From the NCBI RefSeq assembly GCF_010667575.1, contig NZ_JAABNT010000003.1, positions 62,001 through 126,000 of the forward strand: a DNA stretch of 64,000 nt, given 5' to 3'. The number at the start of each line of letters is the position of its first letter. Position 1 is the stretch's first letter. This document shows, in pieces, positions 1 to 64,000 of this stretch. The stretch is from Sulfitobacter sediminilitoris (GTDB lineage: Bacteria; Pseudomonadota; Alphaproteobacteria; Rhodobacterales; Rhodobacteraceae). Made by a program: the position numbers and the translations under genes. The notes below the pieces were generated by a model. That model saw nothing but the letters and a program-made list of their open reading frames with translations, did no database searches and was not told the origin of the DNA.

Positions 1-179
1 GTACCTACACCTACACGGCACAGGATTTCCGCGACACCGCGCAGGCGATCTTTGATGGCCGGCTTGGCCCGCTCGACTGGATCGAAGAACGCCCCCTGTC
101 AGAAGGGTTTGCTGCCTTCAAGGACCTGCGCCAGGGCAAAGTTGCCGCCCCGAAAATCGTCCTGTCCCCTTGGGCATGA
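1..179 (+). CDS. Zinc-type (MDR) alcohol dehydrogenase, C-terminal fragment
   Basis: This is the last 58 codons of a gene entering from the left; the open frame begins at base 3 and stops at TGA 177-179. The tail has the pattern of the medium-chain dehydrogenase/reductase C-terminus: a helix (DTAQAIFDGRLGPLDW), then a segment resembling the conserved 'A F..L..GK' stretch, and a final strand APKIVLSP. The catalytic zinc and NAD-binding regions lie outside the window, so substrate cannot be assigned. It is followed after 30 bases by a stress-protein gene and then comDE, so a role in oxidising a C3 sulfonate or similar polyol is possible but is inference. Confidence 0.6.
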   Translation, partial: TYTYTAQDFRDTAQAIFDGRLGPLDWIEERPLSEGFAAFKDLRQGKVAAPKIVLSPWA

Positions 180-209
180 AGACCCCGAAACACGCAATGG
201 AGAGAGATC

Positions 210-620
210 ATGTATCGTAAAATCCTCGTCCCGATGGCGCTTGACCACAATGTATCCCCTCAAACAATTGAGATTGCGAAGGCGCTGACCGGTGGGGACG
301 GAGAGATCATCGCCCTGCATGTCTACGAAGCGCCGCAAGGCTCAGTGACGGCCTACCTTGACGAAGATGCAGTCAAGGAAGGGTTCGAGCGTGCGCGCAA
401 GACACTGACCGAAAAGCTCGACGGGATCGACGGCATCAAGGCCGAATTGATCAAGGGTCACACTTACCGCACCATCATCGACTATGCGACGGCCAATGGC
501 ATCGATTGCATCGTCATCGGGTCGCACAAACCGGGGCTGAGCGATTATCTGCTTGGCTCCACCGCCGCGCGCGTCGTCCGTCACGCCCCTTGCGCGGTTC
601 ACGTTCACCGTTCTTCCTAA
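210..620 (+). CDS. Universal stress protein, UspA family
   Basis: A 136-residue single Usp domain, the usual length of the family. It opens with the typical first strand (YRKILVPMALD) and ends with the ATP-binding signature in the form G-S-H-K-x-G-L-x-x-x-L-L-G-S-T, followed by the last strand APCAVHVHR, so an ATP-binding type Usp is expected. The start at 210 has a purine-rich Shine-Dalgarno (GGAGAGAG) just upstream. It lies 30 bases after the dehydrogenase fragment and 48 bases before comD, so it is probably cotranscribed with the sulfonate genes. Its role there is unknown. Confidence 0.9.
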   Translation: MYRKILVPMALDHNVSPQTIEIAKALTGGDGEIIALHVYEAPQGSVTAYLDEDAVKEGFERARKTLTEKLDGIDGIKAELIKGHTYRTIIDYATANGIDCIVIGSHKPGLSDYLLGSTAARVVRHAPCAVHVHRSS

Positions 621-668
621 TTCTCAAAACGCGCCAAACCCGCGCATCAACCTGAAAGGCAAACTGAC

Positions 669-1175
669 ATGAATATCGACAAGAAGATCGCGGATGATCT
701 TGTTGCGAACGATGTCTCTTTCGTGACCACCGTGCCCTGCAAACAGCTGGCCGGTGTGATCGAAGAGATGGAGAACCGCGACGAGATTTTCCACATCCCG
801 TCCAACAAGGAAGACGAGGGCATGGGCCTGTGTGCTGGTGCCTTCATGGGCGGCAAGCGCCCTGCGATCATCATGCAGAACACAGCGATTGGTGTGACAA
901 TCAACACGCTGGCGACCCTGACGCAGTTCTACCGGATGCCGCTGCCGATGATCATCTCTTATCGCGGAGAGCTGCGCGAGCCTGTGGCCTGCCAGGTGGA
1001 AATGGCAGTACATACCAAGGCGCTGCTGGCCCAACTCAACATCCCGACGTACCACTTCCACTGGCAAAAGGATGTCGAGGAGTTCGACAACATTCTGAAG
1101 TACACCTTCATGTGCAACAAACCCGTGGCGATCCTGACAGACGCCAACTTCTGGGGAGGCTACGGCGACCAATGA
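669..1175 (+). CDS. comD: Sulfopyruvate decarboxylase, alpha (PYR-domain) subunit
   Basis: A 168-residue protein matching the thiamine-diphosphate PYR domain that forms the alpha half of sulfopyruvate decarboxylase, which converts 3-sulfopyruvate to sulfoacetaldehyde and CO2. The stretch NKEDEGMGLCAGAFMGGKRP (residues 46-65) holds the cofactor-activating glutamate region, followed by the MQNTAIG segment usual in this family. It overlaps the start of comE by four bases (ATGA), as expected for two halves of one enzyme. Phosphonopyruvate decarboxylase is the nearest alternative, but that is normally a single fused chain; the split form and the neighbouring hydroxyacid dehydrogenase favour the sulfonate assignment. 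Substrate remains inferred. Confidence 0.8.
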   Translation: MNIDKKIADDLVANDVSFVTTVPCKQLAGVIEEMENRDEIFHIPSNKEDEGMGLCAGAFMGGKRPAIIMQNTAIGVTINTLATLTQFYRMPLPMIISYRGELREPVACQVEMAVHTKALLAQLNIPTYHFHWQKDVEEFDNILKYTFMCNKPVAILTDANFWGGYGDQ

Positions 1176-1726
1176 TCCGTTCAGAAATTCTCAAAGAAAT
1201 CGCCCCGATCATCCGGGATCACCTTGTCGTCTGCAACATCGGGCTGCCCAGCCAGGAATTGCACATGATCGACGATCAGCCCACCAACTTTTACATGCTT
1301 GGTACGATGGGCCTGTCGTCCTCCATTGGCTTCGGTCTGGCGCTGGCGCAGGACAAGCCTGTCATCTCGATTGATGGCGACGGTTCTGTCCTGACCAACC
1401 TCGGCACGCTGCCCACCATCGCGAATAACGCGACGGGCAACTACACGCTGCTGATCATCGACAACGGTTCCTATGGCTCAACCGGGGATCAGCCCACGTA
1501 TGCGGGCCGGAAAACCTCGCTCGCGGCTGTTGCAACTGCCTGTGGCTGCGAAAACGTGATCGAGGTGCAGGACAAGGATTTGCCACCTGTCTTGCAAGCG
1601 GCCATCGACAGCGACGAGATGACGATCATCGTCTGCAAATGTGACAGCGGCAATATCAAGCTGCCCGTGATTACGATGGACCCTGTCGTCATCCGCCACC
1701 GCTTCATGGAAGCTGTGAAAGCCTGA
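1172..1726 (+). CDS. comE: Sulfopyruvate decarboxylase, beta (TPP-binding) subunit
   Basis: A 184-residue protein with the thiamine-diphosphate binding motif: GDGS at residues 69-72 and the closing Asp-Asn at 97-98, separated by the usual distance. A longer open frame runs upstream, but the ATG at 1172, overlapping the comD stop, gives the family length and the expected N-terminus. It pairs with the PYR subunit to make the active site at the subunit interface. Its own stop overlaps the next start by one base (TGATG), so the three genes are translationally coupled. Confidence 0.8.
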   Translation: MIRSEILKEIAPIIRDHLVVCNIGLPSQELHMIDDQPTNFYMLGTMGLSSSIGFGLALAQDKPVISIDGDGSVLTNLGTLPTIANNATGNYTLLIIDNGSYGSTGDQPTYAGRKTSLAAVATACGCENVIEVQDKDLPPVLQAAIDSDEMTIIVCKCDSGNIKLPVITMDPVVIRHRFMEAVKA

Positions 1727-2832
1727 TGGGCGCTGACGCCATCCATAGCGCCGAGGACGCCCGCCGGTTGGCGAAGCGGCGGCTGCCATGGATGGTGTTT
1801 GACTATATCGATGGCTCGGCCGGAGCCGAAACAGGGGCGGCACGCAACCGTGCCGCCCTTGATGCCATGACGCTGCGGCCACGCATCCTGCGCGATGTGA
1901 GCGAACGGTCGCTGTCCTCCAGTGTTTTTGGCAAACCCACCAAACGTCCCTTTGGGATCGCCCCCATGGGCATGTGCAACCTGTCAGCGCCCGGTGCCGA
2001 CCTGATGCTGGCGAAAATGGCCGCGAAGTACGCGGTACCACATGGCGTCTCCACCGTCGCCTCGACTCCCATGGAGAAAATCATTGAGGTCGCGGAGGGC
2101 AACGCATGGTTCCAGCTTTACTTCAGCGGGGATGGGGCAGGGACCTTCAAGCTGGTCGAGCGCGCCAAGGCCGCAGGCTATGAGACGCTTGTCCTGACGG
2201 TAGACGTGCCCGAAGTAGGCCGTCGTCCGCGCGAGCTGCGTCACGGCTTCAAGATGCCTTTCCGGATCGGGCCGCGCCAGTTCATTGATTTTGCCCTGCA
2301 CCCGCGTTGGTCGATTTCAGGGCTGATCCACGGCAAACCACAAATGGCCAACTTTGAGATGGACGGCTACGAGTTTGACCGAACCGAGAGCCGGGCAAAG
2401 GCAGACTGGGATACGCTCGCACGTCTTCGGGACGCATGGCCGGGCAATCTGGTTGTCAAAGGTGTGCTTGATGTAGAGGACGCCGTGGCGCTTAAGAAGG
2501 CCGGTGTTGACGCCATTCAGGTGTCCAGTCATGGCGCGCGCCAACTGGAAAGTGCGCCTGCGCCTTTTGAGGTTCTTCCACTGATGCGCGCCGCTCTTGG
2601 CCCTGATTATCCGTTGTTCTTCGACAGCGGTCTGCGGTCTGGCGAAGATGCTCTCAAGGCGCTGATGGCGGGTGCCGATTTCGTATTTTTCGGACGCATC
2701 CTGCAATTTGCGATGGCAGCGGCAGGTCGCGAGGGCCTGAACCAGCTATGGAATGTGCTCAGCGATGAGATGAGCATCGCGATGGCCCAAACCGGTATGA
2801 CACACCTGAAATTCGATCGCCGCAACGCCTGA
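1726..2832 (+). CDS. FMN-dependent alpha-hydroxyacid dehydrogenase (LldD family)
   Basis: A 368-residue TIM-barrel flavoprotein of the lactate/glycolate oxidase family. Visible landmarks are the N-terminal YIDGSAG (normally YIDGGA), the active-site segment VSSHGARQLES carrying the catalytic His and Arg, and the phosphate-binding DSGLRSGEDALKAL followed by GADFVFFGR. The family oxidises L-2-hydroxyacids to 2-oxoacids. Coupled directly to comE, it would be well placed to make sulfopyruvate from sulfolactate, as the SlcD-type enzyme does in other roseobacters; this substrate is inference, and lactate or another hydroxyacid is possible. About 120 bases without a gene follow. Confidence 0.85.
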   Translation: MGADAIHSAEDARRLAKRRLPWMVFDYIDGSAGAETGAARNRAALDAMTLRPRILRDVSERSLSSSVFGKPTKRPFGIAPMGMCNLSAPGADLMLAKMAAKYAVPHGVSTVASTPMEKIIEVAEGNAWFQLYFSGDGAGTFKLVERAKAAGYETLVLTVDVPEVGRRPRELRHGFKMPFRIGPRQFIDFALHPRWSISGLIHGKPQMANFEMDGYEFDRTESRAKADWDTLARLRDAWPGNLVVKGVLDVEDAVALKKAGVDAIQVSSHGARQLESAPAPFEVLPLMRAALGPDYPLFFDSGLRSGEDALKALMAGADFVFFGRILQFAMAAAGREGLNQLWNVLSDEMSIAMAQTGMTHLKFDRRNA

Positions 2833-2952
2833 AACGGCTTCCCAAAATCTGCCCGAAAAGGATTGTTCGCAGGCAGCACTTCGTGCAACACTTGATCTAT
2901 TATTTGAGAATATTCCCGTCCTTTCATTATTTGGGCGACCAGGAGGAAAGTC

Positions 2953-4029
2953 ATGAACCATTTGAAAAAGCTGCATCAAAGGGTTGCCTTTGGTCTTTTC
3001 GTTGCATTGCTGGCTGTGCTTGCCTTTGGCCAAACGGCGCAGGCTCAGTTGAACCCGTTTTCCAGCGGTTGGACCCTGCAACCAGAAATGTCGAACCTGA
3101 CGTTTCAGTCAGTGAAGAAGCAGACGGTCGTTGAATCCAGCAGTTTTGCCACCCTTGAGGGGGAGATCAGCCCGACCGGATCGACCGAAGTGCGGGTCTT
3201 GCTCGACTCTGTCGATACCAAGATTGACCTGCGCAACGTGCGGATGCGCTTTTTGTTTTTCGAAACATTCAAGTTCCCCACTGCCACGATCAGCACCCAG
3301 ATCGACGCGGCCCTGCTGAATGATCTGTCTGATGTGCGCCGCAAAACGGTGCCGGTCACTTACACGATGGACCTGCACGGAGTAAAAAATACCTATGAAG
3401 CAGAGGTTTACGTAACGCTGCTGACGCAAGACATGGTGTCTGTCGCCAGCCGCACGCCAATTTCGGTTGGTGTGGCGGACTTCAACCTGATGGAAGGCTT
3501 GGGCAAACTGCAAGAGGCCGCGAATGTGGACATCATCCCGTCAGCTACCGTGTCCTTCGATTTCATTTTTGCGCGCAACAGCACCACGGCGGCGGCATCA
3601 GCACCAACAGCGACAACAGCACCTGCTTCGGTAGCGCTGGAAGCCGAAGGTAACTTTGACCGTGAAGCCTGCAAAGGGCGTTTCGAAATCCTGTCTCGGA
3701 CCGGCAATATTTACTTTGCCTCTGGCAGTTCGCGGCATGATGCCAAAAGTGAACCTTTGCTGGATAGTCTTGCCAACATCATTTCGCGCTGCGCCAACAT
3801 GGTAATCGAAGTGGGCGGGCATACCGACTCCGTCGGAAGCGATGCCAGCAACCAAAGACTGTCTGACGCACGCGCCAACACTGTACGCCAATATCTGATG
3901 TCCAAGAACCTCAGTCCATCGGTTCTTGTCAGCAAAGGATACGGTGAGAGCAGCCCCATCGCCACAAACGACACGCGTGAGGGGCGATGGAAAAACCGCA
4001 GGATCGAGTTCAAGGTGATAAGCAACTAA
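2953..4029 (+). CDS. Exported YceI-like / OmpA fusion protein
   Basis: A 358-residue protein preceded by a strong AGGAGG site. It begins with a signal peptide (about residues 1-31, ending QTAQA). Residues about 35-205 look like a YceI-type lipocalin domain, with the usual pattern of a small hydrophobic-ligand barrel (conversion of a mild outer sequence into RKTVPVTYTMDLHGVK). A low-complexity Ala/Thr linker follows, and residues about 245-358 form an OmpA-type peptidoglycan-binding domain (GGHTDSVGSDASNQRLSDAR, then GYGESSPIATNDTREGRWKN). It should be periplasmic and attached to the cell wall. The caspase-like gene starts at the very next base, so the two are one transcription unit. Confidence 0.85.
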   Translation: MNHLKKLHQRVAFGLFVALLAVLAFGQTAQAQLNPFSSGWTLQPEMSNLTFQSVKKQTVVESSSFATLEGEISPTGSTEVRVLLDSVDTKIDLRNVRMRFLFFETFKFPTATISTQIDAALLNDLSDVRRKTVPVTYTMDLHGVKNTYEAEVYVTLLTQDMVSVASRTPISVGVADFNLMEGLGKLQEAANVDIIPSATVSFDFIFARNSTTAAASAPTATTAPASVALEAEGNFDREACKGRFEILSRTGNIYFASGSSRHDAKSEPLLDSLANIISRCANMVIEVGGHTDSVGSDASNQRLSDARANTVRQYLMSKNLSPSVLVSKGYGESSPIATNDTREGRWKNRRIEFKVISN

Positions 4030-5628
4030 ATGCGACACATGATTTGGAACCAAAAGGCGGCCATTGGCCGCCTCATCCGCTTGATAAGTGCTGTCAGTAT
4101 TGTGATCTTCAGCATGCAAGCCGCATCTGCGCAAGAGATTGAGCCGAGGATCGCGCTGATCATTGGTAATGGCTCTTATGGGGCTGTGACGGCGCTGGAT
4201 AATCCGGTGCCTGATGCCGAGCTGATGGCGCAGACCCTTGAGCAGAAAGGCTTCAAGGTCACGATATTGACCGATGCAAGCCAGATTTCGCTGAACCGTG
4301 CAATCGCCCAGTTTGGCCGCGACCTGCGGGAAGCGGGGCCCAACGCGACGGGCCTGTTCTACTACGCGGGCCATGCGGTGCAGTCCTTTGGCAACAACTA
4401 TCTGCTGCCCGTCGATGCCAGCCTGACCGATGCGGCCGATCTCAGCCTTGTTGCCGTGCCGGCACAGGCGGTGTTGCGTCAGATGTTTTCGGCGAAGAAC
4501 AAGACGAATATCGTCATCCTTGATGCCTGTCGAAACAATCCATTCGAAGCGATCCCCGACCTGAATGACAATGGTCTGGCGGAAATGAAATCTCCGACGG
4601 GAACCTTCCTTGCGTATTCAACGGCGCCCGGTGCCGTGGCGTTGGATGGTCTGGACGGTAACAGCCCGTTCACCAAGGCGCTTGCGCGCGAAATTCCTGC
4701 AGCCGGCGTGCCGATTGAACAGGTTTTCAAAAACGTTCGTGTGAAAGTGATCGAAGAAACGCAAGGCCAGCAGACACCTTGGGATACTTCGTCGCTGACT
4801 GATGATTTCTACTTTGTTGCGCAAGAGGAAAAGACCAAGGAAGAAATCGCGGAGCAGCAGCTTTGGGAATCTGTGAAATTCAGTACTGACCCGGTGCCTG
4901 TCGTTTTGTTCATGCGCGGCTATCCTGACAGCGAGCATATCCCCGAAGCGCGCGCATTGCTTGAGAAAATCATCAATTCTGAACTGGACCAAGGCACTGC
5001 GACAGCAGGCGCTCAGGCACAACAGGAAGCGCCCCCCCTTGAGATTGCCGCGGCGGAGCCAGAACCCGCACCGGCACCTGAACCCGCTCCAGTTGATACA
5101 ACCAAAGAGCAGGAGCGCCTGATCGGCATCGCTCAAAGCTCAGGCACTGCAGGTGATTATCAGGCCTACCTCGACGCCTTTCCCGAAGGGATCTATGCTG
5201 AATTCGCGGTTTTTGAGTTGAAGGTTTTGGCCGAAAAGGCCGAGCGTGCGGCTGCTGCAGCACAGGCCCCAACGGAACAGCAGGAAATCGTTGTGGCCGC
5301 TGCCCCATCGCGTGCTGCTCCTGCCCCTATGGGGACCGAGCTGACTTGGACCATGCCCTTTACCAGCGGTGTGGACCGGCTGATCGGCAAGAGCATCGAA
5401 GAACTGGTAACCCTGTCGCCATTATTTCCGCCCATTGAAGGGTTGCCCGAAGAGTTATGGAAAGAGCAAAGTTGCTCAAATTGCCATCAATGGACCAAGG
5501 AAGCCCTTTGTACGCAGGGGCAAACCTATGTGAATGCAGGGAACAACGATGCAGTCTCAAAGCAGCACCCTTACGGCGGTGGCTTTAAGATGAATGTTCG
5601 CTCTTGGGCCGAGGGGGGCTGCAAATAG
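4030..5628 (+). CDS. Exported caspase-like protein with C-terminal CxxCH motif
   Basis: A 532-residue protein starting directly after the preceding stop. Residues 1-34 look like a signal peptide (ends AASAQ). Residues about 38-275 are a caspase/metacaspase p20-type domain with the catalytic His115 in FYYAGHAVQ and Cys167 in ILDACRNNPF. A Glu/Ala/Pro-rich middle (about 325-440) looks like flexible linkers around a repeat-like helical unit. The last 60 residues contain CSNCH (482-486), the c-type heme attachment signature, plus Cys494 and Cys531 and possible distal ligands His513 or Met521. The caspase assignment is firm; covalent heme is a prediction from motif plus export signal, and a disulfide domain is the alternative. 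Confidence 0.85.
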   Translation: MRHMIWNQKAAIGRLIRLISAVSIVIFSMQAASAQEIEPRIALIIGNGSYGAVTALDNPVPDAELMAQTLEQKGFKVTILTDASQISLNRAIAQFGRDLREAGPNATGLFYYAGHAVQSFGNNYLLPVDASLTDAADLSLVAVPAQAVLRQMFSAKNKTNIVILDACRNNPFEAIPDLNDNGLAEMKSPTGTFLAYSTAPGAVALDGLDGNSPFTKALAREIPAAGVPIEQVFKNVRVKVIEETQGQQTPWDTSSLTDDFYFVAQEEKTKEEIAEQQLWESVKFSTDPVPVVLFMRGYPDSEHIPEARALLEKIINSELDQGTATAGAQAQQEAPPLEIAAAEPEPAPAPEPAPVDTTKEQERLIGIAQSSGTAGDYQAYLDAFPEGIYAEFAVFELKVLAEKAERAAAAAQAPTEQQEIVVAAAPSRAAPAPMGTELTWTMPFTSGVDRLIGKSIEELVTLSPLFPPIEGLPEELWKEQSCSNCHQWTKEALCTQGQTYVNAGNNDAVSKQHPYGGGFKMNVRSWAEGGCK

Positions 5629-6074
5629 GCCGTTCGACACCCGCGGGACCACTTTTCCAAGACCAAGTGACAGGTTCCTGCAGCAGCAAAAGATAGAGGA
5701 TGGCGTGATTTTTGCCGCCCGTCCTTTGTTCCTGACTAAGGCATGAAAGGTTTCCTGAGATAATGTGCGCGCGTCAGTCCATCCTGACGGTCGGCGAACA
5801 GGGTATGTGGATGGGACCACCATTGAAGAAACAGCTGTTGTGTCCTGCGCGGCCCATATGTCCCACTGCTTGGCTGTCGCGACCGTACTCTGCAAATTTT
5901 GAGAAACTGTTGCGATTAATCTGGGCAGATGTTGCATGCGAGGCTGACGTAAGTCGCGCGAATAGCGCCTTTTCACTGCAGTCTGCAGACCGACGGGCGG
6001 CAACCCAATTTTTACATAAGATCGAACCAAAGAGCCCCTGATGCTCGATCTAGACATATCTGTTGGAATGAAAA
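5629..6074. other. Noncoding stretch between caspase gene and island
   Basis: About 450 bases with no gene I can support. Open frames on both strands here have no ribosome-binding site or recognisable domain, and the minus-strand one runs antisense into the caspase gene. No clear terminator hairpin with a T-run was seen after the caspase stop. Confidence 0.5.
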
Positions 6075-6148
6075 ATGGTGCCCCCACACGGACTCGAACC
6101 GCGGACCTACTGATTACAAATCAGTTGCTCTACCAGCTGAGCTATAGG
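6075..6148. repeat. Left attachment site: truncated tRNA-Thr copy
   Basis: A 74-bp sequence identical to 16650-16723. Read on the minus strand it is a tRNA-Thr (anticodon TGT) ending in CCA, but the first three acceptor-stem bases are ATT where the intact copy has GCC. This breaks or weakens the top pairs of the stem, so it is better read as the attachment-site remnant than as a working tRNA. Confidence 0.92.
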
Positions 6149-6190
6149 AATAGGCGTTAAGAGACATCATAATAGCTTCATTTCAGCCAA

Positions 6191-6248
6191 AATCATGCCC
6201 TTTGTCTACTATTTGTCTACTATCCTTCTGTCTATTTTTTGTCTACTA
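6191..6248. repeat. Arm-type repeats next to left attachment site
   Basis: Three exact copies of the 11-mer TTTGTCTACTA (6201-6211, 6212-6222, 6238-6248) and one degenerate copy (6226-6236), all in one orientation, immediately upstream of the integrase start. The first 32 bases (6191-6222) match 16572-16603 at 27 positions, so the same site exists inside the other end. The arrangement fits arm-type integrase binding sites; because they abut the integrase start they may also autoregulate it. Confidence 0.7.
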
Positions 6249-6255
6249 GTTTCAT

Positions 6256-7602
6256 ATGACCAATATCACGCAGAAGAAAGTCGACAGCCTCAAACCGCCA
6301 AGCAAAGTCTCCATCCTACGGGATGACACGCTGAAAGGCTTTGGCGTGAAGGTGACCCCCAAGGGCCGTATCTCGTTCATTGTCGAAGGTCGGATCAGGG
6401 GCGGAAGGACACGAAGGATCACCCTCGGACAGCATCCAGCTATGACCGTAGCTGACGCCAAAGAGCTTGCACGAGACAAACTACTCCAGATGCAGCGAGG
6501 GGAAGACCCCGTTGAGGTGCGTAAGGCTGTTGAGGCTCGTGAGGAAGCCCTAGGCAAGACGGTGGGGGCAGTGTTCGACAGCTATCTTGCTGCCAGAGAC
6601 CTCAAACCACGTACCGAGCAAGACTACATTAATGCCTTCAACCTCTACTTCTCGGCATGGAGGGAAAAGCCAATCCGCGATGTGACCCGTCAGGATGCAG
6701 AGGAACGCTTTGTCCATATCCGTGACAACGCAGGGCTACCATCGGCTGCAAAGTGTTACCGTATCATGTCCGCTGTATTCGGATTTGCCTTGGCAGATGA
6801 GGTGGATGGAGAGCGTTTGATCACTGAAAACCCGTGGCTGGTCATCAAGCAGAAGAAGTACAGGCGTCAGGTGAAGAGGCGCACGGACTACCTAGAGGAC
6901 GAGCAGATCAAGAGGCTCATTCACTTCTATCACATGGAGAAAGACTGGCCTGAGACACGTAAGCACGGGGTAACAGAGCAGGGGATCAACTTCGTGATGC
7001 TGCTGATGTGCTCGGGGCTTCGTAGGACGGAGGGTCTTCGGCTGGCTTGGGAAGATGTTGACTGGGACAAAGGTTACTTCGTGGTCCATGACACCAAGAA
7101 CGGAACTGATCACCACATACCGCTATCCAAGATGATCAAGTGGGTACTCAAGCGGCAACAGGCCCACCTTCAGGCTATCGGTAAGGATGGATCACCTTGG
7201 GTCTTCCCTGCTCGTAGGGGTGACAATCACATGACAGAACCCAAATCACAGCTTGCGCGTATCATTCGCCATACGGGTATCAAGTTCAGCTTCCATGACC
7301 TGCGTCGAACCTTTGCCACCCATGCAGAATCCAATGGTGCGTCGCTAGACTTGATCAGGAGGGCGCTGAACCACAGGTCGCAGTCTATCACCGAAGGTTA
7401 CATCATCACGCAGATAGATCGCCTTAGACCTGTCTTTGATGCAGTAGCGGACGGATACCACCGGTACTACGACCCTGACTGGGAGCATCAGCGAGATGTT
7501 GACGCCGCAATAGCACAAGAGCCTGACGAGATGCAGAAGCAAAGACTTGCAGAACACGCTGAACAAATAGCTGCATCCAACCTTGAGTGGCTAAAGGGGT
7601 AG
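6256..7602 (+). CDS. P4-type tyrosine integrase
   Basis: A 448-residue site-specific recombinase. Residues about 1-90 form the DUF4102 arm-binding domain (ILRDDTLKGFGVKVTPKGR), residues about 95-190 the core SAM-like domain, and the rest the catalytic domain. Catalytic residues are visible as Arg256 in SGLRRTE, the HxxR box FHDLRRT (His347, Arg350), the late His in LNHRSQSI, and the Tyr382 nucleophile in TEGYI. It should cut and join the tRNA-Thr attachment sites that bound this island. It sits beside the truncated tRNA copy, away from the intact one. The reading frame is intact, so the element may still be mobile. Confidence 0.95.
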   Translation: MTNITQKKVDSLKPPSKVSILRDDTLKGFGVKVTPKGRISFIVEGRIRGGRTRRITLGQHPAMTVADAKELARDKLLQMQRGEDPVEVRKAVEAREEALGKTVGAVFDSYLAARDLKPRTEQDYINAFNLYFSAWREKPIRDVTRQDAEERFVHIRDNAGLPSAAKCYRIMSAVFGFALADEVDGERLITENPWLVIKQKKYRRQVKRRTDYLEDEQIKRLIHFYHMEKDWPETRKHGVTEQGINFVMLLMCSGLRRTEGLRLAWEDVDWDKGYFVVHDTKNGTDHHIPLSKMIKWVLKRQQAHLQAIGKDGSPWVFPARRGDNHMTEPKSQLARIIRHTGIKFSFHDLRRTFATHAESNGASLDLIRRALNHRSQSITEGYIITQIDRLRPVFDAVADGYHRYYDPDWEHQRDVDAAIAQEPDEMQKQRLAEHAEQIAASNLEWLKG

Positions 7603-7749
7603 GTGTGGAAGCCGTTGGTAGCTACAAGGTCCTCAGAAATCTTCCTCTCCGAGTTTAGCAGTCGCAAAGATGGTATTGTCGATTGCGTCGAGAACTGCTC
7701 TGGTGATTGAGGAATAGATGCCTGATTTATTGGATGATGAGGTTTCTGA

Positions 7750-8175
7750 GTGAAGAAAATATTAGTCGCAATCACGGCAGCAGTCACGGTCATAGGCTCC
7801 AGTGCATCGGCCTTGGATGAAGGGCATCTCAAGCAACTGAAAGAGACCAATAATTGTGAGAGGTGTGACCTGAGTGGGGCATTGCTGAGTGAAGTTCGTC
7901 TAACCGGAGCTTACCTAAGAGGCTCTGACCTAAGCTTTTCCAGACTGAATGGTGTAGACCTTAGCGGTGCTTATCTAAGTGATGCGAACCTAAGAGGTGC
8001 TGACCTAACGGGAGCTGATCTGAGGGGGGCCGATTTGAGGGATGCAAACCTAGATGGAGCGAATCTGAGAGACGGAAAAACAACTGGGGCACTTATGAGA
8101 GGCGCTATCCTCTGCAATACCAAAATGCCAGATGGTGCCGTTGAATACAGTGGTTGCTCGACTTCTGGGAATTGA
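7750..8175 (+). CDS. Secreted pentapeptide-repeat protein
   Basis: A 141-residue protein with a GTG start and a signal peptide (about residues 1-22). Residues about 38-115 are pentapeptide repeats of the A(D/N)LxG form, for example ANLRG ADLTG ADLRG ADLRD ANLDG ANLRD, which build a right-handed four-sided helix. The C-terminus has two cysteines outside the repeats. Cytoplasmic members of this family can mimic DNA and protect gyrase, but the export signal argues for a periplasmic role here. About 147 bases without a supported gene separate it from the integrase. Function unknown. Confidence 0.8.
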   Translation: MKKILVAITAAVTVIGSSASALDEGHLKQLKETNNCERCDLSGALLSEVRLTGAYLRGSDLSFSRLNGVDLSGAYLSDANLRGADLTGADLRGADLRDANLDGANLRDGKTTGALMRGAILCNTKMPDGAVEYSGCSTSGN

Positions 8176-8240
8176 CTGCATGCAGAACCGATCTGGAAAA
8201 CAAGGTGGACATTGGTGCTTACTTTGCAGTGCACAAAGGT

Positions 8241-8414
8241 ATGTCAGATGTTGATAATGCTTCAGCAGCTATGGCTCTCTTCGATGGTACTCAAGCAAGC
8301 ATCAACCAAGCTATGTCAGAAATAGACAACTGCTATGAGCAAGCACTGGACACAACCAACGGCGAGTTCCTGATGCAGGTGGTTGGTGTGCTAGACGATC
8401 CATTCACTGCATAG
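8241..8414 (+). CDS. Small hypothetical protein
   Basis: A possible 57-residue protein starting at ATG 8241 after an AAAGG stretch; the frame is open back to a TTG at 8154, which would overlap the pentapeptide gene. I recognise no family. Its last 18 residues (NGEFLMQVVGVLDDPFTA) recur, with two changes at the very end, at the end of the short chimeric frame at 10654-10797, and the DNA is nearly identical over 48 bases (8358-8405 and 10741-10788). It may be the tail of a once larger gene rather than a working small gene. Confidence 0.35.
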   Translation: MSDVDNASAAMALFDGTQASINQAMSEIDNCYEQALDTTNGEFLMQVVGVLDDPFTA

Positions 8415-8609
8415 AGCGTCCTGAGGGGCTGATTTTTGGGGTGTCTTGATGCGCTGGCGGGGGTGCCTACAGAGCCTCTACGGTCATATTGATGTTCGGA
8501 AAGCTGCTGGCAACTCAGGTTCGTATGGGCAAAATTTGCTGTCATTGATTTCTGGATGTAGGTCAGAAGGTGGGCTTTTCGGCGGACAGCTATCTGGCAA
8601 ACCAGATCG

Positions 8610-9152
8610 TCACCCTTCCCGGGCAAGAAAAGCCTTGATCTCACGTAGAAGCATGCTGTCTCTGACGCGATGGAAAACTAAGTCCAAGCCGCCGTCTGTT
8701 AGGGTACGGTGGTATTCTTGCATCTCATACTCACCCTCTTCTGTAATGAAGAGAGAATATGTTGAGAATGTATCATCTCTGAACCGGGCCCAAACAAATG
8801 GCTCACCATTCAGAGGATTGAGAGGCTTACGTTTGCCGAAGATGTCTACCTTCATGGCGGAGCTATAGATTCCCTCGCGCGGGCTGGGAAAGAACTCAAT
8901 TGTATAGGTCGCCTCCTTTATTCGCCCATCTTTCCTGTGAGTTACGGAGGTCCAACTAAGCGTGAAACCATCTTTGTTCGGCGTGATCGTGGTACTCAAG
9001 TCTCGGCGCTGTTTCTCATCGTTGGATATGAACTCAGCGTTGCCAGTGTAGGTCCCGGCAAACCTGTCCACGTCTGCGGCATAAGCAATGCTGGAAAAAA
9101 TGAAAACAAAGAGAAAAGGCAGGGCACGAAGGCCAACGACAGATAATTTCAT
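8610..9152 (-). CDS. Exported hypothetical protein
   Basis: A 180-residue protein if started at the ATG complementary to 9150-9152, which gives a clean signal peptide (MKLSVVGLRALPF through AYA); the frame is open 26 codons further upstream but that N-terminus is implausible. The mature part alternates strands and charged turns (DRFAGTYTGNAEFIS, TEEGEYEMQEYHR) and looks like a small beta-rich periplasmic protein, but I recognise no family. It faces the pentapeptide gene and has about 195 bases of unexplained sequence downstream. Confidence 0.6.
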   Translation of the reverse strand: MKLSVVGLRALPFLFVFIFSSIAYAADVDRFAGTYTGNAEFISNDEKQRRDLSTTITPNKDGFTLSWTSVTHRKDGRIKEATYTIEFFPSPREGIYSSAMKVDIFGKRKPLNPLNGEPFVWARFRDDTFSTYSLFITEEGEYEMQEYHRTLTDGGLDLVFHRVRDSMLLREIKAFLAREG

Positions 9153-9286
9153 GAAGTTAGTGTACGCGAAAAGTTTGATCCTGTCAGCACAGCATTGGCT
9201 CTCATCAAGGACATGTGAGCTAATCGCCAAGAATCGAACACCGACGTAGTCAGGGATTTGCTATCCGTTGATATAAGTCAGCTGGT

Positions 9287-9535
9287 TTACTTGTCTTCGA
9301 CGTGACGAAAGAGCGGTACCTTGCGGTATTCTGCTACAGCCTTCTGGACATGCTCTCGGTAAGCTTCGCTGGAGGCACTTTCTTTGAGCGACGCTGTCAT
9401 TAGGGGGCCGTAGTAGCCTCTGATCCTCAAGCTCCCGGGGACCTCTGCAATCTCTGCTGACGTATAGAAGTCGCTTGCTATCCTCGCGTGATACCTTCCG
9501 AGCGCTGTTTCCATCTCTTCAAATGTATCGGACAT
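9287..9535 (-). CDS. Small hypothetical cytoplasmic protein
   Basis: An 82-residue acidic, helical protein with a good AGGAGG ribosome-binding site eight bases before its ATG, which is the main reason to accept it. No signal peptide, membrane segment or known domain is visible. It lies upstream of the exported gene at 8610-9152 on the same strand with a gap of about 130 bases, so they may share a transcript. Function not recognised. Confidence 0.55.
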   Translation of the reverse strand: MSDTFEEMETALGRYHARIASDFYTSAEIAEVPGSLRIRGYYGPLMTASLKESASSEAYREHVQKAVAEYRKVPLFRHVEDK

Positions 9536-9738
9536 GAAAAACCTCCTCTTCCGTATCTTGCGGCCATTCTAACGGGGTATGCTCCATCTCAAACCCCTTT
9601 CTGCAATAGCTGCTGATCAAACCGAGACCACCCTTGCATGACGACCGTGCAATTGGTTGGCCTATGAGATGACAGATTGGATCGAAGGTTTTTCACGCAG
9701 ACTAACTACGGTCATCGCTGCCTGCTCTGGAGAGGAGG

Positions 9739-9912
9739 ACAGCCCATTGCCTCCGTCACACCATGAGAGACCGTCTGAGAGCCGTAGAATGTCCGAGTGA
9801 CCTTATAGACCAGATCGGGGGGTGGAGGACTGTTGGGGGCGTAGGGGTGAGCTATGGGAGGGGGTACGCGGTGGAGCAGGTCAGGGAATGGCTGCAGGAG
9901 GTCTGCCTTTGA
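9739..9912 (+). pseudogene. Fragment of a tyrosine integrase (C-terminal part)
   Basis: Reading from ACA at 9739 to TGA at 9910 gives TAHCLRHTMRDRLRAVECPS, then DLIDQIGGW and a Gly/Tyr-rich tail ending in EWLQEVCL. This is the HxxR box and end of a phage-type integrase common in Rhodobacteraceae, distinct from the P4-type gene at 6256. There is no upstream catalytic domain or start, so it is the relic of an older insertion or of a recombination event. Confidence 0.7.
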
Positions 9913-9916
9913 GGCT

Positions 9917-9991
9917 GTGTGCAGCTACTACGACCCTAACTGGCAGTTTGAGCAAACGGTTGAGGAGGCCGAGGCATCCGATTGCCGATGA
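9917..9991 (+). pseudogene. Fragment of a P4-type integrase C-terminus
   Basis: Twenty-four codons reading VCSYYDPNWQFEQTVEEAEA before a stop. They resemble the C-terminal tail of the integrase at 6256-7602 (HRYYDPDWEHQRDVDAAIAQ). Nothing upstream belongs to it, so this looks like the cut-off end of a related integrase gene, lying directly after the other integrase fragment. Confidence 0.5.
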
Positions 9992-10021
9992 AGGAACGCG
10001 CAGCCGTTCGCTTGTGCTTGT

Positions 10022-10495
10022 CTAAGAAGCCTTTTTGATTTTTTTCAAGGCTAAAGACGCCAATTTGGCCTGCGCATCCACCTTCTTCGTGGAAATCAAA
10101 GCGGACTTCTTTAGATTATTCAACGCCTTTTTATGCTTTGCATCTTTGCACACCTTTAATTGTGCGTCGCATTTTTTTGTTATATTTTTCATAATTAATG
10201 AATACTTTTTAGAGTTTTTTTCCAATTTTTCTGTCTCAGCAGCGATCATTTTTTCATCGAGCTCGCCTTTCGCCTTGTTCGCAACGGCTTGAAGTTTATA
10301 CGCCATAAGTACTGCTGTGGCAGCTAGGCCAATCCCGGCTGATACTGGTTTAAGATCGCTAATTTCTGATTTAAATTGATCCGCAAAAAAAGTTGTTTTG
10401 TATAACAAATCTACTGTATCTTCAGCTGCACTGGTGGCCTTAGTGCTCTTTAGGGCAGAGGCGAACTTCGCCGCAATCTTCGCCTTGATGCTCAT
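10022..10495 (-). CDS. Lysine-rich protein with one hydrophobic segment
   Basis: A 157-residue basic protein if started at the ATG complementary to 10493-10495 (GGAG about 10 bases upstream); thirteen further codons are open before that. Residues about 52-70 (GIGLAATAVLMAYKLQ) form the only hydrophobic stretch. The remainder is helical and lysine-rich, with a C-terminal half dominated by Lys, Ala and Leu. The gene is unusually AT-rich even for the island, pointing to a separate origin. No family recognised; a membrane-associated or nucleic-acid-binding helical protein is plausible. Confidence 0.55.
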   Translation of the reverse strand: MSIKAKIAAKFASALKSTKATSAAEDTVDLLYKTTFFADQFKSEISDLKPVSAGIGLAATAVLMAYKLQAVANKAKGELDEKMIAAETEKLEKNSKKYSLIMKNITKKCDAQLKVCKDAKHKKALNNLKKSALISTKKVDAQAKLASLALKKIKKAS

Positions 10496-10653
10496 CTCAT
10501 TATCGCTCCAACAAGACTTTTGCGACGTCAACATTTTCTTACTCTATTTAAACGATTGCATCGATTAAAGCCATTTTCAAGCCATTTTTATGGTTTGAGC
10601 TTAGGTGTTCCATCCCGGATGATCATGTTTCCCCTCGGCGATCAGCACTGCTC

Positions 10654-10797
10654 ATGGACAGATCGGTTCTGAGAGACTTCAAGGGGCTCACAGCCCATTG
10701 CCTGCGGCACACCATGAAGGCCCAGCCTCTGGACCCAACAAATGGGGAGTTCCTGATGCAGGTGGTTGGTGTACTCGACGATCCCTTCTCGGTCTGA
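10654..10797 (+). pseudogene. Chimeric remnant: integrase box joined to repeated tail
   Basis: Forty-seven codons beginning MDRSVLRDFKGLTAHCLRHT, which is the HxxR box region of a tyrosine integrase like the fragment at 9739. After about 12 more codons it switches to NGEFLMQVVGVLDDPFSV and a stop, the same tail as the small gene at 8241-8414. The join suggests deletion or recombination between an integrase gene and another gene. About 220 bases on the right (10798-11019) hold no supported gene. Confidence 0.55.
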
Positions 10798-11019
10798 CCC
10801 ACAGTCCGCCCGTACAGCCACGGAGAGAGTCACTGAAAGCAATCTTGGATTTTCATGGGGGTTCTCCCCACCGGAGAGCACCTGGAGGCGCTTAGAGAGA
10901 GTCCTATTGAGCGAGATGGGGTTCTCTAATGATAGTGCATCTTAACAGTTGAGTCTTCCCGCTTCTTCTTAATAGCCAGTTGTGCTATCTCTAGGTGACA
11001 ACAGCTGAAGGGAAAGATT

Positions 11020-11316
11020 ATGACCGTAGTAGATGTTAAGGCATTAAGTCCTGCAGAGAGAGAAAAGCTCAAGAAAGAAATTCTGCGGGTCGAGGAAGAG
11101 GAAAAGAACGCCTACAAGACTGAGTTCGTGGATAACGTTGTGAAGTTGGCTATCGATAAGGGTGTTCGCTGGAGTGAAGCAGTAGCTTTGCTTCAGGATT
11201 ACAAACCGGACACTGATGCAAAGGCAAAGAAGATGGGGTTTGGTTTCAAAGGTAAGAATAAAGAAGGGAAGACCGTCTACTACGTCAGGAAGATGAAGGG
11301 TGCTACAGAGCTTTAG
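11020..11316 (+). CDS. Small charged protein upstream of helicase
   Basis: A 98-residue protein with a purine-rich ribosome-binding site (AAGGGAAAG). The N-terminal half is a charged helix (LSPAEREKLKKEILRVEEEE); the middle (WSEAVALLQDY) looks like part of a small helical fold; the C-terminus (KMGFGFKGKNKEGKTVYYVR) is basic and glycine-rich, as in nucleic-acid-binding tails, faintly recalling H-NS-type C-termini. I cannot assign a family. The helicase gene begins 53 bases downstream on the same strand, so the two are probably cotranscribed and may act together. Confidence 0.65.
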   Translation: MTVVDVKALSPAEREKLKKEILRVEEEEKNAYKTEFVDNVVKLAIDKGVRWSEAVALLQDYKPDTDAKAKKMGFGFKGKNKEGKTVYYVRKMKGATEL

Positions 11317-11369
11317 TAGTATTTTTCTTACATGTAGAGTTGTTTGAATTAGCCCTTTAGGGGATCACA

Positions 11370-13169
11370 TTGACTATGAACCTATTCGACGAAGCCATAG
11401 CCCGCAGAAGGAATGAGAAAGGCGGTCTAGACTGGCTATCAGACTGGCAGGTTAACTCTGCAAACATGACGGCCTCTGCAATCATTATTATGGCTGAGGG
11501 CTTTGAGACTGGCCCTTTGTACGTCCCGATGCCAACAGGCTCAGGTAAGACAACTGGAGCAATCTGGGGGATCATACGCTTCGCAAAAGATTTCCCAGAC
11601 CAGCGCCTTTGCTTCATGACGCTCTACAAAGACTCAGTCGATGAGGTCTACAAATCGTTAGTTGAGGAGCTGGGAAACGATGTTGTTGGTCATTACCATG
11701 GCGATGCAGCGGTTGACAAAGATGATGAGCTTGCAAAACGCATAATCGTCCTGACGCACCAGTTCATACAGTATAATCAAGGGGCGCTAGATGATCGTGA
11801 TCTGTTTGTTGTCGATGAGGCGATCTATGCCACCGGTGAAGCCACTTTGAAGCTTGAGCACTTCAATCAGGCTAGGTCTTGGGCCACCAGCCATAACATT
11901 TATCCCGACGAGTTCACTAAGCTAGCTAACTTCGCAAATGAGCTGGACCGTCAGCTTCAAGATAGTGACAAGAAATACATAGCCGCATCAAGAAGCGGTG
12001 ACCTTAGCTGGGCGCAGACCATAGCCTTTGACTTGAAGCTTACTGATTACTCACAGACGACTGCTTATCGCGGAGTACTGGTAGCCAACCAGAGGTTTTG
12101 TGAAGCCCTTCTTCAGGGACTGGTTTTCCTGTCAAGAGGGAATATTGACCGTGACCGTTACGACCCTATCTACTCGGCTGCGGTTCTAGGCATTCCTAAT
12201 TTAGAAAAGACAATCGTATTAAGTGCTACTGGAGGCATGGTTTACGATATTGCTGGTTCGTTTAAGCAAGATAGTCAATCCAAAGCCTATTGGGCGCCAC
12301 CTAGTTATGAGCAGCTTAAACTAGTGCACCTCTCTGGTCCTGATCTCCCTCCCTATTACGACTCTTGGATAGGACAAGATAAGAAAGACAAAGTGGTTCG
12401 CTATATCGATTGGGTTTTGTCTAATGTCAAAGAAGACACGATCTACATGACAATGCCCAAGAAGGTTCTGGACGGATGTCTTCGAGACTATCTCGGACAG
12501 CTAACTAAGGGTGAACTGGAATATCCAATCTCGGTGACCAAACACGGGAAGCAGATCAAGGTGTCCCACCATGCAAGGTCTGTTGGCTCAAATGCCTTCG
12601 CTGAGTGCAAAGCTGTGGTCTATCTCTGGGACAATCATCTGCCTCAGGATGCGGCTGTTCGACGCTTCCATACGCTAGCCAATGAAGAGATCACGGACAA
12701 AGCTCTTGAAGAAGCAAATAAGCGCAGGCTGGTGGGCAACTACGAGCGCATCAGGGAAGCACAGTACATCGACAACATGATGCAGCAGATAGGCCGAGGG
12801 AGTGTACGGAACATAGATAAGAATGCTGTAGCAGGGGAGATGACAGCCTACGTCCACACCACGGCAGACAGGTTCATTAGACTTGCAGTGCAATACCGAG
12901 ATTGTGAGACAGATGTTCTAGAATATGAAGGACAGGAGACAGGAGAGCCGACCGGGAGGATTGATCGCATCGTCTGGTACTTGAAACAACAGAACAGAAG
13001 AGCAGATGTGCCACTCTCAGAGGTTCAAGAGGCTCTCAATTTCAACATACGAGATTATAAGAACGGTCTACAAAACAGTTTAGACCTCCAGATGCTAGGT
13101 TATAGGTTTGAGCCGGGAAAGAAAGGCAAAGGGAATCAAGGTAAGTTTGTTTGGACTAGAGACAACTAA
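11370..13169 (+). CDS. Superfamily 2 helicase-like ATPase
   Basis: A 599-residue protein. The start is TTG 11370 or ATG 11376; the AGGGG site fits the TTG better. Visible motifs are Walker A PTGSGKTT (residues 55-62), the DEAx box VVDEA (147-151), motif III-like SATGG (285-289), and motif VI QQIGRGSVR (472-480). A segment of about 130 residues lies between the DEAx box and motif III, and the last 70 residues look like a winged helix (PLSEVQEALNFNIRDYKNGL). I see no nuclease, methyltransferase or primase motif. In this island it could serve replication of the excised element or defence; neither is shown. It is the largest cargo gene and looks intact. Confidence 0.85.
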   Translation: MTMNLFDEAIARRRNEKGGLDWLSDWQVNSANMTASAIIIMAEGFETGPLYVPMPTGSGKTTGAIWGIIRFAKDFPDQRLCFMTLYKDSVDEVYKSLVEELGNDVVGHYHGDAAVDKDDELAKRIIVLTHQFIQYNQGALDDRDLFVVDEAIYATGEATLKLEHFNQARSWATSHNIYPDEFTKLANFANELDRQLQDSDKKYIAASRSGDLSWAQTIAFDLKLTDYSQTTAYRGVLVANQRFCEALLQGLVFLSRGNIDRDRYDPIYSAAVLGIPNLEKTIVLSATGGMVYDIAGSFKQDSQSKAYWAPPSYEQLKLVHLSGPDLPPYYDSWIGQDKKDKVVRYIDWVLSNVKEDTIYMTMPKKVLDGCLRDYLGQLTKGELEYPISVTKHGKQIKVSHHARSVGSNAFAECKAVVYLWDNHLPQDAAVRRFHTLANEEITDKALEEANKRRLVGNYERIREAQYIDNMMQQIGRGSVRNIDKNAVAGEMTAYVHTTADRFIRLAVQYRDCETDVLEYEGQETGEPTGRIDRIVWYLKQQNRRADVPLSEVQEALNFNIRDYKNGLQNSLDLQMLGYRFEPGKKGKGNQGKFVWTRDN

Positions 13170-13387
13170 AATAAGTGGGCGGCTCTATCTTCAGATATTT
13201 TTTCCTTAATGCATACTTAGACAAGTAATACCCTCTTAGTGAGATATGCATTTAGGTTCTTCCAAGAGGTCCGCCCCCTAGGTTTATATCTTCTTCTCTT
13301 TTATCTCTTGTCTTATTAAAAAAGGAAAGAAAGAACTACGGGATAGGGCCGCTCTAGTATTTTAGAAGAACCAAGGACAGCCTGAAG

Positions 13388-13483
13388 TTTCGGCTTAGGG
13401 GGCCGTTATTGTGACAAAGTGCTATAAGATACTATAGGAAGTTGTCACATTAAGAGACAAGAAGACGGTACTGTAAGCCGAAA
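13388..13483. repeat. Nested inverted repeats downstream of helicase
   Basis: An outer perfect 10-bp inverted repeat, TTTCGGCTTA at 13388-13397 and TAAGCCGAAA at 13474-13483, encloses a second dyad: GTGACAA at 13411-13417 with TTGTCAC at 13442-13448, inside which CTATA and TATAG again pair around a 6-base centre. An AT-rich stretch (about 13295-13330) lies just to the left. The 353-base gap between the convergent helicase and CDGSH genes (13170-13522) is long for two stop-to-stop neighbours and contains no T-run that would make this a simple terminator. It could be an origin, an operator cluster or a structured RNA. Confidence 0.55.
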
Positions 13484-13522
13484 TCTAACTCCATTGGACA
13501 TACCAGTAGTCTCGCCCTTTGG

Positions 13523-13762
13523 TCAGAGCTTCGAGTGACTTCCGTCGCATAGCGGTGACTTGCCTGAAGCCTTACACCCACAGAAGAACACCTTCCCATC
13601 TTTTTCTGCAGTGTATTTGACCGGCGTGAAGTCTGTCCCCTTGTGGCTCCCATCACAGAAAGGCTGGTTGCTGCTCTTCCCACAGGCACACCAGAAGTAG
13701 TTCTTACCGGCTTCGACTTCAGTTGGGTAGGGGGCTTTCTGGGCGATCTCTGGCTCTGACAT
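13523..13762 (-). CDS. CDGSH-type iron-sulfur protein
   Basis: A 79-residue protein with two complete CDGSH motifs: CACGKSSNQPFCDGSH and CGCKASGKSPLCDGSH. Each supplies three Cys and one His for a redox-active 2Fe-2S cluster, so one chain should hold two clusters like the short bacterial members of the mitoNEET family. No signal or membrane segment is present. Its start lies five bases after the stop of the coiled-coil gene, so they form a two-gene unit. Electron transfer or redox sensing is the family role; the partner is unknown. Confidence 0.9.
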   Translation of the reverse strand: MSEPEIAQKAPYPTEVEAGKNYFWCACGKSSNQPFCDGSHKGTDFTPVKYTAEKDGKVFFCGCKASGKSPLCDGSHSKL

Positions 13763-13767
13763 GTTTC

Positions 13768-14202
13768 TTATTTCCCAAGCTTCGCTACTATCGCTTCCAG
13801 TGCGGTTAGTCGCATATCCAAACGCTGCTTCTCAAACTGCTTCATCCTTTCATCGGCATATTTTTCACCCTCCTTGCGTGCTTTTTCGTATTCTTTAGAC
13901 GCCTCCTTTTCATAGGCCTTGTCACGCTTCTCTTGGAGTTCAATCCGTCTTTCGGTTGCTTTCATCCGCTCAAAACTGGTCTGCTGTCCTCGCTCCATCT
14001 CTCGGGCTAGCTTATTAAAGTGGACGTCCGTCAACTTTTCGAGGTCTTTGGCACTGGTGAGGCTATCAGCGAGTACCTTTCCTCGTTCCTCGACGAATTT
14101 CAGGCGCCGTTCCATGTCTCCGAGGGTTTTCGAAATCAACTTTAGCTGTTTTTCGACTTCCTTGAACTGTTTCTCAACCTCTTTATCCATCTTGGGTGGC
14201 AT
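13768..14202 (-). CDS. Coiled-coil protein
   Basis: A 144-residue, highly charged protein predicted to be almost entirely helical, with heptad-like spacing from about residue 8 (VEKQFKEVEKQLKLISKTL) to the C-terminus (LDMRLTALEAIVAKLGK). A GGAG ribosome-binding site lies nine bases before the ATG. It has no recognisable enzyme domain. It is the first gene of a minus-strand pair with the CDGSH protein, to which it may serve as a scaffold; that is inference. Confidence 0.65.
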   Translation of the reverse strand: MPPKMDKEVEKQFKEVEKQLKLISKTLGDMERRLKFVEERGKVLADSLTSAKDLEKLTDVHFNKLAREMERGQQTSFERMKATERRIELQEKRDKAYEKEASKEYEKARKEGEKYADERMKQFEKQRLDMRLTALEAIVAKLGK

Positions 14203-14271
14203 GTGCGCTTACTCCAAATCTTTGAACTTATTGGACAACCCTAAGGGCTTGGAAATATTGCTAGTCTAGAC

Positions 14272-14415
14272 CTAACTTCGCGCTTCATCTAGGGCAGCAA
14301 AAGACAGGTCTGATAACAACCCTTCCTCGACCTGACTGTAGTGGCGGTAATTGAACAGTTGTACACCTTGCCTCAGTAGCACAATATTTGGGACACAGTG
14401 GTATGCAACGGACAA
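14272..14415 (-). CDS. Possible 47-residue protein
   Basis: An open frame from TTG (complement of 14413-14415) to TAG at 14272, reading MSVAYHCVPNIVLLRQGVQL and then FNYRHYSQVEEGLLSDL. The composition looks protein-like, but there is no ATG and a stop lies only a few codons upstream. It could be a tiny gene upstream of the coiled-coil gene or the end of a lost one. No family recognised. Confidence 0.25.
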   Translation of the reverse strand: MSVAYHCVPNIVLLRQGVQLFNYRHYSQVEEGLLSDLSFAALDEARS

Positions 14416-14846
14416 GAAGTAATGGGCCTAGCTAAAATTCTCATTCATTCTCATATGTTTAGTGCAAAGCTCAAAAAATAGCCGTTTTGTGAATGGCTTT
14501 GAAAGCAAAGGCAAAAATCCGCTTATGGATCATTTGTCCGCAGACTTATCCACAAGTTCTGTGGAGGCAATAATTCTTGCTTTGTGATCCAATCGGGTGC
14601 AGCCCAACGGGAATCACGGAGCATACCTCGCAGACCTAGACACCTACCGCAGGAGGAACTGGATCGAACTCTCGAACAAGCAGCAAAGCAAATTCCGGAA
14701 ACTGTCGCGGCGGTTCACAGGTTTTGGATGGAGCATTGACGGATCATGTTCAATCCATCTGTTTGTCACATTTTTGCCCCTAATCGCATGTAAGTCTCAC
14801 TTGCAGCGCGAAAGAACACAGAAATTCATTGCAGGAATAAGTTAAA
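14416..14846. other. Stretch with no firmly supported gene
   Basis: A GTG-initiated open frame of 82 codons runs from 14597 to 14845 and stops two bases before the microprotein gene at 14847, which would allow translational coupling. Its composition is unconvincing and I recognise no domain. Nothing else is visible here. Confidence 0.4.
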
Positions 14847-14987
14847 GTGCAAGGCCGAAGCTACAAAGTCCCTTACGATGATCCTTTGCCAGACACTGAT
14901 GGCAGAAAGCTTTCGCAGCTAGCGTGGCGCATCGGTGCGATCTGTGCGGTGTCACTGTTGCTAGCTTATCTTATTCTCTGGTCTTAG
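14847..14987 (+). CDS. Single-TM microprotein (unit 1)
   Basis: A 46-residue protein with a GTG start and an AGGA site about 11 bases upstream. After a polar, acidic N-terminus (YKVPYDDPLPDTDGRK) comes one hydrophobic segment at the C-terminus (AICAVSLLLAYLILW), so it should be tail-anchored in the membrane. A hairpin at 15067-15093 follows; a second microprotein of the same size and layout, with a similar hairpin, lies 315 bases downstream. Confidence 0.45.
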   Translation: MQGRSYKVPYDDPLPDTDGRKLSQLAWRIGAICAVSLLLAYLILWS

Positions 14988-15057
14988 CTTAACCGAACAA
15001 GAATTTGTAAGGTATATATAGGAATCTGTTCGAATAACGGATCACCTTAGCCCGCCC

Positions 15058-15095
15058 AAAAAGAAACCCCCGAGGCTCACGGAACCAGGGGGGCT
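15058..15095 (-). terminator. Minus-strand hairpin with T-run (unit 1)
   Basis: Five C-G pairs (CCCCC at 15067-15071 with the G-run 15088-15093), a small internal mismatch, then GG/CC pairs. On the minus strand the hairpin is followed by TTTCTTTTT, as in an intrinsic terminator. No minus-strand gene longer than a few codons lies immediately upstream of it (15100-15300), so the transcript it ends is unknown. Confidence 0.55.
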
Positions 15096-15301
15096 AATCA
15101 GGTAGAGATAGCTGACGGTACATCGGTCTTGGGTTCATTACTAGCCCTTGTTACTGTTGGACATAACGTTTCCAAACAGATCAACTCAGCCCCAAGAAAG
15201 CCCCAATCTCAGCAAGCTTAAACCCAAGTTTCGCCCAGTTCTCGCCTTATTTGACGTTCAATATGAAGATGCTCGTCACAGTCTGCCAACTGGAATCGAT
15301 T

Positions 15302-15445
15302 ATGTCTGCTCGAAAATATCCTGCACCTCAGGTTTCAACGTCCTTGTCTAAGAAAGCTTTAGAAGAACGGAATAGGTCTCAAGCGTTTCTGTCCATACTT
15401 GCTGTATTGCTCGTCATTTTCTTTCTAGCGATTGCCGTGCTCTAA
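15302..15445 (+). CDS. Single-TM microprotein (unit 2)
   Basis: A 47-residue protein started at ATG 15302; the frame is open further upstream but that adds an implausible leader. The N-terminal half is basic and polar (SKKALEERNRSQ) and the C-terminal 18 residues are a strong membrane segment (FLSILAVLLVIFFLAIAVL). It has the size and layout of unit 1 and is likewise followed by a CCCCC/GGGGG hairpin. No family recognised; small membrane toxins, holin-like peptides or regulators are all possible. Confidence 0.5.
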   Translation: MSARKYPAPQVSTSLSKKALEERNRSQAFLSILAVLLVIFFLAIAVL

Positions 15446-15475
15446 GCGGGTAGCGGATTACTTCTGGGGCGCGCC

Positions 15476-15516
15476 AAAAATACCCCCTAGGCTCAATCGT
15501 GAGAACCATGGGGGCT
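15476..15516 (-). terminator. Minus-strand hairpin with T-run (unit 2)
   Basis: CCCCC at 15483-15487 pairs with GGGGG at 15510-15514, with an internal 2x2 mismatch and then further pairs, the same plan and much of the same sequence as the hairpin at 15067-15093. On the minus strand it is followed by TATTTTT. It could end the transcript of the lysine-rich gene at 15697-16140, whose stop is about 180 bases upstream. Confidence 0.6.
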
Positions 15517-15696
15517 GAGAGGAAGCAGCGTCGGTGGTAGAATTCAGGTTCATTGCGGCAATGAGTGCCGAAGAGTCAGCGGGTGTCTTTGCGCATGAAG
15601 CAAAAACGCATCACCTAACTCAGTGCGCATCTTATAGATCCAATATCTCAACCGGGATGTACTGGCCGAACGGGGCATTGGCACATGCATTCCTTG

Positions 15697-16140
15697 CTAT
15701 TTCTTAGCCTTCTCCATCTTTTCAAGCTCTTTTGCGCAGCTATCTATTCTCTTGCAGATAGCTTCAGGCAGCTTCTCCGCGAATATTTTCGTAAATGACT
15801 TCTTGGCTGTCTTGCTCAGTTCATCGGAAGGCCCAAACTCCTTGCTCCATTCCGCGTGACAAAGACCTCTGAAGTTCTCATCTTTCCCATATTTCTTCAT
15901 GCACTCTTCAACAAATGCCTTCTTTGCAATTTGATGCTCTTTTGAGACTTCCTTACCGGCTTCCGCAACTTTCTTGCCTGTTTTCGCAGCAGATTCAAAC
16001 TTGTTAAAGGTCTTGCGAATTCTTTTGAGTGCATTTGAATCCAGCACCTTCTCAAGTGCCTTCAGACCCTTGTCCAAGGTATCCTTATCCTTTTTCATCT
16101 GGTCTTCTTTTTTCTTCTTTTCCTTTTCTTTGTCCGCCAT
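15697..16140 (-). CDS. Lysine-rich coiled-coil-like protein
   Basis: A 147-residue protein with a strong GGGAGG site five bases before its ATG. The N-terminus is a run of Lys and Glu (ADKEKEKKKKEDQMKKDKD), and most of the rest is charged helix with a few cysteines (EECMKKYGKDENFRGLCHAE; AICKRIDSCAKELEK). No signal peptide or membrane segment. It resembles in style the lysine-rich protein at 10022 and the coiled-coil protein at 13768 but is not obviously homologous. Function unknown. Confidence 0.6.
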   Translation of the reverse strand: MADKEKEKKKKEDQMKKDKDTLDKGLKALEKVLDSNALKRIRKTFNKFESAAKTGKKVAEAGKEVSKEHQIAKKAFVEECMKKYGKDENFRGLCHAEWSKEFGPSDELSKTAKKSFTKIFAEKLPEAICKRIDSCAKELEKMEKAKK

Positions 16141-16650
16141 TGGACCTCCCCCCTAGCCAATTTTTCCCAAGTGAACCGCGTTGCCCGACATCCCCTAAGT
16201 TAGATGCCTTTTTGCAGGGTGCCGCTGTTCTGCGCTCTGATCAACCCTTTTGGGCAGGCAGTAAGGTCACCTTGAGGGAAATGAGCGCATACTGTTTGCT
16301 CTGATCGAAGCCCACCCCAAGCTTCATCCGCCCTTAATCAGTCAAAAGTGGTTAACACTCTCTGGATCTTAAGCACTGGCAGAGGTCGAATACATGTTAC
16401 CGGGTGGGGGTATGTGGCCCATGCCTAACCTTGCAGGCCCTGTCTCTTACCTAGTCCAACAGTTTCTGGGGGTAGGGAGGCGCAAAGAGGTCTCTGTGTA
16501 CGAGACGAGACCCTCCCGTGGCTTCACGCTCACCGTATCTAATCAGCATCACATGACCGTAGTCACGCCGTAATCATGCCGAATGTCTACCATGTGTCTA
16601 CTAAGGCAAGAATGGCCTCGGGCGAGTTTCTGGTAAGTCTTTGATTTTGA
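16141..16650. other. Noncoding right end of island
   Basis: About 510 bases with no gene I can support. It contains the arm-type repeat pair at 16572-16603 next to the tRNA. Short open frames here lack start signals and recognisable domains. Confidence 0.5.
16572..16603. repeat. Arm-type repeats next to right attachment site
   Basis: Two adjacent 11-mers, AATGTCTACCA (16582-16592) and TGTGTCTACTA (16593-16603), preceded by AATCATGCC. The 32 bases match 6191-6222 inside the left end at 27 positions and in the same orientation. The block ends 46 bases before the tRNA repeat, almost the same distance as on the left (42 bases between core and block), as expected for the two arms of one attachment site after circularisation. 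Confidence 0.7.
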
Positions 16651-16723
16651 TGGTGCCCCCACACGGACTCGAACCGCGGACCTACTGATTACAAATCAGT
16701 TGCTCTACCAGCTGAGCTATAGG
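16650..16723. repeat. Right attachment site within tRNA-Thr
   Basis: The 74-bp partner of 6075-6148, identical at every position. It covers all but the first three bases of the intact tRNA-Thr plus one flanking base. Chromosomal sequence resumes to the right at the tRNA 5' end. Confidence 0.9.
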
Positions 16724-16726
16724 GGC
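16651..16726 (-). tRNA. tRNA-Thr (anticodon TGT)
   Basis: A 76-base cloverleaf on the minus strand with CCA encoded. The acceptor stem GCCCCTA pairs with TGGGGGC, the anticodon arm is ACTGA-TTTGTAA-TCAGT with anticodon TGT (reads ACA), and the T-arm carries GGTTCGAGTCC. This is the intact copy; the island occupies its 3' side. Its promoter should lie in the 220-base gap to the right (16727-16948), which holds no supported gene. Confidence 0.95.
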
Positions 16727-16948
16727 CAACGTTTTGCAACGCTGAGGACCGACAGCGGCTGACCGCCTGTTCGGTGTGGGCGTTCTTTAGTTGATGCTGA
16801 TTATGGATGCAAGCACTCTCGGCACTCATTTGGCATCATTTTTTCATCTTGGTTTGAGGGCAGCCTGCAGAACGATTTTGGCGTTTTACACAAGGCGGCA
16901 GAGCCTGTATTCACAAGCGCAATCAAGCAAAGGTCCGAGTAACAATTT

Positions 16949-17824
16949 ATGCAGCTTGTCTTGCAAACAGGGGCGCACTTTACCGAGCAGGAACGGCTGA
17001 TCAAATCGGTTCTGCGCAACAAGGATGCGTTCGCCAAGCGCGGTATCACCGTGCCAGGACCCAACAGCTATCGTGCGCTGGTGCGCGATACCCTTAATGC
17101 CATGAGCAGGGCGCCGGCCTCGCCACAGGCACGAGAGGTTCTGCTCGACGTGATTTTGGATGACGCGCCAGCAGACCGGGTGATACTTTCTGATGCCAAT
17201 TTCTTCCGCACCGCAGGAACGGCGATCCAGAAAGGTGTTCTTTACCCCGCAGCACCTGAACGGATGGCACATATGGCGGCGTTGTTTCCGCAGGATGATC
17301 TTGAGATTTTCCTTGCTATTCGGAACCCCGCAACCCTGATACCGATCCTTTTTGACAAGTCTATTGACCAGTCCGATGATGCATTCTGGGCCGGGTGCGG
17401 GCCATTTGATATCCGGTGGTCCGATACCGTGGCAGCCATTCGGGAGGCGGCACCCGACATCCCAATCACCATTTGGTGCGCCGAAGATACGCCGGTCATA
17501 TGGTCGCAAATCATCCGCGAGTTGGCAGGCATAGATCCGCACGAAAAGATCGTAGGCGGTTTCGATCTTCTAACCTCGATCATGAGCAAGGAGGGGATGG
17601 AGCGTTTCCGCAGCTACATGCACAGCCACCCCGATATGTCTGAGATGCAGAAACGTCGGGTCATTGCGGTATTCCTCGACAAGTTCGCGCTAGAAGAGGA
17701 AATCGAAGAAGAGCTCGACATGCCGGGCTGGACCGAAGAGTTGGTGGAAGAACTGACCGAACTCTACGACGAGGATGTCCTCGTATTGCAGCGGTTGCCC
17801 GGCGTCACATTGATCGGTCCCTGA
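16949..17824 (+). CDS. Conserved hypothetical, sulfotransferase-like N-terminus
   Basis: A 291-residue protein. The opening (LVLQTGAHFTEQERLIKSVL followed by NKDAFAKRGITVPGPNSYR) follows the spacing of bacterial sulfotransferase-like proteins, in which a strand and P-loop are followed by 'L..N...L...GI..PG'. A canonical PAPS-binding loop (KTGTTS) is absent, so catalytic activity is doubtful. The C-terminal 60 residues are acidic and helical. The ribosome-binding site is weak. It is chromosomal, just right of the tRNA, and convergent with the decarboxylase gene, ending 13 bases from its stop. Confidence 0.6.
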   Translation: MQLVLQTGAHFTEQERLIKSVLRNKDAFAKRGITVPGPNSYRALVRDTLNAMSRAPASPQAREVLLDVILDDAPADRVILSDANFFRTAGTAIQKGVLYPAAPERMAHMAALFPQDDLEIFLAIRNPATLIPILFDKSIDQSDDAFWAGCGPFDIRWSDTVAAIREAAPDIPITIWCAEDTPVIWSQIIRELAGIDPHEKIVGGFDLLTSIMSKEGMERFRSYMHSHPDMSEMQKRRVIAVFLDKFALEEEIEEELDMPGWTEELVEELTELYDEDVLVLQRLPGVTLIGP

Positions 17825-17837
17825 CTTACACGACCCA

Positions 17838-19250
17838 TCACATCTGGTTGGCAATCTCTGTTATCACGTCATACGCCATCCGGACGTCATCTTCAGTACA
17901 ACTGAACGCACCAGCCTGAAAACGAATGACAAGAGCACCATCAATCCGGGTTTGCGTCAGATAGATCCGACCGTCCGTGTTGATCGCATTCACAAGGTCT
18001 TGGTTCAACGTATCGAGATCAATTGCGCCATTTGGCACGTACCGAAAGGTGAAAAGGGAAAGCATGGGCGGTGTGACGATTTCAAAATCTGGCGTGGCAG
18101 CCAACCGATCTGCCAAGGCTTCTGCCCATTTCACGTGGTTGCGGATCATCTCACGCAATCCGTCCAACCCATGTGCCCTTAACAGAAACCAAAGCTTGAG
18201 GGCGCGGAATCTTCGGCCCAGGGGTACGGACCATTCGGAATAGTTAATGATCCCGTCTGCCCCATGTGTCTTGAGGTATTCTGGCTGGATCGCCAGTGTT
18301 TTTACCAAGGTTTCGGGGTCTTTGAGAAAATGGGTGGTGCAGTCAAACTGTGCTCCCAGCCACTTGTGCGGGTTCAGCACGATACTGTCGGCACGCTCCA
18401 CCCCTCGCCACATCGCCTGATATTCAGGACAGATCATGGCAGCCCCGGCCCAAGCGGCATCGACATGGACATAAAGTTTCTCTGCCTCGGCCACATCCAT
18501 CACCGCGCTGATGTCATCGGTCGCACCGGCGCTGGTGCCGCCCACACAGGCGATAATACCTGCAGGCATGTACCCCTCCTTGGCACGGTCTGCCGCTATC
18601 GCTTCTCGCAAGGCGTCCACCTGCATGGCGCGATTTGGACCTGAGGATGGGATACGCACCAGATTGGCCTCTCCGATCCCCGCGATCCAGATGGCACGAT
18701 CAATCGATGTATGCACTTCGGCGCTGGCATAGACACGCAGGCGGGGTTGCCCGGTCAGCCCATCGCGGTTTCCGGCCCAGTTCAGCGCCCGTTCCCGCAT
18801 GCTGAGCACGGCGCACAGGGTCGCGGTGCTTGCGCTATCCTGAATGACGCCGGAAAACCCATCAGGCAAACCCACTGCCTGCCGCATCCAATCGCAAGTC
18901 CGCGTCTCAAGTTCGGTCGCCGCCGGAGAGGTCTGCCACAACATGCATTGCGCTGCGATGGCATTGACATAGCTTTCCGCCAGAACAGAAACCGGTGCAG
19001 CATTGGCTGGGAAATAGGCAAAGAACCGGGGGTGCTGCCAATGCGTCATCCCGGGCATGATTGTCTGTTCCAAATCGTTCAGGATGGCGTCAATCGATTC
19101 TGCCGTGTCGGGTGCGCTCTTGGGCAGCTGCGCGATAATCTCGCCGGGTTTGGTCTGGGCGCGCACGGGACGGTCGCGCAGGTAGAGATGGTAATCCGCA
19201 GCCCAATCAGCAGCATCGCGACCCCGTTTGCGAAAATCTTCCCAATCCAT
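17838..19250 (-). CDS. PLP-dependent aromatic-L-amino-acid decarboxylase family
   Basis: A 470-residue group II decarboxylase. The cofactor lysine is in LNPHKWLGAQFDC, the conserved HVDAAWAG carries the aspartate that contacts the pyridine nitrogen, and DSASTATLCAV matches the phosphate-binding region. The N-terminus (THWQHPRFFAYFPANAAPVS) is that of the DOPA/tryptophan/tyrosine decarboxylase branch. It converts an L-amino acid to its amine in the cytoplasm; the exact substrate cannot be read from sequence. It stands alone on the minus strand, separated by 88 bases from the galactoside cluster. Confidence 0.9.
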   Translation of the reverse strand: MDWEDFRKRGRDAADWAADYHLYLRDRPVRAQTKPGEIIAQLPKSAPDTAESIDAILNDLEQTIMPGMTHWQHPRFFAYFPANAAPVSVLAESYVNAIAAQCMLWQTSPAATELETRTCDWMRQAVGLPDGFSGVIQDSASTATLCAVLSMRERALNWAGNRDGLTGQPRLRVYASAEVHTSIDRAIWIAGIGEANLVRIPSSGPNRAMQVDALREAIAADRAKEGYMPAGIIACVGGTSAGATDDISAVMDVAEAEKLYVHVDAAWAGAAMICPEYQAMWRGVERADSIVLNPHKWLGAQFDCTTHFLKDPETLVKTLAIQPEYLKTHGADGIINYSEWSVPLGRRFRALKLWFLLRAHGLDGLREMIRNHVKWAEALADRLAATPDFEIVTPPMLSLFTFRYVPNGAIDLDTLNQDLVNAINTDGRIYLTQTRIDGALVIRFQAGAFSCTEDDVRMAYDVITEIANQM

Positions 19251-19338
19251 GTTGTCTCTCCCATGGCGATGACGCCCCAGAGTAGAGGGCAGTCGAATTA
19301 CTTAATGTGTTAAGCAAATGAGCTATTACTGTCAACGT

Positions 19339-21255
19339 TCAGACTGGATCGTTGTCATGGGGCCACCAAACAACATCAGCGGGGGCGATCTCTGCGCCGT
19401 TCCAATTCACCGGGGTGGAGCCATAGTTGAAAGCAAACCGATGGCTTGTTGTATCGCGCAACCGCAGGCCTTCGGGTAGAAGCGTGAGATCAGCATCTTT
19501 GACAAGGACCGAGACGAGCCGATCCCAAAGCGGCTGATCTGGCCAACCACCGAGATAATGCATTGCACCTGTTCTTGCGACGACGGCGCTGCCGTCCTGC
19601 AATGACATGATTGCCTCTGCCGTTCCTTGCAGCGTCTCGACCCAATGCAAGACGGTACCGCCACCAGCGACCGTGCGTGTGCAAGAAGGGGGAAGGCTTT
19701 GAACCATCGTCACTTTTAGATCAAGGGACGGGACATTGGGACCGAGGGGCAGGGCGGTGGACATCTCAGGGGTCATCAGGTTGGTCCGCGGTCCCAGAAG
19801 GCAGGGAACGTCGGCGTCCGATAGCGACTGCATCAAGCCGGGCGACATATGGGCAAGCCCCGGGGCAAAGATTGCTTTGTAATCTGCCATCTGACCTGTC
19901 GTGGCATCGGGCGGTAAAAAATCTACAGACAAGCCATGGCGCCTTAATGCGCGGTAGGCGTCGAACACCAGACGGAAATAGTCAAAATCGGCTCCCTGCG
20001 GCAGGGTCTTCCATGCCCAGTCTGACGCGTAATCAAAGATCAGCGCGACTGGCGCCTTTCTGGGGGCGATTTCAGGCATTTCAGCCAATTCCGCAGCCGC
20101 TTGTCTTGCCTCGGCCAATCCCGGCGCTTCAGCATCATCAGCACGCAGCAGGCCCGCGTGCATCTGCTCTTGCGCAAAATGCGCTTGCCGCCAACGGAAA
20201 TAGCTCACGACTTCGGCGCCGTGCGCAAAGGCCTCCCACGTCCAAAGCCGCACCATGCCGGGCAGGGGGGCAGGATTGTAGGGGGCCCAGTTCACCGGCC
20301 CGGGCTGTTGTTCCATAACCCACCAGCGCCCATTGTTCATGGCGCGGTAAAGATCGTGGTGAAACGCCTGCATGTCTGGATCGCCCTGCTGCAGATACCG
20401 TGTCTTGTGCGCGGTATCCCCTTCTAAACGATCTGACAGAAACCCGATCGGGTAGCTGTCCCATGACGCGATATCGAGGTCACGGGCCACTGCGAAATGA
20501 TCAAACTCCAGCACTCTGCCCATGTAGTTGTGAATGAGTGGTGCATCGGTCAACGGACGAAGGGCGGCCACTTGCGCGGCATTCCACGCCACCACCTGAT
20601 CCGAGGCAAAACGGCGGAAAGCCATTTCGTGTGCCGGATTGGGTTGAGTGACCGTAAGGTTGGGCAGATCAATATCATCAAAGCTGTCGTATTCCATCGA
20701 CCAGAAGACATTGCCCCACGCCCGGTTCAGTGCATCGGTGCTTTGGTATTTCCGAGCGAGCCAGTCGCGGAAAGCATGCCGGGCGGCATGCGAATAGCTC
20801 AGGACCGTATCGTGGCAGCCGTACTCATTGTCGATCTGCCATGCCGCGATACGTGGATCGCGCCCATATCGCTTGCCAAGTGTTGCTGCCATCTCGGCAG
20901 CCGCTTTGCGGTACCCTGCGTGACTGTGGCAGTAATGTCTGCGTGAACCGAACGTGCGCGGACGCCCTTCGACGTCGGCTGCCAGCATGTCGGGAAAGCG
21001 GTCAAGCATCCAGCGGGGGGGCGTTGCGGACGGGGTACCAAGAACAATCTTCAGACCCGCCCGGGCAAGGGTTGCGATGGCTTTGTCCAGCCATTCAAAA
21101 GTAAACGCACCGGGTTTCGGTTCCAGCCGGGACCACGCGAATTCTCCGATACGGACCCAGGTGATCCCTGCGTCTGCCATCCGGGCGGCATCGCGTTCCC
21201 ACATGTCCTCGGGCCAGTGTTCCGGATAGTAACAAACGCCAAGCGCCCGTTTCAC
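19339..21255 (-). CDS. Beta-galactosidase, GH42 family
   Basis: A 638-residue glycoside hydrolase. It begins with the hallmark GVCYYPEHWPEDMWERDA; the acid/base Glu is in WQIDNEYGCH and the nucleophile Glu in WVMEQQPGPVNWAPYN. Domain order is TIM barrel, trimerisation domain (from about residue 390) and a C-terminal beta domain. There is no signal peptide, so it acts in the cytoplasm on imported beta-galactosides. It is the last gene of the minus-strand catabolic set and overlaps the lactonase gene by four bases. Confidence 0.93.
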   Translation of the reverse strand: MKRALGVCYYPEHWPEDMWERDAARMADAGITWVRIGEFAWSRLEPKPGAFTFEWLDKAIATLARAGLKIVLGTPSATPPRWMLDRFPDMLAADVEGRPRTFGSRRHYCHSHAGYRKAAAEMAATLGKRYGRDPRIAAWQIDNEYGCHDTVLSYSHAARHAFRDWLARKYQSTDALNRAWGNVFWSMEYDSFDDIDLPNLTVTQPNPAHEMAFRRFASDQVVAWNAAQVAALRPLTDAPLIHNYMGRVLEFDHFAVARDLDIASWDSYPIGFLSDRLEGDTAHKTRYLQQGDPDMQAFHHDLYRAMNNGRWWVMEQQPGPVNWAPYNPAPLPGMVRLWTWEAFAHGAEVVSYFRWRQAHFAQEQMHAGLLRADDAEAPGLAEARQAAAELAEMPEIAPRKAPVALIFDYASDWAWKTLPQGADFDYFRLVFDAYRALRRHGLSVDFLPPDATTGQMADYKAIFAPGLAHMSPGLMQSLSDADVPCLLGPRTNLMTPEMSTALPLGPNVPSLDLKVTMVQSLPPSCTRTVAGGGTVLHWVETLQGTAEAIMSLQDGSAVVARTGAMHYLGGWPDQPLWDRLVSVLVKDADLTLLPEGLRLRDTTSHRFAFNYGSTPVNWNGAEIAPADVVWWPHDNDPV

Positions 21256-22109
21256 AGCAAGACCTGCGGTTCAGCCAACCCCTGGGCGACACCTGCCAAG
21301 GTGAATGTCGCCCCGTTCAATGGGCGTTTTTCGATTTCTTCCGCGCGCAGCCCGTCAGTGGCGGATGTGACAAACAAGTCGCGCAGGTCTGGACCGCCGA
21401 AAGCGGGGCATGTGGGTTGGCGTGCCGGCACGTCGATACGGCGCAGCTCTGTTCCGTCAGGGGCAAAGCAGATCACGCAAGCGGCCCCCCACATCGCACA
21501 CCAGAGGTTGCCATTGGCATCCGTTACGGCACCATCCGGGTAAAGGCGGCTTTCCGTGAGATCTGCAAAGATGCTCGGCGCACCGGTTGGCCATCCGTTT
21601 TCGGCCTCAAGGGGCTGTCGCATGATCTTTTGTGTCAAAGTGTCGGTATAATAGGCGCAGGACCGATCAGGCGCGAAGCAGATTGCGTTGCTGATCGTAA
21701 CGTCTGGGACAAGCTTGCGCAGCGTACCTTTGAAATAGCGGTAGATGGCACCGGCCTGCGGCTCAGCCTTCTTGCCCATTGTCCCGATCCAGAATCCGCC
21801 CCAAGGATCAGCGCGTCCGTCATTGGAGCGTGTTATCGGGTTTTCTGCATCCAGCGCGCAGATCTTTTCTTTCGCTCCTGTAGCAATTGCAAATCGCCAA
21901 AGCGCCGTTTCTGACGCCAGAAGCAACGTGTCTTCATCGACCCATCCCGCCGCCGAAAAATGCTCATCGAAAGACCATTCCGAGGTGTCTGCGCCAGATC
22001 GCGACAAAAGACGTTTGCCCAGAATATCAACCCAGAACAGTGTTTTGCGCGTTGGGTGCCACAGCGGGCCCTCTCCTAGAACATTCAAACGGCTGTCAAA
22101 AGTATTCAC
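21252..22109 (-). CDS. SMP-30/gluconolactonase-family sugar lactonase
   Basis: A 285-residue six-bladed propeller of the regucalcin family. Metal-binding landmarks are the first-strand Glu in VLGEGPLWH, the Asn/Asp pair in RSNDGRADPWGGFWIGTMG, the Asn of TISNAICFAPD and the Asp in LYPDGAVTDANGNLWCAMWG. In this cluster it most likely opens galactono-lactone, the product of the neighbouring galactose dehydrogenase. It overlaps both neighbours by four bases. Confidence 0.88.
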   Translation of the reverse strand: MNTFDSRLNVLGEGPLWHPTRKTLFWVDILGKRLLSRSGADTSEWSFDEHFSAAGWVDEDTLLLASETALWRFAIATGAKEKICALDAENPITRSNDGRADPWGGFWIGTMGKKAEPQAGAIYRYFKGTLRKLVPDVTISNAICFAPDRSCAYYTDTLTQKIMRQPLEAENGWPTGAPSIFADLTESRLYPDGAVTDANGNLWCAMWGAACVICFAPDGTELRRIDVPARQPTCPAFGGPDLRDLFVTSATDGLRAEEIEKRPLNGATFTLAGVAQGLAEPQVLL

Positions 22110-22711
22110 TTCGCGGCCTCCCTGTAGGCGTCAACGATCCGTGCTGCGCGCGCGCCCACATCTACGGCTGTCATACCCGGCTTGTAGAGCGCCGAGCCAA
22201 TACCGAATCCATCGGCAGAAGCCGCGATCCAATCACCAAAGTTGTCTGGTCCGGCGCCTCCCACGGCGTATACTCTTGTACCTTGCGGCAGGATGGCGCG
22301 CATTGCTGACAACCCGGCGGGTCCAGCCATAGAACCGGGGAACAGCTTTAGACCGTCCGCGCCTGCCTCCAGGGCAGCCAGAGCTTCGGTGGGTGTAAAG
22401 ACACCCGGCCAACTTTGCATACCGCGTGCTTTGGTGCGTCTGATAACCTCCCGGTTGCAGTTGGGCGAAACGATGATCTGGCCCCCCGCATCGGCGACGG
22501 CATCAACCTCTGCCACGGTCAGAACCGTACCTGCGCCAACGACAGCCCGGTCGCCCAGACAGTGCGCCAAGGCCGCAATGCTGTCCAACGGATCGGGCGA
22601 ATTCAGCGGCACCTCGATCGTCGTCAAGCCAGCGGCAACAAGTGCCTCCCCGATGGCCGGAGCCTCACCCGGTGTAATCCCGCGCAGGATGGCGATAAGC
22701 GGATAGGTCAT
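22106..22711 (-). CDS. dgoA: 2-dehydro-3-deoxy-6-phosphogalactonate aldolase
   Basis: A 201-residue class I aldolase of the KDPG/KDPGal family. The Schiff-base lysine is in GADGLKLFPGS and the catalytic Glu in TIEVPLNSPDP; the phosphate-binding end is YAVGGAGPDNFGDW. LNSP after the Glu is the form usual in the galactonate branch, whereas gluconate-branch enzymes normally read LRTP. It cleaves KDPGal to pyruvate and glyceraldehyde 3-phosphate. It overlaps the kinase gene by four bases. Confidence 0.9.
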   Translation of the reverse strand: MTYPLIAILRGITPGEAPAIGEALVAAGLTTIEVPLNSPDPLDSIAALAHCLGDRAVVGAGTVLTVAEVDAVADAGGQIIVSPNCNREVIRRTKARGMQSWPGVFTPTEALAALEAGADGLKLFPGSMAGPAGLSAMRAILPQGTRVYAVGGAGPDNFGDWIAASADGFGIGSALYKPGMTAVDVGARAARIVDAYREAAK

Positions 22712-23610
22712 CGTGCGTCCTTTGTGTGTCGATATGCGGCAGTAAGCCCTGCCAGTGTCATACGTGCCGCGTCAGCAATGGTTGCGGGCACCCCCTGATT
22801 TCCCAAGGCACGTGCATAGAACGTCGCAAGTGATGTGTCCCCGATGATGGCGATATTCATCCCAAGCCAATAGGGACGAGCGGCGGAAAGCTCTGCTCCG
22901 ATCAGCAGGCCGGAAAGGCGCGCCCGGCTTACCTCTGGCGAGGTGCCTTTGAGAAGATCATCTGCCCGGATTGAAAATAAACGGGCAGCAAGCTTTTCCG
23001 GTTTGCTCAGCGCCTCTTCGATGCTGTTGTCAAAGGCCACTGCATCCCAGTCTTCACCGCCGACTGAGTGACGCAGGACAGACTGTGTGGACAAAAGCGA
23101 AAACATCTCGCCGGTCATGTAGGTCTCGAAACTGACTACTTCACCGGCGGACACCTGCGCCCATTTCGTATGGGTGCCGGGCAGGCAAATGACGCCGTCC
23201 CAGTTGGGGTTGAGGGAAAGAAAACCCGCAATCTGGGTTTCTTCCCCACGCATCACGTCCGATGGTGTGGTCTGGCGCAATCCCGGCAGAACCCGCACAT
23301 CAAACGCATCTGATGTCGGGCGCACCACGCTTTCCGACAATGGCTTACACGGGACTGAACGATAGGGCGCCTCTACCCAGCCTTGCCGTGACCCAACCAT
23401 GCCGCAGGCAATGATGGGTGTCTTCGGTGAGACATTCCAGCCAGCCAGCAAAGCTGTCAAAGCAGACTCGAAACCTGTTTTCTCAAGGTTGCCCATCCCG
23501 TCGCCCGACCGCGCGCTGTCCAGCACAGCACCGCCCTGCATTGCCCAGCCGCGCAGGTTGCTTGTGCCCCAGTCAAGCGCGATCCATTCTGGTGTGATCG
23601 GGTTGGTCAT
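22708..23610 (-). CDS. dgoK: 2-dehydro-3-deoxygalactonokinase
   Basis: A 300-residue sugar acid kinase started at the ATG complementary to 23608-23610; the frame is open further upstream but that part runs antisense-like through the dehydrogenase gene. Family signs are the N-terminal WIALDWGTSNLRGWAM (ATP phosphate loop), IACGMVGSRQGWVEAPY, and the central MRGEETQIAGFL and CLPGTHTKWAQV. It phosphorylates KDGal before cleavage by the adjacent aldolase. It starts two bases after the dehydrogenase stop. Confidence 0.92.
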   Translation of the reverse strand: MTNPITPEWIALDWGTSNLRGWAMQGGAVLDSARSGDGMGNLEKTGFESALTALLAGWNVSPKTPIIACGMVGSRQGWVEAPYRSVPCKPLSESVVRPTSDAFDVRVLPGLRQTTPSDVMRGEETQIAGFLSLNPNWDGVICLPGTHTKWAQVSAGEVVSFETYMTGEMFSLLSTQSVLRHSVGGEDWDAVAFDNSIEEALSKPEKLAARLFSIRADDLLKGTSPEVSRARLSGLLIGAELSAARPYWLGMNIAIIGDTSLATFYARALGNQGVPATIADAARMTLAGLTAAYRHTKDAR

Positions 23611-23612
23611 TC

Positions 23613-24383
23613 CTACCCCGTCGTCACAACGCCGCCATCGACGACCATGCATTGCCCCGTCATCATCCGGCTGGCATCGGAGGCCAAAAACAGGACGGCA
23701 TCCACGATGTCCTGTGGGGACAGGTGGGTTTTCAGGCATTGTCGTTCCAGATGCGCGGCAAGATCTTCTGGCGTTGCCCAAAGGTCCAATTGCTTTTGGG
23801 TCATTACCCACCCCGGGGCCAGCGCGTTGACCCGTACCCCGTCCGGGCCGAATTCTCTGGCAAGAGAGCGGCTGAGGGCGGTGATCGCCCCGTTGGCGGC
23901 GGTGTAGGCGGGATAGCCGGAATTCCCCATCATATAGCTGATGGAGCTGAAGTTGATAATGGCACCGGCGTGTTTGGCCTGCATCCCGGGCAATACCGCC
24001 TGTGCGGCAAAGAAGTACGCTTTGAGATTGATTGCCTGCAGCTGGTCCCAATGCTCTGGCGTCAGATCCGCAGTACGATGCCTTTCGTCATTGGCCGCAT
24101 TGCTGACCAGCACATCCACCGCGCCATGCGCCTTTGCAGCCTCTGAAATTGTTGCCTTCAACCGATCCGTGTCCGTCACGTCACCCTGCAGGAATAGCGG
24201 GGCTCTGCCGTGCTTTTCGGCCATTTCGGCCACGAAGGCAGATGCGTCCGAACGCCCGATAAAGGCCACCTTAGCACCTTGGCCCAGAAACCCGTCTGTG
24301 AGAGAGGCTCCGATCCCTGAGCCACCGCCGGTGATGAAAACGGACTTGCCATCAAGATCATGAAACGTCGCGGTCTGTATCAC
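23613..24383 (-). CDS. SDR-family galactose dehydrogenase, atypical active site
   Basis: A 256-residue short-chain dehydrogenase. The NAD-binding GGGSGIG (residues 19-25), the NAA segment and the substrate-side Ser147 are present. The catalytic YxxxK box reads Tyr160-Thr-Ala-Ala-Asn164, so the lysine that normally lowers the Tyr pKa is replaced by Asn. The C-terminus (TGQCMVVDGGVV) is regular. Placed between a galactosidase and the lactonase, kinase and aldolase, it most likely oxidises D-galactose to its lactone; the substrate is inference. A 100-base gap to the alpha-galactosidase gene holds no recognised feature. Confidence 0.82.
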   Translation of the reverse strand: MIQTATFHDLDGKSVFITGGGSGIGASLTDGFLGQGAKVAFIGRSDASAFVAEMAEKHGRAPLFLQGDVTDTDRLKATISEAAKAHGAVDVLVSNAANDERHRTADLTPEHWDQLQAINLKAYFFAAQAVLPGMQAKHAGAIINFSSISYMMGNSGYPAYTAANGAITALSRSLAREFGPDGVRVNALAPGWVMTQKQLDLWATPEDLAAHLERQCLKTHLSPQDIVDAVLFLASDASRMMTGQCMVVDGGVVTTG

Positions 24384-24483
24384 TCTGCTCTCCTTTGCTG
24401 CCAGTGCCTGTCAAAGGTCTTGAGACCCTCCTTGCAAGGAAGTTGCCCGCACTTCAATGGGGCGGCTGTATATCCGCTGATCG

Positions 24484-26568
24484 TCAAAGCTTTTCTCCTT
24501 CCACAACCCACATGGTTTCCGGAAAACTCCATGGCAGGGTGAAACCGCTGTGCATAAGCGCTGCACCGCTGAGCGTCACTGGCCCGCGTTTCAGAATATG
24601 GTCACCACGCGACAGCGCTGGGGCCGACGTGCGGTTCCGCAGGCTGATCGAGTAACGCGCCGAGGGGTCAAGCCGGGTCAAGCGCAGCGGCCGGGGCGCG
24701 ATCTGGGCAGATGTGGCGGCTTTGCCTGCGAAAACCACGAAACGTCTGCCGTCCACAGCCAACTGCTGCTCGGCGATCACTGCAGGGTCTGCTGTATCCA
24801 GCCGCAGGATATCGGCATTGAACATCCAGTCTCTGTTCGCTTTCCACCATGCGGTGACCTCACGCAGGACCTCTTGTTCCCTCGCGTCCAGTTCGCGCGG
24901 ATCCATTTCAAATCCCATATGCCTTTGTGCAGCCACCCACGCCCTGAACTCGATGTCCAGAATGCGCCCCGAGGTGTGGCTGCGCCGGGGGCCGACGTGG
25001 CTGCCTGTCACGGCCGCAGGCAGGAACAATGCAGCGTTGTGCTGTATCTTGAGCCGCTCCAGCGCATCGTTGCTGTCTGAAAGCCAGACACGCTGCGTGC
25101 GGCTAAGGATGCCAAAGTCAATTCGCCCGCCGCCCGACGCGCAGCTTTCAATCTCAACTTGTGGAAAGGAAGTGCGCAAGCGATCTATCAAGGCGTAAGA
25201 TCCGCGTGTTTGCGCCGCGTCCGGCATCGGCAGCACGCGGTTATGGTCCCACTTAATGTAGTCGATGTCATGGGCACCGAGGATGGTAGCCATTCGGTCA
25301 AAGATGAAATCCCGGACATCCGGCAGCGCCATGTTGAGGGCTTTTTGCTGACGGCCAAGTATCTGGTCATCCGCGCCCAATGCCCAATCGGGGTGCTTGC
25401 GGTGAATGTTGCTGTCAGGATTGATCATTTCCGGCTCAAACCAGATGCCAAAGCGCATGCCGCACGATTGGACATGATCAATCAGCGGTCCAAGGCCGTC
25501 GGGATATTTGCGCGGATCGACTTCCCAATCCGATAGGGATGACGTGTCGTCATCACGCTGCCCGAACCAACCGTCATCCAGCACGAAGCGTTCGGCACCC
25601 AGATCTGCGGCACGGGAAGCGATGTCTTTCAGCATGTCGAGGTTGTGATCGAAATAGACTGCTTCCCAGCAGTTGTAATGGACCGGACGTGGGGCTTTGG
25701 GCTTGGCCCAGGTTACGATCCGGTCGCGGAGGTGGCGCTGAAAGGAAACAGCACAGCCGTTCAGCCCGTCCGACGAATAGACGGCAAAAAGCGGTGCAGT
25801 CTCGAACTCTGTCGCGGGGGCGGTGTCCATTCCTGCGGCGTGGCCGAACTGGATCTGTCGACGGCCGTCTGGCAATTCCTCTGCGATCATTCGATGCCCA
25901 CCGGACCAGCCGTAGTGAAATGCATAGGCCTCCCCGTTGACATTCGTCGCCCCGCGGCACGGCACAATCAGACCTGGAAAATGTTCATGTCCGGTGCGGC
26001 CCGTCCTATTCTCGCGGTAGCGGATGCCGGGCGACCATGGCGTGCGATTAAGCTGAAACTCACCGCACCAGCGGCCCGAAACGTCAATCATGTCATCAGC
26101 GCTCTGTGGGCCGGGCAGGACGGGCGCAGAGAGCCAATGCAAATGAAGCGGACGGTCTGACGTCAGCGTTGCTTTGGCTGTGATAACATGGGTTTCTGGG
26201 TCAATGGCAAAGTGCGCGGTATATGTAATCCGGCTGACAAAGTCTGTGCAAACAAGGCGCAATTCATCCGCGTTTTCCTGCACGTCGGCAAGAGAGAACT
26301 GCGGCATCAATGGCGTGCCATCCGTGTCACGGACGATAAGGCCGGGTTGCCCTTGAAAACTGCGCGCCGCCTCGGGGCAGATCGATAGTGCAGGGTTTTC
26401 GTCCAGCATGCCGCCTGTGATGTCTAATTGCGTGCTGGCTGCCAAGATCTCAAGGTTTTCATCAGCGGGCAGGGGGGCGCCCCAATAGATCACCCCAGGG
26501 CAGCGGTCATCGACCGATGCCAGCGCCAGGGTCTGGCGGTCGTCGTCCAGCCTCCATGTCTTGATCAC
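24484..26568 (-). CDS. Alpha-galactosidase, GH36 family
   Basis: A 694-residue enzyme with N-terminal beta-supersandwich, TIM barrel and C-terminal beta domain. The nucleophile Asp is in DIDYIKWDHNR, the acid/base Asp in ESCASGGGRIDFG, and the motif FVLDDGWFGQRDDD is typical of bacterial GH36. No signal peptide, so it removes alpha-galactosyl units from oligosaccharides (raffinose or melibiose type) after import. Its start overlaps the end of the permease gene by four bases, joining uptake and hydrolysis in one operon. Confidence 0.93.
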   Translation of the reverse strand: MIKTWRLDDDRQTLALASVDDRCPGVIYWGAPLPADENLEILAASTQLDITGGMLDENPALSICPEAARSFQGQPGLIVRDTDGTPLMPQFSLADVQENADELRLVCTDFVSRITYTAHFAIDPETHVITAKATLTSDRPLHLHWLSAPVLPGPQSADDMIDVSGRWCGEFQLNRTPWSPGIRYRENRTGRTGHEHFPGLIVPCRGATNVNGEAYAFHYGWSGGHRMIAEELPDGRRQIQFGHAAGMDTAPATEFETAPLFAVYSSDGLNGCAVSFQRHLRDRIVTWAKPKAPRPVHYNCWEAVYFDHNLDMLKDIASRAADLGAERFVLDDGWFGQRDDDTSSLSDWEVDPRKYPDGLGPLIDHVQSCGMRFGIWFEPEMINPDSNIHRKHPDWALGADDQILGRQQKALNMALPDVRDFIFDRMATILGAHDIDYIKWDHNRVLPMPDAAQTRGSYALIDRLRTSFPQVEIESCASGGGRIDFGILSRTQRVWLSDSNDALERLKIQHNAALFLPAAVTGSHVGPRRSHTSGRILDIEFRAWVAAQRHMGFEMDPRELDAREQEVLREVTAWWKANRDWMFNADILRLDTADPAVIAEQQLAVDGRRFVVFAGKAATSAQIAPRPLRLTRLDPSARYSISLRNRTSAPALSRGDHILKRGPVTLSGAALMHSGFTLPWSFPETMWVVEGEKL

Positions 26569-27413
26569 TTGACCGCACCCAATGTCAGCCCCGCGATAAA
26601 GTGCTTCTGCATCAGAAAGAACATCGCGACGGGCGGCAGGGCTGCCACGAGGCTGCCCGCGCTCATCAGGTGATACATCGCACGGAACTGTGAATTGAAG
26701 GCCGTGATCCCGGCTGTCACCGGCTGGCTTTCCGGACCCTGCGTCAACACCACGGCCCAGAAATAGTCGTTCCAGATGAAAGTGAAGATCAGCACCGACA
26801 GCGCCGCAAGGGCGGGTTTCATGAGAGGCAAGACAACATACCAGAATATCCGGATTTCAGAGATGCCCTCGACCCGTGCGGCCTCAATCAGTTCATACGG
26901 CAGCGCGCGGATGAAGTTGCGCATGAACAGCGTGCAAAACCCGGTCTGGAAAGCGACATGAAACAGCACCAATCCAAGCTTGGTATTATACAGCCCCATA
27001 TCCAAGGTCAGGTCGCGCACCGGCACCATCAGGATCTGAAACGGAACGAAATTGCCCGCGACAAACATGAAGAAGATCCAGATGTTTGCCTTGAACCGGT
27101 AGATCCCCAGTGCAAACCCGGTCATCGCGGATAGTGCCACCGCACCGATCACGGTGGGGATCGTGATCATGAAAGAGTTCAGCAGATAACGCGGCATGTC
27201 AGAGTTGAAAAAGACCTGCCCGTAGTTCTCAACAAAGTTGAACGAAGACGGAACGCCCCAGTAGTTCGCGTTGGTGAAGTCTGCGCCCGGCTTTATTGAA
27301 AAGACAGCAACAGCCAAGAGCGGCAACAGCCACGCGATCAGGGCGAGGGGCAGGACCGCTTGGTAGATCGTCTTGGCGGCAGCGGGGCGTTTTTCGAGCG
27401 GTGTGGGGAACAT
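26565..27413 (-). CDS. Sugar ABC transporter permease (MalG type)
   Basis: A 282-residue inner-membrane protein with six predicted membrane segments and the cytoplasmic EAA loop EAARVEGISEIRIFWYVVLP that docks on the ATPase. Together with the neighbouring permease it forms the channel for galactosides. It overlaps the MalF-type gene by one base. Confidence 0.92.
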   Translation of the reverse strand: MFPTPLEKRPAAAKTIYQAVLPLALIAWLLPLLAVAVFSIKPGADFTNANYWGVPSSFNFVENYGQVFFNSDMPRYLLNSFMITIPTVIGAVALSAMTGFALGIYRFKANIWIFFMFVAGNFVPFQILMVPVRDLTLDMGLYNTKLGLVLFHVAFQTGFCTLFMRNFIRALPYELIEAARVEGISEIRIFWYVVLPLMKPALAALSVLIFTFIWNDYFWAVVLTQGPESQPVTAGITAFNSQFRAMYHLMSAGSLVAALPPVAMFFLMQKHFIAGLTLGAVK

Positions 27414-28327
27414 CAGCGCTTCTCCTCTCGGTACATCGAGAACAGAAAATAGGCGATGAAGACCATCATGATCGCGAACAGCACGACAGCAATTGCAGCA
27501 CCATATCCCATGCGAAAGCCATATTCGCTAAGCGCGACCTCAAACATGTAATAAGCGAGCACGCGGGACGAGCCGAACGGTCCGCCGCTTGTCATGACAG
27601 AAATAAGATCAAAAGACCGCAGCGCGCCGATGATAGTGACGACGAAAGCGATGAAGGTCGCAGGTTTGAGCTGGGGCAGGACCACATGCCAGAGCATTCG
27701 CCACCCCTTGGCCCCGTCAAGTCGCCCGGCCTCGATCTGCTCGGGATCCACCGCGTTAAGACCGGTCAGATAAAGGATCATGCAATAGGCCGTCTGGGGC
27801 CAGAGCCCCGCAAGGATCACACCGTAGGTGACGTATCGTTCGTCGCCCAGCATGTTGATCGGTCCTGCGCCAAACCAGCCCAAGAAGATATTCAGAAAGC
27901 CAAAGGCAGGGTCATAGAACCACGTGAAGACAAGGCCGACGACAACTTGAGAGATCACGAAGGGAAAAAAGAACAAGGATTTGTAAAGACGGATGCCCGT
28001 CACGGTCTGGTTCAGGAAAAGCGCGATGAACAGGCCTGCAGGTATAGCCGCGAGATACAGAAACAACCAGATGACGTTGTTCTTGAGTGACGTATAGAAC
28101 GCGTCGCGGTCGACCCATTCCCAATAAAGGTCTTCGTAGTTGCGCAGCCCGACATATTCCTTTGTCCCCAAGCCGTCCCATTCATAGAGCGACAGGTTGA
28201 AGGACTGAAAGACCGGGTAGATGACGTAGAAAACAAAGAACAGGATCGCCGGTGTCAGGAACAGCCAAGGTGCCAGCGTTTGCTGATTGCGGTGCCAAAA
28301 GCTGCGGTCGGCTATAACGTCTGACAT
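27413..28327 (-). CDS. Sugar ABC transporter permease (MalF type)
   Basis: A 304-residue inner-membrane permease with six membrane segments and the EAA loop EAGRLDGAKGWRMLWHVVLP. It is the first permease after the binding-protein gene, from which it is separated by 122 bases containing a stem-loop. It pairs with the MalG-type protein downstream. Confidence 0.92.
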   Translation of the reverse strand: MSDVIADRSFWHRNQQTLAPWLFLTPAILFFVFYVIYPVFQSFNLSLYEWDGLGTKEYVGLRNYEDLYWEWVDRDAFYTSLKNNVIWLFLYLAAIPAGLFIALFLNQTVTGIRLYKSLFFFPFVISQVVVGLVFTWFYDPAFGFLNIFLGWFGAGPINMLGDERYVTYGVILAGLWPQTAYCMILYLTGLNAVDPEQIEAGRLDGAKGWRMLWHVVLPQLKPATFIAFVVTIIGALRSFDLISVMTSGGPFGSSRVLAYYMFEVALSEYGFRMGYGAAIAVVLFAIMMVFIAYFLFSMYREEKR

Positions 28328-28419
28328 AGGCTTTCCTTGCGGGACAGGGTGCAGGGGCCTGCACCTTACAAAGTGGCGCTGTCACAAGATGTGCGGCTTT
28401 TCTCCACCACGGGGGCAGA

Positions 28420-28439
28420 CGCGCGGGAAGCCCCGCGCG
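28420..28439 (-). promoter_or_regulatory. Stem-loop between binding-protein and permease genes
   Basis: Perfect 8-bp arms CGCGCGGG and CCCGCGCG around a 4-base loop, starting 10 bases after the binding-protein stop. No T-run follows on the minus strand, so it is more likely an mRNA-stabilising or partial-termination element that keeps the binding protein more abundant than the permeases, as is common in such operons. Confidence 0.55.
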
Positions 28440-28449
28440 CCTGTTGTTT

Positions 28450-29715
28450 TCAGCGGTAGATGCGCGCGCGCGCACGCTCCAGCTTGCTCAGGATACGATC
28501 AAGGTTGTCTGGCTTGACCATGAATTCCTGAAAGCCTTCCATGGCCACCTTTGCCATTTCGGCTGGGGCGTCACGGTCAAAGAACTGTGCGACACCGCCC
28601 GGAGAATTGGACGACAGCATCTCGAAACCTTCCTTCAGGAACTTGTCATCGTCCACAGATGATTTGCTGTTTACCGGCAGCTGACCCAGTGCATCGCCTG
28701 CGTTGATCATGGTCTGGTTCTCAGCCGAGACAACAAATTTCAGGAAAGCACGCGCTGCATCCTTGTTGCTGGCATTCGCCGGGATATGGAAGGTGTCTGT
28801 CGGCGCATCCTCGGCCAACGCCACGTCGGCATTGATTGCCGGGAACTGGTAAAAGTCCAGCTTGGTATCATCCAGACCGGCCTCGCGCAGCGGTGCCACC
28901 GCAAAGTTACCCATCAGGATTGCCGCAGCATCGCCGTTCACGACGAATGGCAGGGATTCCTGCCAGCTGTATGCGGTGTGATCATCAATGAACGCGCCCA
29001 TGTCCAACAGTTCTTTCCAATTGGCGAAAGTCGCCTTCACACGGTCATCTGTCCATGGAATTTCGCCACCGGTCAGCGCGGCGTGAAAATCATACCCGTT
29101 GGTACGCATGTTGAGATAGTCAAACCAGCCCGCTGTCGTCCACAGGAACTTGGATCCAAGGGTAAAGCACTTGCGCCCTGAATCGATAAGCGCCTGACAG
29201 TTCGACTTCATTTCGTCAAAATTCGTCGGTTCGGTCAGCCCCAGCTCTTCGTAGATGTCTTTCCTGTAGTACACACCCCACTGGTAGTACGTGTAGGGTA
29301 CACCCCATTGCTTGCCGTCCAGTGTCATCGCCCCCTTGGTCGAGGCAAGCTCGTCGCTCAGCGTGCCTTCCCAGATGTCGGAGACGTCTTCAAACAGGCC
29401 TGCGTCCACGTAGGGCCGCATTCTGTTGGCAGCATACCAGTTTGCCACGTCTGGCGCGTCTGCTGTCAGAAAGTTGCGGATCTGGGTTTTGTAGGCCTCG
29501 CGGTCGATCACCGTCAGCTCCACATTCAGGTCAGGGTGCATTTCGCCAAAGCGCGCCACCATGCCTTCCATCACTGCACGCGGGGCAGGGTTGGACATAT
29601 CAGAGAAAATAACCAGATCGCCGCTCAGCTTTGCGTGCCCATCGGCCAAAGCGGCCCCTGCCAGCATCGTCGTGCCAGCGAACAAACCAAGCACCGTGGA
29701 TTTCAGTGAAGTCAT
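28450..29715 (-). CDS. Sugar ABC transporter substrate-binding protein
   Basis: A 421-residue periplasmic binding protein of the maltose/oligosaccharide family. A signal peptide ends near residue 24 (AGAALADGHA); the mature protein has the usual opening LVIFSDMSNPAPRAVMEGMV and the DAPDVANWYAANR segment near the ligand cleft. First gene of the minus-strand operon; a palindrome between it and the divergent IclR gene is the likely control site. Confidence 0.92.
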   Translation of the reverse strand: MTSLKSTVLGLFAGTTMLAGAALADGHAKLSGDLVIFSDMSNPAPRAVMEGMVARFGEMHPDLNVELTVIDREAYKTQIRNFLTADAPDVANWYAANRMRPYVDAGLFEDVSDIWEGTLSDELASTKGAMTLDGKQWGVPYTYYQWGVYYRKDIYEELGLTEPTNFDEMKSNCQALIDSGRKCFTLGSKFLWTTAGWFDYLNMRTNGYDFHAALTGGEIPWTDDRVKATFANWKELLDMGAFIDDHTAYSWQESLPFVVNGDAAAILMGNFAVAPLREAGLDDTKLDFYQFPAINADVALAEDAPTDTFHIPANASNKDAARAFLKFVVSAENQTMINAGDALGQLPVNSKSSVDDDKFLKEGFEMLSSNSPGGVAQFFDRDAPAEMAKVAMEGFQEFMVKPDNLDRILSKLERARARIYR

Positions 29716-29741
29716 GTGGATCCTCCCGAGATCATTTTAAG

Positions 29742-29758
29742 GTTCCATTATTTGGAAC
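29742..29758. promoter_or_regulatory. Candidate IclR-family operator
   Basis: A perfect 17-bp inverted repeat, GTTCCA-TTATT-TGGAAC, in the gap between the binding-protein start (29715) and the divergent IclR gene (29870). IclR-type regulators bind short AT-centred palindromes in just this kind of position. An AT-rich segment after it (TTTTATATATTG) could hold promoter elements. Confidence 0.55.
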
Positions 29759-29869
29759 TAGGTTTTATATATTGAAAACTACAGCGCACCCTGCCAATCT
29801 TGTCAAGTGGCGATCCGGGGAGGGATGCGTGAGGCCAAGAGGTCTCGGGCCACATCAGGGAGGGAGCCC

Positions 29870-30700
29870 ATGTCCGGTGACGGAACGGTTGGCAAAGCAA
29901 TGGATGTCTTGGATCAGGTGGCCGCCTTTGGCCGTCCGGTGCGGTTTGGCGCATTGCTGGAAGCAAGCCCTTTTCCCAAGGCGACGTTATATCGGTTCCT
30001 GCAGACCCTGACCAACCAGCGGCTGTTGGCATACGATCCCGAACACCAGACCTATTCCGTTGGCGTGCGCCTTGTGCGCCTTGCCCATGCGGCTTGGAAC
30101 CAAAGCAGCCTTGCGCCCATCGCGCGGCCTCACCTCGACGCACTCAGCCATAAGATCGGGCTGACGGTGCATCTGGCGCAGCTTGATCACGGACAGGTTC
30201 TTTACGTCGATAAACGAAATGCGACGCAACCGATTGAGATGTTTTCGGATGCAGGCAAGATCGGACCGGCCTATTGCACCGGCGTCGGCAAGGCGATGCT
30301 GGCGTTCCTGCCCGAGGAAGAGCAAAGCCGCGTTCTGGCACAGCAAAGCTATCACCGCTTTACGGATCAGACGCTGGCAGATCCTGCTTCGCTCAAGGCA
30401 GAGCTGGCGAACATCGTCACCCGCGGTCACGCCTATGACCGTGAAGAGCACGAGCCGGGAATTATTTGCACTGCCGTGCCGATCCGATCATCAAAAGGTC
30501 AGGTATTGGGTGGGTTGTCGATCACCGGCTCTACCCGCGATACGGACTTCACAAAGCTTGACGGGCTGGTGCCTGACCTGCGGATTACGGCGCAAGCGAT
30601 TGCGGCAGATGCGGAGGCCTGGCGGTCGCCCGTGCATCTGTCGCAGGCGACAAACGATACGGACAAGGTTCAGCCAAAATACGGGGGCATGAAGCAATGA
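29870..30700 (+). CDS. IclR-family transcriptional regulator
   Basis: A 276-residue regulator if started at ATG 29870, which has an AGGGAGGGAG site; 21 more codons are open upstream but are not protein-like. Residues about 5-70 form the winged helix (VGKAMDVLDQVAAFGRPVRF through LLAYDPEHQTYSVG), and the rest is the effector domain (PAYCTGVGKAMLAFLPEEE; GIICTAVPIRSSKGQVLGGLSI). It is divergent from the galactoside operon and followed with a 4-base overlap by the importer ATPase, so it most likely senses a galactoside or a breakdown product. Confidence 0.9.
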   Translation: MSGDGTVGKAMDVLDQVAAFGRPVRFGALLEASPFPKATLYRFLQTLTNQRLLAYDPEHQTYSVGVRLVRLAHAAWNQSSLAPIARPHLDALSHKIGLTVHLAQLDHGQVLYVDKRNATQPIEMFSDAGKIGPAYCTGVGKAMLAFLPEEEQSRVLAQQSYHRFTDQTLADPASLKAELANIVTRGHAYDREEHEPGIICTAVPIRSSKGQVLGGLSITGSTRDTDFTKLDGLVPDLRITAQAIAADAEAWRSPVHLSQATNDTDKVQPKYGGMKQ

Positions 30701-31755
30701 CAGGTGTCACGCTGCAAAATGCGATCAAACGCTACGGCGATGTGCAGGTTATCCATGGCATCGACCTAGAGGTCGATGACGGCGAATTCTGCGTGTTCGT
30801 CGGCCCCTCGGGTTGCGGTAAGTCCACACTGCTGCGAATGATCGCCGGGCTGGAGGATACCACCGAAGGCGCCATCAATATCGGGGCGCGCGATGTTACA
30901 AAAGCCGACCCCTCAGAAAGAGGCGTGGCGATGGTGTTCCAGACCTACGCTCTTTATCCGCATATGACGGTTGAGCAGAATATGGGGTTCGGCCTGAAGA
31001 TGAACGGCGTGCCCAAGGCCGAGATCAACCAAAAGGTCAAAGCGGCCTCTGATATTCTCAAACTTGACCCGTATCTCAAGCGAAAGCCCGCGAACCTCTC
31101 TGGCGGTCAGCGCCAGCGTGTCGCCATTGGACGTGCCATCGTGCGCGGGCCTGAGGTGTTTCTATTTGATGAGCCGTTGTCCAACCTTGATGCCGAACTG
31201 CGGGTCGAGATGCGGGTCGAGATTGCGCGATTGCACAAGGAAATCGGGGCGACGATGATCTACGTCACCCACGATCAGGTCGAGGCGATGACATTGGCGG
31301 ATAAGATTGTCGTGCTGAGGTCCGGCCGCATAGAGCAGGTGGGCGCACCGCTCGATCTTTACCGCGATCCTGACAACAAGTTTGTCGCGGGTTTCATCGG
31401 GTCTCCCGCAATGAATTTTCTGAAAGGCAAAGTGCTGAATGGCGCGGTCTCTGTTCCGGCGCTGGGCCGTTCGGTCGAAGTGACGGCAAACCTGCCTTCT
31501 GAAGGCGCGGAGGTGATCCTTGGCATCAGACCAGAACACATTGACGTCCAGCAACAGACGGGTGGCCTGACTGCCGACCTCTCCGAAGCGCTGGGCGGCG
31601 TCAGCTATTTGCATCTTGCCACCCACAGCGATGAGCGCATCATCGCCGAAGAACGCGGGGACGACCGCGCCCGCGAAGGTGATACCGTCGATATCTCGTT
31701 CGAGCCGCGCCGCGCGATGGTCTTCGATGCTCAGACCGAAGCGCGGATACGGTAA
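30697..31755 (+). CDS. Sugar ABC transporter ATPase (UgpC/MsmK type)
   Basis: A 352-residue ATPase with Walker A GPSGCGKST, signature LSGGQRQRVAIGRA, Walker B FLFDEPLSNLD and the H-loop YVTHDQ, followed by the C-terminal TOBE/regulatory domain of the MalK subfamily. It overlaps the IclR gene by four bases and energises the permeases encoded on the opposite strand. A short GC-rich palindrome (CTTGCGCGCAAG, 31812-31823) lies downstream but lacks a T-run. Confidence 0.93.
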   Translation: MTGVTLQNAIKRYGDVQVIHGIDLEVDDGEFCVFVGPSGCGKSTLLRMIAGLEDTTEGAINIGARDVTKADPSERGVAMVFQTYALYPHMTVEQNMGFGLKMNGVPKAEINQKVKAASDILKLDPYLKRKPANLSGGQRQRVAIGRAIVRGPEVFLFDEPLSNLDAELRVEMRVEIARLHKEIGATMIYVTHDQVEAMTLADKIVVLRSGRIEQVGAPLDLYRDPDNKFVAGFIGSPAMNFLKGKVLNGAVSVPALGRSVEVTANLPSEGAEVILGIRPEHIDVQQQTGGLTADLSEALGGVSYLHLATHSDERIIAEERGDDRAREGDTVDISFEPRRAMVFDAQTEARIR

Positions 31756-31910
31756 ACTGATCTGCGAATACGCGATGTGCCGTACGCCTGTCCGATCAGG
31801 TGTCACGCGCGCTTGCGCGCAAGCCGGGACGCCGTTTCAGTCACCGTGAAAGTTCCAACTGCACAGATTAGGTAGCTGTCAATTCTGTCAGTGAGCTCTC
31901 ATCAAGCAAT

Positions 31911-31928
31911 TATTTTATGTATAAAATA
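31911..31928. promoter_or_regulatory. Candidate MarR operator
   Basis: An 18-bp dyad, TATTTTAT-GT-ATAAAATA, 68 bases before the start of the monooxygenase gene. AT-rich palindromes of this size are typical MarR-family operators, and a MarR gene is the third gene of the downstream operon, so autorepression released by an aromatic acyl-CoA or kynurenine-pathway compound is plausible. Confidence 0.5.
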
Positions 31929-31996
31929 TTCTGGCTTGAAAGACCGTTCCATTGGGCGTAGCCTGACCTCAACACATCTAATCTGGGGAATGCGAC

Positions 31997-34294
31997 ATGC
32001 GTGCGATCTGTTTGGGCGGAGGGCCAGCGGGCCTTTACTTTGCCATCTCAATGAAACTGCGTGATCCCGATGCAGACATCACTGTTCTGGAACGCAACAA
32101 GCCTGAAGATACCTTCGGTTGGGGCGTTGTGCTGTCTGACGAAACGCTGGACAACCTTGAGGCAAATGACCCTGTCTCCGCCGCTGAAATCCGCAAGCAT
32201 TTCGCCTATTGGGACGACATGGCGCTGATTTACAAAGGCACCAAAACGGTCAGCTCCGGCCATGGTTTTTGCGGGATCGGGCGCAAGCAATTGCTGATCA
32301 TCCTGCAGGCGCGTGCGCGCGAGCTGGGTGTGAACCTCCAGTTCGAAACCGAAGTTGAATCTGCTTCCGCCTACATGGATGACTACGATCTGGTGGTCGC
32401 CTGTGATGGGCTGAATTCCAAAACGCGAATGGAGTTCGGAGATACCTTCAAACCTGACATTGACGTGCGCAAATGCCAGTTTGTCTGGCTTGGCACACAC
32501 CAGAAATTTGACGATGCCTTTACCTTTATCTTCGAGAAGACGGATAATGGCTGGATGTGGGTGCACGCCTACCAGTTTGACAAGGACACCGCGACTTTCA
32601 TTGTTGAGTGTTCGCAAGAAACCTTCGACAACTTCGGTTTTGGCGACATGTCCCAGGAAGAGTCGATCGCCGTTTGCGAAGAGGTATTCAAAGATCATCT
32701 GGATGGTCACAAGTTGATGACCAATGCGCGGCACATTCGCGGTTCCGCCTGGATCAAGTTCCCCCGAGTGCTTTGCGAAAAGTGGCACTACAAAAACGTA
32801 GTCCTGATGGGGGATGCGGCGGCGACTGCGCATTTCTCTATCGGGTCGGGCAGCAAGCTGGCGATGGAATCCGCGATCTCGCTTGCGGATCATGTCTGCG
32901 CTGAGAAGAATATCGAACGAGCCTTTGAGAAATACGAAGATGCACGAAGGCTTGAGGTACTGCGGCTGCAATCAGCGGCGCGCAACTCTCTTGAGTGGTT
33001 CGAGGACGTGGAGCGCTATCTCGATCTTGATCCGGTCCAATTGAACTACTCCATGTTGACCCGGTCCCAACGTATCAGCCATGAAAACCTCCGTCAGCGC
33101 GACCCGAACTGGCTGAAAGGCGCTGAGAAGTGGTTCATGGAGCAGTCCGGGGCGGGCGCAAATGGCCCTGTCCGCGCGCCCATGTTCGCGCCCTTCCAAC
33201 TGCGAGACATGAAACTGGAAAACCGCATCGTGGTCTCACCCATGGCGCAATACAAAGCCGTCGATGGCTGCCCGACGGACTGGCACCTGATCCACTACGG
33301 AGAGCGCGCCAAGGGTGGGGCAGGGCTTGTGTATACCGAAATGACCTGCGTCTCGCCCGAAGGGCGGATCACGCCGGGATGTCCGGGCCTCTATACACCC
33401 GAACACGAGGCGGCTTGGAAGCGGCTCACCGACTTTGTCCACAGCGAGACGGAAGCCAAGATCTGCTGCCAGATCGGTCACGCAGGGCGCAAAGGCTCTA
33501 CCCGGATCGGATGGGAAGGCATGGACAGGCCATTGAAAGAGGGCAACTGGCCCTTGGTTTCAGCCTCAGCCATCCCGTGGTCCGACGAAAACGCCGTGCC
33601 CAAGGAAGCGACTCGCCAAGACATGGACCGCATTCGCGACGAATTCGTCGAAGCGGCCAAGATGGCCGACCGCGCCGGGTTCGACATGATCGAATTACAT
33701 GCCGCACACGGGTATTTCATTTCGTCGTTCATTTCACCACTGTCGAACACCCGCAGCGATGAATACGGCGGGAGCCTTGAAAACCGGATGCGCTACCCGC
33801 TTGAGGTCTTCAACGCGATGCGGGCGGTCTGGCCGGAAGGCAAGCCGATGTCTGTGCGCATCTCTGCCTCTGACTGGGCAGGCGATGATGGCGTGACACC
33901 GGGCGAAGCCGTCGAAATTGCAAAGCTTTTTGAGGCCGCAGGCGCCGACATCATCGATGTCTCTGCAGGGCAGACCTCGACGCAGGCTCAGCCGGTCTAT
34001 GGCCGTATGTTCCAGACACCTTTCTCGGATCGCATCCGGAACGAGGGCGGGATCAAGACAATGGCGGTCGGCAATATCTTTGAGCCTGACCACGTGAATT
34101 CCATTCTCATGGCAGGCCGTGCCGATCTGGTCTGCCTCGCCCGTCCGCATCTGAGCGATCCATATTGGACCTTGCACGCAGGGACCGAGATCGGGGATCG
34201 TCACGCGAAATGGCCCAAGCCCTATGAGGCAGGCCGAGATCAGGCATGGCGGCTCGCGGACCGTGCCGCAGATATGGAGCAAGTGAACGTATGA
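31997..34294 (+). CDS. abmA: 2-aminobenzoyl-CoA monooxygenase/reductase (fused)
   Basis: A 765-residue two-domain flavoenzyme. Residues 1-380 are a salicylate-hydroxylase-like FAD monooxygenase ([10 protein letters not shown] at the N-terminus; [20 protein letters not shown] near 270). Residues about 395-750 are an old-yellow-enzyme FMN reductase ([45 protein letters not shown]). This fusion hydroxylates and reduces anthraniloyl-CoA to a non-aromatic 2-amino-5-oxo-cyclohexene-carboxyl-CoA. Salicyloyl-CoA 5-hydroxylases share the N-terminal half, but the fusion together with an acid-CoA ligase and kynureninase in the same operon supports the anthranilate role. Confidence 0.9.
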
Positions 34295-35010
34295 GACATG
34301 TTTTGGTCACAGGTGGCGGGTCAGGCATTGGTCGGTCGGTCGCGCAGGATTTCGCGGCAAATGGAGATCACGTCACCATTGCAGGGCGTCGGATGGACGC
34401 GCTGGAGGAGACAAACGCTGGTGGGGACATGCGCTGTTTGCAGGTCGATGTGACGGATGAGGCATCGGTAAAAGCACTGTTTGACAAACCCTATGACGTG
34501 GTTGTTGCCAATGCGGGCGCAGGGCATGCGATGCCCGTAAAGGATATGCCGTTGCAGGTGTGGAACGACACGTTGGCGGTGAACCTGACGGGCGTCTTCC
34601 TGACATTCCGCGCGGCGCTGGCGGATATGCAACCGGGGGGGCGGCTTATCGCGATGGCGTCGATTGCAAGCCTGAAGGGCGGTGCGAACCTGGCGGCCTA
34701 TGCTGGGGCCAAGCATGGTGTATTGGGGTTGGTCCGGTCGCTTGCCATCGAAGTGGCAAAATCCGGGATTACCTGCAATGCGGTCTGCCCGGGGTTTGTG
34801 GACACGGCGATGGCTGACGGTGCAGTGCGCAACGTGATGAAACGCATGGAAGTGGACCGTGTGACCGCTGAGAAGATGCTGGTGTCAAACAACCCGATGC
34901 GCCGGATGATCACTACTGACGAGGTCGTGGCTGCCGTGCGTTTCCTTGCCTCGCCAGAGGCATCAATGATCAATGGCCATGATCTCGTGGTCTCGGGCGG
35001 CGAAATATGA
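34291..35010 (+). CDS. SDR-family dehydrogenase of anthraniloyl-CoA pathway
   Basis: A 239-residue short-chain dehydrogenase started at ATG 34291, which overlaps the preceding stop by four bases; a longer frame exists but its N-terminus lies in the upstream gene. It has [13 protein letters not shown], the catalytic Ser in MASIAS and a regular YAGAK box. It probably acts as a 3-hydroxyacyl-CoA-type dehydrogenase in the beta-oxidation-like steps after ring reduction; the exact substrate is inferred from position. Confidence 0.85.
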
Positions 35011-35480
35011 CTGCTGCCAAGGACCGCGTACGGCTTTGGCTGCGGCTGCTGAAAGTGGTGCGCGGTATCGAGCATGAGTTGCGCGACAAGCTGCGCCGCG
35101 AGCACAACACGACACTGCCGCGCTTTGACGTCATGTCAGCGCTGTCACGCCACCCTGAGGGCTTGAAGATGAGCAAGCTCAGCGGGGTGCTCCGCGTCTC
35201 TAATGGCAACGTCACCGGTATCGCTGACCGCCTGAGTGAGGAAGGTCTGGTCGAGCGTGTCGCCGTGCCCGGTGATCGACGGGCCACGGTATTGCGCCTG
35301 ACCAAGGCTGGCCAGAAAGAATTCGAAACGCAGGCACAGGCGCATGAAGACTGGATCAACGGCATGCTTAGCGGGGTCAGCCCGGAAGACGCCCGTGCCA
35401 TGGCTGAACGGCTGCAGGCCTTTGCCGCCGCTGCCGAAGCACATGTAGAAATGACAAAGGAACCCGCCCATGCGCAGTGA
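35007..35480 (+). CDS. MarR-family transcriptional regulator
   Basis: A 157-residue regulator with the winged-helix core [20 protein letters not shown] through [20 protein letters not shown], and the wing [14 protein letters not shown]. It sits inside the operon it probably controls, with 4- and 11-base overlaps to its neighbours. BadR/HcaR-like members respond to aromatic acyl-CoA esters, which fits the pathway. The dyad at 31911-31928 is the likely target. Confidence 0.9.
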
Positions 35481-36270
35481 TGTGAAACATTTTCTATGCG
35501 AGATTGAGAGTGGCATCGCCACCGTTCGCCTTGACAGACCCGACCGTAAGAACCCGCTGACTTTTGATAGCTATGCTGAGTTACGCGATTGGTTTCGTGA
35601 TCTGGTCTATGCGGATGACGTTGACGTTGTGATCTTTGGTTCCAACGGTGGCAACTTTAGTTCTGGCGGCGATGTGCATGATATCATTGGGCCATTGACG
35701 CGCATGAACATGAAGGAATTGCTGCAGTTCACCCGTATGACGGGCGACCTGGTCAAGGCAATCGTGAACTGTGGCAAACCTGTCATAGCAGCCGTGGATG
35801 GCATTTGCGTCGGTGCCGGGGCCATCATTGCCATGGCGTCGGATCTGCGCATCGGCACGCCTGAGGCCAAGACCGCGTTCCTGTTTACCCGGGTTGGCCT
35901 TGCGGGTTGCGACATGGGTGCCTGTGCGATCCTGCCGCGCATCATCGGCCAGACCCGTGCGGCTGAGTTGCTTTATACGGGCCGCTCCATGTCAGCGGAT
36001 GAGGGCGAGCGGTGGGGCTTCTTCAACCGGTTGGTTTCATCAGGTGATCTGGACGCTGATGCGCTCGCCTTGGCCAAGCAAATTCAGGCCGGTCCGAATT
36101 TCGCGCATATGATGACCAAGACAATGCTGGCGCAGGAATGGTCAATGTCCATTGAGCAGGCCATCGAGGCAGAGGCGCAGGCGCAGGCGATTTGCATGCA
36201 GACCGGCGATTTCGAGCGTGCCTACAAGGCGTTCGTCGCCAAGGAGCGCCCAGTTTTCGAGGGGGATTGA
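35470..36270 (+). CDS. Enoyl-CoA hydratase/isomerase family protein
   Basis: A 266-residue crotonase-fold protein. The oxyanion-hole segments are [13 protein letters not shown] and [40 protein letters not shown] holds the second active-site loop. It lies between the MarR and acyl-CoA dehydrogenase genes and should act on the ring-opened or cyclic enoyl-CoA intermediates of the anthraniloyl-CoA route. Confidence 0.9.
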
Positions 36271-36327
36271 GCGTGGCGAGGGGGGTATTCGAATTGTATT
36301 GGAAAGATGAAGCAGGGGGACGGCGCA

Positions 36328-37476
36328 ATGTCTGATCGGTCGTTCCTGGCGTGGCCGTTTTTCGAAGATCGGCATCGTGAACTGGCGGAGGCGCTGGATG
36401 CCTGGGCGGCGGTACATCTGTCGGCGGTCGATCATTCAGACACCGATGCCGCCTGTCGCGAGATTGTGCGGATGCTGGGCGAGGGGGGCTGGTTGCGCCA
36501 TTCGGGGGCCGCTGCGGGTGAAAGCCTCGATGTGCGCAGCCTTTGCCTGATCCGGGAGACCCTCGCGCGTCATGACGGGCTGGCGGATTTCGCCTTTGCC
36601 ATGCAGGGGCTCGGGACCGGCGCGATCTCGCTTTTCGGCACACCGGAACAGCAGGCGGAGTGGCTGCCGAAGACCCGCAGCGGAGCCGCGATCTCGGCCT
36701 TTGCGCTGACCGAGCCGCAATCGGGGTCGGACGTGGCGGCATCTACCATGACGGCCGAGACGGATGGCAACGGTTTCGTGCTGAACGGCCGCAAGACCTG
36801 GATTTCGAACGGCGGCATTGCGGATGTCTACACCGTCTTTGCCCGCACCGGAGAAGCGCCGGGCGCCAAGGGGTTGTCGGCTTTCGTCGTTCCGGCCGAC
36901 ACGCCGGGGCTCAAGGTGGAAGAGCGGCTTGAGGTGATGGCGCCGCACCCTTTGGCCACGTTGCATTTTGACAGTGTGAAAATTCCCGGCTCCGCGCTGA
37001 TCGGAGAGCGCGGCAGAGGCTTTGGGATCGCCATGTCGGTTCTGGATGTGTTCCGGTCCACCGTGGCGGCAGCGGCACTTGGATTTGCCCGGCGGGCTTT
37101 GGACGAGGCGATTGATCGGGTCACCAGCCGCAAGGTGCAGGGCGCGCCCTTGAGCGAATTGCAGATGGTTCAGGGGCATATCGCCGACATGGCCGTTGAC
37201 GTGGATGCCAGTGCGCTGCTGGTTTACCGCGCGGCATGGACCAAGGACAGCGGTGCGGCGAGGGTCACGCGCGAGGCGGCCATGGCAAAGCTTTTTGCCA
37301 CGGATCACGCGCAGCAGGTGATTGACAAGGCAGTCCAGTTGCACGGAGGCGACGGTGTGCGGCATGGGCAGATGGTTGAAAGCCTCTACCGCGAAATCCG
37401 TGCGCTTCGCATCTACGAAGGCGCATCAGACGTGCAGCGTGTCGTCATTGCGCGCCAGACACTTGGGGGAAGATAA
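36328..37476 (+). CDS. Acyl-CoA dehydrogenase
   Basis: A 382-residue FAD enzyme. ATG 36328 is chosen because it follows AGGGGGA at a good distance; an ATG seven codons earlier has poor spacing. Family signs are [15 protein letters not shown], the FAD-binding WISNGG, and the C-terminal [20 protein letters not shown] with [17 protein letters not shown]. It belongs to the same operon as the CoA ligase that starts one base after its stop. Confidence 0.92.
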
Positions 37477-37477
37477 G

Positions 37478-39097
37478 ATGCTGGGACCATCGGCGCATAC
37501 GGATCAATTCGCGCGCGAGAATCTGCCGGATGAGAGCCTTTGGCCCGATCTGTTGCTGGACGGATTTGACTATCCCGACCGCTTGAACGTCGGCGTTGAA
37601 CTCACGGATAAGATGGTCGAAAAAGGGTTCGGAGATCACACCGCGCTGATCGGAAACGGCCGGCGCCGGACCTACAAGGAGCTGAGCGACTGGACCAATC
37701 GGCTTGCGGGGTCGCTTGTTGAAAATCTGGGCGTGAAACCGGGTAATCGGGTGTTGATCCGTTCGGCAAACAATCCGGCGATGGTTGCTTGCTGGCTGGC
37801 AGCGACCAAGGCGGGCGCGGTCGTGGTCAACACCATGCCGATGCTTCGCGCGGGAGAGCTTGGCGCGATCGTGGACAAGGCTGAAATCACGCACGCGCTG
37901 TGTGATACGCGGCTGATGGACGAGATGACGACCTGTGCCAAGACGTCGAAGTTTCTCAAGACGGTTGTCGGCTTTGACGGGACAAGCAACCACGACGCAG
38001 AACTGGATCGGCTGGCGCTGGAAAAGCCGGTGCAGTTCGACGCAGTCGAGACCAGTCAGGATGACGTGGCATTGTTGGGCTTTACGTCGGGAACCACCGG
38101 TGATCCAAAGGCGACGATGCATTTCCACCGCGATCTGCTGATCATCGCGGACGGTTATGCCAGGGAAGTGCTTGGCGTCACCCCGGATGACGTCTTTGTC
38201 GGGTCACCGCCCCTGGCGTTCACCTTTGGCTTGGGGGGGCTTGCGGTCTTCCCCTTGCGTTTCGGCGCGGCAGCGACCCTGCTGGAAACCGCCAGCCCGC
38301 CCAACATGATCGAGATCATCGAGAAATTCAAAGCGACGGTCTGTTTCACCGCGCCGACCGCATACCGTGCGATGTTGCAGGCGATGGACGAGGGGGCAGA
38401 CCTATCTTCTCTTCGCGCCGCTGTGAGCGCGGGCGAGACGTTGCCGGCACCTGTTTACCACGATTGGAAGGACAAGACCGGCAAGCCGATGCTGGATGGC
38501 ATCGGGGCGACCGAGATGCTGCATATTTTTATCTCCAATCGGTTTGACGATCACAAGGCCGCCTGCACGGGCAAACCGGTGACGGGCTACGAGGCCAAGA
38601 TCATTGACGAAAACGGAGACGAGGTGCCGCGGGGTGTGGTCGGGCGGCTTGCCGTGCGGGGGCCCACGGGCTGCAGATATCTCGCCGATGACCGTCAAAA
38701 GGTCTATGTGCAGGACGGCTGGAACATCACAGGGGACAGCTTCACCATGGACGCCGACGGCTATCTGCACTTTGCCGCGCGCAACGATGATATGATTATT
38801 TCGGCGGGCTACAACATCGCCGGTCCCGAGGTTGAGGCGGCACTGCTCAGCCATCCAGCAGTCAGTGAATGCGGCGTCGTTGGTGCGCCAGATGAGGCAC
38901 GGGGCGCCATCGTGCAGGCCCATGTCGTCCTTGTGGATGGCGTCACAGGCGATGACGCCTTGGTCAAGGAATTGCAGGATCACGTGAAAAACACGATAGC
39001 CCCCTACAAGTACCCTAGGGACATCAAGTTCATCGATGCCTTGCCCAAGACAGCAACGGGCAAGATCCAGCGCTTTGCCTTGCGGGGAAAAGCATGA
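37478..39097 (+). CDS. abmG: 2-aminobenzoate(anthranilate)-CoA ligase
   Basis: A 539-residue AMP-forming ligase started at ATG 37478, one base after the preceding stop; the frame is open further upstream inside the dehydrogenase gene. Motifs are the phosphate loop [17 protein letters not shown], the A5-type [11 protein letters not shown], the hinge [17 protein letters not shown] and the catalytic Lys near the end in [14 protein letters not shown]. It resembles benzoate/aminobenzoate-CoA ligases and would feed anthranilate from kynureninase to the monooxygenase. Benzoate or salicylate are alternatives. Confidence 0.85.
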
Positions 39098-39921
39098 GCG
39101 AATTTGATACAGCCTCCGAAGGGGCGAAGATGGATTTCGCCAAGGACATGTCCTATGGCGATTATCTTGGGCTGGATGCGATCCTGTCCTCGCAACATCC
39201 GCTGAGCGCCGCGCATGATGAGATGCTTTTCATCGTGCAGCATCAGACGTCGGAGCTTTGGATGCGTCTGGCGATCCACGAGCTGCAGGCGGCGCGGGCG
39301 GTGATGTTGGAGGGCAATCTGCAGCCTGCGTTCAAGATGTTGACCCGCGTGGCGCGCATTTTCGAGCAGTTGAATTCGGCATGGGATGTATTGCGCACCA
39401 TGACGCCCAGCGAATACACCGCGTTCCGACCGTCGCTTGGAAATTCGTCCGGGTTCCAATCGCACCAGTACCGACTGGTCGAATACCTGCTTGGCAACCG
39501 TATCGGTGCCCTGATGAAGCTGCATGAGCACAAACCGGTGGCCTTTGAGGCGCTGAACAATGAATTGCAGCAACCAAGCCTGTACCAGGTGGCGATCGGT
39601 ATAGCCTGCGACCGGTTGCAGGTGCCCTCATTGGCGGGGCCGCCAAGTCAGGGCGACTGGCTGGCAGATCAGGCGGTGCAGGATGTCTGGCAAAAGGTTT
39701 ATGAAGACCCGGCAACGCATTGGGAACTCTACGAATTGGCGGAAAAGCTGGTCGATCTTGAGGATTATTTCCGCCGCTGGCGTTTCAACCATGTCACGAC
39801 CGTTGAGCGGATCATCGGGTTCAAACGCGGCACTGGCGGCACGTCCGGGGTGGCCTATCTGCGCAAGATGTTGGAAGTAGAGCTTTTTCCCGAGCTATGG
39901 CACGTCAGAGGAGCACTGTAG
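39094..39921 (+). CDS. kynA: Tryptophan 2,3-dioxygenase
   Basis: A 275-residue heme dioxygenase. The N-terminal [19 protein letters not shown] and [14 protein letters not shown] carry the substrate-side His and Arg region; the proximal heme His is in [12 protein letters not shown], followed by the family signature [17 protein letters not shown]. It opens the indole ring to N-formylkynurenine. It overlaps the ligase gene by four bases and abuts kynureninase. A kynurenine formamidase is not present in the window. Confidence 0.95.
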
Positions 39922-41112
39922 GTGGCGAACGTATTGAAAAAAGAGCACTTCATCATGCCGGAAGGCGTGGTGTACCTCGATGGTAACTCGCTGGGTCCGA
40001 TGCCAAAATCGGTGCCCGAACGTGTTGCAGGAGTGATGACCGAAGAATGGGCGCAGATGCTGATCCGGGGCTGGAACAAGGCCGGTTGGATGTCCATGCC
40101 GTCCGAGGTGGGAAATGCCGTGGGGCGTCTCATCGGTGCTGCCGAAGGCACTGTGGTGATGGGAGATACCCTGTCCGTGAAAGTCTATCAGGCGCTGGCT
40201 GCGGGGTTGAAGATGCGGCCCGACCGAAAGGTGATCCTGAGCGATAACGGAAATTTCCCCAGCGATCTTTATATTGCCGAAGGGCTGGTTGGTCTGCTGG
40301 AGCAGGGTTATGAGTTGCGAACCGTTGATCCGGAAGATGTCGCAGAGGCGATTGGCGAGGATGTTGCGGTTGTGATGCTGACCGAGGTGGATTACCGCAC
40401 CGGGCGCAAGCACGACATGAAGACCGTGACTGAACTTGCCCATGCGGCCGGGGCGGTGATGGTCTGGGACCTTGCGCATTCTGCCGGCGCGATCCCGGTT
40501 GATCTGGCTGGATCGAATTGCGAATTCGCGGTGGGCTGTACCTACAAATACCTCAACGGGGGTCCGGGCGCGCCAGCCTTTATCTACATCCGGCCCGACC
40601 TTGCGGATGAAGCCGAACCGGCGCTCAGCGGCTGGCTTGGCCACGCCAGCCCCTTCGATTTCGATCTGAATTACAAACCTGCCAAGGGAATCGAGCGGAT
40701 GCGGGTCGGCACGCCACCGGTGTTGCAAATGGCCGCGCTGGAAGAGGCGATGAAGGTCTGGGACGGTGTGGATATGACGGACGTGCGTCAGGCTTCCGTC
40801 GCCTTGCAAGAGCAGTTCATCAAGGAAGTAGAGCGTGACGTGCCCGAACTGACGCTCGCCAGCCCACGCGATGCTTCTATCCGTGGCTCACAGGTGTCTT
40901 TCCGGTTTGAGCATGGCTACGCCGCGATGCAGGCACTGATCGATCGCGGTGTGATTGGTGATTTTCGTGCGCCTGACATCATGCGCTTCGGGTTCACGCC
41001 GCTGTATTTGGATGGCGCGAACGTCACCGCCGCTGTTGCGGTCATGAAAGACGTGATGGGAAATAACCTTTGGGACAATGAGGCCTACAAAGTAAAAAGC
41101 CGCGTCACATAA
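39922..41112 (+). CDS. kynU: Kynureninase
   Basis: A 396-residue PLP enzyme with a GTG start directly after the dioxygenase stop. The cofactor lysine is in CTYKYLNGGPGAPAF, the pyridine-nitrogen Asp in VWDLAHSAGAIPVD, and the N-terminus YLDGNSLGPMPKSV is typical. It cleaves kynurenine to anthranilate and alanine, handing anthranilate to the CoA ligase. Last gene of the operon; a hairpin overlaps its stop codon. Confidence 0.95.
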   Translation: MANVLKKEHFIMPEGVVYLDGNSLGPMPKSVPERVAGVMTEEWAQMLIRGWNKAGWMSMPSEVGNAVGRLIGAAEGTVVMGDTLSVKVYQALAAGLKMRPDRKVILSDNGNFPSDLYIAEGLVGLLEQGYELRTVDPEDVAEAIGEDVAVVMLTEVDYRTGRKHDMKTVTELAHAAGAVMVWDLAHSAGAIPVDLAGSNCEFAVGCTYKYLNGGPGAPAFIYIRPDLADEAEPALSGWLGHASPFDFDLNYKPAKGIERMRVGTPPVLQMAALEEAMKVWDGVDMTDVRQASVALQEQFIKEVERDVPELTLASPRDASIRGSQVSFRFEHGYAAMQALIDRGVIGDFRAPDIMRFGFTPLYLDGANVTAAVAVMKDVMGNNLWDNEAYKVKSRVT

Positions 41113-41121
41113 CGCGGCTTT
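41096..41121. terminator. Hairpin at end of kynureninase operon
   Basis: Perfect 9-bp arms AAAGCCGCG and CGCGGCTTT around an 8-base loop, overlapping the kynU stop and ending 9 bases before the stop of convergent pcaG. The arms themselves provide short A and T runs, so it can serve as a terminator for both operons. Confidence 0.75.
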
Positions 41122-41130
41122 CTGATTCTA

Positions 41131-41724
41131 TCAAACGTCGAAAAAGATCGTTTCATCAGGGCCTTGCAGGTGGATGTCAAAGCGGTAAACGCCCGATCCT
41201 TCTGCCTGTGCAAGCAATGTTTTTGCGCGGACGCTGTGTTCTATCCGGCCCAGCACCGGGTCACTGTCGTTCTGCGGTGCGTCGGCGAAATACGCACGGG
41301 TGTGAAGACCCAGATTGATCCCACGGGCGACAATCCACAGGTTGACATGCGGTGCCTGCGTCCCGCCGGATGGCCAGGCCACGGTACCGGGCTTGATTGT
41401 TTCGAACCGGAAAGACCCGTCTTCGGCGTCGCAGGGACAACGGCCAAAACCAGAGAAATGCGGGTCCGCGCCCTCCTGTCCGGCATAAAGCCCATTCGCA
41501 TCAGCCTGCCATGCTTCGATCATCGCATCACGAAGCGGCGTGCCGGTCCCGTCAAAGATCTGCCCGATCAGCGTGATCCGCTCTCCGGTCGCATCGCCAG
41601 TTATCATGCGCGCGCCCAGGTCTTCTGGGTAAACGCCATGAATACCCGCGAAATTCGGAGTGCAGCCGATATGAACATATGGTCCAGCCGTTTGGCTTGC
41701 TGTTTCTGGATGATCTGTCATCAA
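41131..41724 (-). CDS. pcaG: Protocatechuate 3,4-dioxygenase, alpha subunit
   Basis: A 197-residue intradiol dioxygenase subunit. It has the fold landmarks ([31 protein letters not shown]) but lacks the full Tyr2His2 iron set, as expected for the non-catalytic alpha chain. It overlaps pcaH by four bases, and the two chains form the enzyme that opens protocatechuate to carboxymuconate. Confidence 0.94.
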
Positions 41725-42455
41725 AGGCCCTCCATCCGGTTTTCAAACATGGTCTGACGACGGCCACGCAGCGTGATGTCAAACCGGTAGGCACGGGCGT
41801 CCATCGGCAGGGTACGCTCCATGTCCAAGGGCGCAATGAGCCGCTCTACCGCCGCCTTGTCTTGGATGGATCCCACGATCGGGCAACGCCAGATCAACGG
41901 GTCGCCCTCGAAATACATCTGCGTGATCAGCCTTTGCGCAAAACCCGCTCCGAAGATACTGAAATGAATGTGTGATGGCCGCCAGTCATTGGGGCCATTG
42001 GGCCAGGGGTAGGGGCCAGGCAGCACGGTGCGGAACTCATAGCTACCATCCGGCCCAGTAATCACACGCCCGCACCCGCCAAAATTGGGGTCAAGCGGGG
42101 CAAGGTAGCCTTCCTTCTTGTGCCGGTACCGGCCACCTGCGTTCGCTTGCCACACCTCAAGCAGCGCACCCACCACCGGGCGGCCAAACTGGTCCTGAAC
42201 CCGGCCATGCACCACGATACGTGGCCCGATGGCCGACTGGTCCTGCGGGCCGAAGTTGTGCAAAAGGTCCGCATCTTTTGGTCCCAGCAGATCATGACCA
42301 AAGACCGGACCTGTTTCTTCGCTGATCGTCGTGGGAAACGAGAGGGGGGCCGCCTGCGGGCTGCGTTTCACAGAGGTACGGTAGGGTGGGTATAGCGCCA
42401 CCGGGTGGTTTTGCGGCAGCCGCGCGGCATAGCCGCCTTTGGGTATTTCAGTCAT
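41721..42455 (-). CDS. pcaH: Protocatechuate 3,4-dioxygenase, beta subunit
   Basis: A 244-residue iron-bearing subunit. Iron ligands are visible as a Tyr in [16 protein letters not shown], the Tyr of [10 protein letters not shown] and the two His of [12 protein letters not shown]. The N-terminus ([12 protein letters not shown]) is the beta-chain extension. Its ATG overlaps the pobA stop by one base, making a three-gene operon that takes 4-hydroxybenzoate to carboxymuconate. The later pca genes (pcaBCD) and pcaQ are not in the window. Confidence 0.95.
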
Positions 42456-43624
42456 CAGTAAGGCAATCCAACGTAGTTTTCAGCGAATGCTTTTTGCGCG
42501 GCCTTGTTGGTGCGCAGGAATTCAAGCTCTGACCGCTGCATGCGGAGATCGAAATCGGTCTGGTCCGGAAACCGGTGCATCAGCGACGAGAACCACCATG
42601 AGAACCGCTCAGCCTTCCAGACACGGTCCAGCGCGCGTTCGGAATAGCGATCAAGGCCATCAGCATCCTGATTAGCATACCACGCCTTCATCCCTTCAAA
42701 CAGGTAATGCACGTCTGACGCGGCCGTATTCAGCCCCTTGGCCCCGGTGGGGGGGACGATGTGCGCGGCGTCGCCGCACAAAAACAGTTGCCCCCAGCGC
42801 ATTGGTTCGGTCACGAAAGACCGCAAGGGCGCGATAGACTTTTCAATCGACGGGCCGGTAACAAGCTTATCGGCGACATCCTCGGGAAGGCGGCGTTTCA
42901 GTTCTGTCCAGAAATCTTCGTCCGACCAGTTATCGACGTGATCGGCCATCGAACACTGGACGTAATAGCGGCTCAAATTCGCATTCCGCATGGAACAAAG
43001 CGCAAAGCCGCGTTCGGAGTTCGCGTAGATCAGTTCGTCATCGACGGGCGGGGTTTCCGACAGGATACCAAGCCAGCCAAAGGGATAGATTTTTTCAAAC
43101 TCGCGGCGCTTGTCTTCGGGAATGGATTTGCGGCTGACCCCGTGGAAGCCGTCACACCCGACAATGTAATCGCAGGTTATCGTGTGGTTCGTTCCGTCTT
43201 GTTCAAAGCTGACGCTGGGGGTGTCGGTATCTGCATCTGAAATGACAACATTTTCGACGTTGAACAGCGTCTGCGCACCAGCAGCCTCTCTTGCATCATA
43301 AAGATCGCGGGTCACTTCTGTCTGGCCGTAGACCATGACCGTGGTGCCGGTATGTTCGGTGAAATCAACGCGAAAGCTGTCGTTTCCATTGGCAATCAAC
43401 GTGCCGTCGTGGGGAATGCCCTGTTCTTTCAGTCTCGCGTCGACGCCCGCCTGCGCGAGCAAACCGACGGTGCCGCGTTCCAGAACGCCCGCACGAATCC
43501 GGCTTAGCACATAATCGCGGGTTTTGCGTTCCAGTACGATCGCCTCGACACCGATGCCATCCAAAAGCTGCCCCAAAAGAAGCCCTGATGGCCCGCCCCC
43601 GATGATTACAACCTGTGTGCGCAT
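42455..43624 (-). CDS. pobA: 4-hydroxybenzoate 3-monooxygenase
   Basis: A 389-residue FAD hydroxylase. Landmarks are the N-terminal [15 protein letters not shown], the [18 protein letters not shown] segment with the Arg residues specific to PobA, the [13 protein letters not shown] (DG motif) and [20 protein letters not shown] near the flavin. It makes protocatechuate for the PcaGH enzyme encoded next. First gene of the operon; no dedicated regulator is adjacent. Confidence 0.95.
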
Positions 43625-43689
43625 GAATTCCCCCCGCTTTTTTCCGCAACCCTAGCCAAATCTCAGGACAAGGCCAGTGGTAACCTGTT

Positions 43690-44484
43690 CTATTTGCCGC
43701 GTACCATTGGCGATAGCCCGGTTGATATCGCAAACAGCAATGCGGCTGCGGATACGATGCTGGGACCTGTTGGTGTGTCATAGGCAAAGGACGCATAAAG
43801 ACCCGCAAAGACGGACAATGCACCCATTGCGACAGCGCACACCGCCATGCTTTCAGGGCTTCGCGCAAAGGGGCGTGCGGCAGCGGCGGGAATGATCAGC
43901 ATGGCTGCAATCAGCAGCGCGCCAACAACCTTGATCGCCACGGCGACCGTAATCGCCAGAGCGATTGTGAGGATCAGTTGCTCTCGCCTTGGGTTGCCGC
44001 CTGAGGCCGTGGCAAGGTCGGGGTTTAACGTGGCAGTCAGCATCGCTTGCCAGCGCAGGATCAGCAAAAGCGCGACGAGCGCGGCCCCGCCCCAGATCAC
44101 GAGGATATCAAGCGGCGAGACTGCAAGGATATCCCCGAATAAGTAGGCAGACAGGTCCACCCGCTGTCCCGGTACCAAAGATATTGCCACCAGTCCAAAC
44201 GCGAGTCCGGCGTGGGCCAGAACCCCCAGCAGGGCGTCTGTGCTGACGTGCCTTTCTGACAATGCGCTGACAATCAACGCCATGGTCAGTGCAACCAGCA
44301 GTACGCCCGCGAGGATGGGCAGGTCCGTCGCGAGCGCCAGCGCCACGCCCAGAAGGGCGGCATGGCTGGTCGCATCTCCGAAATAAGCCATGCGCCGCCA
44401 GACGACGAAACACCCCAGAGGTGCGGCGGCCAGCGCCACGCCAAGACCTGCAAGGGCAGCACGAACCAGAAAGTCGTCCAACAT
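43690..44484 (-). CDS. znuB: Zinc ABC transporter permease
   Basis: A 264-residue membrane protein of the ABC-3 metal permease family with about seven to eight hydrophobic segments and the conserved SHAALLGVALAL and VVGALLIAAMLIIPAAAAR segments. It overlaps znuC by one base. It passes zinc delivered by ZnuA across the inner membrane. Confidence 0.93.
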   Translation of the reverse strand: MLDDFLVRAALAGLGVALAAAPLGCFVVWRRMAYFGDATSHAALLGVALALATDLPILAGVLLVALTMALIVSALSERHVSTDALLGVLAHAGLAFGLVAISLVPGQRVDLSAYLFGDILAVSPLDILVIWGGAALVALLLILRWQAMLTATLNPDLATASGGNPRREQLILTIALAITVAVAIKVVGALLIAAMLIIPAAAARPFARSPESMAVCAVAMGALSVFAGLYASFAYDTPTGPSIVSAAALLFAISTGLSPMVRGK

Positions 44485-45215
44485 CAGTGTGTGTGTCCGT
44501 GATCGTGATCATGTGCGTGGTCATGATCATGCCGATAAAGCGCAAGCGTGCCTTGGGTTCCTGTGCCGAACAGCGCGCGATACTCGGGCGCGTCGGCCAC
44601 GACCTCCGGTGATCCTTCGCAGCAGATATGACCATTGAGGCACAAAACTCTGTCCGAAGCGGCCATAACCACGTGCAAATCGTGGCTGACCATCAACACC
44701 GCCACTCCCAGTTCCCGCCGGACCTCCTCGATTTGCCGGTAAAACGAAGCGGACCCCGGTTGATCCAAACCTTGCGTCGCTTCGTCCAGGATCAGAATGT
44801 CGGGCCTACCCAGCAAGGCGCGGGCCAGAAGAACACGCTGAAACTGTCCACCGGACAGCTGCGCCATTTGGGCGTCCGCCAGTTCCGGCACACCGGCGCG
44901 GGTCAGGGCCACCGCGATATCCGAAGCCTTTTGCCTATGTGGCAGGTTCAGGAAACGGCGGACGGTCAGGGGCAGGGTCGCATCAATGTGCAATTGTTGA
45001 GGGACATATCCGATCCGCAGACCTTTGGCACGCGTCACGCTGCCGGACACAGGTTGCAGCGCACCAATGACTGCCCGCAAAAGGCTGGATTTGCCTGACC
45101 CGTTTGGCCCTACGATTGTGACGATCTCTCCGCGATCAATACTGAAGGTCACGTCGCGCAAGACAACATCGTTCCCGTAGCCAAGGCACAATCCACGCGT
45201 CTCAATCAGGCTCAT
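44484..45215 (-). CDS. znuC: Zinc ABC transporter ATPase
   Basis: A 243-residue ATPase started at the ATG complementary to 45213-45215, which overlaps the zur stop; a start six codons earlier is also possible. Walker A GPNGSGKSS, signature LSGGQFQR, Walker B ILILDEATQGLD and the H-loop MVSHDLHVV are all present. The C-terminus ends in a His/Asp-rich tail (HDHDHAHDHDHGHTH) that may bind zinc. Confidence 0.93.
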   Translation of the reverse strand: MSLIETRGLCLGYGNDVVLRDVTFSIDRGEIVTIVGPNGSGKSSLLRAVIGALQPVSGSVTRAKGLRIGYVPQQLHIDATLPLTVRRFLNLPHRQKASDIAVALTRAGVPELADAQMAQLSGGQFQRVLLARALLGRPDILILDEATQGLDQPGSASFYRQIEEVRRELGVAVLMVSHDLHVVMAASDRVLCLNGHICCEGSPEVVADAPEYRALFGTGTQGTLALYRHDHDHAHDHDHGHTH

Positions 45216-45691
45216 GCGGCGGCGTCCTGACATTGGGGGCAGATGCCTTCGGCCTCAACCACAGTGCGTTCAATGACGAATCCGGCCTCGCGGGCCGCAT
45301 CGCCCAAGCGCCCTTGGGCCGGCGCGGTATCGGCTTCGGCGACGGATTTGCAGCTGCGACAGATCAGAAAGGCGGGCATGTGGCAGGTCCCCAGATGTGC
45401 GCAGGCGATATAGGCATTCAGCGCCTCGATCTTGTGGGCAAAGCCTGCGCCGACCAAAAAGTCCAGCGCGCGATACGCGACGGGAGGTTGCGCGCCAAGC
45501 CCCTCTTTCGCCAGAATACCAAGCAGATCATAGGCCCCAAGCGCGCGGTGCTCTGCCAGCAGTATCTCAAGCGAACGGCGCCGCACGGGCGTCAGTCGTA
45601 ATCCTTGAGATGCACAATGTGCCTCAGCCTTGTGCAACGTGCCAGCCACGCAGGATTTGTGATCATGGGGCGCAAAGCCGATTGTGCTCAT
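45212..45691 (-). CDS. zur: Zinc uptake regulator, Fur family
   Basis: A 159-residue Fur-family repressor. The N-terminal winged helix (GLRLTPVRRRSLEILLAEH; PVAYRALDFLV) is followed by the metal-binding dimerisation domain with two Cys pairs, CRSC and CPQC. First gene of the zur-znuC-znuB operon and divergent from znuA; the shared 80-base gap carries a palindromic Zur box, so it represses both directions when zinc is sufficient. Confidence 0.93.
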   Translation of the reverse strand: MSTIGFAPHDHKSCVAGTLHKAEAHCASQGLRLTPVRRRSLEILLAEHRALGAYDLLGILAKEGLGAQPPVAYRALDFLVGAGFAHKIEALNAYIACAHLGTCHMPAFLICRSCKSVAEADTAPAQGRLGDAAREAGFVIERTVVEAEGICPQCQDAAA

Positions 45692-45720
45692 TTCCGCCGC
45701 TCCTTTTCGCAGGTATTGAT

Positions 45721-45732
45721 ATGTTATAACAT
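45721..45732. promoter_or_regulatory. Zur box
   Basis: The perfect 12-bp palindrome ATGTTATAACAT in the zur/znuA divergent gap, matching the core of known proteobacterial Zur sites (GTTATA..ATAAC type). It lies 30 bases from the zur start and 40 from the znuA start, so one site can control both transcripts. Confidence 0.8.
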
Positions 45733-45771
45733 TATAGCTAGCAAGCGAAGAGTCATTCTTGGAGATTTGTC

Positions 45772-46698
45772 ATGCATCGTTTGTTTACCCTGATTCTACT
45801 CATGTCATCGCCTGCGCTGGCGGACGCGCCCCGCGTGGCCACCGATATCGCGCCGGTCCATTCTCTGGTATCTCAAGTAATGGACGGGGTCGGGACGCCC
45901 GACCTGATCATTCCGCCCGCCGCGTCACCCCATGGCTATGCCATGCGCCCCTCTGAGGCGCGCGCGTTGAGCGGTGCTGATCTGGTGGTCTGGGTTGGTC
46001 CGGCGCTGACACCTTGGATGGAAGAGCCGCTTGAGGCGCTCGCCCCCAACGCGACCCACCTGACCTTGATGGATGCGGATGGGATGACATTCCTGCCCTT
46101 CCGTGGGGGCGAGGCGTTCAGCGTGGATCATTCTCACGATCATGGACACGGCCACGATCACGGTCATGTTGAAGAACATGAAGCGGCAGACCCTCATATT
46201 TGGCTTGATCCGATGAACGGTGCGCAAATGCTGACAGCAATTGCCCATGCTCTGGCAGAGCTGGACCCGGATAACGCCGCACGTTACCGTCAGAATGCTG
46301 AGGCAGGTCGCGCACAGCTTGCCGCGCTGACAGCTGAAATCGATGTGCAATTGGCCCCAGCGAAAGACCGGCCATTCATCGTTTTTCATGATGCTTTTCA
46401 TTACTTTGAGGCACGTTTCGAGATCGAGGCCAAAGCGGCCGTCAGCACAGGTGACGCGGCCAAGCCCGGTGCCGGGCGCGTGGCATCCTTGCGCAAGCAG
46501 GTGGACAAGGTTGGCGTGGTCTGTGCCTTTGCGGAACCTCAAATGGACACCGGCATTCTGGCGACGGTGATCGAAAACCAGAGTACGAAAATCGCGATAC
46601 TCGATCCGATCGGTGTAGATCAGCCGCTGGGACCGGACCTATATCCCGAATTGCTGCGTGCGCTTGCAACAGGGATGGCCAACTGCCTTCGCCCTTGA
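45772..46698 (+). CDS. znuA: Zinc ABC transporter substrate-binding protein
   Basis: A 308-residue periplasmic protein with a signal peptide ending ALA(D). It has the metal-site His in PAASPHGYAMRPSE, the His-rich loop DHSHDHGHGHDHGHVEEH (about residues 118-138) typical of zinc-specific members, PHIWLDP, and FHDAFHYFEARF with the second and third site residues. It captures zinc for ZnuBC. Confidence 0.95.
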   Translation: MHRLFTLILLMSSPALADAPRVATDIAPVHSLVSQVMDGVGTPDLIIPPAASPHGYAMRPSEARALSGADLVVWVGPALTPWMEEPLEALAPNATHLTLMDADGMTFLPFRGGEAFSVDHSHDHGHGHDHGHVEEHEAADPHIWLDPMNGAQMLTAIAHALAELDPDNAARYRQNAEAGRAQLAALTAEIDVQLAPAKDRPFIVFHDAFHYFEARFEIEAKAAVSTGDAAKPGAGRVASLRKQVDKVGVVCAFAEPQMDTGILATVIENQSTKIAILDPIGVDQPLGPDLYPELLRALATGMANCLRP

Positions 46699-46841
46699 GT
46701 TTCATATCTGGAGGCTTTTGGCCGGTCGCCGTTAGTCCAACCGACCCCATGTGTCAGGCCAGCGAAACTACTTAAGTCACGTCTCAGCCGTGAAGCGCGG
46801 CTGAACTTGTTCAAGCTGATCTGACAGAGTTGGATTGGTGG

Positions 46842-46875
46842 ATAGAAAAAGGCCCCGCGGGGGATCAGCGGGGCC
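46842..46875 (-). terminator. Terminator after phoX
   Basis: Perfect 8-bp arms GGCCCCGC (46851-46858) and GCGGGGCC (46868-46875) around a 9-base loop; on the minus strand the hairpin is followed by TTTTTC. It lies 30 bases beyond the phoX stop. The 150 bases between znuA and this hairpin contain no recognised feature. Confidence 0.8.
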
Positions 46876-46905
46876 GAGGGTGCTAAAAAGGTCTTTTGAG
46901 TATGG

Positions 46906-48936
46906 CTAGACGGCGATTTTGCCGCCGCCTCGCTTGGTCACAACTAGCACCGAGGGACGTGGCGGCATGTTGGGATCAAAGTCAGGCCAGCGGGTCGCCG
47001 GGTCTTCGAAGGTTGAATTACGCTCAAACCCTTTGAAACTCTTTGTGCCGTCGGTTCCGGGATGTTGCACCGCAAGGAACAGCGTTTCGGAATCTTCGGT
47101 GAAATAGGGCCCGCAAAGCTCGCCGCCTATCGGGCAGCGGAAGAACAGCTTGGATGTCCCGCGTCCTTCACCTTCGGTCTCTAGCGCATAGAGCCCATCA
47201 GATTTACCAGTCTTGCCCCAGTTCGACCCCTGATCCGTTGAGATCCAAAGCCTGCCGTCAGCGTCTATTGCGCAATTGTCGGGCGAGCCGAACCAGCCGT
47301 CCTCGGATGTGTCAGGGTTCCACTGTGCGCCGACCTCTGTGATCGACGGATCGCCGCATTTCACAAGGATCGACCATGTTCCGGTCGTGGCAGAGTGATT
47401 GCCATCCGCCTCCTTGATTTCGATAATATGGCCAAAGGAGCTTTCCGGGCGGGGGTTGGCCGCGTTCACCTGATCAGGCTTGCGACGCGAGTTATTGGTC
47501 AACATCACGTAAGCGGTCCCGTCACCGCGCGGCTGCGCGTCCTCGGGCCGGTCCATCGGTGTGGCGCCCAGAAGGTCGGCTGCCATCCGGGTGTCGATCA
47601 TCACATCTGCCTGATCGTTAAAACCGTTCTCAGCGGTCAGCGGCCCTTCGCCGTGGATCAATGGCATCCACGTGATCGTCCCGTCCTCGTCAAAGCGCGC
47701 AACATAAAGCGTGCCGTCCGACAACAGTTCGGACCCGTGGGCTTCGTTCCCGGTCACCGTGCCATTGGAGACGTATTTGTACATGTAATCAAAGCGGTTG
47801 TCGTCGCCGGAATAGACCACCAGCCTACCGTCCGAGGCCACCGTGGTTTCCGCGCCTTCATGGCGGAAGCGGCCAAGTGCGGTATGCTTGATCGGCTTGG
47901 CATCAGGATTGCGCGGATCGACCTCAACGATCCAGCCCCAGCGGTTCGGCTCATTGGGTTCCTTATCAATGTTCCAGCGGTCGTGGAACTTGCCCCAGGC
48001 GTACCACTTGCCCGGCACACCGTAGCGCTTTTTCGAAGCTGCGTCACTATGCCCGGATATGTCGGGTTTGTCTTCGACATCCATGATGTCGGTCCAGAAA
48101 TAGCCGTGAAAGTTCTCTTCGGCCATCAGGTAGGTGCCCCAGGGTGTCATCCCGCCGGCGCAGTTGTTGACTGTCCCGATCACCGTCATGCCTTCCGGGT
48201 CAGCATTCGTCATCATCCGGTCGTGGCCGGCTGCCGGACCGCTGATCGTCATTTCGGTATCCAAGGGCGTGATACGGCGGTTGTACTGGCTGTCGCGGAC
48301 CAGCGCCCATGTGCCATCCTCGCCTTTGGCGACTTCCACCACCGTGCCGCCGTGCGCGGCCATTTCTATGTTGACCAGTTCCTCGGTCATTCCGGCAAAT
48401 CCGTCGCGGTCCTGACGCCCCAGACCGGGGAACATCACCTCTTCGTTCGTGTACTCGTGGTTGACGCAGAGCAGGCCGCGCGTGCCTTCGTCATTCAGCG
48501 CGGTAAAGCCGACATAGTCGTTGTTGTAGCCGAACTGTTTGAGTTGTGCTTCTGCGGTCTGGTTCATCACATCGAATTCTGGCGCATCCGCAGTGATTGG
48601 ATCGCCCCAACGGAGCAGGATTTGGGCATCATAGCCGTCAGCGATGTGGTGCGTCTCGTCGTTACCGGCAGTCAATTCTTCGAATTTGTACCGGCTTGCA
48701 CCATGTGCCGCAGCGTCAGCCCTGTTCGGCGCAATCAATGCGGAAGTACCAAAAAGAGCTGTGGTTGCGGACACGCCCAATGCACCACGCAGAATATCGC
48801 GGCGGCCATAGCGGGCGTTGATCACATCGCCGATGGTGCGACTGAGATTGGGGTTTGTGGGTATGTCGTCAAAGGCCTCAAAGGCTTCTGCCTTGTTGCC
48901 GATGTCCGGGTCATTGATGATTTCACTGCGCTTCAT
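46906..48936 (-). CDS. phoX: PhoX-family alkaline phosphatase (Tat-exported)
   Basis: A 676-residue protein started at the ATG complementary to 48934-48936, which follows GGAGGG; 30 more codons are open upstream but are not needed. Residues about 40-75 form a Tat signal with a twin arginine (YGRRDILRGALGVSATTALFG). The mature part is the DUF839/PhoX propeller, with LLCVNHEYTNEEVMFPG, NNCAGGMTPWGTYLMAEE and CAIDADGRLWISTDQG. Known PhoX enzymes need calcium and iron and release phosphate from organic esters outside the cytoplasm, important in phosphorus-poor seawater. Confidence 0.93.
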   Translation of the reverse strand: MKRSEIINDPDIGNKAEAFEAFDDIPTNPNLSRTIGDVINARYGRRDILRGALGVSATTALFGTSALIAPNRADAAAHGASRYKFEELTAGNDETHHIADGYDAQILLRWGDPITADAPEFDVMNQTAEAQLKQFGYNNDYVGFTALNDEGTRGLLCVNHEYTNEEVMFPGLGRQDRDGFAGMTEELVNIEMAAHGGTVVEVAKGEDGTWALVRDSQYNRRITPLDTEMTISGPAAGHDRMMTNADPEGMTVIGTVNNCAGGMTPWGTYLMAEENFHGYFWTDIMDVEDKPDISGHSDAASKKRYGVPGKWYAWGKFHDRWNIDKEPNEPNRWGWIVEVDPRNPDAKPIKHTALGRFRHEGAETTVASDGRLVVYSGDDNRFDYMYKYVSNGTVTGNEAHGSELLSDGTLYVARFDEDGTITWMPLIHGEGPLTAENGFNDQADVMIDTRMAADLLGATPMDRPEDAQPRGDGTAYVMLTNNSRRKPDQVNAANPRPESSFGHIIEIKEADGNHSATTGTWSILVKCGDPSITEVGAQWNPDTSEDGWFGSPDNCAIDADGRLWISTDQGSNWGKTGKSDGLYALETEGEGRGTSKLFFRCPIGGELCGPYFTEDSETLFLAVQHPGTDGTKSFKGFERNSTFEDPATRWPDFDPNMPPRPSVLVVTKRGGGKIAV

Positions 48937-49065
48937 GGCGTTTCCCTCCGCTGATATGGCATGTCCGCGGGTTTGCACTGAGTTTGTTGTGGTTTTGTGA
49001 CGTTCCGCTGTGAGATTGTCGCACAACCTGTCGTAGAAATGGCAAAGGTATTTTGATTGGCTCTG

Positions 49066-50268
49066 CTATCTGCGCACAAATTCGCCGATGAGTGCTGGAA
49101 TGTGTTTGCGGAAGGGAAAGAACCCCTTCGTGGCGTGGGGCCAAGCGGCACTATCGAGGGGACGCCGAAAAAGGCTTAGGGGCACCGCGCCGTCAATGGC
49201 ACGATATGCGGTGAGCATGTCACGCATTGGCCCAACCGGTGCATAAGGTGCAACGATCTGCTCCATGTTATGCTGCGATGCCCAGTCCGCTATTGACTGC
49301 GCAGTACTGAGCAACTGCATTTCCGCATCAGCAGGAACGGCGCCCTGCGCGGCGCTTGCCCTGAACTGGCCGACATGCGGGGCCATTTGCCACGTCGTGT
49401 GCCCGGCTGTTGCATCCGCATAGGCAAAAGCGACGGGATCTTTTGCGCGCAGCAGCAATCGGTCAACGTCTATGTCATCACCATGCAACAAGATCCCGTA
49501 CCGCTTTGACAGGGGCAGTGGGTCGCAGGGGGGAAGCATGCCCGCCGCAACAGGTTTGGGCGCCTCGCAGGGAATGGCTTTGTCTGAGATGTTCGTGACG
49601 TTAGGGAAGCGCCCGTCGGTGAATTTTGCAATATTCTCCGCCGTGGCGAGGTAGGTCTTGCCCTGCGTCTGGATGCCTGCAACCCAACGCCAACTTAACG
49701 TATTGACGGCTGCATCCCCGTCCAGAAGGTGCCTGAGGAAGAAATCCGCCCCAAGCTGCCAAGGCAGGTCCAGCGTAAATATCCAGATCGACGCAAACCA
49801 CATGCGCGCGTGGTTGTGCAAGTATCCGGTCTGCTGAAGCTCCTGTGCCCAGGCGTCGAAGGGGGCAATCCCTGTCTGGCCTGTGCAGGCCTCTTCCCAA
49901 CGTGTGCGGAGACCTGATTGTGTCTGAATATCGTCCCGCAAGCGTATGAGATCATTCATGTATTGTGTCCAGACAGCGGGGCGCAACTCGAGCCAGCCTT
50001 TCCAGTAGCTGCGCCAGAAAACTTCGGCGATGAACTTTTCGGCATCGGCTTCCTTGTGTTGCGACAGAACCGCACGGGTTACAGTGATTTCATCCAGCAT
50101 CCTGACCTTCACGTATGGCGAGAGGGTCGAGACGTTGTCGTGTTGGCCTGGGCCATAGTCGAAATTGCGCGTGCGGGCGTATTGTCCTGCCGCGCTTGGG
50201 GCAAATTGTTCGAGGCGTGCGCGCGCTTCTGCGTGGGTCGGGGGGAAGTGGGTCAGAGCATTTGTCAT
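49066..50268 (-). CDS. Photolyase/cryptochrome-like flavoprotein, domains in reverse order
   Basis: A 400-residue protein. Residues about 30-220 match the helical FAD-binding domain of photolyases: [48 protein letters not shown] and [18 protein letters not shown]. In ordinary photolyases this domain comes last, after an alpha/beta antenna domain. Here it is first, and residues about 255-395 look like an alpha/beta domain with photolyase-like pieces ([20 protein letters not shown] and a tail like 'L..P......F..F'). The protein probably binds FAD; repair or light sensing is unproven. It is divergent from clpP. Confidence 0.8.
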
Positions 50269-50396
50269 GGTCCGCAGATAGGTCGAGGTGCGACGGCGGC
50301 AACGTCCCCCCCTTGAAGGTCCCAGAGCCCGAGACTAATCTTGCGCTAACGGTTTTGCGGGTATGGTCCCGCGAACGAAATGACAGGCAGGCGCAC

Positions 50397-51053
50397 ATGA
50401 CCGATCCCTACGAAACCTACATGAACACTCTCGTCCCCATGGTGGTCGAACAAACCAGCCGGGGCGAGCGTGCCTACGACATTTTCTCGCGTCTGCTAAA
50501 AGAGCGGATTATCTTCCTTTCCGGCCCTGTGCACGACGGCATGTCATCGCTGATCGTGGCCCAGTTGCTGCACCTAGAGGCCGAGAACCCCTCGAAGGAA
50601 ATATCTATGTATATCAACAGCCCCGGCGGTGTGGTGACCTCGGGTCTGTCGATTTATGACACCATGCAGTACATCCGCCCGAAGGTCAGCACGCTGGTCA
50701 TCGGTCAGGCGGCATCAATGGGATCGCTCCTGCTGACCGCCGGTGAGCCGGGCATGCGGTTCTCACTGCCCAACTCCCGCGTGATGGTGCACCAGCCGTC
50801 GGGTGGATATCAGGGTCAGGCGACTGACATCATGATCCACGCGCAAGAGACGCAAAAACTGAAAACACGACTGAACGAGATCTATGTCAAGCACACCGGT
50901 CAAACGCTGAAAAAGGTTGAAGAGGCGCTTGAACGCGACAACTTCATGTCGCCCGAGGATGCCAAGGACTGGGGCCTGATCGACGAGATCGTGGAAAGCC
51001 GTGGCAAGTCGGACGATCCCGACACACCTAAGAAGGGCAAAGGCGACAAGTAA
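50397..51053 (+). CDS. clpP: ATP-dependent Clp protease proteolytic subunit
   Basis: A 218-residue serine protease started at ATG 50397; the frame is open upstream, but that part overlaps the divergent photolyase start. The catalytic Ser is in [11 protein letters not shown], the His in MVHQPSGG and the Asp in the following helix region ([18 protein letters not shown]). The C-terminus has a charged tail. It forms the tetradecameric chamber served by ClpX, whose gene follows after 125 bases containing an 8-bp stem-loop (51063-51094) without T-run. Confidence 0.96.
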
Positions 51054-51178
51054 CCAAGACCATGGGCGCTGCGATTTTGCGATTGTAGCGCCCAAGCCTC
51101 TGGCCTAGGGTTAGGGCAGGGACCGCATCGGTTGCAATTTATCGGTGCAAAATTCACGACAGACCTGAAAGGGCTGAC

Positions 51179-52444
51179 ATGGCGACTAATTCCGGCGGTG
51201 ATAGCAAAAACACGCTCTATTGCAGTTTCTGCGGCAAGAGCCAGCATGAGGTGCGCAAGCTGATTGCGGGGCCTACCGTGTTCATCTGCGATGAATGCGT
51301 TGAACTTTGCATGGATATCATCCGCGAAGAGACCAAGGCATCCGGCCTCAAAGCGACGGACGGCGTACCGACGCCCAAGGACATCTGCGAAGTGCTGGAT
51401 GATTACGTGATCGGTCAGGCAATGGCCAAGCGGGTCCTGTCGGTTGCGGTGCACAATCATTACAAGCGTCTCAATCACGCCCAAAAGGGCGGCGATATTG
51501 AGTTGGCGAAATCCAATATCCTGCTGATCGGCCCCACCGGCTGCGGCAAGACCTTGCTGGCACAGACGCTGGCGCGGATTCTTGATGTGCCGTTCACAAT
51601 GGCAGACGCGACAACGCTGACCGAGGCAGGTTATGTCGGTGAGGATGTCGAGAACATCATCCTCAAGCTGCTGCAGGCCTCCGAGTACAACGTGGAACGC
51701 GCACAGCGCGGCATCGTCTATATCGACGAGGTCGACAAAATCACACGCAAGTCCGAGAACCCTTCGATCACACGCGACGTATCGGGTGAGGGTGTACAGC
51801 AGGCGCTGCTGAAACTGATGGAAGGTACCGTGGCATCGGTGCCGCCACAGGGGGGGCGCAAGCACCCACAGCAGGAATTCCTGCAGGTGGATACCACGAA
51901 CATTCTGTTTATCTGCGGCGGCGCATTCGCGGGCCTCGACAAGATTATCGCGGCACGCGGCAAGGGCTCAGCCATGGGCTTTGGTGCCGATGTGCGTGAC
52001 AACGATGAACGCGGCGTGGGCGAGATTTTCACCGACCTTGAGCCTGAGGATCTGCTGAAATTCGGCTTGATCCCTGAATTCGTTGGCCGTTTGCCTGTTT
52101 TGGCGACGCTGGAAGATCTGGACGAGGACGCGCTTGTCACGATCCTGACCCAGCCGAAGAATGCATTGGTCAAGCAATACCAGCGCCTTTTCGAGCTGGA
52201 GGACACGCAGCTGAGCTTCACCGATGATGCGCTTGTGGCCATTGCCAAGCGCGCGATTGAGCGCAAAACAGGGGCGCGTGGTCTGCGGTCCATCCTTGAG
52301 GACATCCTGCTTGATACGATGTTCGAATTGCCCGGGCTTGAGTCGGTAAATGAAGTGGTGGTGAATGAAGAGGCCGTGACCTCCGACGCAGCACCGTTGA
52401 TGATCCACGGCGAGGCCGAGAAAGAGCCAGCAACGGCTGGCTGA
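51179..52444 (+). CDS. clpX: ATP-dependent Clp protease ATP-binding subunit ClpX
   Basis: A 421-residue AAA+ unfoldase. The N-terminal zinc-binding domain has [15 protein letters not shown] and CDECVELC; the AAA+ core has Walker A GPTGCGKT, Walker [11 protein letters not shown], and sensor 2 in the C-terminal [13 protein letters not shown]. It unfolds tagged substrates and feeds them to ClpP. Length and order with clpP are standard. A T-rich terminator follows. Confidence 0.97.
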
Positions 52445-52480
52445 GGAGCACTTTCCGTCCACCTCACATGAACGATCTGA

Positions 52481-52516
52481 ATGGGTGCATCTCTGGGCGC
52501 GCCCATTTTTCTTTTT
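52481..52516 (+). terminator. Terminator after clpX
   Basis: Arms ATGGGTGC (52481-52488) and GCGCCCAT (52499-52506), one G-T wobble, followed directly by TTTTTCTTTTT. A clear intrinsic terminator 37 bases after the clpX stop. The remaining 210 bases before the RidA gene show no gene. Confidence 0.85.
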
Positions 52517-52728
52517 GTAAGGTCGCGTGCTTCGGGACTCTCCAAAACCAGCAGGTTACCGGAGCCGCCCTTGCCTGATCCCTGCCTGCCTTAAAGCCCC
52601 AACGCCCTCAAGAAAAATAGCCGTATCCCGCAAGCGGGACCCTCGGCGATTTGTCTTGACGCCGCCGTGCCTTAAAGGCTGTCTGTGCTCAAGCAAGGGC
52701 GGCTCTGAAACCAGCGGGAGGATATGGA

Positions 52729-53091
52729 ATGGCGATCAAGCGCATTCAGTCGGGCGGGGAATTTGAAGGGAAAGTCGGCTATTGCCGTGCTGTAGTAGCC
52801 GGTGGATTTGTCCATGTGGCCGGTACGACGGGGCAGGGCGCCGATGTGGTTGAGCAATGCCAGAATGCGCTGGAGATCATTGGCAAGGCCTTGGAAGATG
52901 CAGGAGCGTCCTTTGAGGATGTCGTGCGGGTCACCTACATGCTGCCCGACCGGACCGAGTTCGAGCCATGCTGGCCGGTGCTGGCAGAAGTATTCGGTGC
53001 GCATCCACCTGCGGCAACGATGATTGAATGTGGGCTGATCGACCCAAAGTATCGGATCGAAATCGAGGTCACGGCTCTTCTGGCGGTCTAG
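52729..53091 (+). CDS. RidA-family protein
   Basis: A 120-residue member of the RidA/YjgF family, preceded by GGGAGG. It contains the conserved VHVAGTTGQG, the helix NALEIIGKALEDAGASFEDVV and VTYMLPDR, and ends with the strand YRIEIEVTALLAV. RidA proper hydrolyses reactive enamine/imine intermediates, but this sequence belongs to a broader subgroup whose catalytic Arg I cannot place with confidence. Its stop codon shares the four bases CTAG (53088-53091) with the convergent next gene. Confidence 0.88.
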   Translation: MAIKRIQSGGEFEGKVGYCRAVVAGGFVHVAGTTGQGADVVEQCQNALEIIGKALEDAGASFEDVVRVTYMLPDRTEFEPCWPVLAEVFGAHPPAATMIECGLIDPKYRIEIEVTALLAV

Positions 53092-54854
53092 GCGACTTCT
53101 TCAAAGCGGCTACCCAGACGCTCTTGCACGGTGGTCGGATCAAGCGCGCACCAGCTTTTTCCGCCCTTGCCGATGAACCCCGCTTGGATCAGCGATTCTT
53201 GCAGCGCGGGCATGTCCAGCTCTCCCATCCAGGTGCGCGGTTTTGCCGGGCCGCGCGGCTTCCATGACCGTTTCAGATGCGTGAGTGTCGTGGGTGCGTT
53301 GCCGCTGAAGGCTTCAAGATGGACCTCAATATTGCGTGTCGCACCCGATGGACGGCGGACAATCATGGCAACATCCGCTTTTCTGTCCGCCACCATCGCC
53401 AGCATATGCAGCGCAGAGCCTTCGGCGGCGATGACCTTTTTGGCGGCCTTGTAGGTGGCGATCTGATGCCGGATATCGTGCTTTTCGGGATGATAAATGG
53501 TGTAGCCTTCGTCGGTTAGCTTTGCTTCCAATTCGGCCTCGCCGATCAGGTTGCCACGACCGGCCGGTAGCAAGCTGCGGCTGATGTAGAGCTTTTCGGG
53601 GCCATCGGCCTTGATGTCTTGGCCGAACCGCTTGGCGAAAGCGGCGCGAAATTCCTTTGTCCCGGTGATCATCGGTCCAAGGCCAAAACCCTGACCGGGT
53701 ACAATCAGCCGCTCCACCCGCTCTGGTGCGCCAGCGCAGGCCAGCGGTGCATCGGTGCCCATGCAGCCCACAAGCATCCGTTGGAAATCATTGACTTCAT
53801 CACCGTTTCGAGGGCGCTTCGGGACAAAGAGTATCCCGTCGATTTCTTCATTCAGATGCTCCAGGGCCCAAAGTCGTGCGGTGCTTTCCACCAGAAAATG
53901 ACCAAAATGCATCCAGAGCACACCACCCCAAAGCCACGTTCCCTTGCGGACAGGCAAATCATCCTTGGGCAGATCGGGTTTGATGGTCAGGGCACGCCCG
54001 TTGCGCCACAGTGCCCCACTGGCGTGATATGCCCCGTCAGAGGTAAGGATACCTGCCTTTTGCACGAAGTTCTGCTCGGTCGGGGGGACGACATAGGCGT
54101 TTTCAAGCGTCTCAATCTGGGTGGTCCAGCCACCATCCGGTACCGGCGGCCGCAATCCTTCGTCGAATGTGCAAGTCCAGACGTGGCGTGTGCAGTGCCC
54201 GGGGACCTTGGCAAATCCGGCGCGTTCAAGAATGGATTTGCATTCCATCATGCCGTCCTTGCCATAGGCTTCGGGGTGGAATTCAATCACGATCGCGCGC
54301 ACGCCTTCGAGGGACGCGTGACGCAGGAAATCAAGCTCTCCGCCTTCGATGTCCATCAGCAGAACATCTGGGCCAAAGTCCTTGTGAATCTTGGCATAAT
54401 CCGCTGTCGGCACGTCGACGCGCGTGGTAGCGCGTGTGTCGGAATCGATCAGTGAGGACCCGAGATAAGAGTTGCGGATGTGAAATGCCATGGTTTTGGG
54501 CGCATCCGGCGCGCTGATCAGCACCTCGTTGCGCACCTCGACCTTGGTGCTGAGGCGGTTCAATTTGTAAAGCGCGTTGATGTGTTCGATCAGGCCGGGG
54601 TTCGCTTCAAACGACAAGACCTTGGCGGGTTTGGCATTCTTGGCCACGACGGCGCCGACAATGCCGATGCCCGCGCCCAATTCGAGGACCTTGTCACCAG
54701 CCTGGACCACCTCCAGTGCGCCTGCAATTTCCTGCCCTTCGTAGCGTGCTGCATTGATCCGCTCGATGCGTGTGGGGGTCAGCATGGGGCTGTCGGGCAC
54801 CTTGACGCCAAGGCATTCGGCTGCGTGGGTTGGTTTCTTGCTCGTGCTTGCCAT
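53088..54854 (-). CDS. FkbM methyltransferase - GT61 glycosyltransferase fusion
   Basis: A 588-residue protein started at the ATG complementary to 54852-54854; 36 upstream codons are open but not protein-like. Residues about 40-215 are an FkbM-type SAM methyltransferase (VLELGAGIGIVG at 57-68; LLMDIEGGELDFL at 165-177). Residues about 270-510 are a GT61/DUF563 glycosyltransferase (WMHFGHFLVESTARLWAL at 314-331; AAEGSALHMLAM at 476-487). One chain could thus both transfer a sugar and methylate a glycan, probably for capsule, exopolysaccharide or lipopolysaccharide, although no other surface-glycan genes are nearby. Confidence 0.85.
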   Translation of the reverse strand: MASTSKKPTHAAECLGVKVPDSPMLTPTRIERINAARYEGQEIAGALEVVQAGDKVLELGAGIGIVGAVVAKNAKPAKVLSFEANPGLIEHINALYKLNRLSTKVEVRNEVLISAPDAPKTMAFHIRNSYLGSSLIDSDTRATTRVDVPTADYAKIHKDFGPDVLLMDIEGGELDFLRHASLEGVRAIVIEFHPEAYGKDGMMECKSILERAGFAKVPGHCTRHVWTCTFDEGLRPPVPDGGWTTQIETLENAYVVPPTEQNFVQKAGILTSDGAYHASGALWRNGRALTIKPDLPKDDLPVRKGTWLWGGVLWMHFGHFLVESTARLWALEHLNEEIDGILFVPKRPRNGDEVNDFQRMLVGCMGTDAPLACAGAPERVERLIVPGQGFGLGPMITGTKEFRAAFAKRFGQDIKADGPEKLYISRSLLPAGRGNLIGEAELEAKLTDEGYTIYHPEKHDIRHQIATYKAAKKVIAAEGSALHMLAMVADRKADVAMIVRRPSGATRNIEVHLEAFSGNAPTTLTHLKRSWKPRGPAKPRTWMGELDMPALQESLIQAGFIGKGGKSWCALDPTTVQERLGSRFEEVA

Positions 54855-55038
54855 CACAGATTGTCTCCGTTTTTGAAACAGTACTGGGGCGGGGTTTCCA
54901 AGGCCACAGTTTTGCATCAACCGGGCTGTGGTCGGCCTATGGTCGAGTCTTTGCCGCAACACCCCTAAGGATCGGTTGTGTGCTGGACGAGGGCCAAGCC
55001 TTGGTGCATAACCGGGTCAACCGAGAGCGGAGAGCATC

Positions 55039-55422
55039 ATGGGCATTCTCAACACAATTTTCCGGGCTTTGACCTGGTGGGAGCGCGGGACGCTAAACAC
55101 CCAGTTTTTCACCTGGCGCAAGGGCGTTAAGGTAGGCGAAGACGATCAGGGCAACATCTATTACCGCAACGCGGATGATAGCCGCCGTTGGGTGATGTAC
55201 AATGGCGACATGGAGGCCAGTCGCGTCAGCCCCGATTGGCATGGCTGGCTGCACCGCACGTGGGATGAGCCGCCCACCGACAAGCCGCTTGCCCACAAAT
55301 CGTGGGAAAAACCCCATGTGGAGAATTTGACAGGCACCATGCTGGCCTATGCGCCGGCGGGTTCGATCCGTCAGGAAAAACCCAAAGAACGCAGCGATTA
55401 CGAGGCGTGGAGCCCTGAGTGA
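55039..55422 (+). CDS. NADH:ubiquinone oxidoreductase NDUFA12-type subunit
   Basis: A 127-residue protein matching the B17.2/NDUFA12 accessory subunit of complex [39 protein letters not shown] and the C-terminal half [15 protein letters not shown]. Alphaproteobacteria share this subunit with mitochondria; it sits on the peripheral arm. It is encoded outside the nuo operon, next to DUF2155, which it overlaps by four bases. Confidence 0.93.
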
Positions 55423-55799
55423 CGCTCGGGCTGCGTTCAAGTTCCATGTGGAAGTATCTGATATTTTGCGTTTTTCTTGGCACGGCTATTGCTGCCCAAG
55501 AAGCCAGTAATGCGCCCGGGGGTATCCTGCGTGCATTGGACAAAACGTCTGGTGATACGCTTGATATCGAAATGCGCGTGGGCGAGGCCCGGACGATTGG
55601 GTCGCTTCGCATCGTGATGAAGGAATGTCGGTATCCGGCGGGTAACCCTTCGGGAAATGCCTACGCCTCGATTGAGATATCAGAGCCAGGGAAGGAGGGC
55701 GTGTTGTTCTCCGGTTGGATGATTGCATCCTCGCCTGCATTGTCGGCGCTGGAGCATCGGCGCTATGACGTCTGGGTCATCCGCTGCATTACGTCCTGA
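55419..55799 (+). CDS. DUF2155 exported protein
   Basis: A 126-residue protein with a GTG start overlapping the previous stop; the ATG at 55446 gives a cleaner signal peptide ([16 protein letters not shown]). The mature part has the DUF2155 features [20 protein letters not shown], the two-strand [11 protein letters not shown] and [20 protein letters not shown], ending at a Cys that may pair with Cys in MKEC. Function unknown; it is probably periplasmic. Its last 37 bases overlap the end of aat on the other strand. Confidence 0.88.
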
Positions 55800-56398
55800 A
55801 GTGGCAGGATCTCTGGCGCGGCAAAATCTGCTTTTCGGGCTTTGGCATGTTCAAGCCGTGCCTGATAGGCTGCACGAGGTATTTCAATCACGCCAAGAGA
55901 GGCAAGGTGGCCGGTCTGAAACTGCGTGTCAAAGAGTGTAAAACCGGCACGGTTCAGCCTGTCCACCAACACTGCGAGCGCCATCTTGGAGGCGTTCGTG
56001 CGGCGTGAGAACATGCTTTCGCCAAAGAAAGCGGCACCAAGCGTGACGCCGTAGACACCGCCGACGAGGTCAGACCCATCCCAGAGTTCCAGCGAATGGG
56101 CTTGGCCGCGTTCGTGCAATGCACTGTAAAGTCGTGCAATCTCGGCGTTGATCCAGGTTTCTGAGCGGTCTGCACAGGCGGCAACAACGGCGTCAAATTC
56201 TGCGTTGATACGCACGTCGAAGGTGCTCTGGCGCATCGCCTTGGCCAACGAACGCGATAGGTGGAATCCGTCCAAAGGCATCACACCGCGCCGCTTTGGG
56301 TCGACCCAGAAAATATCCGGGTCGTCGCGGTTCTCGGCCATCGGGAAAATCCCAAGGGAATAGCCATGTAACAGCAGTTCCGGCGTCAGCTCGGACAT
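55763..56398 (-). CDS. aat: Leucyl/phenylalanyl-tRNA-protein transferase
   Basis: A 211-residue N-end-rule enzyme that adds Leu or Phe from tRNA to proteins with basic N-termini, marking them for ClpAP. Landmarks are [50 protein letters not shown](Q)AHSLE and [21 protein letters not shown]. It starts seven bases after the accC stop and is convergent with DUF2155, with a 37-base overlap. Confidence 0.95.
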
Positions 56399-56404
56399 CG
56401 CGCT

Positions 56405-57757
56405 TCAGGAATCACCCAGATTGGTTTCCAGCCACTTTTCCAGCCAGTGGATGTTGTATGACCCGGTGTGGATGTCTTTCTCCTGCAAAAGGGCGTGGAA
56501 CAAAGGCACTGTCGTATCTACACCATCCACGATCAGCTCACCCAGCGCCCGGTTGAGACGCGCCAGCGCTTCCGGGCGATCACGGCCGTGGACGATCAGC
56601 TTGCCGATCAGGCTGTCGTAGAAAGGGGGGATCGAATAGCCATCATAAAGCGCCGAATCCATCCGCACGCCAAGACCGCCCGGTGCGTGATATTGGGTAA
56701 TGCGACCGGGGCAGGGCGTAAACTTCGGCAGTTTCTCAGCGTTGATGCGCACTTCGATGGCGTGACCATTGATGGTCAGGTCGTCTTGGGTGAACGACAT
56801 TTCCATGCCGGAAGCGACGCGAATCTGCTCTCGTACCAAATCGACCCCAAAGATCGCTTCGGTGACAGGGTGTTCCACCTGCAAACGGGTGTTCATCTCG
56901 ATAAAGTAGAACTCACCGTTTTCATAAAGGAACTCAATCGTTCCCGCCCCGATATAATTGATGTCGGCCATCGCGTCGGCACAGACCTTGCCGATCCGTG
57001 CGCGTTCTTCTGCTGTGATGGTGGGGCCGGGGGCCTCTTCGAATACTTTCTGGTGGCGCCGCTGAAGGGAACAGTCCCGTTCGCCCAGATGCACGGCACG
57101 GCCCTTGCCATCGCCAAAGACCTGAATTTCGATGTGGCGCGGGGTGGTGAGGTATTTCTCGATGTAGACCTCGTCGTTGCCGAAGTTTGACTGCCCTTCG
57201 GCGCGTGCAGTCTGAAACGCCCGCTCCATGTCCTTGGCGGTCTGGGCAACCTTCATGCCCTTGCCGCCGCCACCCGCAGTGGCCTTGATGATGACCGGAT
57301 ATCCGATCTCTTCGCCAAGCGCTTTGGCATCCTCAAGCGAGGCGACACCGCCCTCGGAACCGGGCACGCAAGGAACGCCAAGCTTCTTCATCGTGTCCTT
57401 GGCGGTGATCTTGTCACCCATGACGCGGATATGCTCCGCTGTTGGACCGATAAAGGTCAGGTCGTGATCTTCAACCACCTGAACGAAATTGGCGTTCTCG
57501 GACAGGAAGCCGTAACCGGGGTGAATGGCCTCGGCCCCTGTGATTTCGCAGGCGGCGATGATCGAGGGGATGGAAAGGTAGGATTGCGTCGAAGACGGCG
57601 GGCCCACGCAAACACTTTCGTCCGCCATGCGCACGTGCATCGCATCACTGTCAGCGGTGGAGTGAACTGCGACCGACTGGATACCCATTTCCCGCGCCGC
57701 ACGGATCACGCGCAGGGCGATCTCACCTCGGTTGGCGACCAGAATTTTATTGAACAT
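56405..57757 (-). CDS. accC: Acetyl-CoA carboxylase, biotin carboxylase subunit
   Basis: A 450-residue ATP-grasp enzyme. It has the start FNKILVANRGEIALRVIRAA, the glycine-rich ATP loop KATAGGGGKGMKVA, the ERDCSLQRRHQKVFEEAP signature, and EMNTRLQVEHPVTE with the metal and bicarbonate residues. It carboxylates the biotin carried by AccB, encoded 12 bases upstream, at the first step of fatty acid synthesis. Confidence 0.97.
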   Translation of the reverse strand: MFNKILVANRGEIALRVIRAAREMGIQSVAVHSTADSDAMHVRMADESVCVGPPSSTQSYLSIPSIIAACEITGAEAIHPGYGFLSENANFVQVVEDHDLTFIGPTAEHIRVMGDKITAKDTMKKLGVPCVPGSEGGVASLEDAKALGEEIGYPVIIKATAGGGGKGMKVAQTAKDMERAFQTARAEGQSNFGNDEVYIEKYLTTPRHIEIQVFGDGKGRAVHLGERDCSLQRRHQKVFEEAPGPTITAEERARIGKVCADAMADINYIGAGTIEFLYENGEFYFIEMNTRLQVEHPVTEAIFGVDLVREQIRVASGMEMSFTQDDLTINGHAIEVRINAEKLPKFTPCPGRITQYHAPGGLGVRMDSALYDGYSIPPFYDSLIGKLIVHGRDRPEALARLNRALGELIVDGVDTTVPLFHALLQEKDIHTGSYNIHWLEKWLETNLGDS

Positions 57758-57769
57758 GTTGCGACCGCC

Positions 57770-58270
57770 TTATTCGATGATGACGAGCGGTGCGCCAAAC
57801 TCCACGGCGTCGCCGTCGCCGACCAAGATCCGCTTGATGGTCCCGGCGCGGGGCGCGGGAATGTGGTTCATCGTCTTCATGGCTTCGACGATCAGCAGGG
57901 TGTCCCCTTCGGCCACGGTCGCACCCACGGTAATGAAGGCGGACGCACCGGGCTCTGCCTGCATATAAACAGTGCCCACCATGGGCGAGGTCACGGCACC
58001 CGGATGGCTGGCCGGATCAGCGCCAGCTTCGGTGGCAACAGGGGTGGCAGCGGGCGCACTGGGGGCGGGCGCTGCCGCCGGTGCCGCAGCTTGCATCGGC
58101 GCGGCTTGCGTCACGATCTGTTGTGGAGGTTTGCGGCTGACGCGCACATTCAGGCTATCATCTTCGCCATAATCACGCTTGACCTGCAGTTCTGTCAGGT
58201 CATTCTCATTCAGCAATTCGGCCAGCGCCCGGATGAAAGCCACATCACCGTCATGGGTATTTTTTGTCAT
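57770..58270 (-). CDS. accB: Acetyl-CoA carboxylase biotin carrier protein
   Basis: A 166-residue carrier. The N-terminal helix region is followed by an Ala/Pro-rich linker (about residues 58-85) and the biotinyl domain with the biotinylated Lys in [14 protein letters not shown]. It forms an operon with accC. The 144 bases between it and the divergent ligase gene should hold promoters for both; no operator was recognised. Confidence 0.96.
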
Positions 58271-58414
58271 ATATTCCTCGACATATCCTCATATCCGGCC
58301 TGCAACCGGGCCGTGACGTCAGCCCCGCTTATAGGCTAAGGGTCATGCCATGAAAAGCCGCCAGTTGTGCGTCTGTCAAAGACGGCGCGTGATGGTGCGT
58401 TGAGGAGATAGACG

Positions 58415-59914
58415 ATGAACCTTGCTCATTGGCTGATGCAGACAGCAGCCCACAGTCCTGCCGCACATGCGCTTTTTCGAGGAACCGAAATGGTGGCGGA
58501 CTACCAGCGTTTTGCCGCGAGTGCGTACAACGTGGCAGGCTGGTTGCACGACAAGGGGGTCAGGTCTGGCGACCGGATTGCGATCTACATGAAGAATACG
58601 CCGGAATACCTGATGCTGCTTTATGGCATCTGGGCGGCGGGCGCGGCAGCGGTGCCGATCAATGCCAAGCTTCATGCCCGCGAGGCCGCGTTCATTCTGA
58701 GCAATGCCGAGGCAAGGTTGGTCTTTGCCTCACCTGACCTTGCTGCGGGTCTGGAAGGCGAGACCCTCCAAACAGGAATCATCGGCGCGAGAGGCGCGGA
58801 CATTGCTGCGGTAATTGCCCATCCTGTCCCAGCCGTAGATGTCGTTGACCGCACGCCGGATGATCTGGCGTGGCTTTTCTACACCTCCGGCACCACAGGG
58901 CAGCCCAAGGGCGTGATCATCACGCATGGCATGCTGATGTCGATGGCGCTGTGCTATTGCACGGATGTGGATACTGTCAGTGCCAACGACGCGGCGCTAT
59001 ACGCCGCACCACTCAGCCATGGCGCGGGGCTTTATAATTTGATGCACGTGCGCGCAGGGGCAAGGCACGTCTGCCCGGCCTCAGGCGGCTTTGACCCTTC
59101 CGAGATACTGGACCTCGCTGCCCACTTCGGATCGGTTCACATGTTCGCAGCCCCCACAATGGTCAGGCGATTGACAGACAGTGCCAAGGTGGCGAACGCA
59201 AAAGGTACCGGCCTGCGTACAATCGTTTATGCAGGTGGACCAATGTACAACGCGGATATCATTGAGGCCGTGGATTGGTTCGGCCCCGTATTCGTCCAGA
59301 TATACGGGCAGGGGGAGTGCCCCATGGGGATCACCGCGCTGAGCCGCGCGGATGTGGCAGATCGAAGTCATCCTGACTGGCGTGCAAGGCTGGCATCCGT
59401 GGGGCGCGCGCAAGCTGCGGTGGAGGTGCGGATCGGGGGACCGGAGGGAACCCCAGTGGCAGCGGGCACGCAGGGAGAGATCATGGTGCGCGGTGCAACC
59501 GTGATGCCCGGCTACTGGCGCAATCCAGAAGCCAGCGCCAAGACACTGCAAGACGGCTGGCTGATGACCGGTGACATGGGGTCGATGGATGCGGCGGGCT
59601 ATGTCACGTTGAAGGACCGCAGCAAGGATATGATCATCACAGGCGGATCAAACGTCTATCCGCGGGAGGTGGAGGAGGTGCTGCTGACGCATCCCGGTGT
59701 GATTGAAGCCTCAGTCGTGGGGCGTGCCCACCCCGATTGGGGCGAAGAGGTGGTGGCGTTTGTCGTGGGCGACGCCACCGAGCAGGAGCTTGATCGTTTG
59801 TGTCTTGATCATATCGCGCGGTTCAAGCGGCCCAAGGCCTACATCCACCTCAGTGAATTGCCAAAGAACAATTACGGTAAAGTCCTCAAGACCGCATTGC
59901 GCACCATGCTCTGA
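58415..59914 (+). CDS. AMP-forming acyl-CoA ligase
   Basis: A 499-residue adenylate-forming enzyme with the phosphate loop LAWLFYTSGTTGQPKGVIITH, the A5 motif QIYGQGECPMGIT, the hinge DRSKDMIITGGSNVYPREVEE and the catalytic Lys near the end in LPKNNYGKVLKT. The glutamine in the A5 motif and overall length suggest a medium-chain or aromatic acid ligase, but the substrate is not determined. It is transcribed toward the Liv-type importer genes, which are on the opposite strand; a shared substrate is only a possibility. Confidence 0.88.
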   Translation: MNLAHWLMQTAAHSPAAHALFRGTEMVADYQRFAASAYNVAGWLHDKGVRSGDRIAIYMKNTPEYLMLLYGIWAAGAAAVPINAKLHAREAAFILSNAEARLVFASPDLAAGLEGETLQTGIIGARGADIAAVIAHPVPAVDVVDRTPDDLAWLFYTSGTTGQPKGVIITHGMLMSMALCYCTDVDTVSANDAALYAAPLSHGAGLYNLMHVRAGARHVCPASGGFDPSEILDLAAHFGSVHMFAAPTMVRRLTDSAKVANAKGTGLRTIVYAGGPMYNADIIEAVDWFGPVFVQIYGQGECPMGITALSRADVADRSHPDWRARLASVGRAQAAVEVRIGGPEGTPVAAGTQGEIMVRGATVMPGYWRNPEASAKTLQDGWLMTGDMGSMDAAGYVTLKDRSKDMIITGGSNVYPREVEEVLLTHPGVIEASVVGRAHPDWGEEVVAFVVGDATEQELDRLCLDHIARFKRPKAYIHLSELPKNNYGKVLKTALRTML

Positions 59915-59979
59915 GAAGCCGCCAAACATCGCCTCTATGCGGTGGGGCTGTCTTGACAAACGTGCCCGGCTTCTATCCT

Positions 59980-60019
59980 TCGGCAAAACAAAAAACCGCG
60001 TCCATCTAGATGGACGCGG
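59980..60019 (-). terminator. Terminator after the liv operon
   Basis: A perfect 24-bp palindrome (59996-60019), arms CCGCGTCCAT and ATGGACGCGG around CTAG, followed on the minus strand by TTTTTTGTTTTG. It ends the livHMGF transcript 32 bases after the livF stop and may also stop readthrough from the ligase gene. Confidence 0.88.
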
Positions 60020-60051
60020 CCAGGTTTGGTGAACTTCACCAACAGGGGAAT

Positions 60052-60804
60052 TCAGATTGCCAGATACTCCGAACGCAGTTCCGCGTTCTCAAGCACTTCT
60101 TGCGCCGTGCCGTCAAAGACGATTCCGCCGGTATCAAGGATCACCGCACGATCTGCCAATTTCAGGGCGCGAACCGCGTTCTGCTCAACAAGGATCGTGG
60201 TGATGCCCTGTTCCTTGATGATGCCAAGTGTCTTTTCGATCTCGTCCACGATGACCGGAGCCAGACCTTCGTAGGGTTCATCCAGCAACAACACCTTGAC
60301 GTCACGCGCCAATGCGCGCGCGATGGCCAACATCTGCTGTTCACCGCCCGAGAGCGTCGTGCCTTCCTGGCTCTTGCGCTCTCCCAGGCGCGGGAACAGC
60401 GTGTAGAGCCTTTCAAGAGACCATCCGATCGGAGGGGCGATCTGGGCCAGCTTGAGGTTTTCTTCAACCGTCAGGCCGGCGATGATCCGACGGTCTTCGG
60501 GGACAAGCCCCAGTCCTGCCTGCGATGCCTGATGGGCAGACATGTTGTGAAGCGGCTGGTGGTCAAGCCAGATCTCACCGTGCCGTGCCTCCGGCGTGGC
60601 CAGCCTTGCAATGGCGCGCAATGTCGATGTCTTGCCCGCGCCATTTCGGCCCAACAAGGCAAGGATCTCGCCTTCGTGGACGTTAAAGCTAATGCCCTGC
60701 ACGATGTAACTTTCACCGTAGTAGGCCTCAAGATCCCAGACCGAAAGGAAAGCCGGGGCGGTTGCCGCGTGATTGGCGTTTCTATCAAGGGTTTGCGTGT
60801 TCAT
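60052..60804 (-). CDS. livF: Branched-chain-type ABC transporter ATPase (LivF)
   Basis: A 250-residue ATPase with Walker A GRNGAGKTS, signature LSGGEQQMLAIARAL, Walker B VLLLDEPYEGLAP and the switch His replaced by the family's VEQN. Small size and lack of the LivG C-terminal extension mark it as the LivF type. Last gene of the operon. The importer family carries branched-chain amino acids, urea, amides or aromatic acids; substrate is not determined. Confidence 0.9.
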   Translation of the reverse strand: MNTQTLDRNANHAATAPAFLSVWDLEAYYGESYIVQGISFNVHEGEILALLGRNGAGKTSTLRAIARLATPEARHGEIWLDHQPLHNMSAHQASQAGLGLVPEDRRIIAGLTVEENLKLAQIAPPIGWSLERLYTLFPRLGERKSQEGTTLSGGEQQMLAIARALARDVKVLLLDEPYEGLAPVIVDEIEKTLGIIKEQGITTILVEQNAVRALKLADRAVILDTGGIVFDGTAQEVLENAELRSEYLAI

Positions 60805-60864
60805 ATCGTTGTCCTTTTGGGGCGGCTGACGGGGCAGGCGACCCCATCGTGCCTGCGTTTTGTG

Positions 60865-61626
60865 TCAGGCAGCCTGAGTCTCGCCCAGATAGGCTTCGCG
60901 CACCTTGGGGTGGCCTTTGATGTTGTCGGGCGTGTCCTCGACAAGGGGCGTGCCTTGGGCCAGAACCGTGATCCGTTCAGCAAGGGAGAAGACGACATGC
61001 ATGTCATGCTCGATGATGGCGATGGTGATGTCGCGCTCTTCCTTGATCTGTTTCAGCAGGTCGATCGTATTGTTGGTATCGGCCCGCGCCATCCCGGCGG
61101 TTGGTTCATCCAGCAGCAGCAGGCGGGGGTCCTGTGCAAGACACATCGCGATCTCAAGCCGACGCTTGTCACCGCGTGACATCGACGCGGAATGCATGTC
61201 CCGCTTGTCGATCAGCTTCATCTCTTCCAGCATATGCTCTGCCTTGCCGACGATATCCTTCTCATGCGCGATGCTTTCAAGGGCATGCATGCGGAACGAA
61301 CCGTCGCGCTTGGCAAAGCAGGGGATCATCATGTTTTCCATCACTGTGAGATCGCCAAAGATCTCGGGCGTCTGGAAAACGCGAGAGATGCCCATCTGGT
61401 TGATCTCGTAGGGTTTGCGGCCCAACACGGACTGGCCGTCAAACATCACGGACCCAGTATCGGGTATCAGCTTGCCCACGAGGCAGTTCAGCAGCGTGGA
61501 CTTGCCCGCCCCGTTGGGCCCGATGATCGCGTGGCAAGAGTTCTCTTCCACATTGAGGTTCACATCGCCCAGTGCCTGAAGGCCCCCGAACCGCTTGCCT
61601 ACATTTTTTACTTCAAGAATAGCCAT
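60865..61626 (-). CDS. livG: Branched-chain-type ABC transporter ATPase (LivG)
   Basis: A 253-residue ATPase with Walker A GPNGAGKST, signature region SMSRGDKRRLEIAMCLA (SRGD in place of the usual SGG/SYGE), Walker B LLLLDEPTAGMA and H-loop IEHDMHVV. The LivG-type C-terminus (LVEDTPDNIKGHPKVREAYLG) is present. It pairs with LivF below LivHM. Confidence 0.9.
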   Translation of the reverse strand: MAILEVKNVGKRFGGLQALGDVNLNVEENSCHAIIGPNGAGKSTLLNCLVGKLIPDTGSVMFDGQSVLGRKPYEINQMGISRVFQTPEIFGDLTVMENMMIPCFAKRDGSFRMHALESIAHEKDIVGKAEHMLEEMKLIDKRDMHSASMSRGDKRRLEIAMCLAQDPRLLLLDEPTAGMARADTNNTIDLLKQIKEERDITIAIIEHDMHVVFSLAERITVLAQGTPLVEDTPDNIKGHPKVREAYLGETQAA

Positions 61627-61638
61627 CTGAGGGTTTCC

Positions 61639-62874
61639 TTATTCAGCAGCAGGTTTGCGTTGTTCGGCGGCATCGGATTCGACCGATGTGGCCTTGTCGT
61701 CACGGCGGCGGAACAAGCGACCGATGCGCTGTCCGCCCTCAACCAGACCACCAGGCAGGAAGATCACGACCAGCATGAACATGATACCAAGGGTCAGGTG
61801 CCAGCCTTTGCCGACGAACGGGTGCACGATGGTGACCATGAGGTCTTCAAGCCCATCAGGCATAAAGGCGAACCAGCTGTGCAAAACATTGTCGTTGATC
61901 TTGGCAAAGATGTTTTCGAAGTACTTGATAAAGCCCGCGCCTAGGACCGGACCGATAAGGGTGCCGGCACCGCCAAGGATCGTCATCAAGACCACCTCGC
62001 CGGACGCGGTCCACTGCATGCGTTCAGCACCGGCCAGCGGGTCCATCGATGCCATAAGACCACCGGCAAGACCGGCATACATGCCTGAAATCACAAAGAC
62101 CGCCAGCGTGTAGGGACGTGTGTTCAGGCCGGTATAGTTCATCCGCTGTTGGTTGGATTTCACCGCCCGCAGCATCAGGCCGAAAGGCGAGCGGAAGATG
62201 CGGATCGCAACGTAGAACGACAACAGCATCACCACGGCGCAAACGTAGTAGCCGAACGAGAAGGTAAAGAGCCATCCGCCAACCTCAAGGTTGAAGACTG
62301 ACCGCATTTCCAACCCGAAAAGGTTGGTCAGCGGGATGGAACCGTCCGGCGTGGCCGAAATGCCAAGCACCCGTGGATCATCAAGCGCAAGCTGCAACCC
62401 TGTTTCCCCATTGGTGATAGGTGTCCCCACGAAGCGCCCAATCAGATCAGAATAGGCGATCGCGAACATCATTTGCGCAAAGGCCAGTGTCAGGATCGAA
62501 AAGTAGATGCCGGAACGCCGTAGGCTGATGTATCCGATGATCAGGGCAAAGACACCGGCAACGATGACCGAGAGGACGATGGCGGGAATGATGTTCATGC
62601 TGAGCAGCTTGAACATCCAGACCGCACCGTAGGAGCCAAGCCCAAGGAAGGCCGCGTGTCCAAAGCTGAGGTATCCCGTCAAGCCGAACAGCAGGTTAAA
62701 TCCAATGGCGAAGATGCCGAAGATCACGAACCGCTGCATCAGGTCGGGATAGCCGGCATTGAACTGTGCCATCGCTGATCCGTCCGGGAAGGGGTTGAGG
62801 AGGAAAGGTGCCGCAAGTGCCAGAACGGCAACCACGATGAAGAGGCGGGAATCGTGTTTTTTCAATCCGAACAT
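61639..62874 (-). CDS. livM: Branched-chain-type ABC transporter permease (LivM)
   Basis: A 411-residue membrane protein with eight or more hydrophobic segments and the family signatures [21 protein letters not shown] and [20 protein letters not shown] (cytoplasmic coupling region) and [14 protein letters not shown] charged C-terminal tail extends into the cytoplasm. It starts three bases after livH stops. Confidence 0.92.
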
Positions 62875-62877
62875 GGT

Positions 62878-63906
62878 TTATTCCTCCATCACACCTTTGC
62901 GGCCCATCAGGCCTCGGGGGCGTGTCAGCAAGATGACAATTGCGACCACGTAGATGATGATCTGGTCGATACCGGGCAGGATGTTCTTGACCTCGTTCAT
63001 GGAGGCGAGGCTTTCAAGGATGCCAAGCATGAAGCCCGCCAGCACCGCACCGGGCAATGAGCCCATGCCGCCGACGACCACAACCACGAAGCTGAGAACA
63101 AGAAAATCCATTCCCATATGATAATTGGGTGAGTTGATGGGCGCATACATGACGCCCGCAAGTCCAGCGACGGCAGCCGCGATACCGAACATGATGGTAA
63201 AGCGCCGGTCGATGTCGATGCCCAGCAGGCCAACGGTTTCCCGGTCCGCCATGCCAGCGCGGACAACCATGCCGAAGGTGGTGAACTGCAAGAAGGCAAA
63301 TACCGCCCCGATGATGACCGCCGAGAAGGCGAAATAGACCAGCCGCCAGTACGGGTAGGCCAGCGATGTGTCCAAGCCCAGCAGAGGACCGAAATCAAAG
63401 CTGCCAACGAAGGCGGCAGGGGCGGGCGTTGGAATGGGGTTGGCACCGTAGAAGTACTTGATCACTTCCTGCAACACGATGGCCAGACCAAAGGTCACGA
63501 GGATCTGATCGGCATGAGGGCGCTTGTAGAAATGCTTGATCAGGCCGCGTTCCATAACAAAGCCCACGATCAGCATTACCGGAATGGCAAGCAGGATCGC
63601 CAGGGGCACTGACCAGTCAATGATCGCGGCGCCCACCTCCGGGCCGAACCAGCTCTCTACGTATGGGGTCTTGATCTTGAGCGGATTGCCCAAAAAGTCC
63701 TTTTGGGTTTCCGAGAGTGTTTCAGTGCTCAGCGTCAGAATGCGCTGAACGGTAACGGAGCAGAACGCACCAATCATGAAAAGCGCGCCGTGGGCAAAGT
63801 TTACAACCCCCAGCGTGCCAAAGATCAGCGTCAGACCAAGGGCGATCAACGCGTAAGCGGATCCCTTGTCCAAGCCGTTCAGGAATTGAAGAATGATTGC
63901 GTCCAT
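62878..63906 (-). CDS. livH: Branched-chain-type ABC transporter permease (LivH)
   Basis: A 342-residue membrane protein started at the ATG complementary to 63904-63906, which follows AGGTGGG; a start six codons earlier has no such site. Signatures are GSAYALIALGLTLIFGTLGV with VNFAHGALFMIGAF, the coupling segment GMVVRAGMADRETVGLLGID and VVVVGGMGSLPGAVLAG. First permease of the operon; the periplasmic binding-protein gene is not seen and probably lies beyond the right edge. Confidence 0.92.
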   Translation of the reverse strand: MDAIILQFLNGLDKGSAYALIALGLTLIFGTLGVVNFAHGALFMIGAFCSVTVQRILTLSTETLSETQKDFLGNPLKIKTPYVESWFGPEVGAAIIDWSVPLAILLAIPVMLIVGFVMERGLIKHFYKRPHADQILVTFGLAIVLQEVIKYFYGANPIPTPAPAAFVGSFDFGPLLGLDTSLAYPYWRLVYFAFSAVIIGAVFAFLQFTTFGMVVRAGMADRETVGLLGIDIDRRFTIMFGIAAAVAGLAGVMYAPINSPNYHMGMDFLVLSFVVVVVGGMGSLPGAVLAGFMLGILESLASMNEVKNILPGIDQIIIYVVAIVILLTRPRGLMGRKGVMEE

Positions 63907-64000
63907 GGTTCCCACCTTCTGCAATGTATCGCCGCGCTGCCGAAAAAGGCCGCGCGTGTTGTCTTGTGACGGGGCCCATCAAAACTGATGCGCCCCGTCG

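Follow-up and report, generated by a model that had tools for sequence, protein, structure and literature searches.

Most of the solved YceI lipocalins hold isoprenoids or ubiquinone-8, and the haem protein cytochrome b561 is frequently found linked with members of this family or fused to them (PMC9113575). As suggested by the authors of that account, the haem protein would re-reduce the YceI-bound quinone, which would then be oxidised by peroxyl radicals. The BcnA-LcoA system, composed of a YceI lipocalin and a cytochrome b561, resembles the locus described here in that a periplasmic YceI protein is paired with a (here predicted) haem protein, either as a neighbour or as a fusion (PMC9113575). 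In contrast to that system, the candidate haem partner of the present locus is a small c-type tail, the YceI protein is fused to an OmpA domain, and a caspase is often attached.

Surveys of prokaryotic caspases record N-terminal helices, possibly signal peptides, and report a frequent loss of the catalytic His-Cys dyad among the alphaproteobacterial homologues, those of the Rhodobacterales included (PMC6426788, PMC3501461). The main texts of both papers are free of the terms "cytochrome" and "heme", and neither a fusion of a caspase with a haem protein or cytochrome c nor a caspase beside YceI was the subject of any title listed in searches of the open literature. The protein described below shares a caspase domain with a His-Cys dyad with MALT1 and the orthocaspases, and it shares loss of the dyad in part of its family with the pseudo-orthocaspases of alphaproteobacteria. 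Unlike MALT1 and the orthocaspases, it is apparently exported and ends in a tail with CxxCH, and some members of its family have a damaged caspase part or none at all. Like the apparently exported tail, the exported haem c sensor domains of the sCache_heme type (DUF3365) have a conserved CXXCH and occur both alone and fused (PMC12889525), whereas the tail gave no match to that family in a Pfam scan up to E=1, and its partners are different.

Organization of the Locus

The locus lies on the forward strand of a window of 64,000 nucleotides, which is the whole stretch of DNA that was analysed; the order and genus referred to below, Rhodobacterales and Sulfitobacter, were deduced from named relatives. 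Its features are compiled in Table 1. As originally predicted, an intact caspase domain with the dyad His115/Cys167 and a C-terminal CSNCH motif are joined in one protein, which is evident from the open reading frame, the Pfam match, and the positions of the residues. The N-terminus, read by eye, consists of a hydrophobic stretch followed by AASA|QE, and the protein is apparently exported.

Table 1. Positions of the two adjacent genes and of their observed or predicted features within the window.
Feature	Position	Strand	Basis
YceI-OmpA protein, 358 amino acids, partner gene directly upstream	2953..4029	+	Pfam; co-occurrence
YceI lipocalin-like domain, residues 40-181	3070..3495	+	Pfam, E=7.1e-11
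OmpA peptidoglycan-binding domain, residues 254-349	3712..3999	+	Pfam, E=1.1e-20
Caspase-tail protein, open reading frame of 532 amino acids plus stop	4030..5628	+	Open reading frame and translation
Probable Sec signal peptide, residues 1-34	4030..4131	+	Sequence, read by eye
Caspase domain (Peptidase_C14), residues 40-261	4147..4812	+	Pfam; MALT1 paracaspase matched by sequence and by Foldseek
Catalytic His115	4372..4374	+	Sequence
Catalytic Cys167	4528..4530	+	Sequence
Helical segment, residues 270-330	4837..5019	+	AlphaFold2 model
Helical segment, residues 358-412	5101..5265	+	AlphaFold2 model
Conserved tail domain with CxxCH, from about residue 440 to 532	5347..5625	+	Alignment of 81 sequences; AlphaFold2
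CSNCH, residues 482-486, predicted covalent haem c attachment site	5473..5487	+	CxxCH in every tail examined
Cys494, third conserved Cys; may take part in a disulfide	5509..5511	+	Alignment
His513, second conserved His, with a Pro after it; candidate for the distal ligand of the haem	5566..5568	+	Alignment
Cys531, fourth conserved Cys; may pair with Cys494 in a disulfide	5620..5622	+	Alignment

The caspase domain matches the Peptidase_C14 family (PF00656), scoring 125.1 bits where the cut-off is 21.4 (E=4.6e-36). Its nearest solved relatives are the MALT1 paracaspases (E=2.5e-15 by sequence, with agreement from Foldseek), and its His-Cys dyad aligns with that of MALT1. The cut-off of the NCBIfam model caspase_w_EACC1 (NF047832) is missed by the protein (54.4 bits against 140). 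Matches in PADLOC, namely of a caspase model to the caspase and of ZorB models to the OmpA part of the neighbouring protein, were discounted as a sign of a role in defence. Two more caspase homologues are present in the genome of the window (G000:C4:65019 and G000:C2:44485); they match the caspase-tail protein over residues 13-312 and 17-413, respectively, the tail being excluded in either case.

Between the caspase and the tail, the AlphaFold2 model comprises the two helical segments as well as linkers with a pLDDT below 50 at residues 331-334, 336-347, and 415-433. The tail itself is modelled confidently (residues 429-532, pLDDT 88.2, pTM 0.80). Apart from the catalytic Cys167, the only cysteines of the whole protein are the four residues of the tail (Cys482, Cys485, Cys494, and Cys531), which also contains two histidines, His486 and His513.

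Conservation of the C-Terminal Domain

The tail, which spans roughly residues 440-532, constitutes a real domain of its own for which neither Pfam nor NCBIfam has a model; the NCBIfam scan of the tail gave no match. Over 81 aligned tails, 16 columns are invariant, among them the two cysteines and the histidine of CxxCH, the third and the fourth cysteine, and the second histidine with its proline. From a separate alignment of the full-length proteins, one relative, L072, was left out for its length.

Relatives were collected by a scan with the patterns CSNCH[QE]WT and [SA]Px[FY][AP]PIEG[LI], and the best 80 of 101 were kept. Because CSNCH was part of the scan pattern, the presence of CxxCH in all 80 of these is partly circular; 40 of the 80 loci lack the pattern CSNCH[QE]WT, and CxxCH is found in 40 of those 40. 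A search by profile HMM of 390 genomes, evenly drawn from the order, selected its matches without use of the motif. All of its 56 tails contain CxxCH, the third cysteine, the His-Pro pair, and the last cysteine, with HPFDG and HPFNG replacing HPxGG in two of the 56 (L219 and L222). Taken over 127 proteins with 108 distinct tails, CxxCH, the third cysteine, HPxG, and the last cysteine occur in 108 of 108, and the two middle residues of CxxCH vary, 18 different pairs being represented. Reading frames were chosen from the loci by regular expression, which asked for CxxCH in some sets (120 proteins in one of them) and only for CxxC in others, the 56 included; by this choice, no row was lost from either the 120 or the 56. 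A chance occurrence of the motif is ruled out by the 108 distinct tails together with the 56 HMM matches. With the original prediction, homologues that have lost CxxCH or its histidine and kept the other cysteines would speak against haem; such homologues were looked for, and none was found among the 108 distinct tails.

The YceI-OmpA Partner Gene

The constant partner of the tail is the gene located directly upstream, the stop codon of which ends one base before the ATG (4030) of the caspase-tail gene. It encodes a YceI lipocalin-like domain, scoring well above the family cut-off (43.1 bits against 23.7 in Pfam), followed by an OmpA domain. Four genes preceding the caspase-tail gene were scanned in Pfam and were assigned to Usp, TPP_enzyme_N, FMN_dh, and YceI-OmpA. 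The original prediction was centred on the tail and the caspase and did not include this neighbour, which accompanies the tail in all 55 genomes of the order that contain it.

Among the 390 genomes, the tail is found in 55 and YceI-OmpA (E<=1e-40) in 56; both are present in 55 and neither in 334 (Fisher p=1.2e-66, a value that ignores shared ancestry). The two genes lie within 800 bases of each other for 53 of the 56 tail genes; the remaining three are found on another contig (G192), as a second copy (G133:C27), and at a distance of about 1.4 kb (G249). The only genome with YceI-OmpA and no tail, G360 (L178, G360:C33:42000-50000), has an in-frame TAG in the YceI-OmpA gene, and the gene beside this broken copy encodes a caspase with neither dyad nor tail. 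The YceI-OmpA match is in two pieces in G254 and G401. Within the genus, the tail was detected at E<1e-20 in 10 of 36 genomes (G000-G035), and for the 23 genomes G000-G022, YceI-OmpA is present in the same six that possess the tail at this threshold.

Of the loci from named genomes that make up the best 80 of 101 relatives, 76 contain a YceI-OmpA match. Two of the other four end within 170 bases upstream of the tail gene (L096 and L102), one is a second copy (L086), and one is a fusion (L072). Three tail genes have no YceI-OmpA in their vicinity, namely L072, which is an SdrD-like fusion, and two second copies, L086 and G133:C27. In L072 (L072:3226-6300), the tail ends a protein of 1025 amino acids that reads like an SdrD-type surface protein, with no caspase in the protein and no YceI-OmpA in the locus.

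The Caspase as an Optional Part

The 56 tail proteins from the order comprise 40 with an intact dyad, 12 without a caspase, three with a damaged dyad, and one truncated before the histidine. CxxCH is kept in all of them, the caspase-free and dyad-damaged proteins included. In the three damaged proteins, the His/Cys dyad is changed to Q/Y, Q/C, and F/S (L127, L129, and L177, respectively). A tail restricted to caspases is therefore ruled out by the 12 caspase-free proteins; the conserved core is the haem-type tail, and the caspase is optional. Six of the caspase-free proteins (L078, L085, L092, L094, L105, and L106) have N-termini that read as signal peptides, and all six are encoded beside YceI-OmpA. 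Some of the caspase-free proteins keep stretches resembling the helical segments, as read by eye, which suggests that a caspase has been lost. Where the dyad is kept, as it is in 40 of the 56 tail proteins, the caspase is probably active, judging by its residues.

On a tree of YceI-OmpA sequences, caspase presence requires at least four changes, two of which are forced by starred branches, and two rows with a damaged dyad fall in different places. This quick tree leaves 30 of its 85 inner branches open, includes several long rows, and does not distinguish gain from loss; it has no YceI-OmpA rows for L072, L086, L096, L102, and L129, and the broken or cut genes of L073, L102, and L037 were left out of the change counts.

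These distributions bear on the idea that the haem domain responds to a gas or to redox state and thereby turns the caspase attached to it on or off. The two parts reside in one polypeptide in most relatives, the caspase family being matched by 72 of the best 80 of 101 proteins; the prevalence of intact dyads and the low-confidence linkers between caspase and tail would also suit such a switch, and extracytoplasmic sensor domains with haem c are described (PMC12889525). However, the tails that occur without a caspase or with a damaged dyad retain both CxxCH and YceI-OmpA, so that gating of a caspase cannot be the general job of the tail. The coupling of haem redox state to caspase activity envisaged in the original prediction accordingly finds no specific support in the 12 caspase-free and three dyad-damaged proteins and the 55 of 55 genomes with YceI-OmpA. 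As an account of the tail, haem gating is considered rather unlikely, yet it can be compatible, in lineages having both parts, with the reading preferred here, in which the tail and the YceI lipocalin form a redox pair.

Haem, Disulfides, or Zinc

Invariance of CxxCH with variable middle residues is the usual pattern of haem c attachment sites. Since loss of the motif was searched for and not observed among the 108 distinct tails, the tail likely carries a covalent c-type haem, as far as can be judged from sequence. Matches to CcmE and CcmH of the cytochrome c maturation machinery are present in the genome of the window, on one contig. The predicted haem c site thus has the support of motif conservation and of the CcmE and CcmH matches; against it stands that no cytochrome fold was detected. 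Neither the Pfam nor the NCBIfam scan matched the tail to a cytochrome family. Foldseek of the tail against the PDB had no match at E<=0.001; of its five rows, the first and the third are yeast cytochromes c at E values of 5.6 and 6.4, which are not significant, and in VIA-align of the tail model 0 of 14 chains reached Z>=2. For the tail profile, the best PDB sequence, that of a cytochrome c555 trimer, reaches E=0.0018 when three repeats are summed, but each of these gives 80-100 by itself.

The same four cysteines could instead stabilize a binding domain by two disulfides (Cys482-Cys485 and Cys494-Cys531), which would dock on YceI-OmpA or on the cell wall, the histidine after CxxC serving in folding or binding and no haem being present. 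Conservation of all four cysteines, two of them outside CxxCH, in an apparently exported domain and the lack of a cytochrome fold match in Foldseek and VIA-align would fit this reading, as would the described competition between haem attachment and oxidation of CXXCH cysteines (PMC3420020, PMC3601427). It has to be set against this that the histidine of CxxCH is as conserved as its cysteines, in 108 of 108 tails, while the middle residues vary. System I, moreover, is described as recognizing only CXXCH or little beyond, peptides of 12 residues being able to take haem (PMC3601427), so that a motif left unmodified would need explaining. A purely disulfide-bonded tail is therefore judged unlikely. 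What stands of the disulfide alternative raised with the original prediction is a possible Cys494-Cys531 bond, which could sit beside a haem; the pattern of CxxCH itself favours haem.

Binding of zinc through the cysteines and histidines is very improbable. In its favour, Pfam matches the isolated tail to nothing but a zinc-finger family (E=0.053), which is also matched by one of the best 80 of 101 relatives (E=0.0055). The match to the tail, however, is 10 residues long and reaches 13.4 bits where the cut-off is 27, and CxxCH in an exported domain more readily serves haem.

Proposed Function

What the analysis shows directly is how the protein is built, that the motif is conserved, that the two genes are paired, and that the caspase is repeatedly absent or damaged; the proposal favoured here builds on these observations. 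The tail with haem c and the wall-anchored YceI lipocalin would probably constitute a periplasmic redox pair, to which most of the sampled lineages add a probably active caspase; we hold this with somewhat more than even confidence. The caspase-tail protein would be a periplasmic protein in three blocks, in which an orthocaspase is followed by a spacer of helices and, at the C-terminus, by a domain with one c-type haem. Haem would be attached to CxxCH by the Ccm system, the iron site would be completed by His513 or by an exchangeable ligand, and a disulfide could form between Cys494 and Cys531. The OmpA part of the partner would bind peptidoglycan, and its YceI part would hold an isoprenoid or a quinone. 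By analogy with the YceI-cytochrome b561 systems, the haem may exchange electrons with the YceI-bound ligand, or may sense its redox state, within the envelope. The caspase would be an add-on effector, the pair persisting where it is missing. The gene pairing as such shows association; transfer of electrons is what we infer from the analogy.

A narrower version, in which the redox or ligand state of the haem, set via the YceI-bound quinone, unleashes the caspase within one periplasmic protein, is regarded as decidedly unlikely. If true, such a haem-switched caspase would parallel, within a single chain, the axis of cytochrome c and caspases in animals. Mitochondria are related to the alphaproteobacterial class, and the periplasm corresponds to their intermembrane space.

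In this way, a domain with a fully kept haem c motif is defined and its constant partner identified. Should the haem prove real, a small c-type protein would join cytochrome b561 in the theme of YceI plus a haem protein. Testable functions follow for the apparently exported caspase and for the YceI-OmpA protein, and the natural series of tail proteins with an intact dyad, a damaged dyad, or no caspase could be used to examine what a redox module gains from a bacterial caspase.

Distribution of the Pair

The best 80 of 101 loci belong nearly all to Rhodobacteraceae in the wide sense; four are from Roseibium/Labrenzia, and a few are contigs with broad or odd labels. In a class-wide search, the tail was detected in two of 385 genomes, both of the family of the window. 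A search across the phylum yielded 16 of 398 genomes at E<=0.05, of which 11 lie below 1e-29 (four from the family of the window and seven from another alphaproteobacterial family, f174); the five weak matches are taken for chance. The seven f174 genomes, which are assigned to one genus (g414, probably Mesorhizobium by plasmid matches), encode a caspase joined to a CxxCH tail, and just upstream each of the seven shows the partner's OmpA end. For two of these regions that were extended further, the YceI-OmpA match covers both domains (query residues 15-353 and 40-353).

The pair also occurs on plasmids, with 27 plasmid records matching the tail, 17 of them from Leisingera; in one such record (L200, NC_023136.1 40000-58000), it is located near repC and a gene with a ParB domain. 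One contig labelled as a gammaproteobacterial MAG (L058) likewise has the pair, which points to a wrong label or to transfer.

An operon of ExbB, ExbD, ExbD, and DUF4384 was matched in whole or in part in 44 of the best 80 of 101 loci (e.g., L059:6522-9583). The relative of the DUF4384 protein in the genome of the window is encoded on another contig (C4:50600-51979), and for this reason the operon was kept out of the proposed mechanism. Following the caspase-tail gene, the open reading frame at positions 6256-7602 of the window reads as a tyrosine integrase and perhaps marks the edge of an island.
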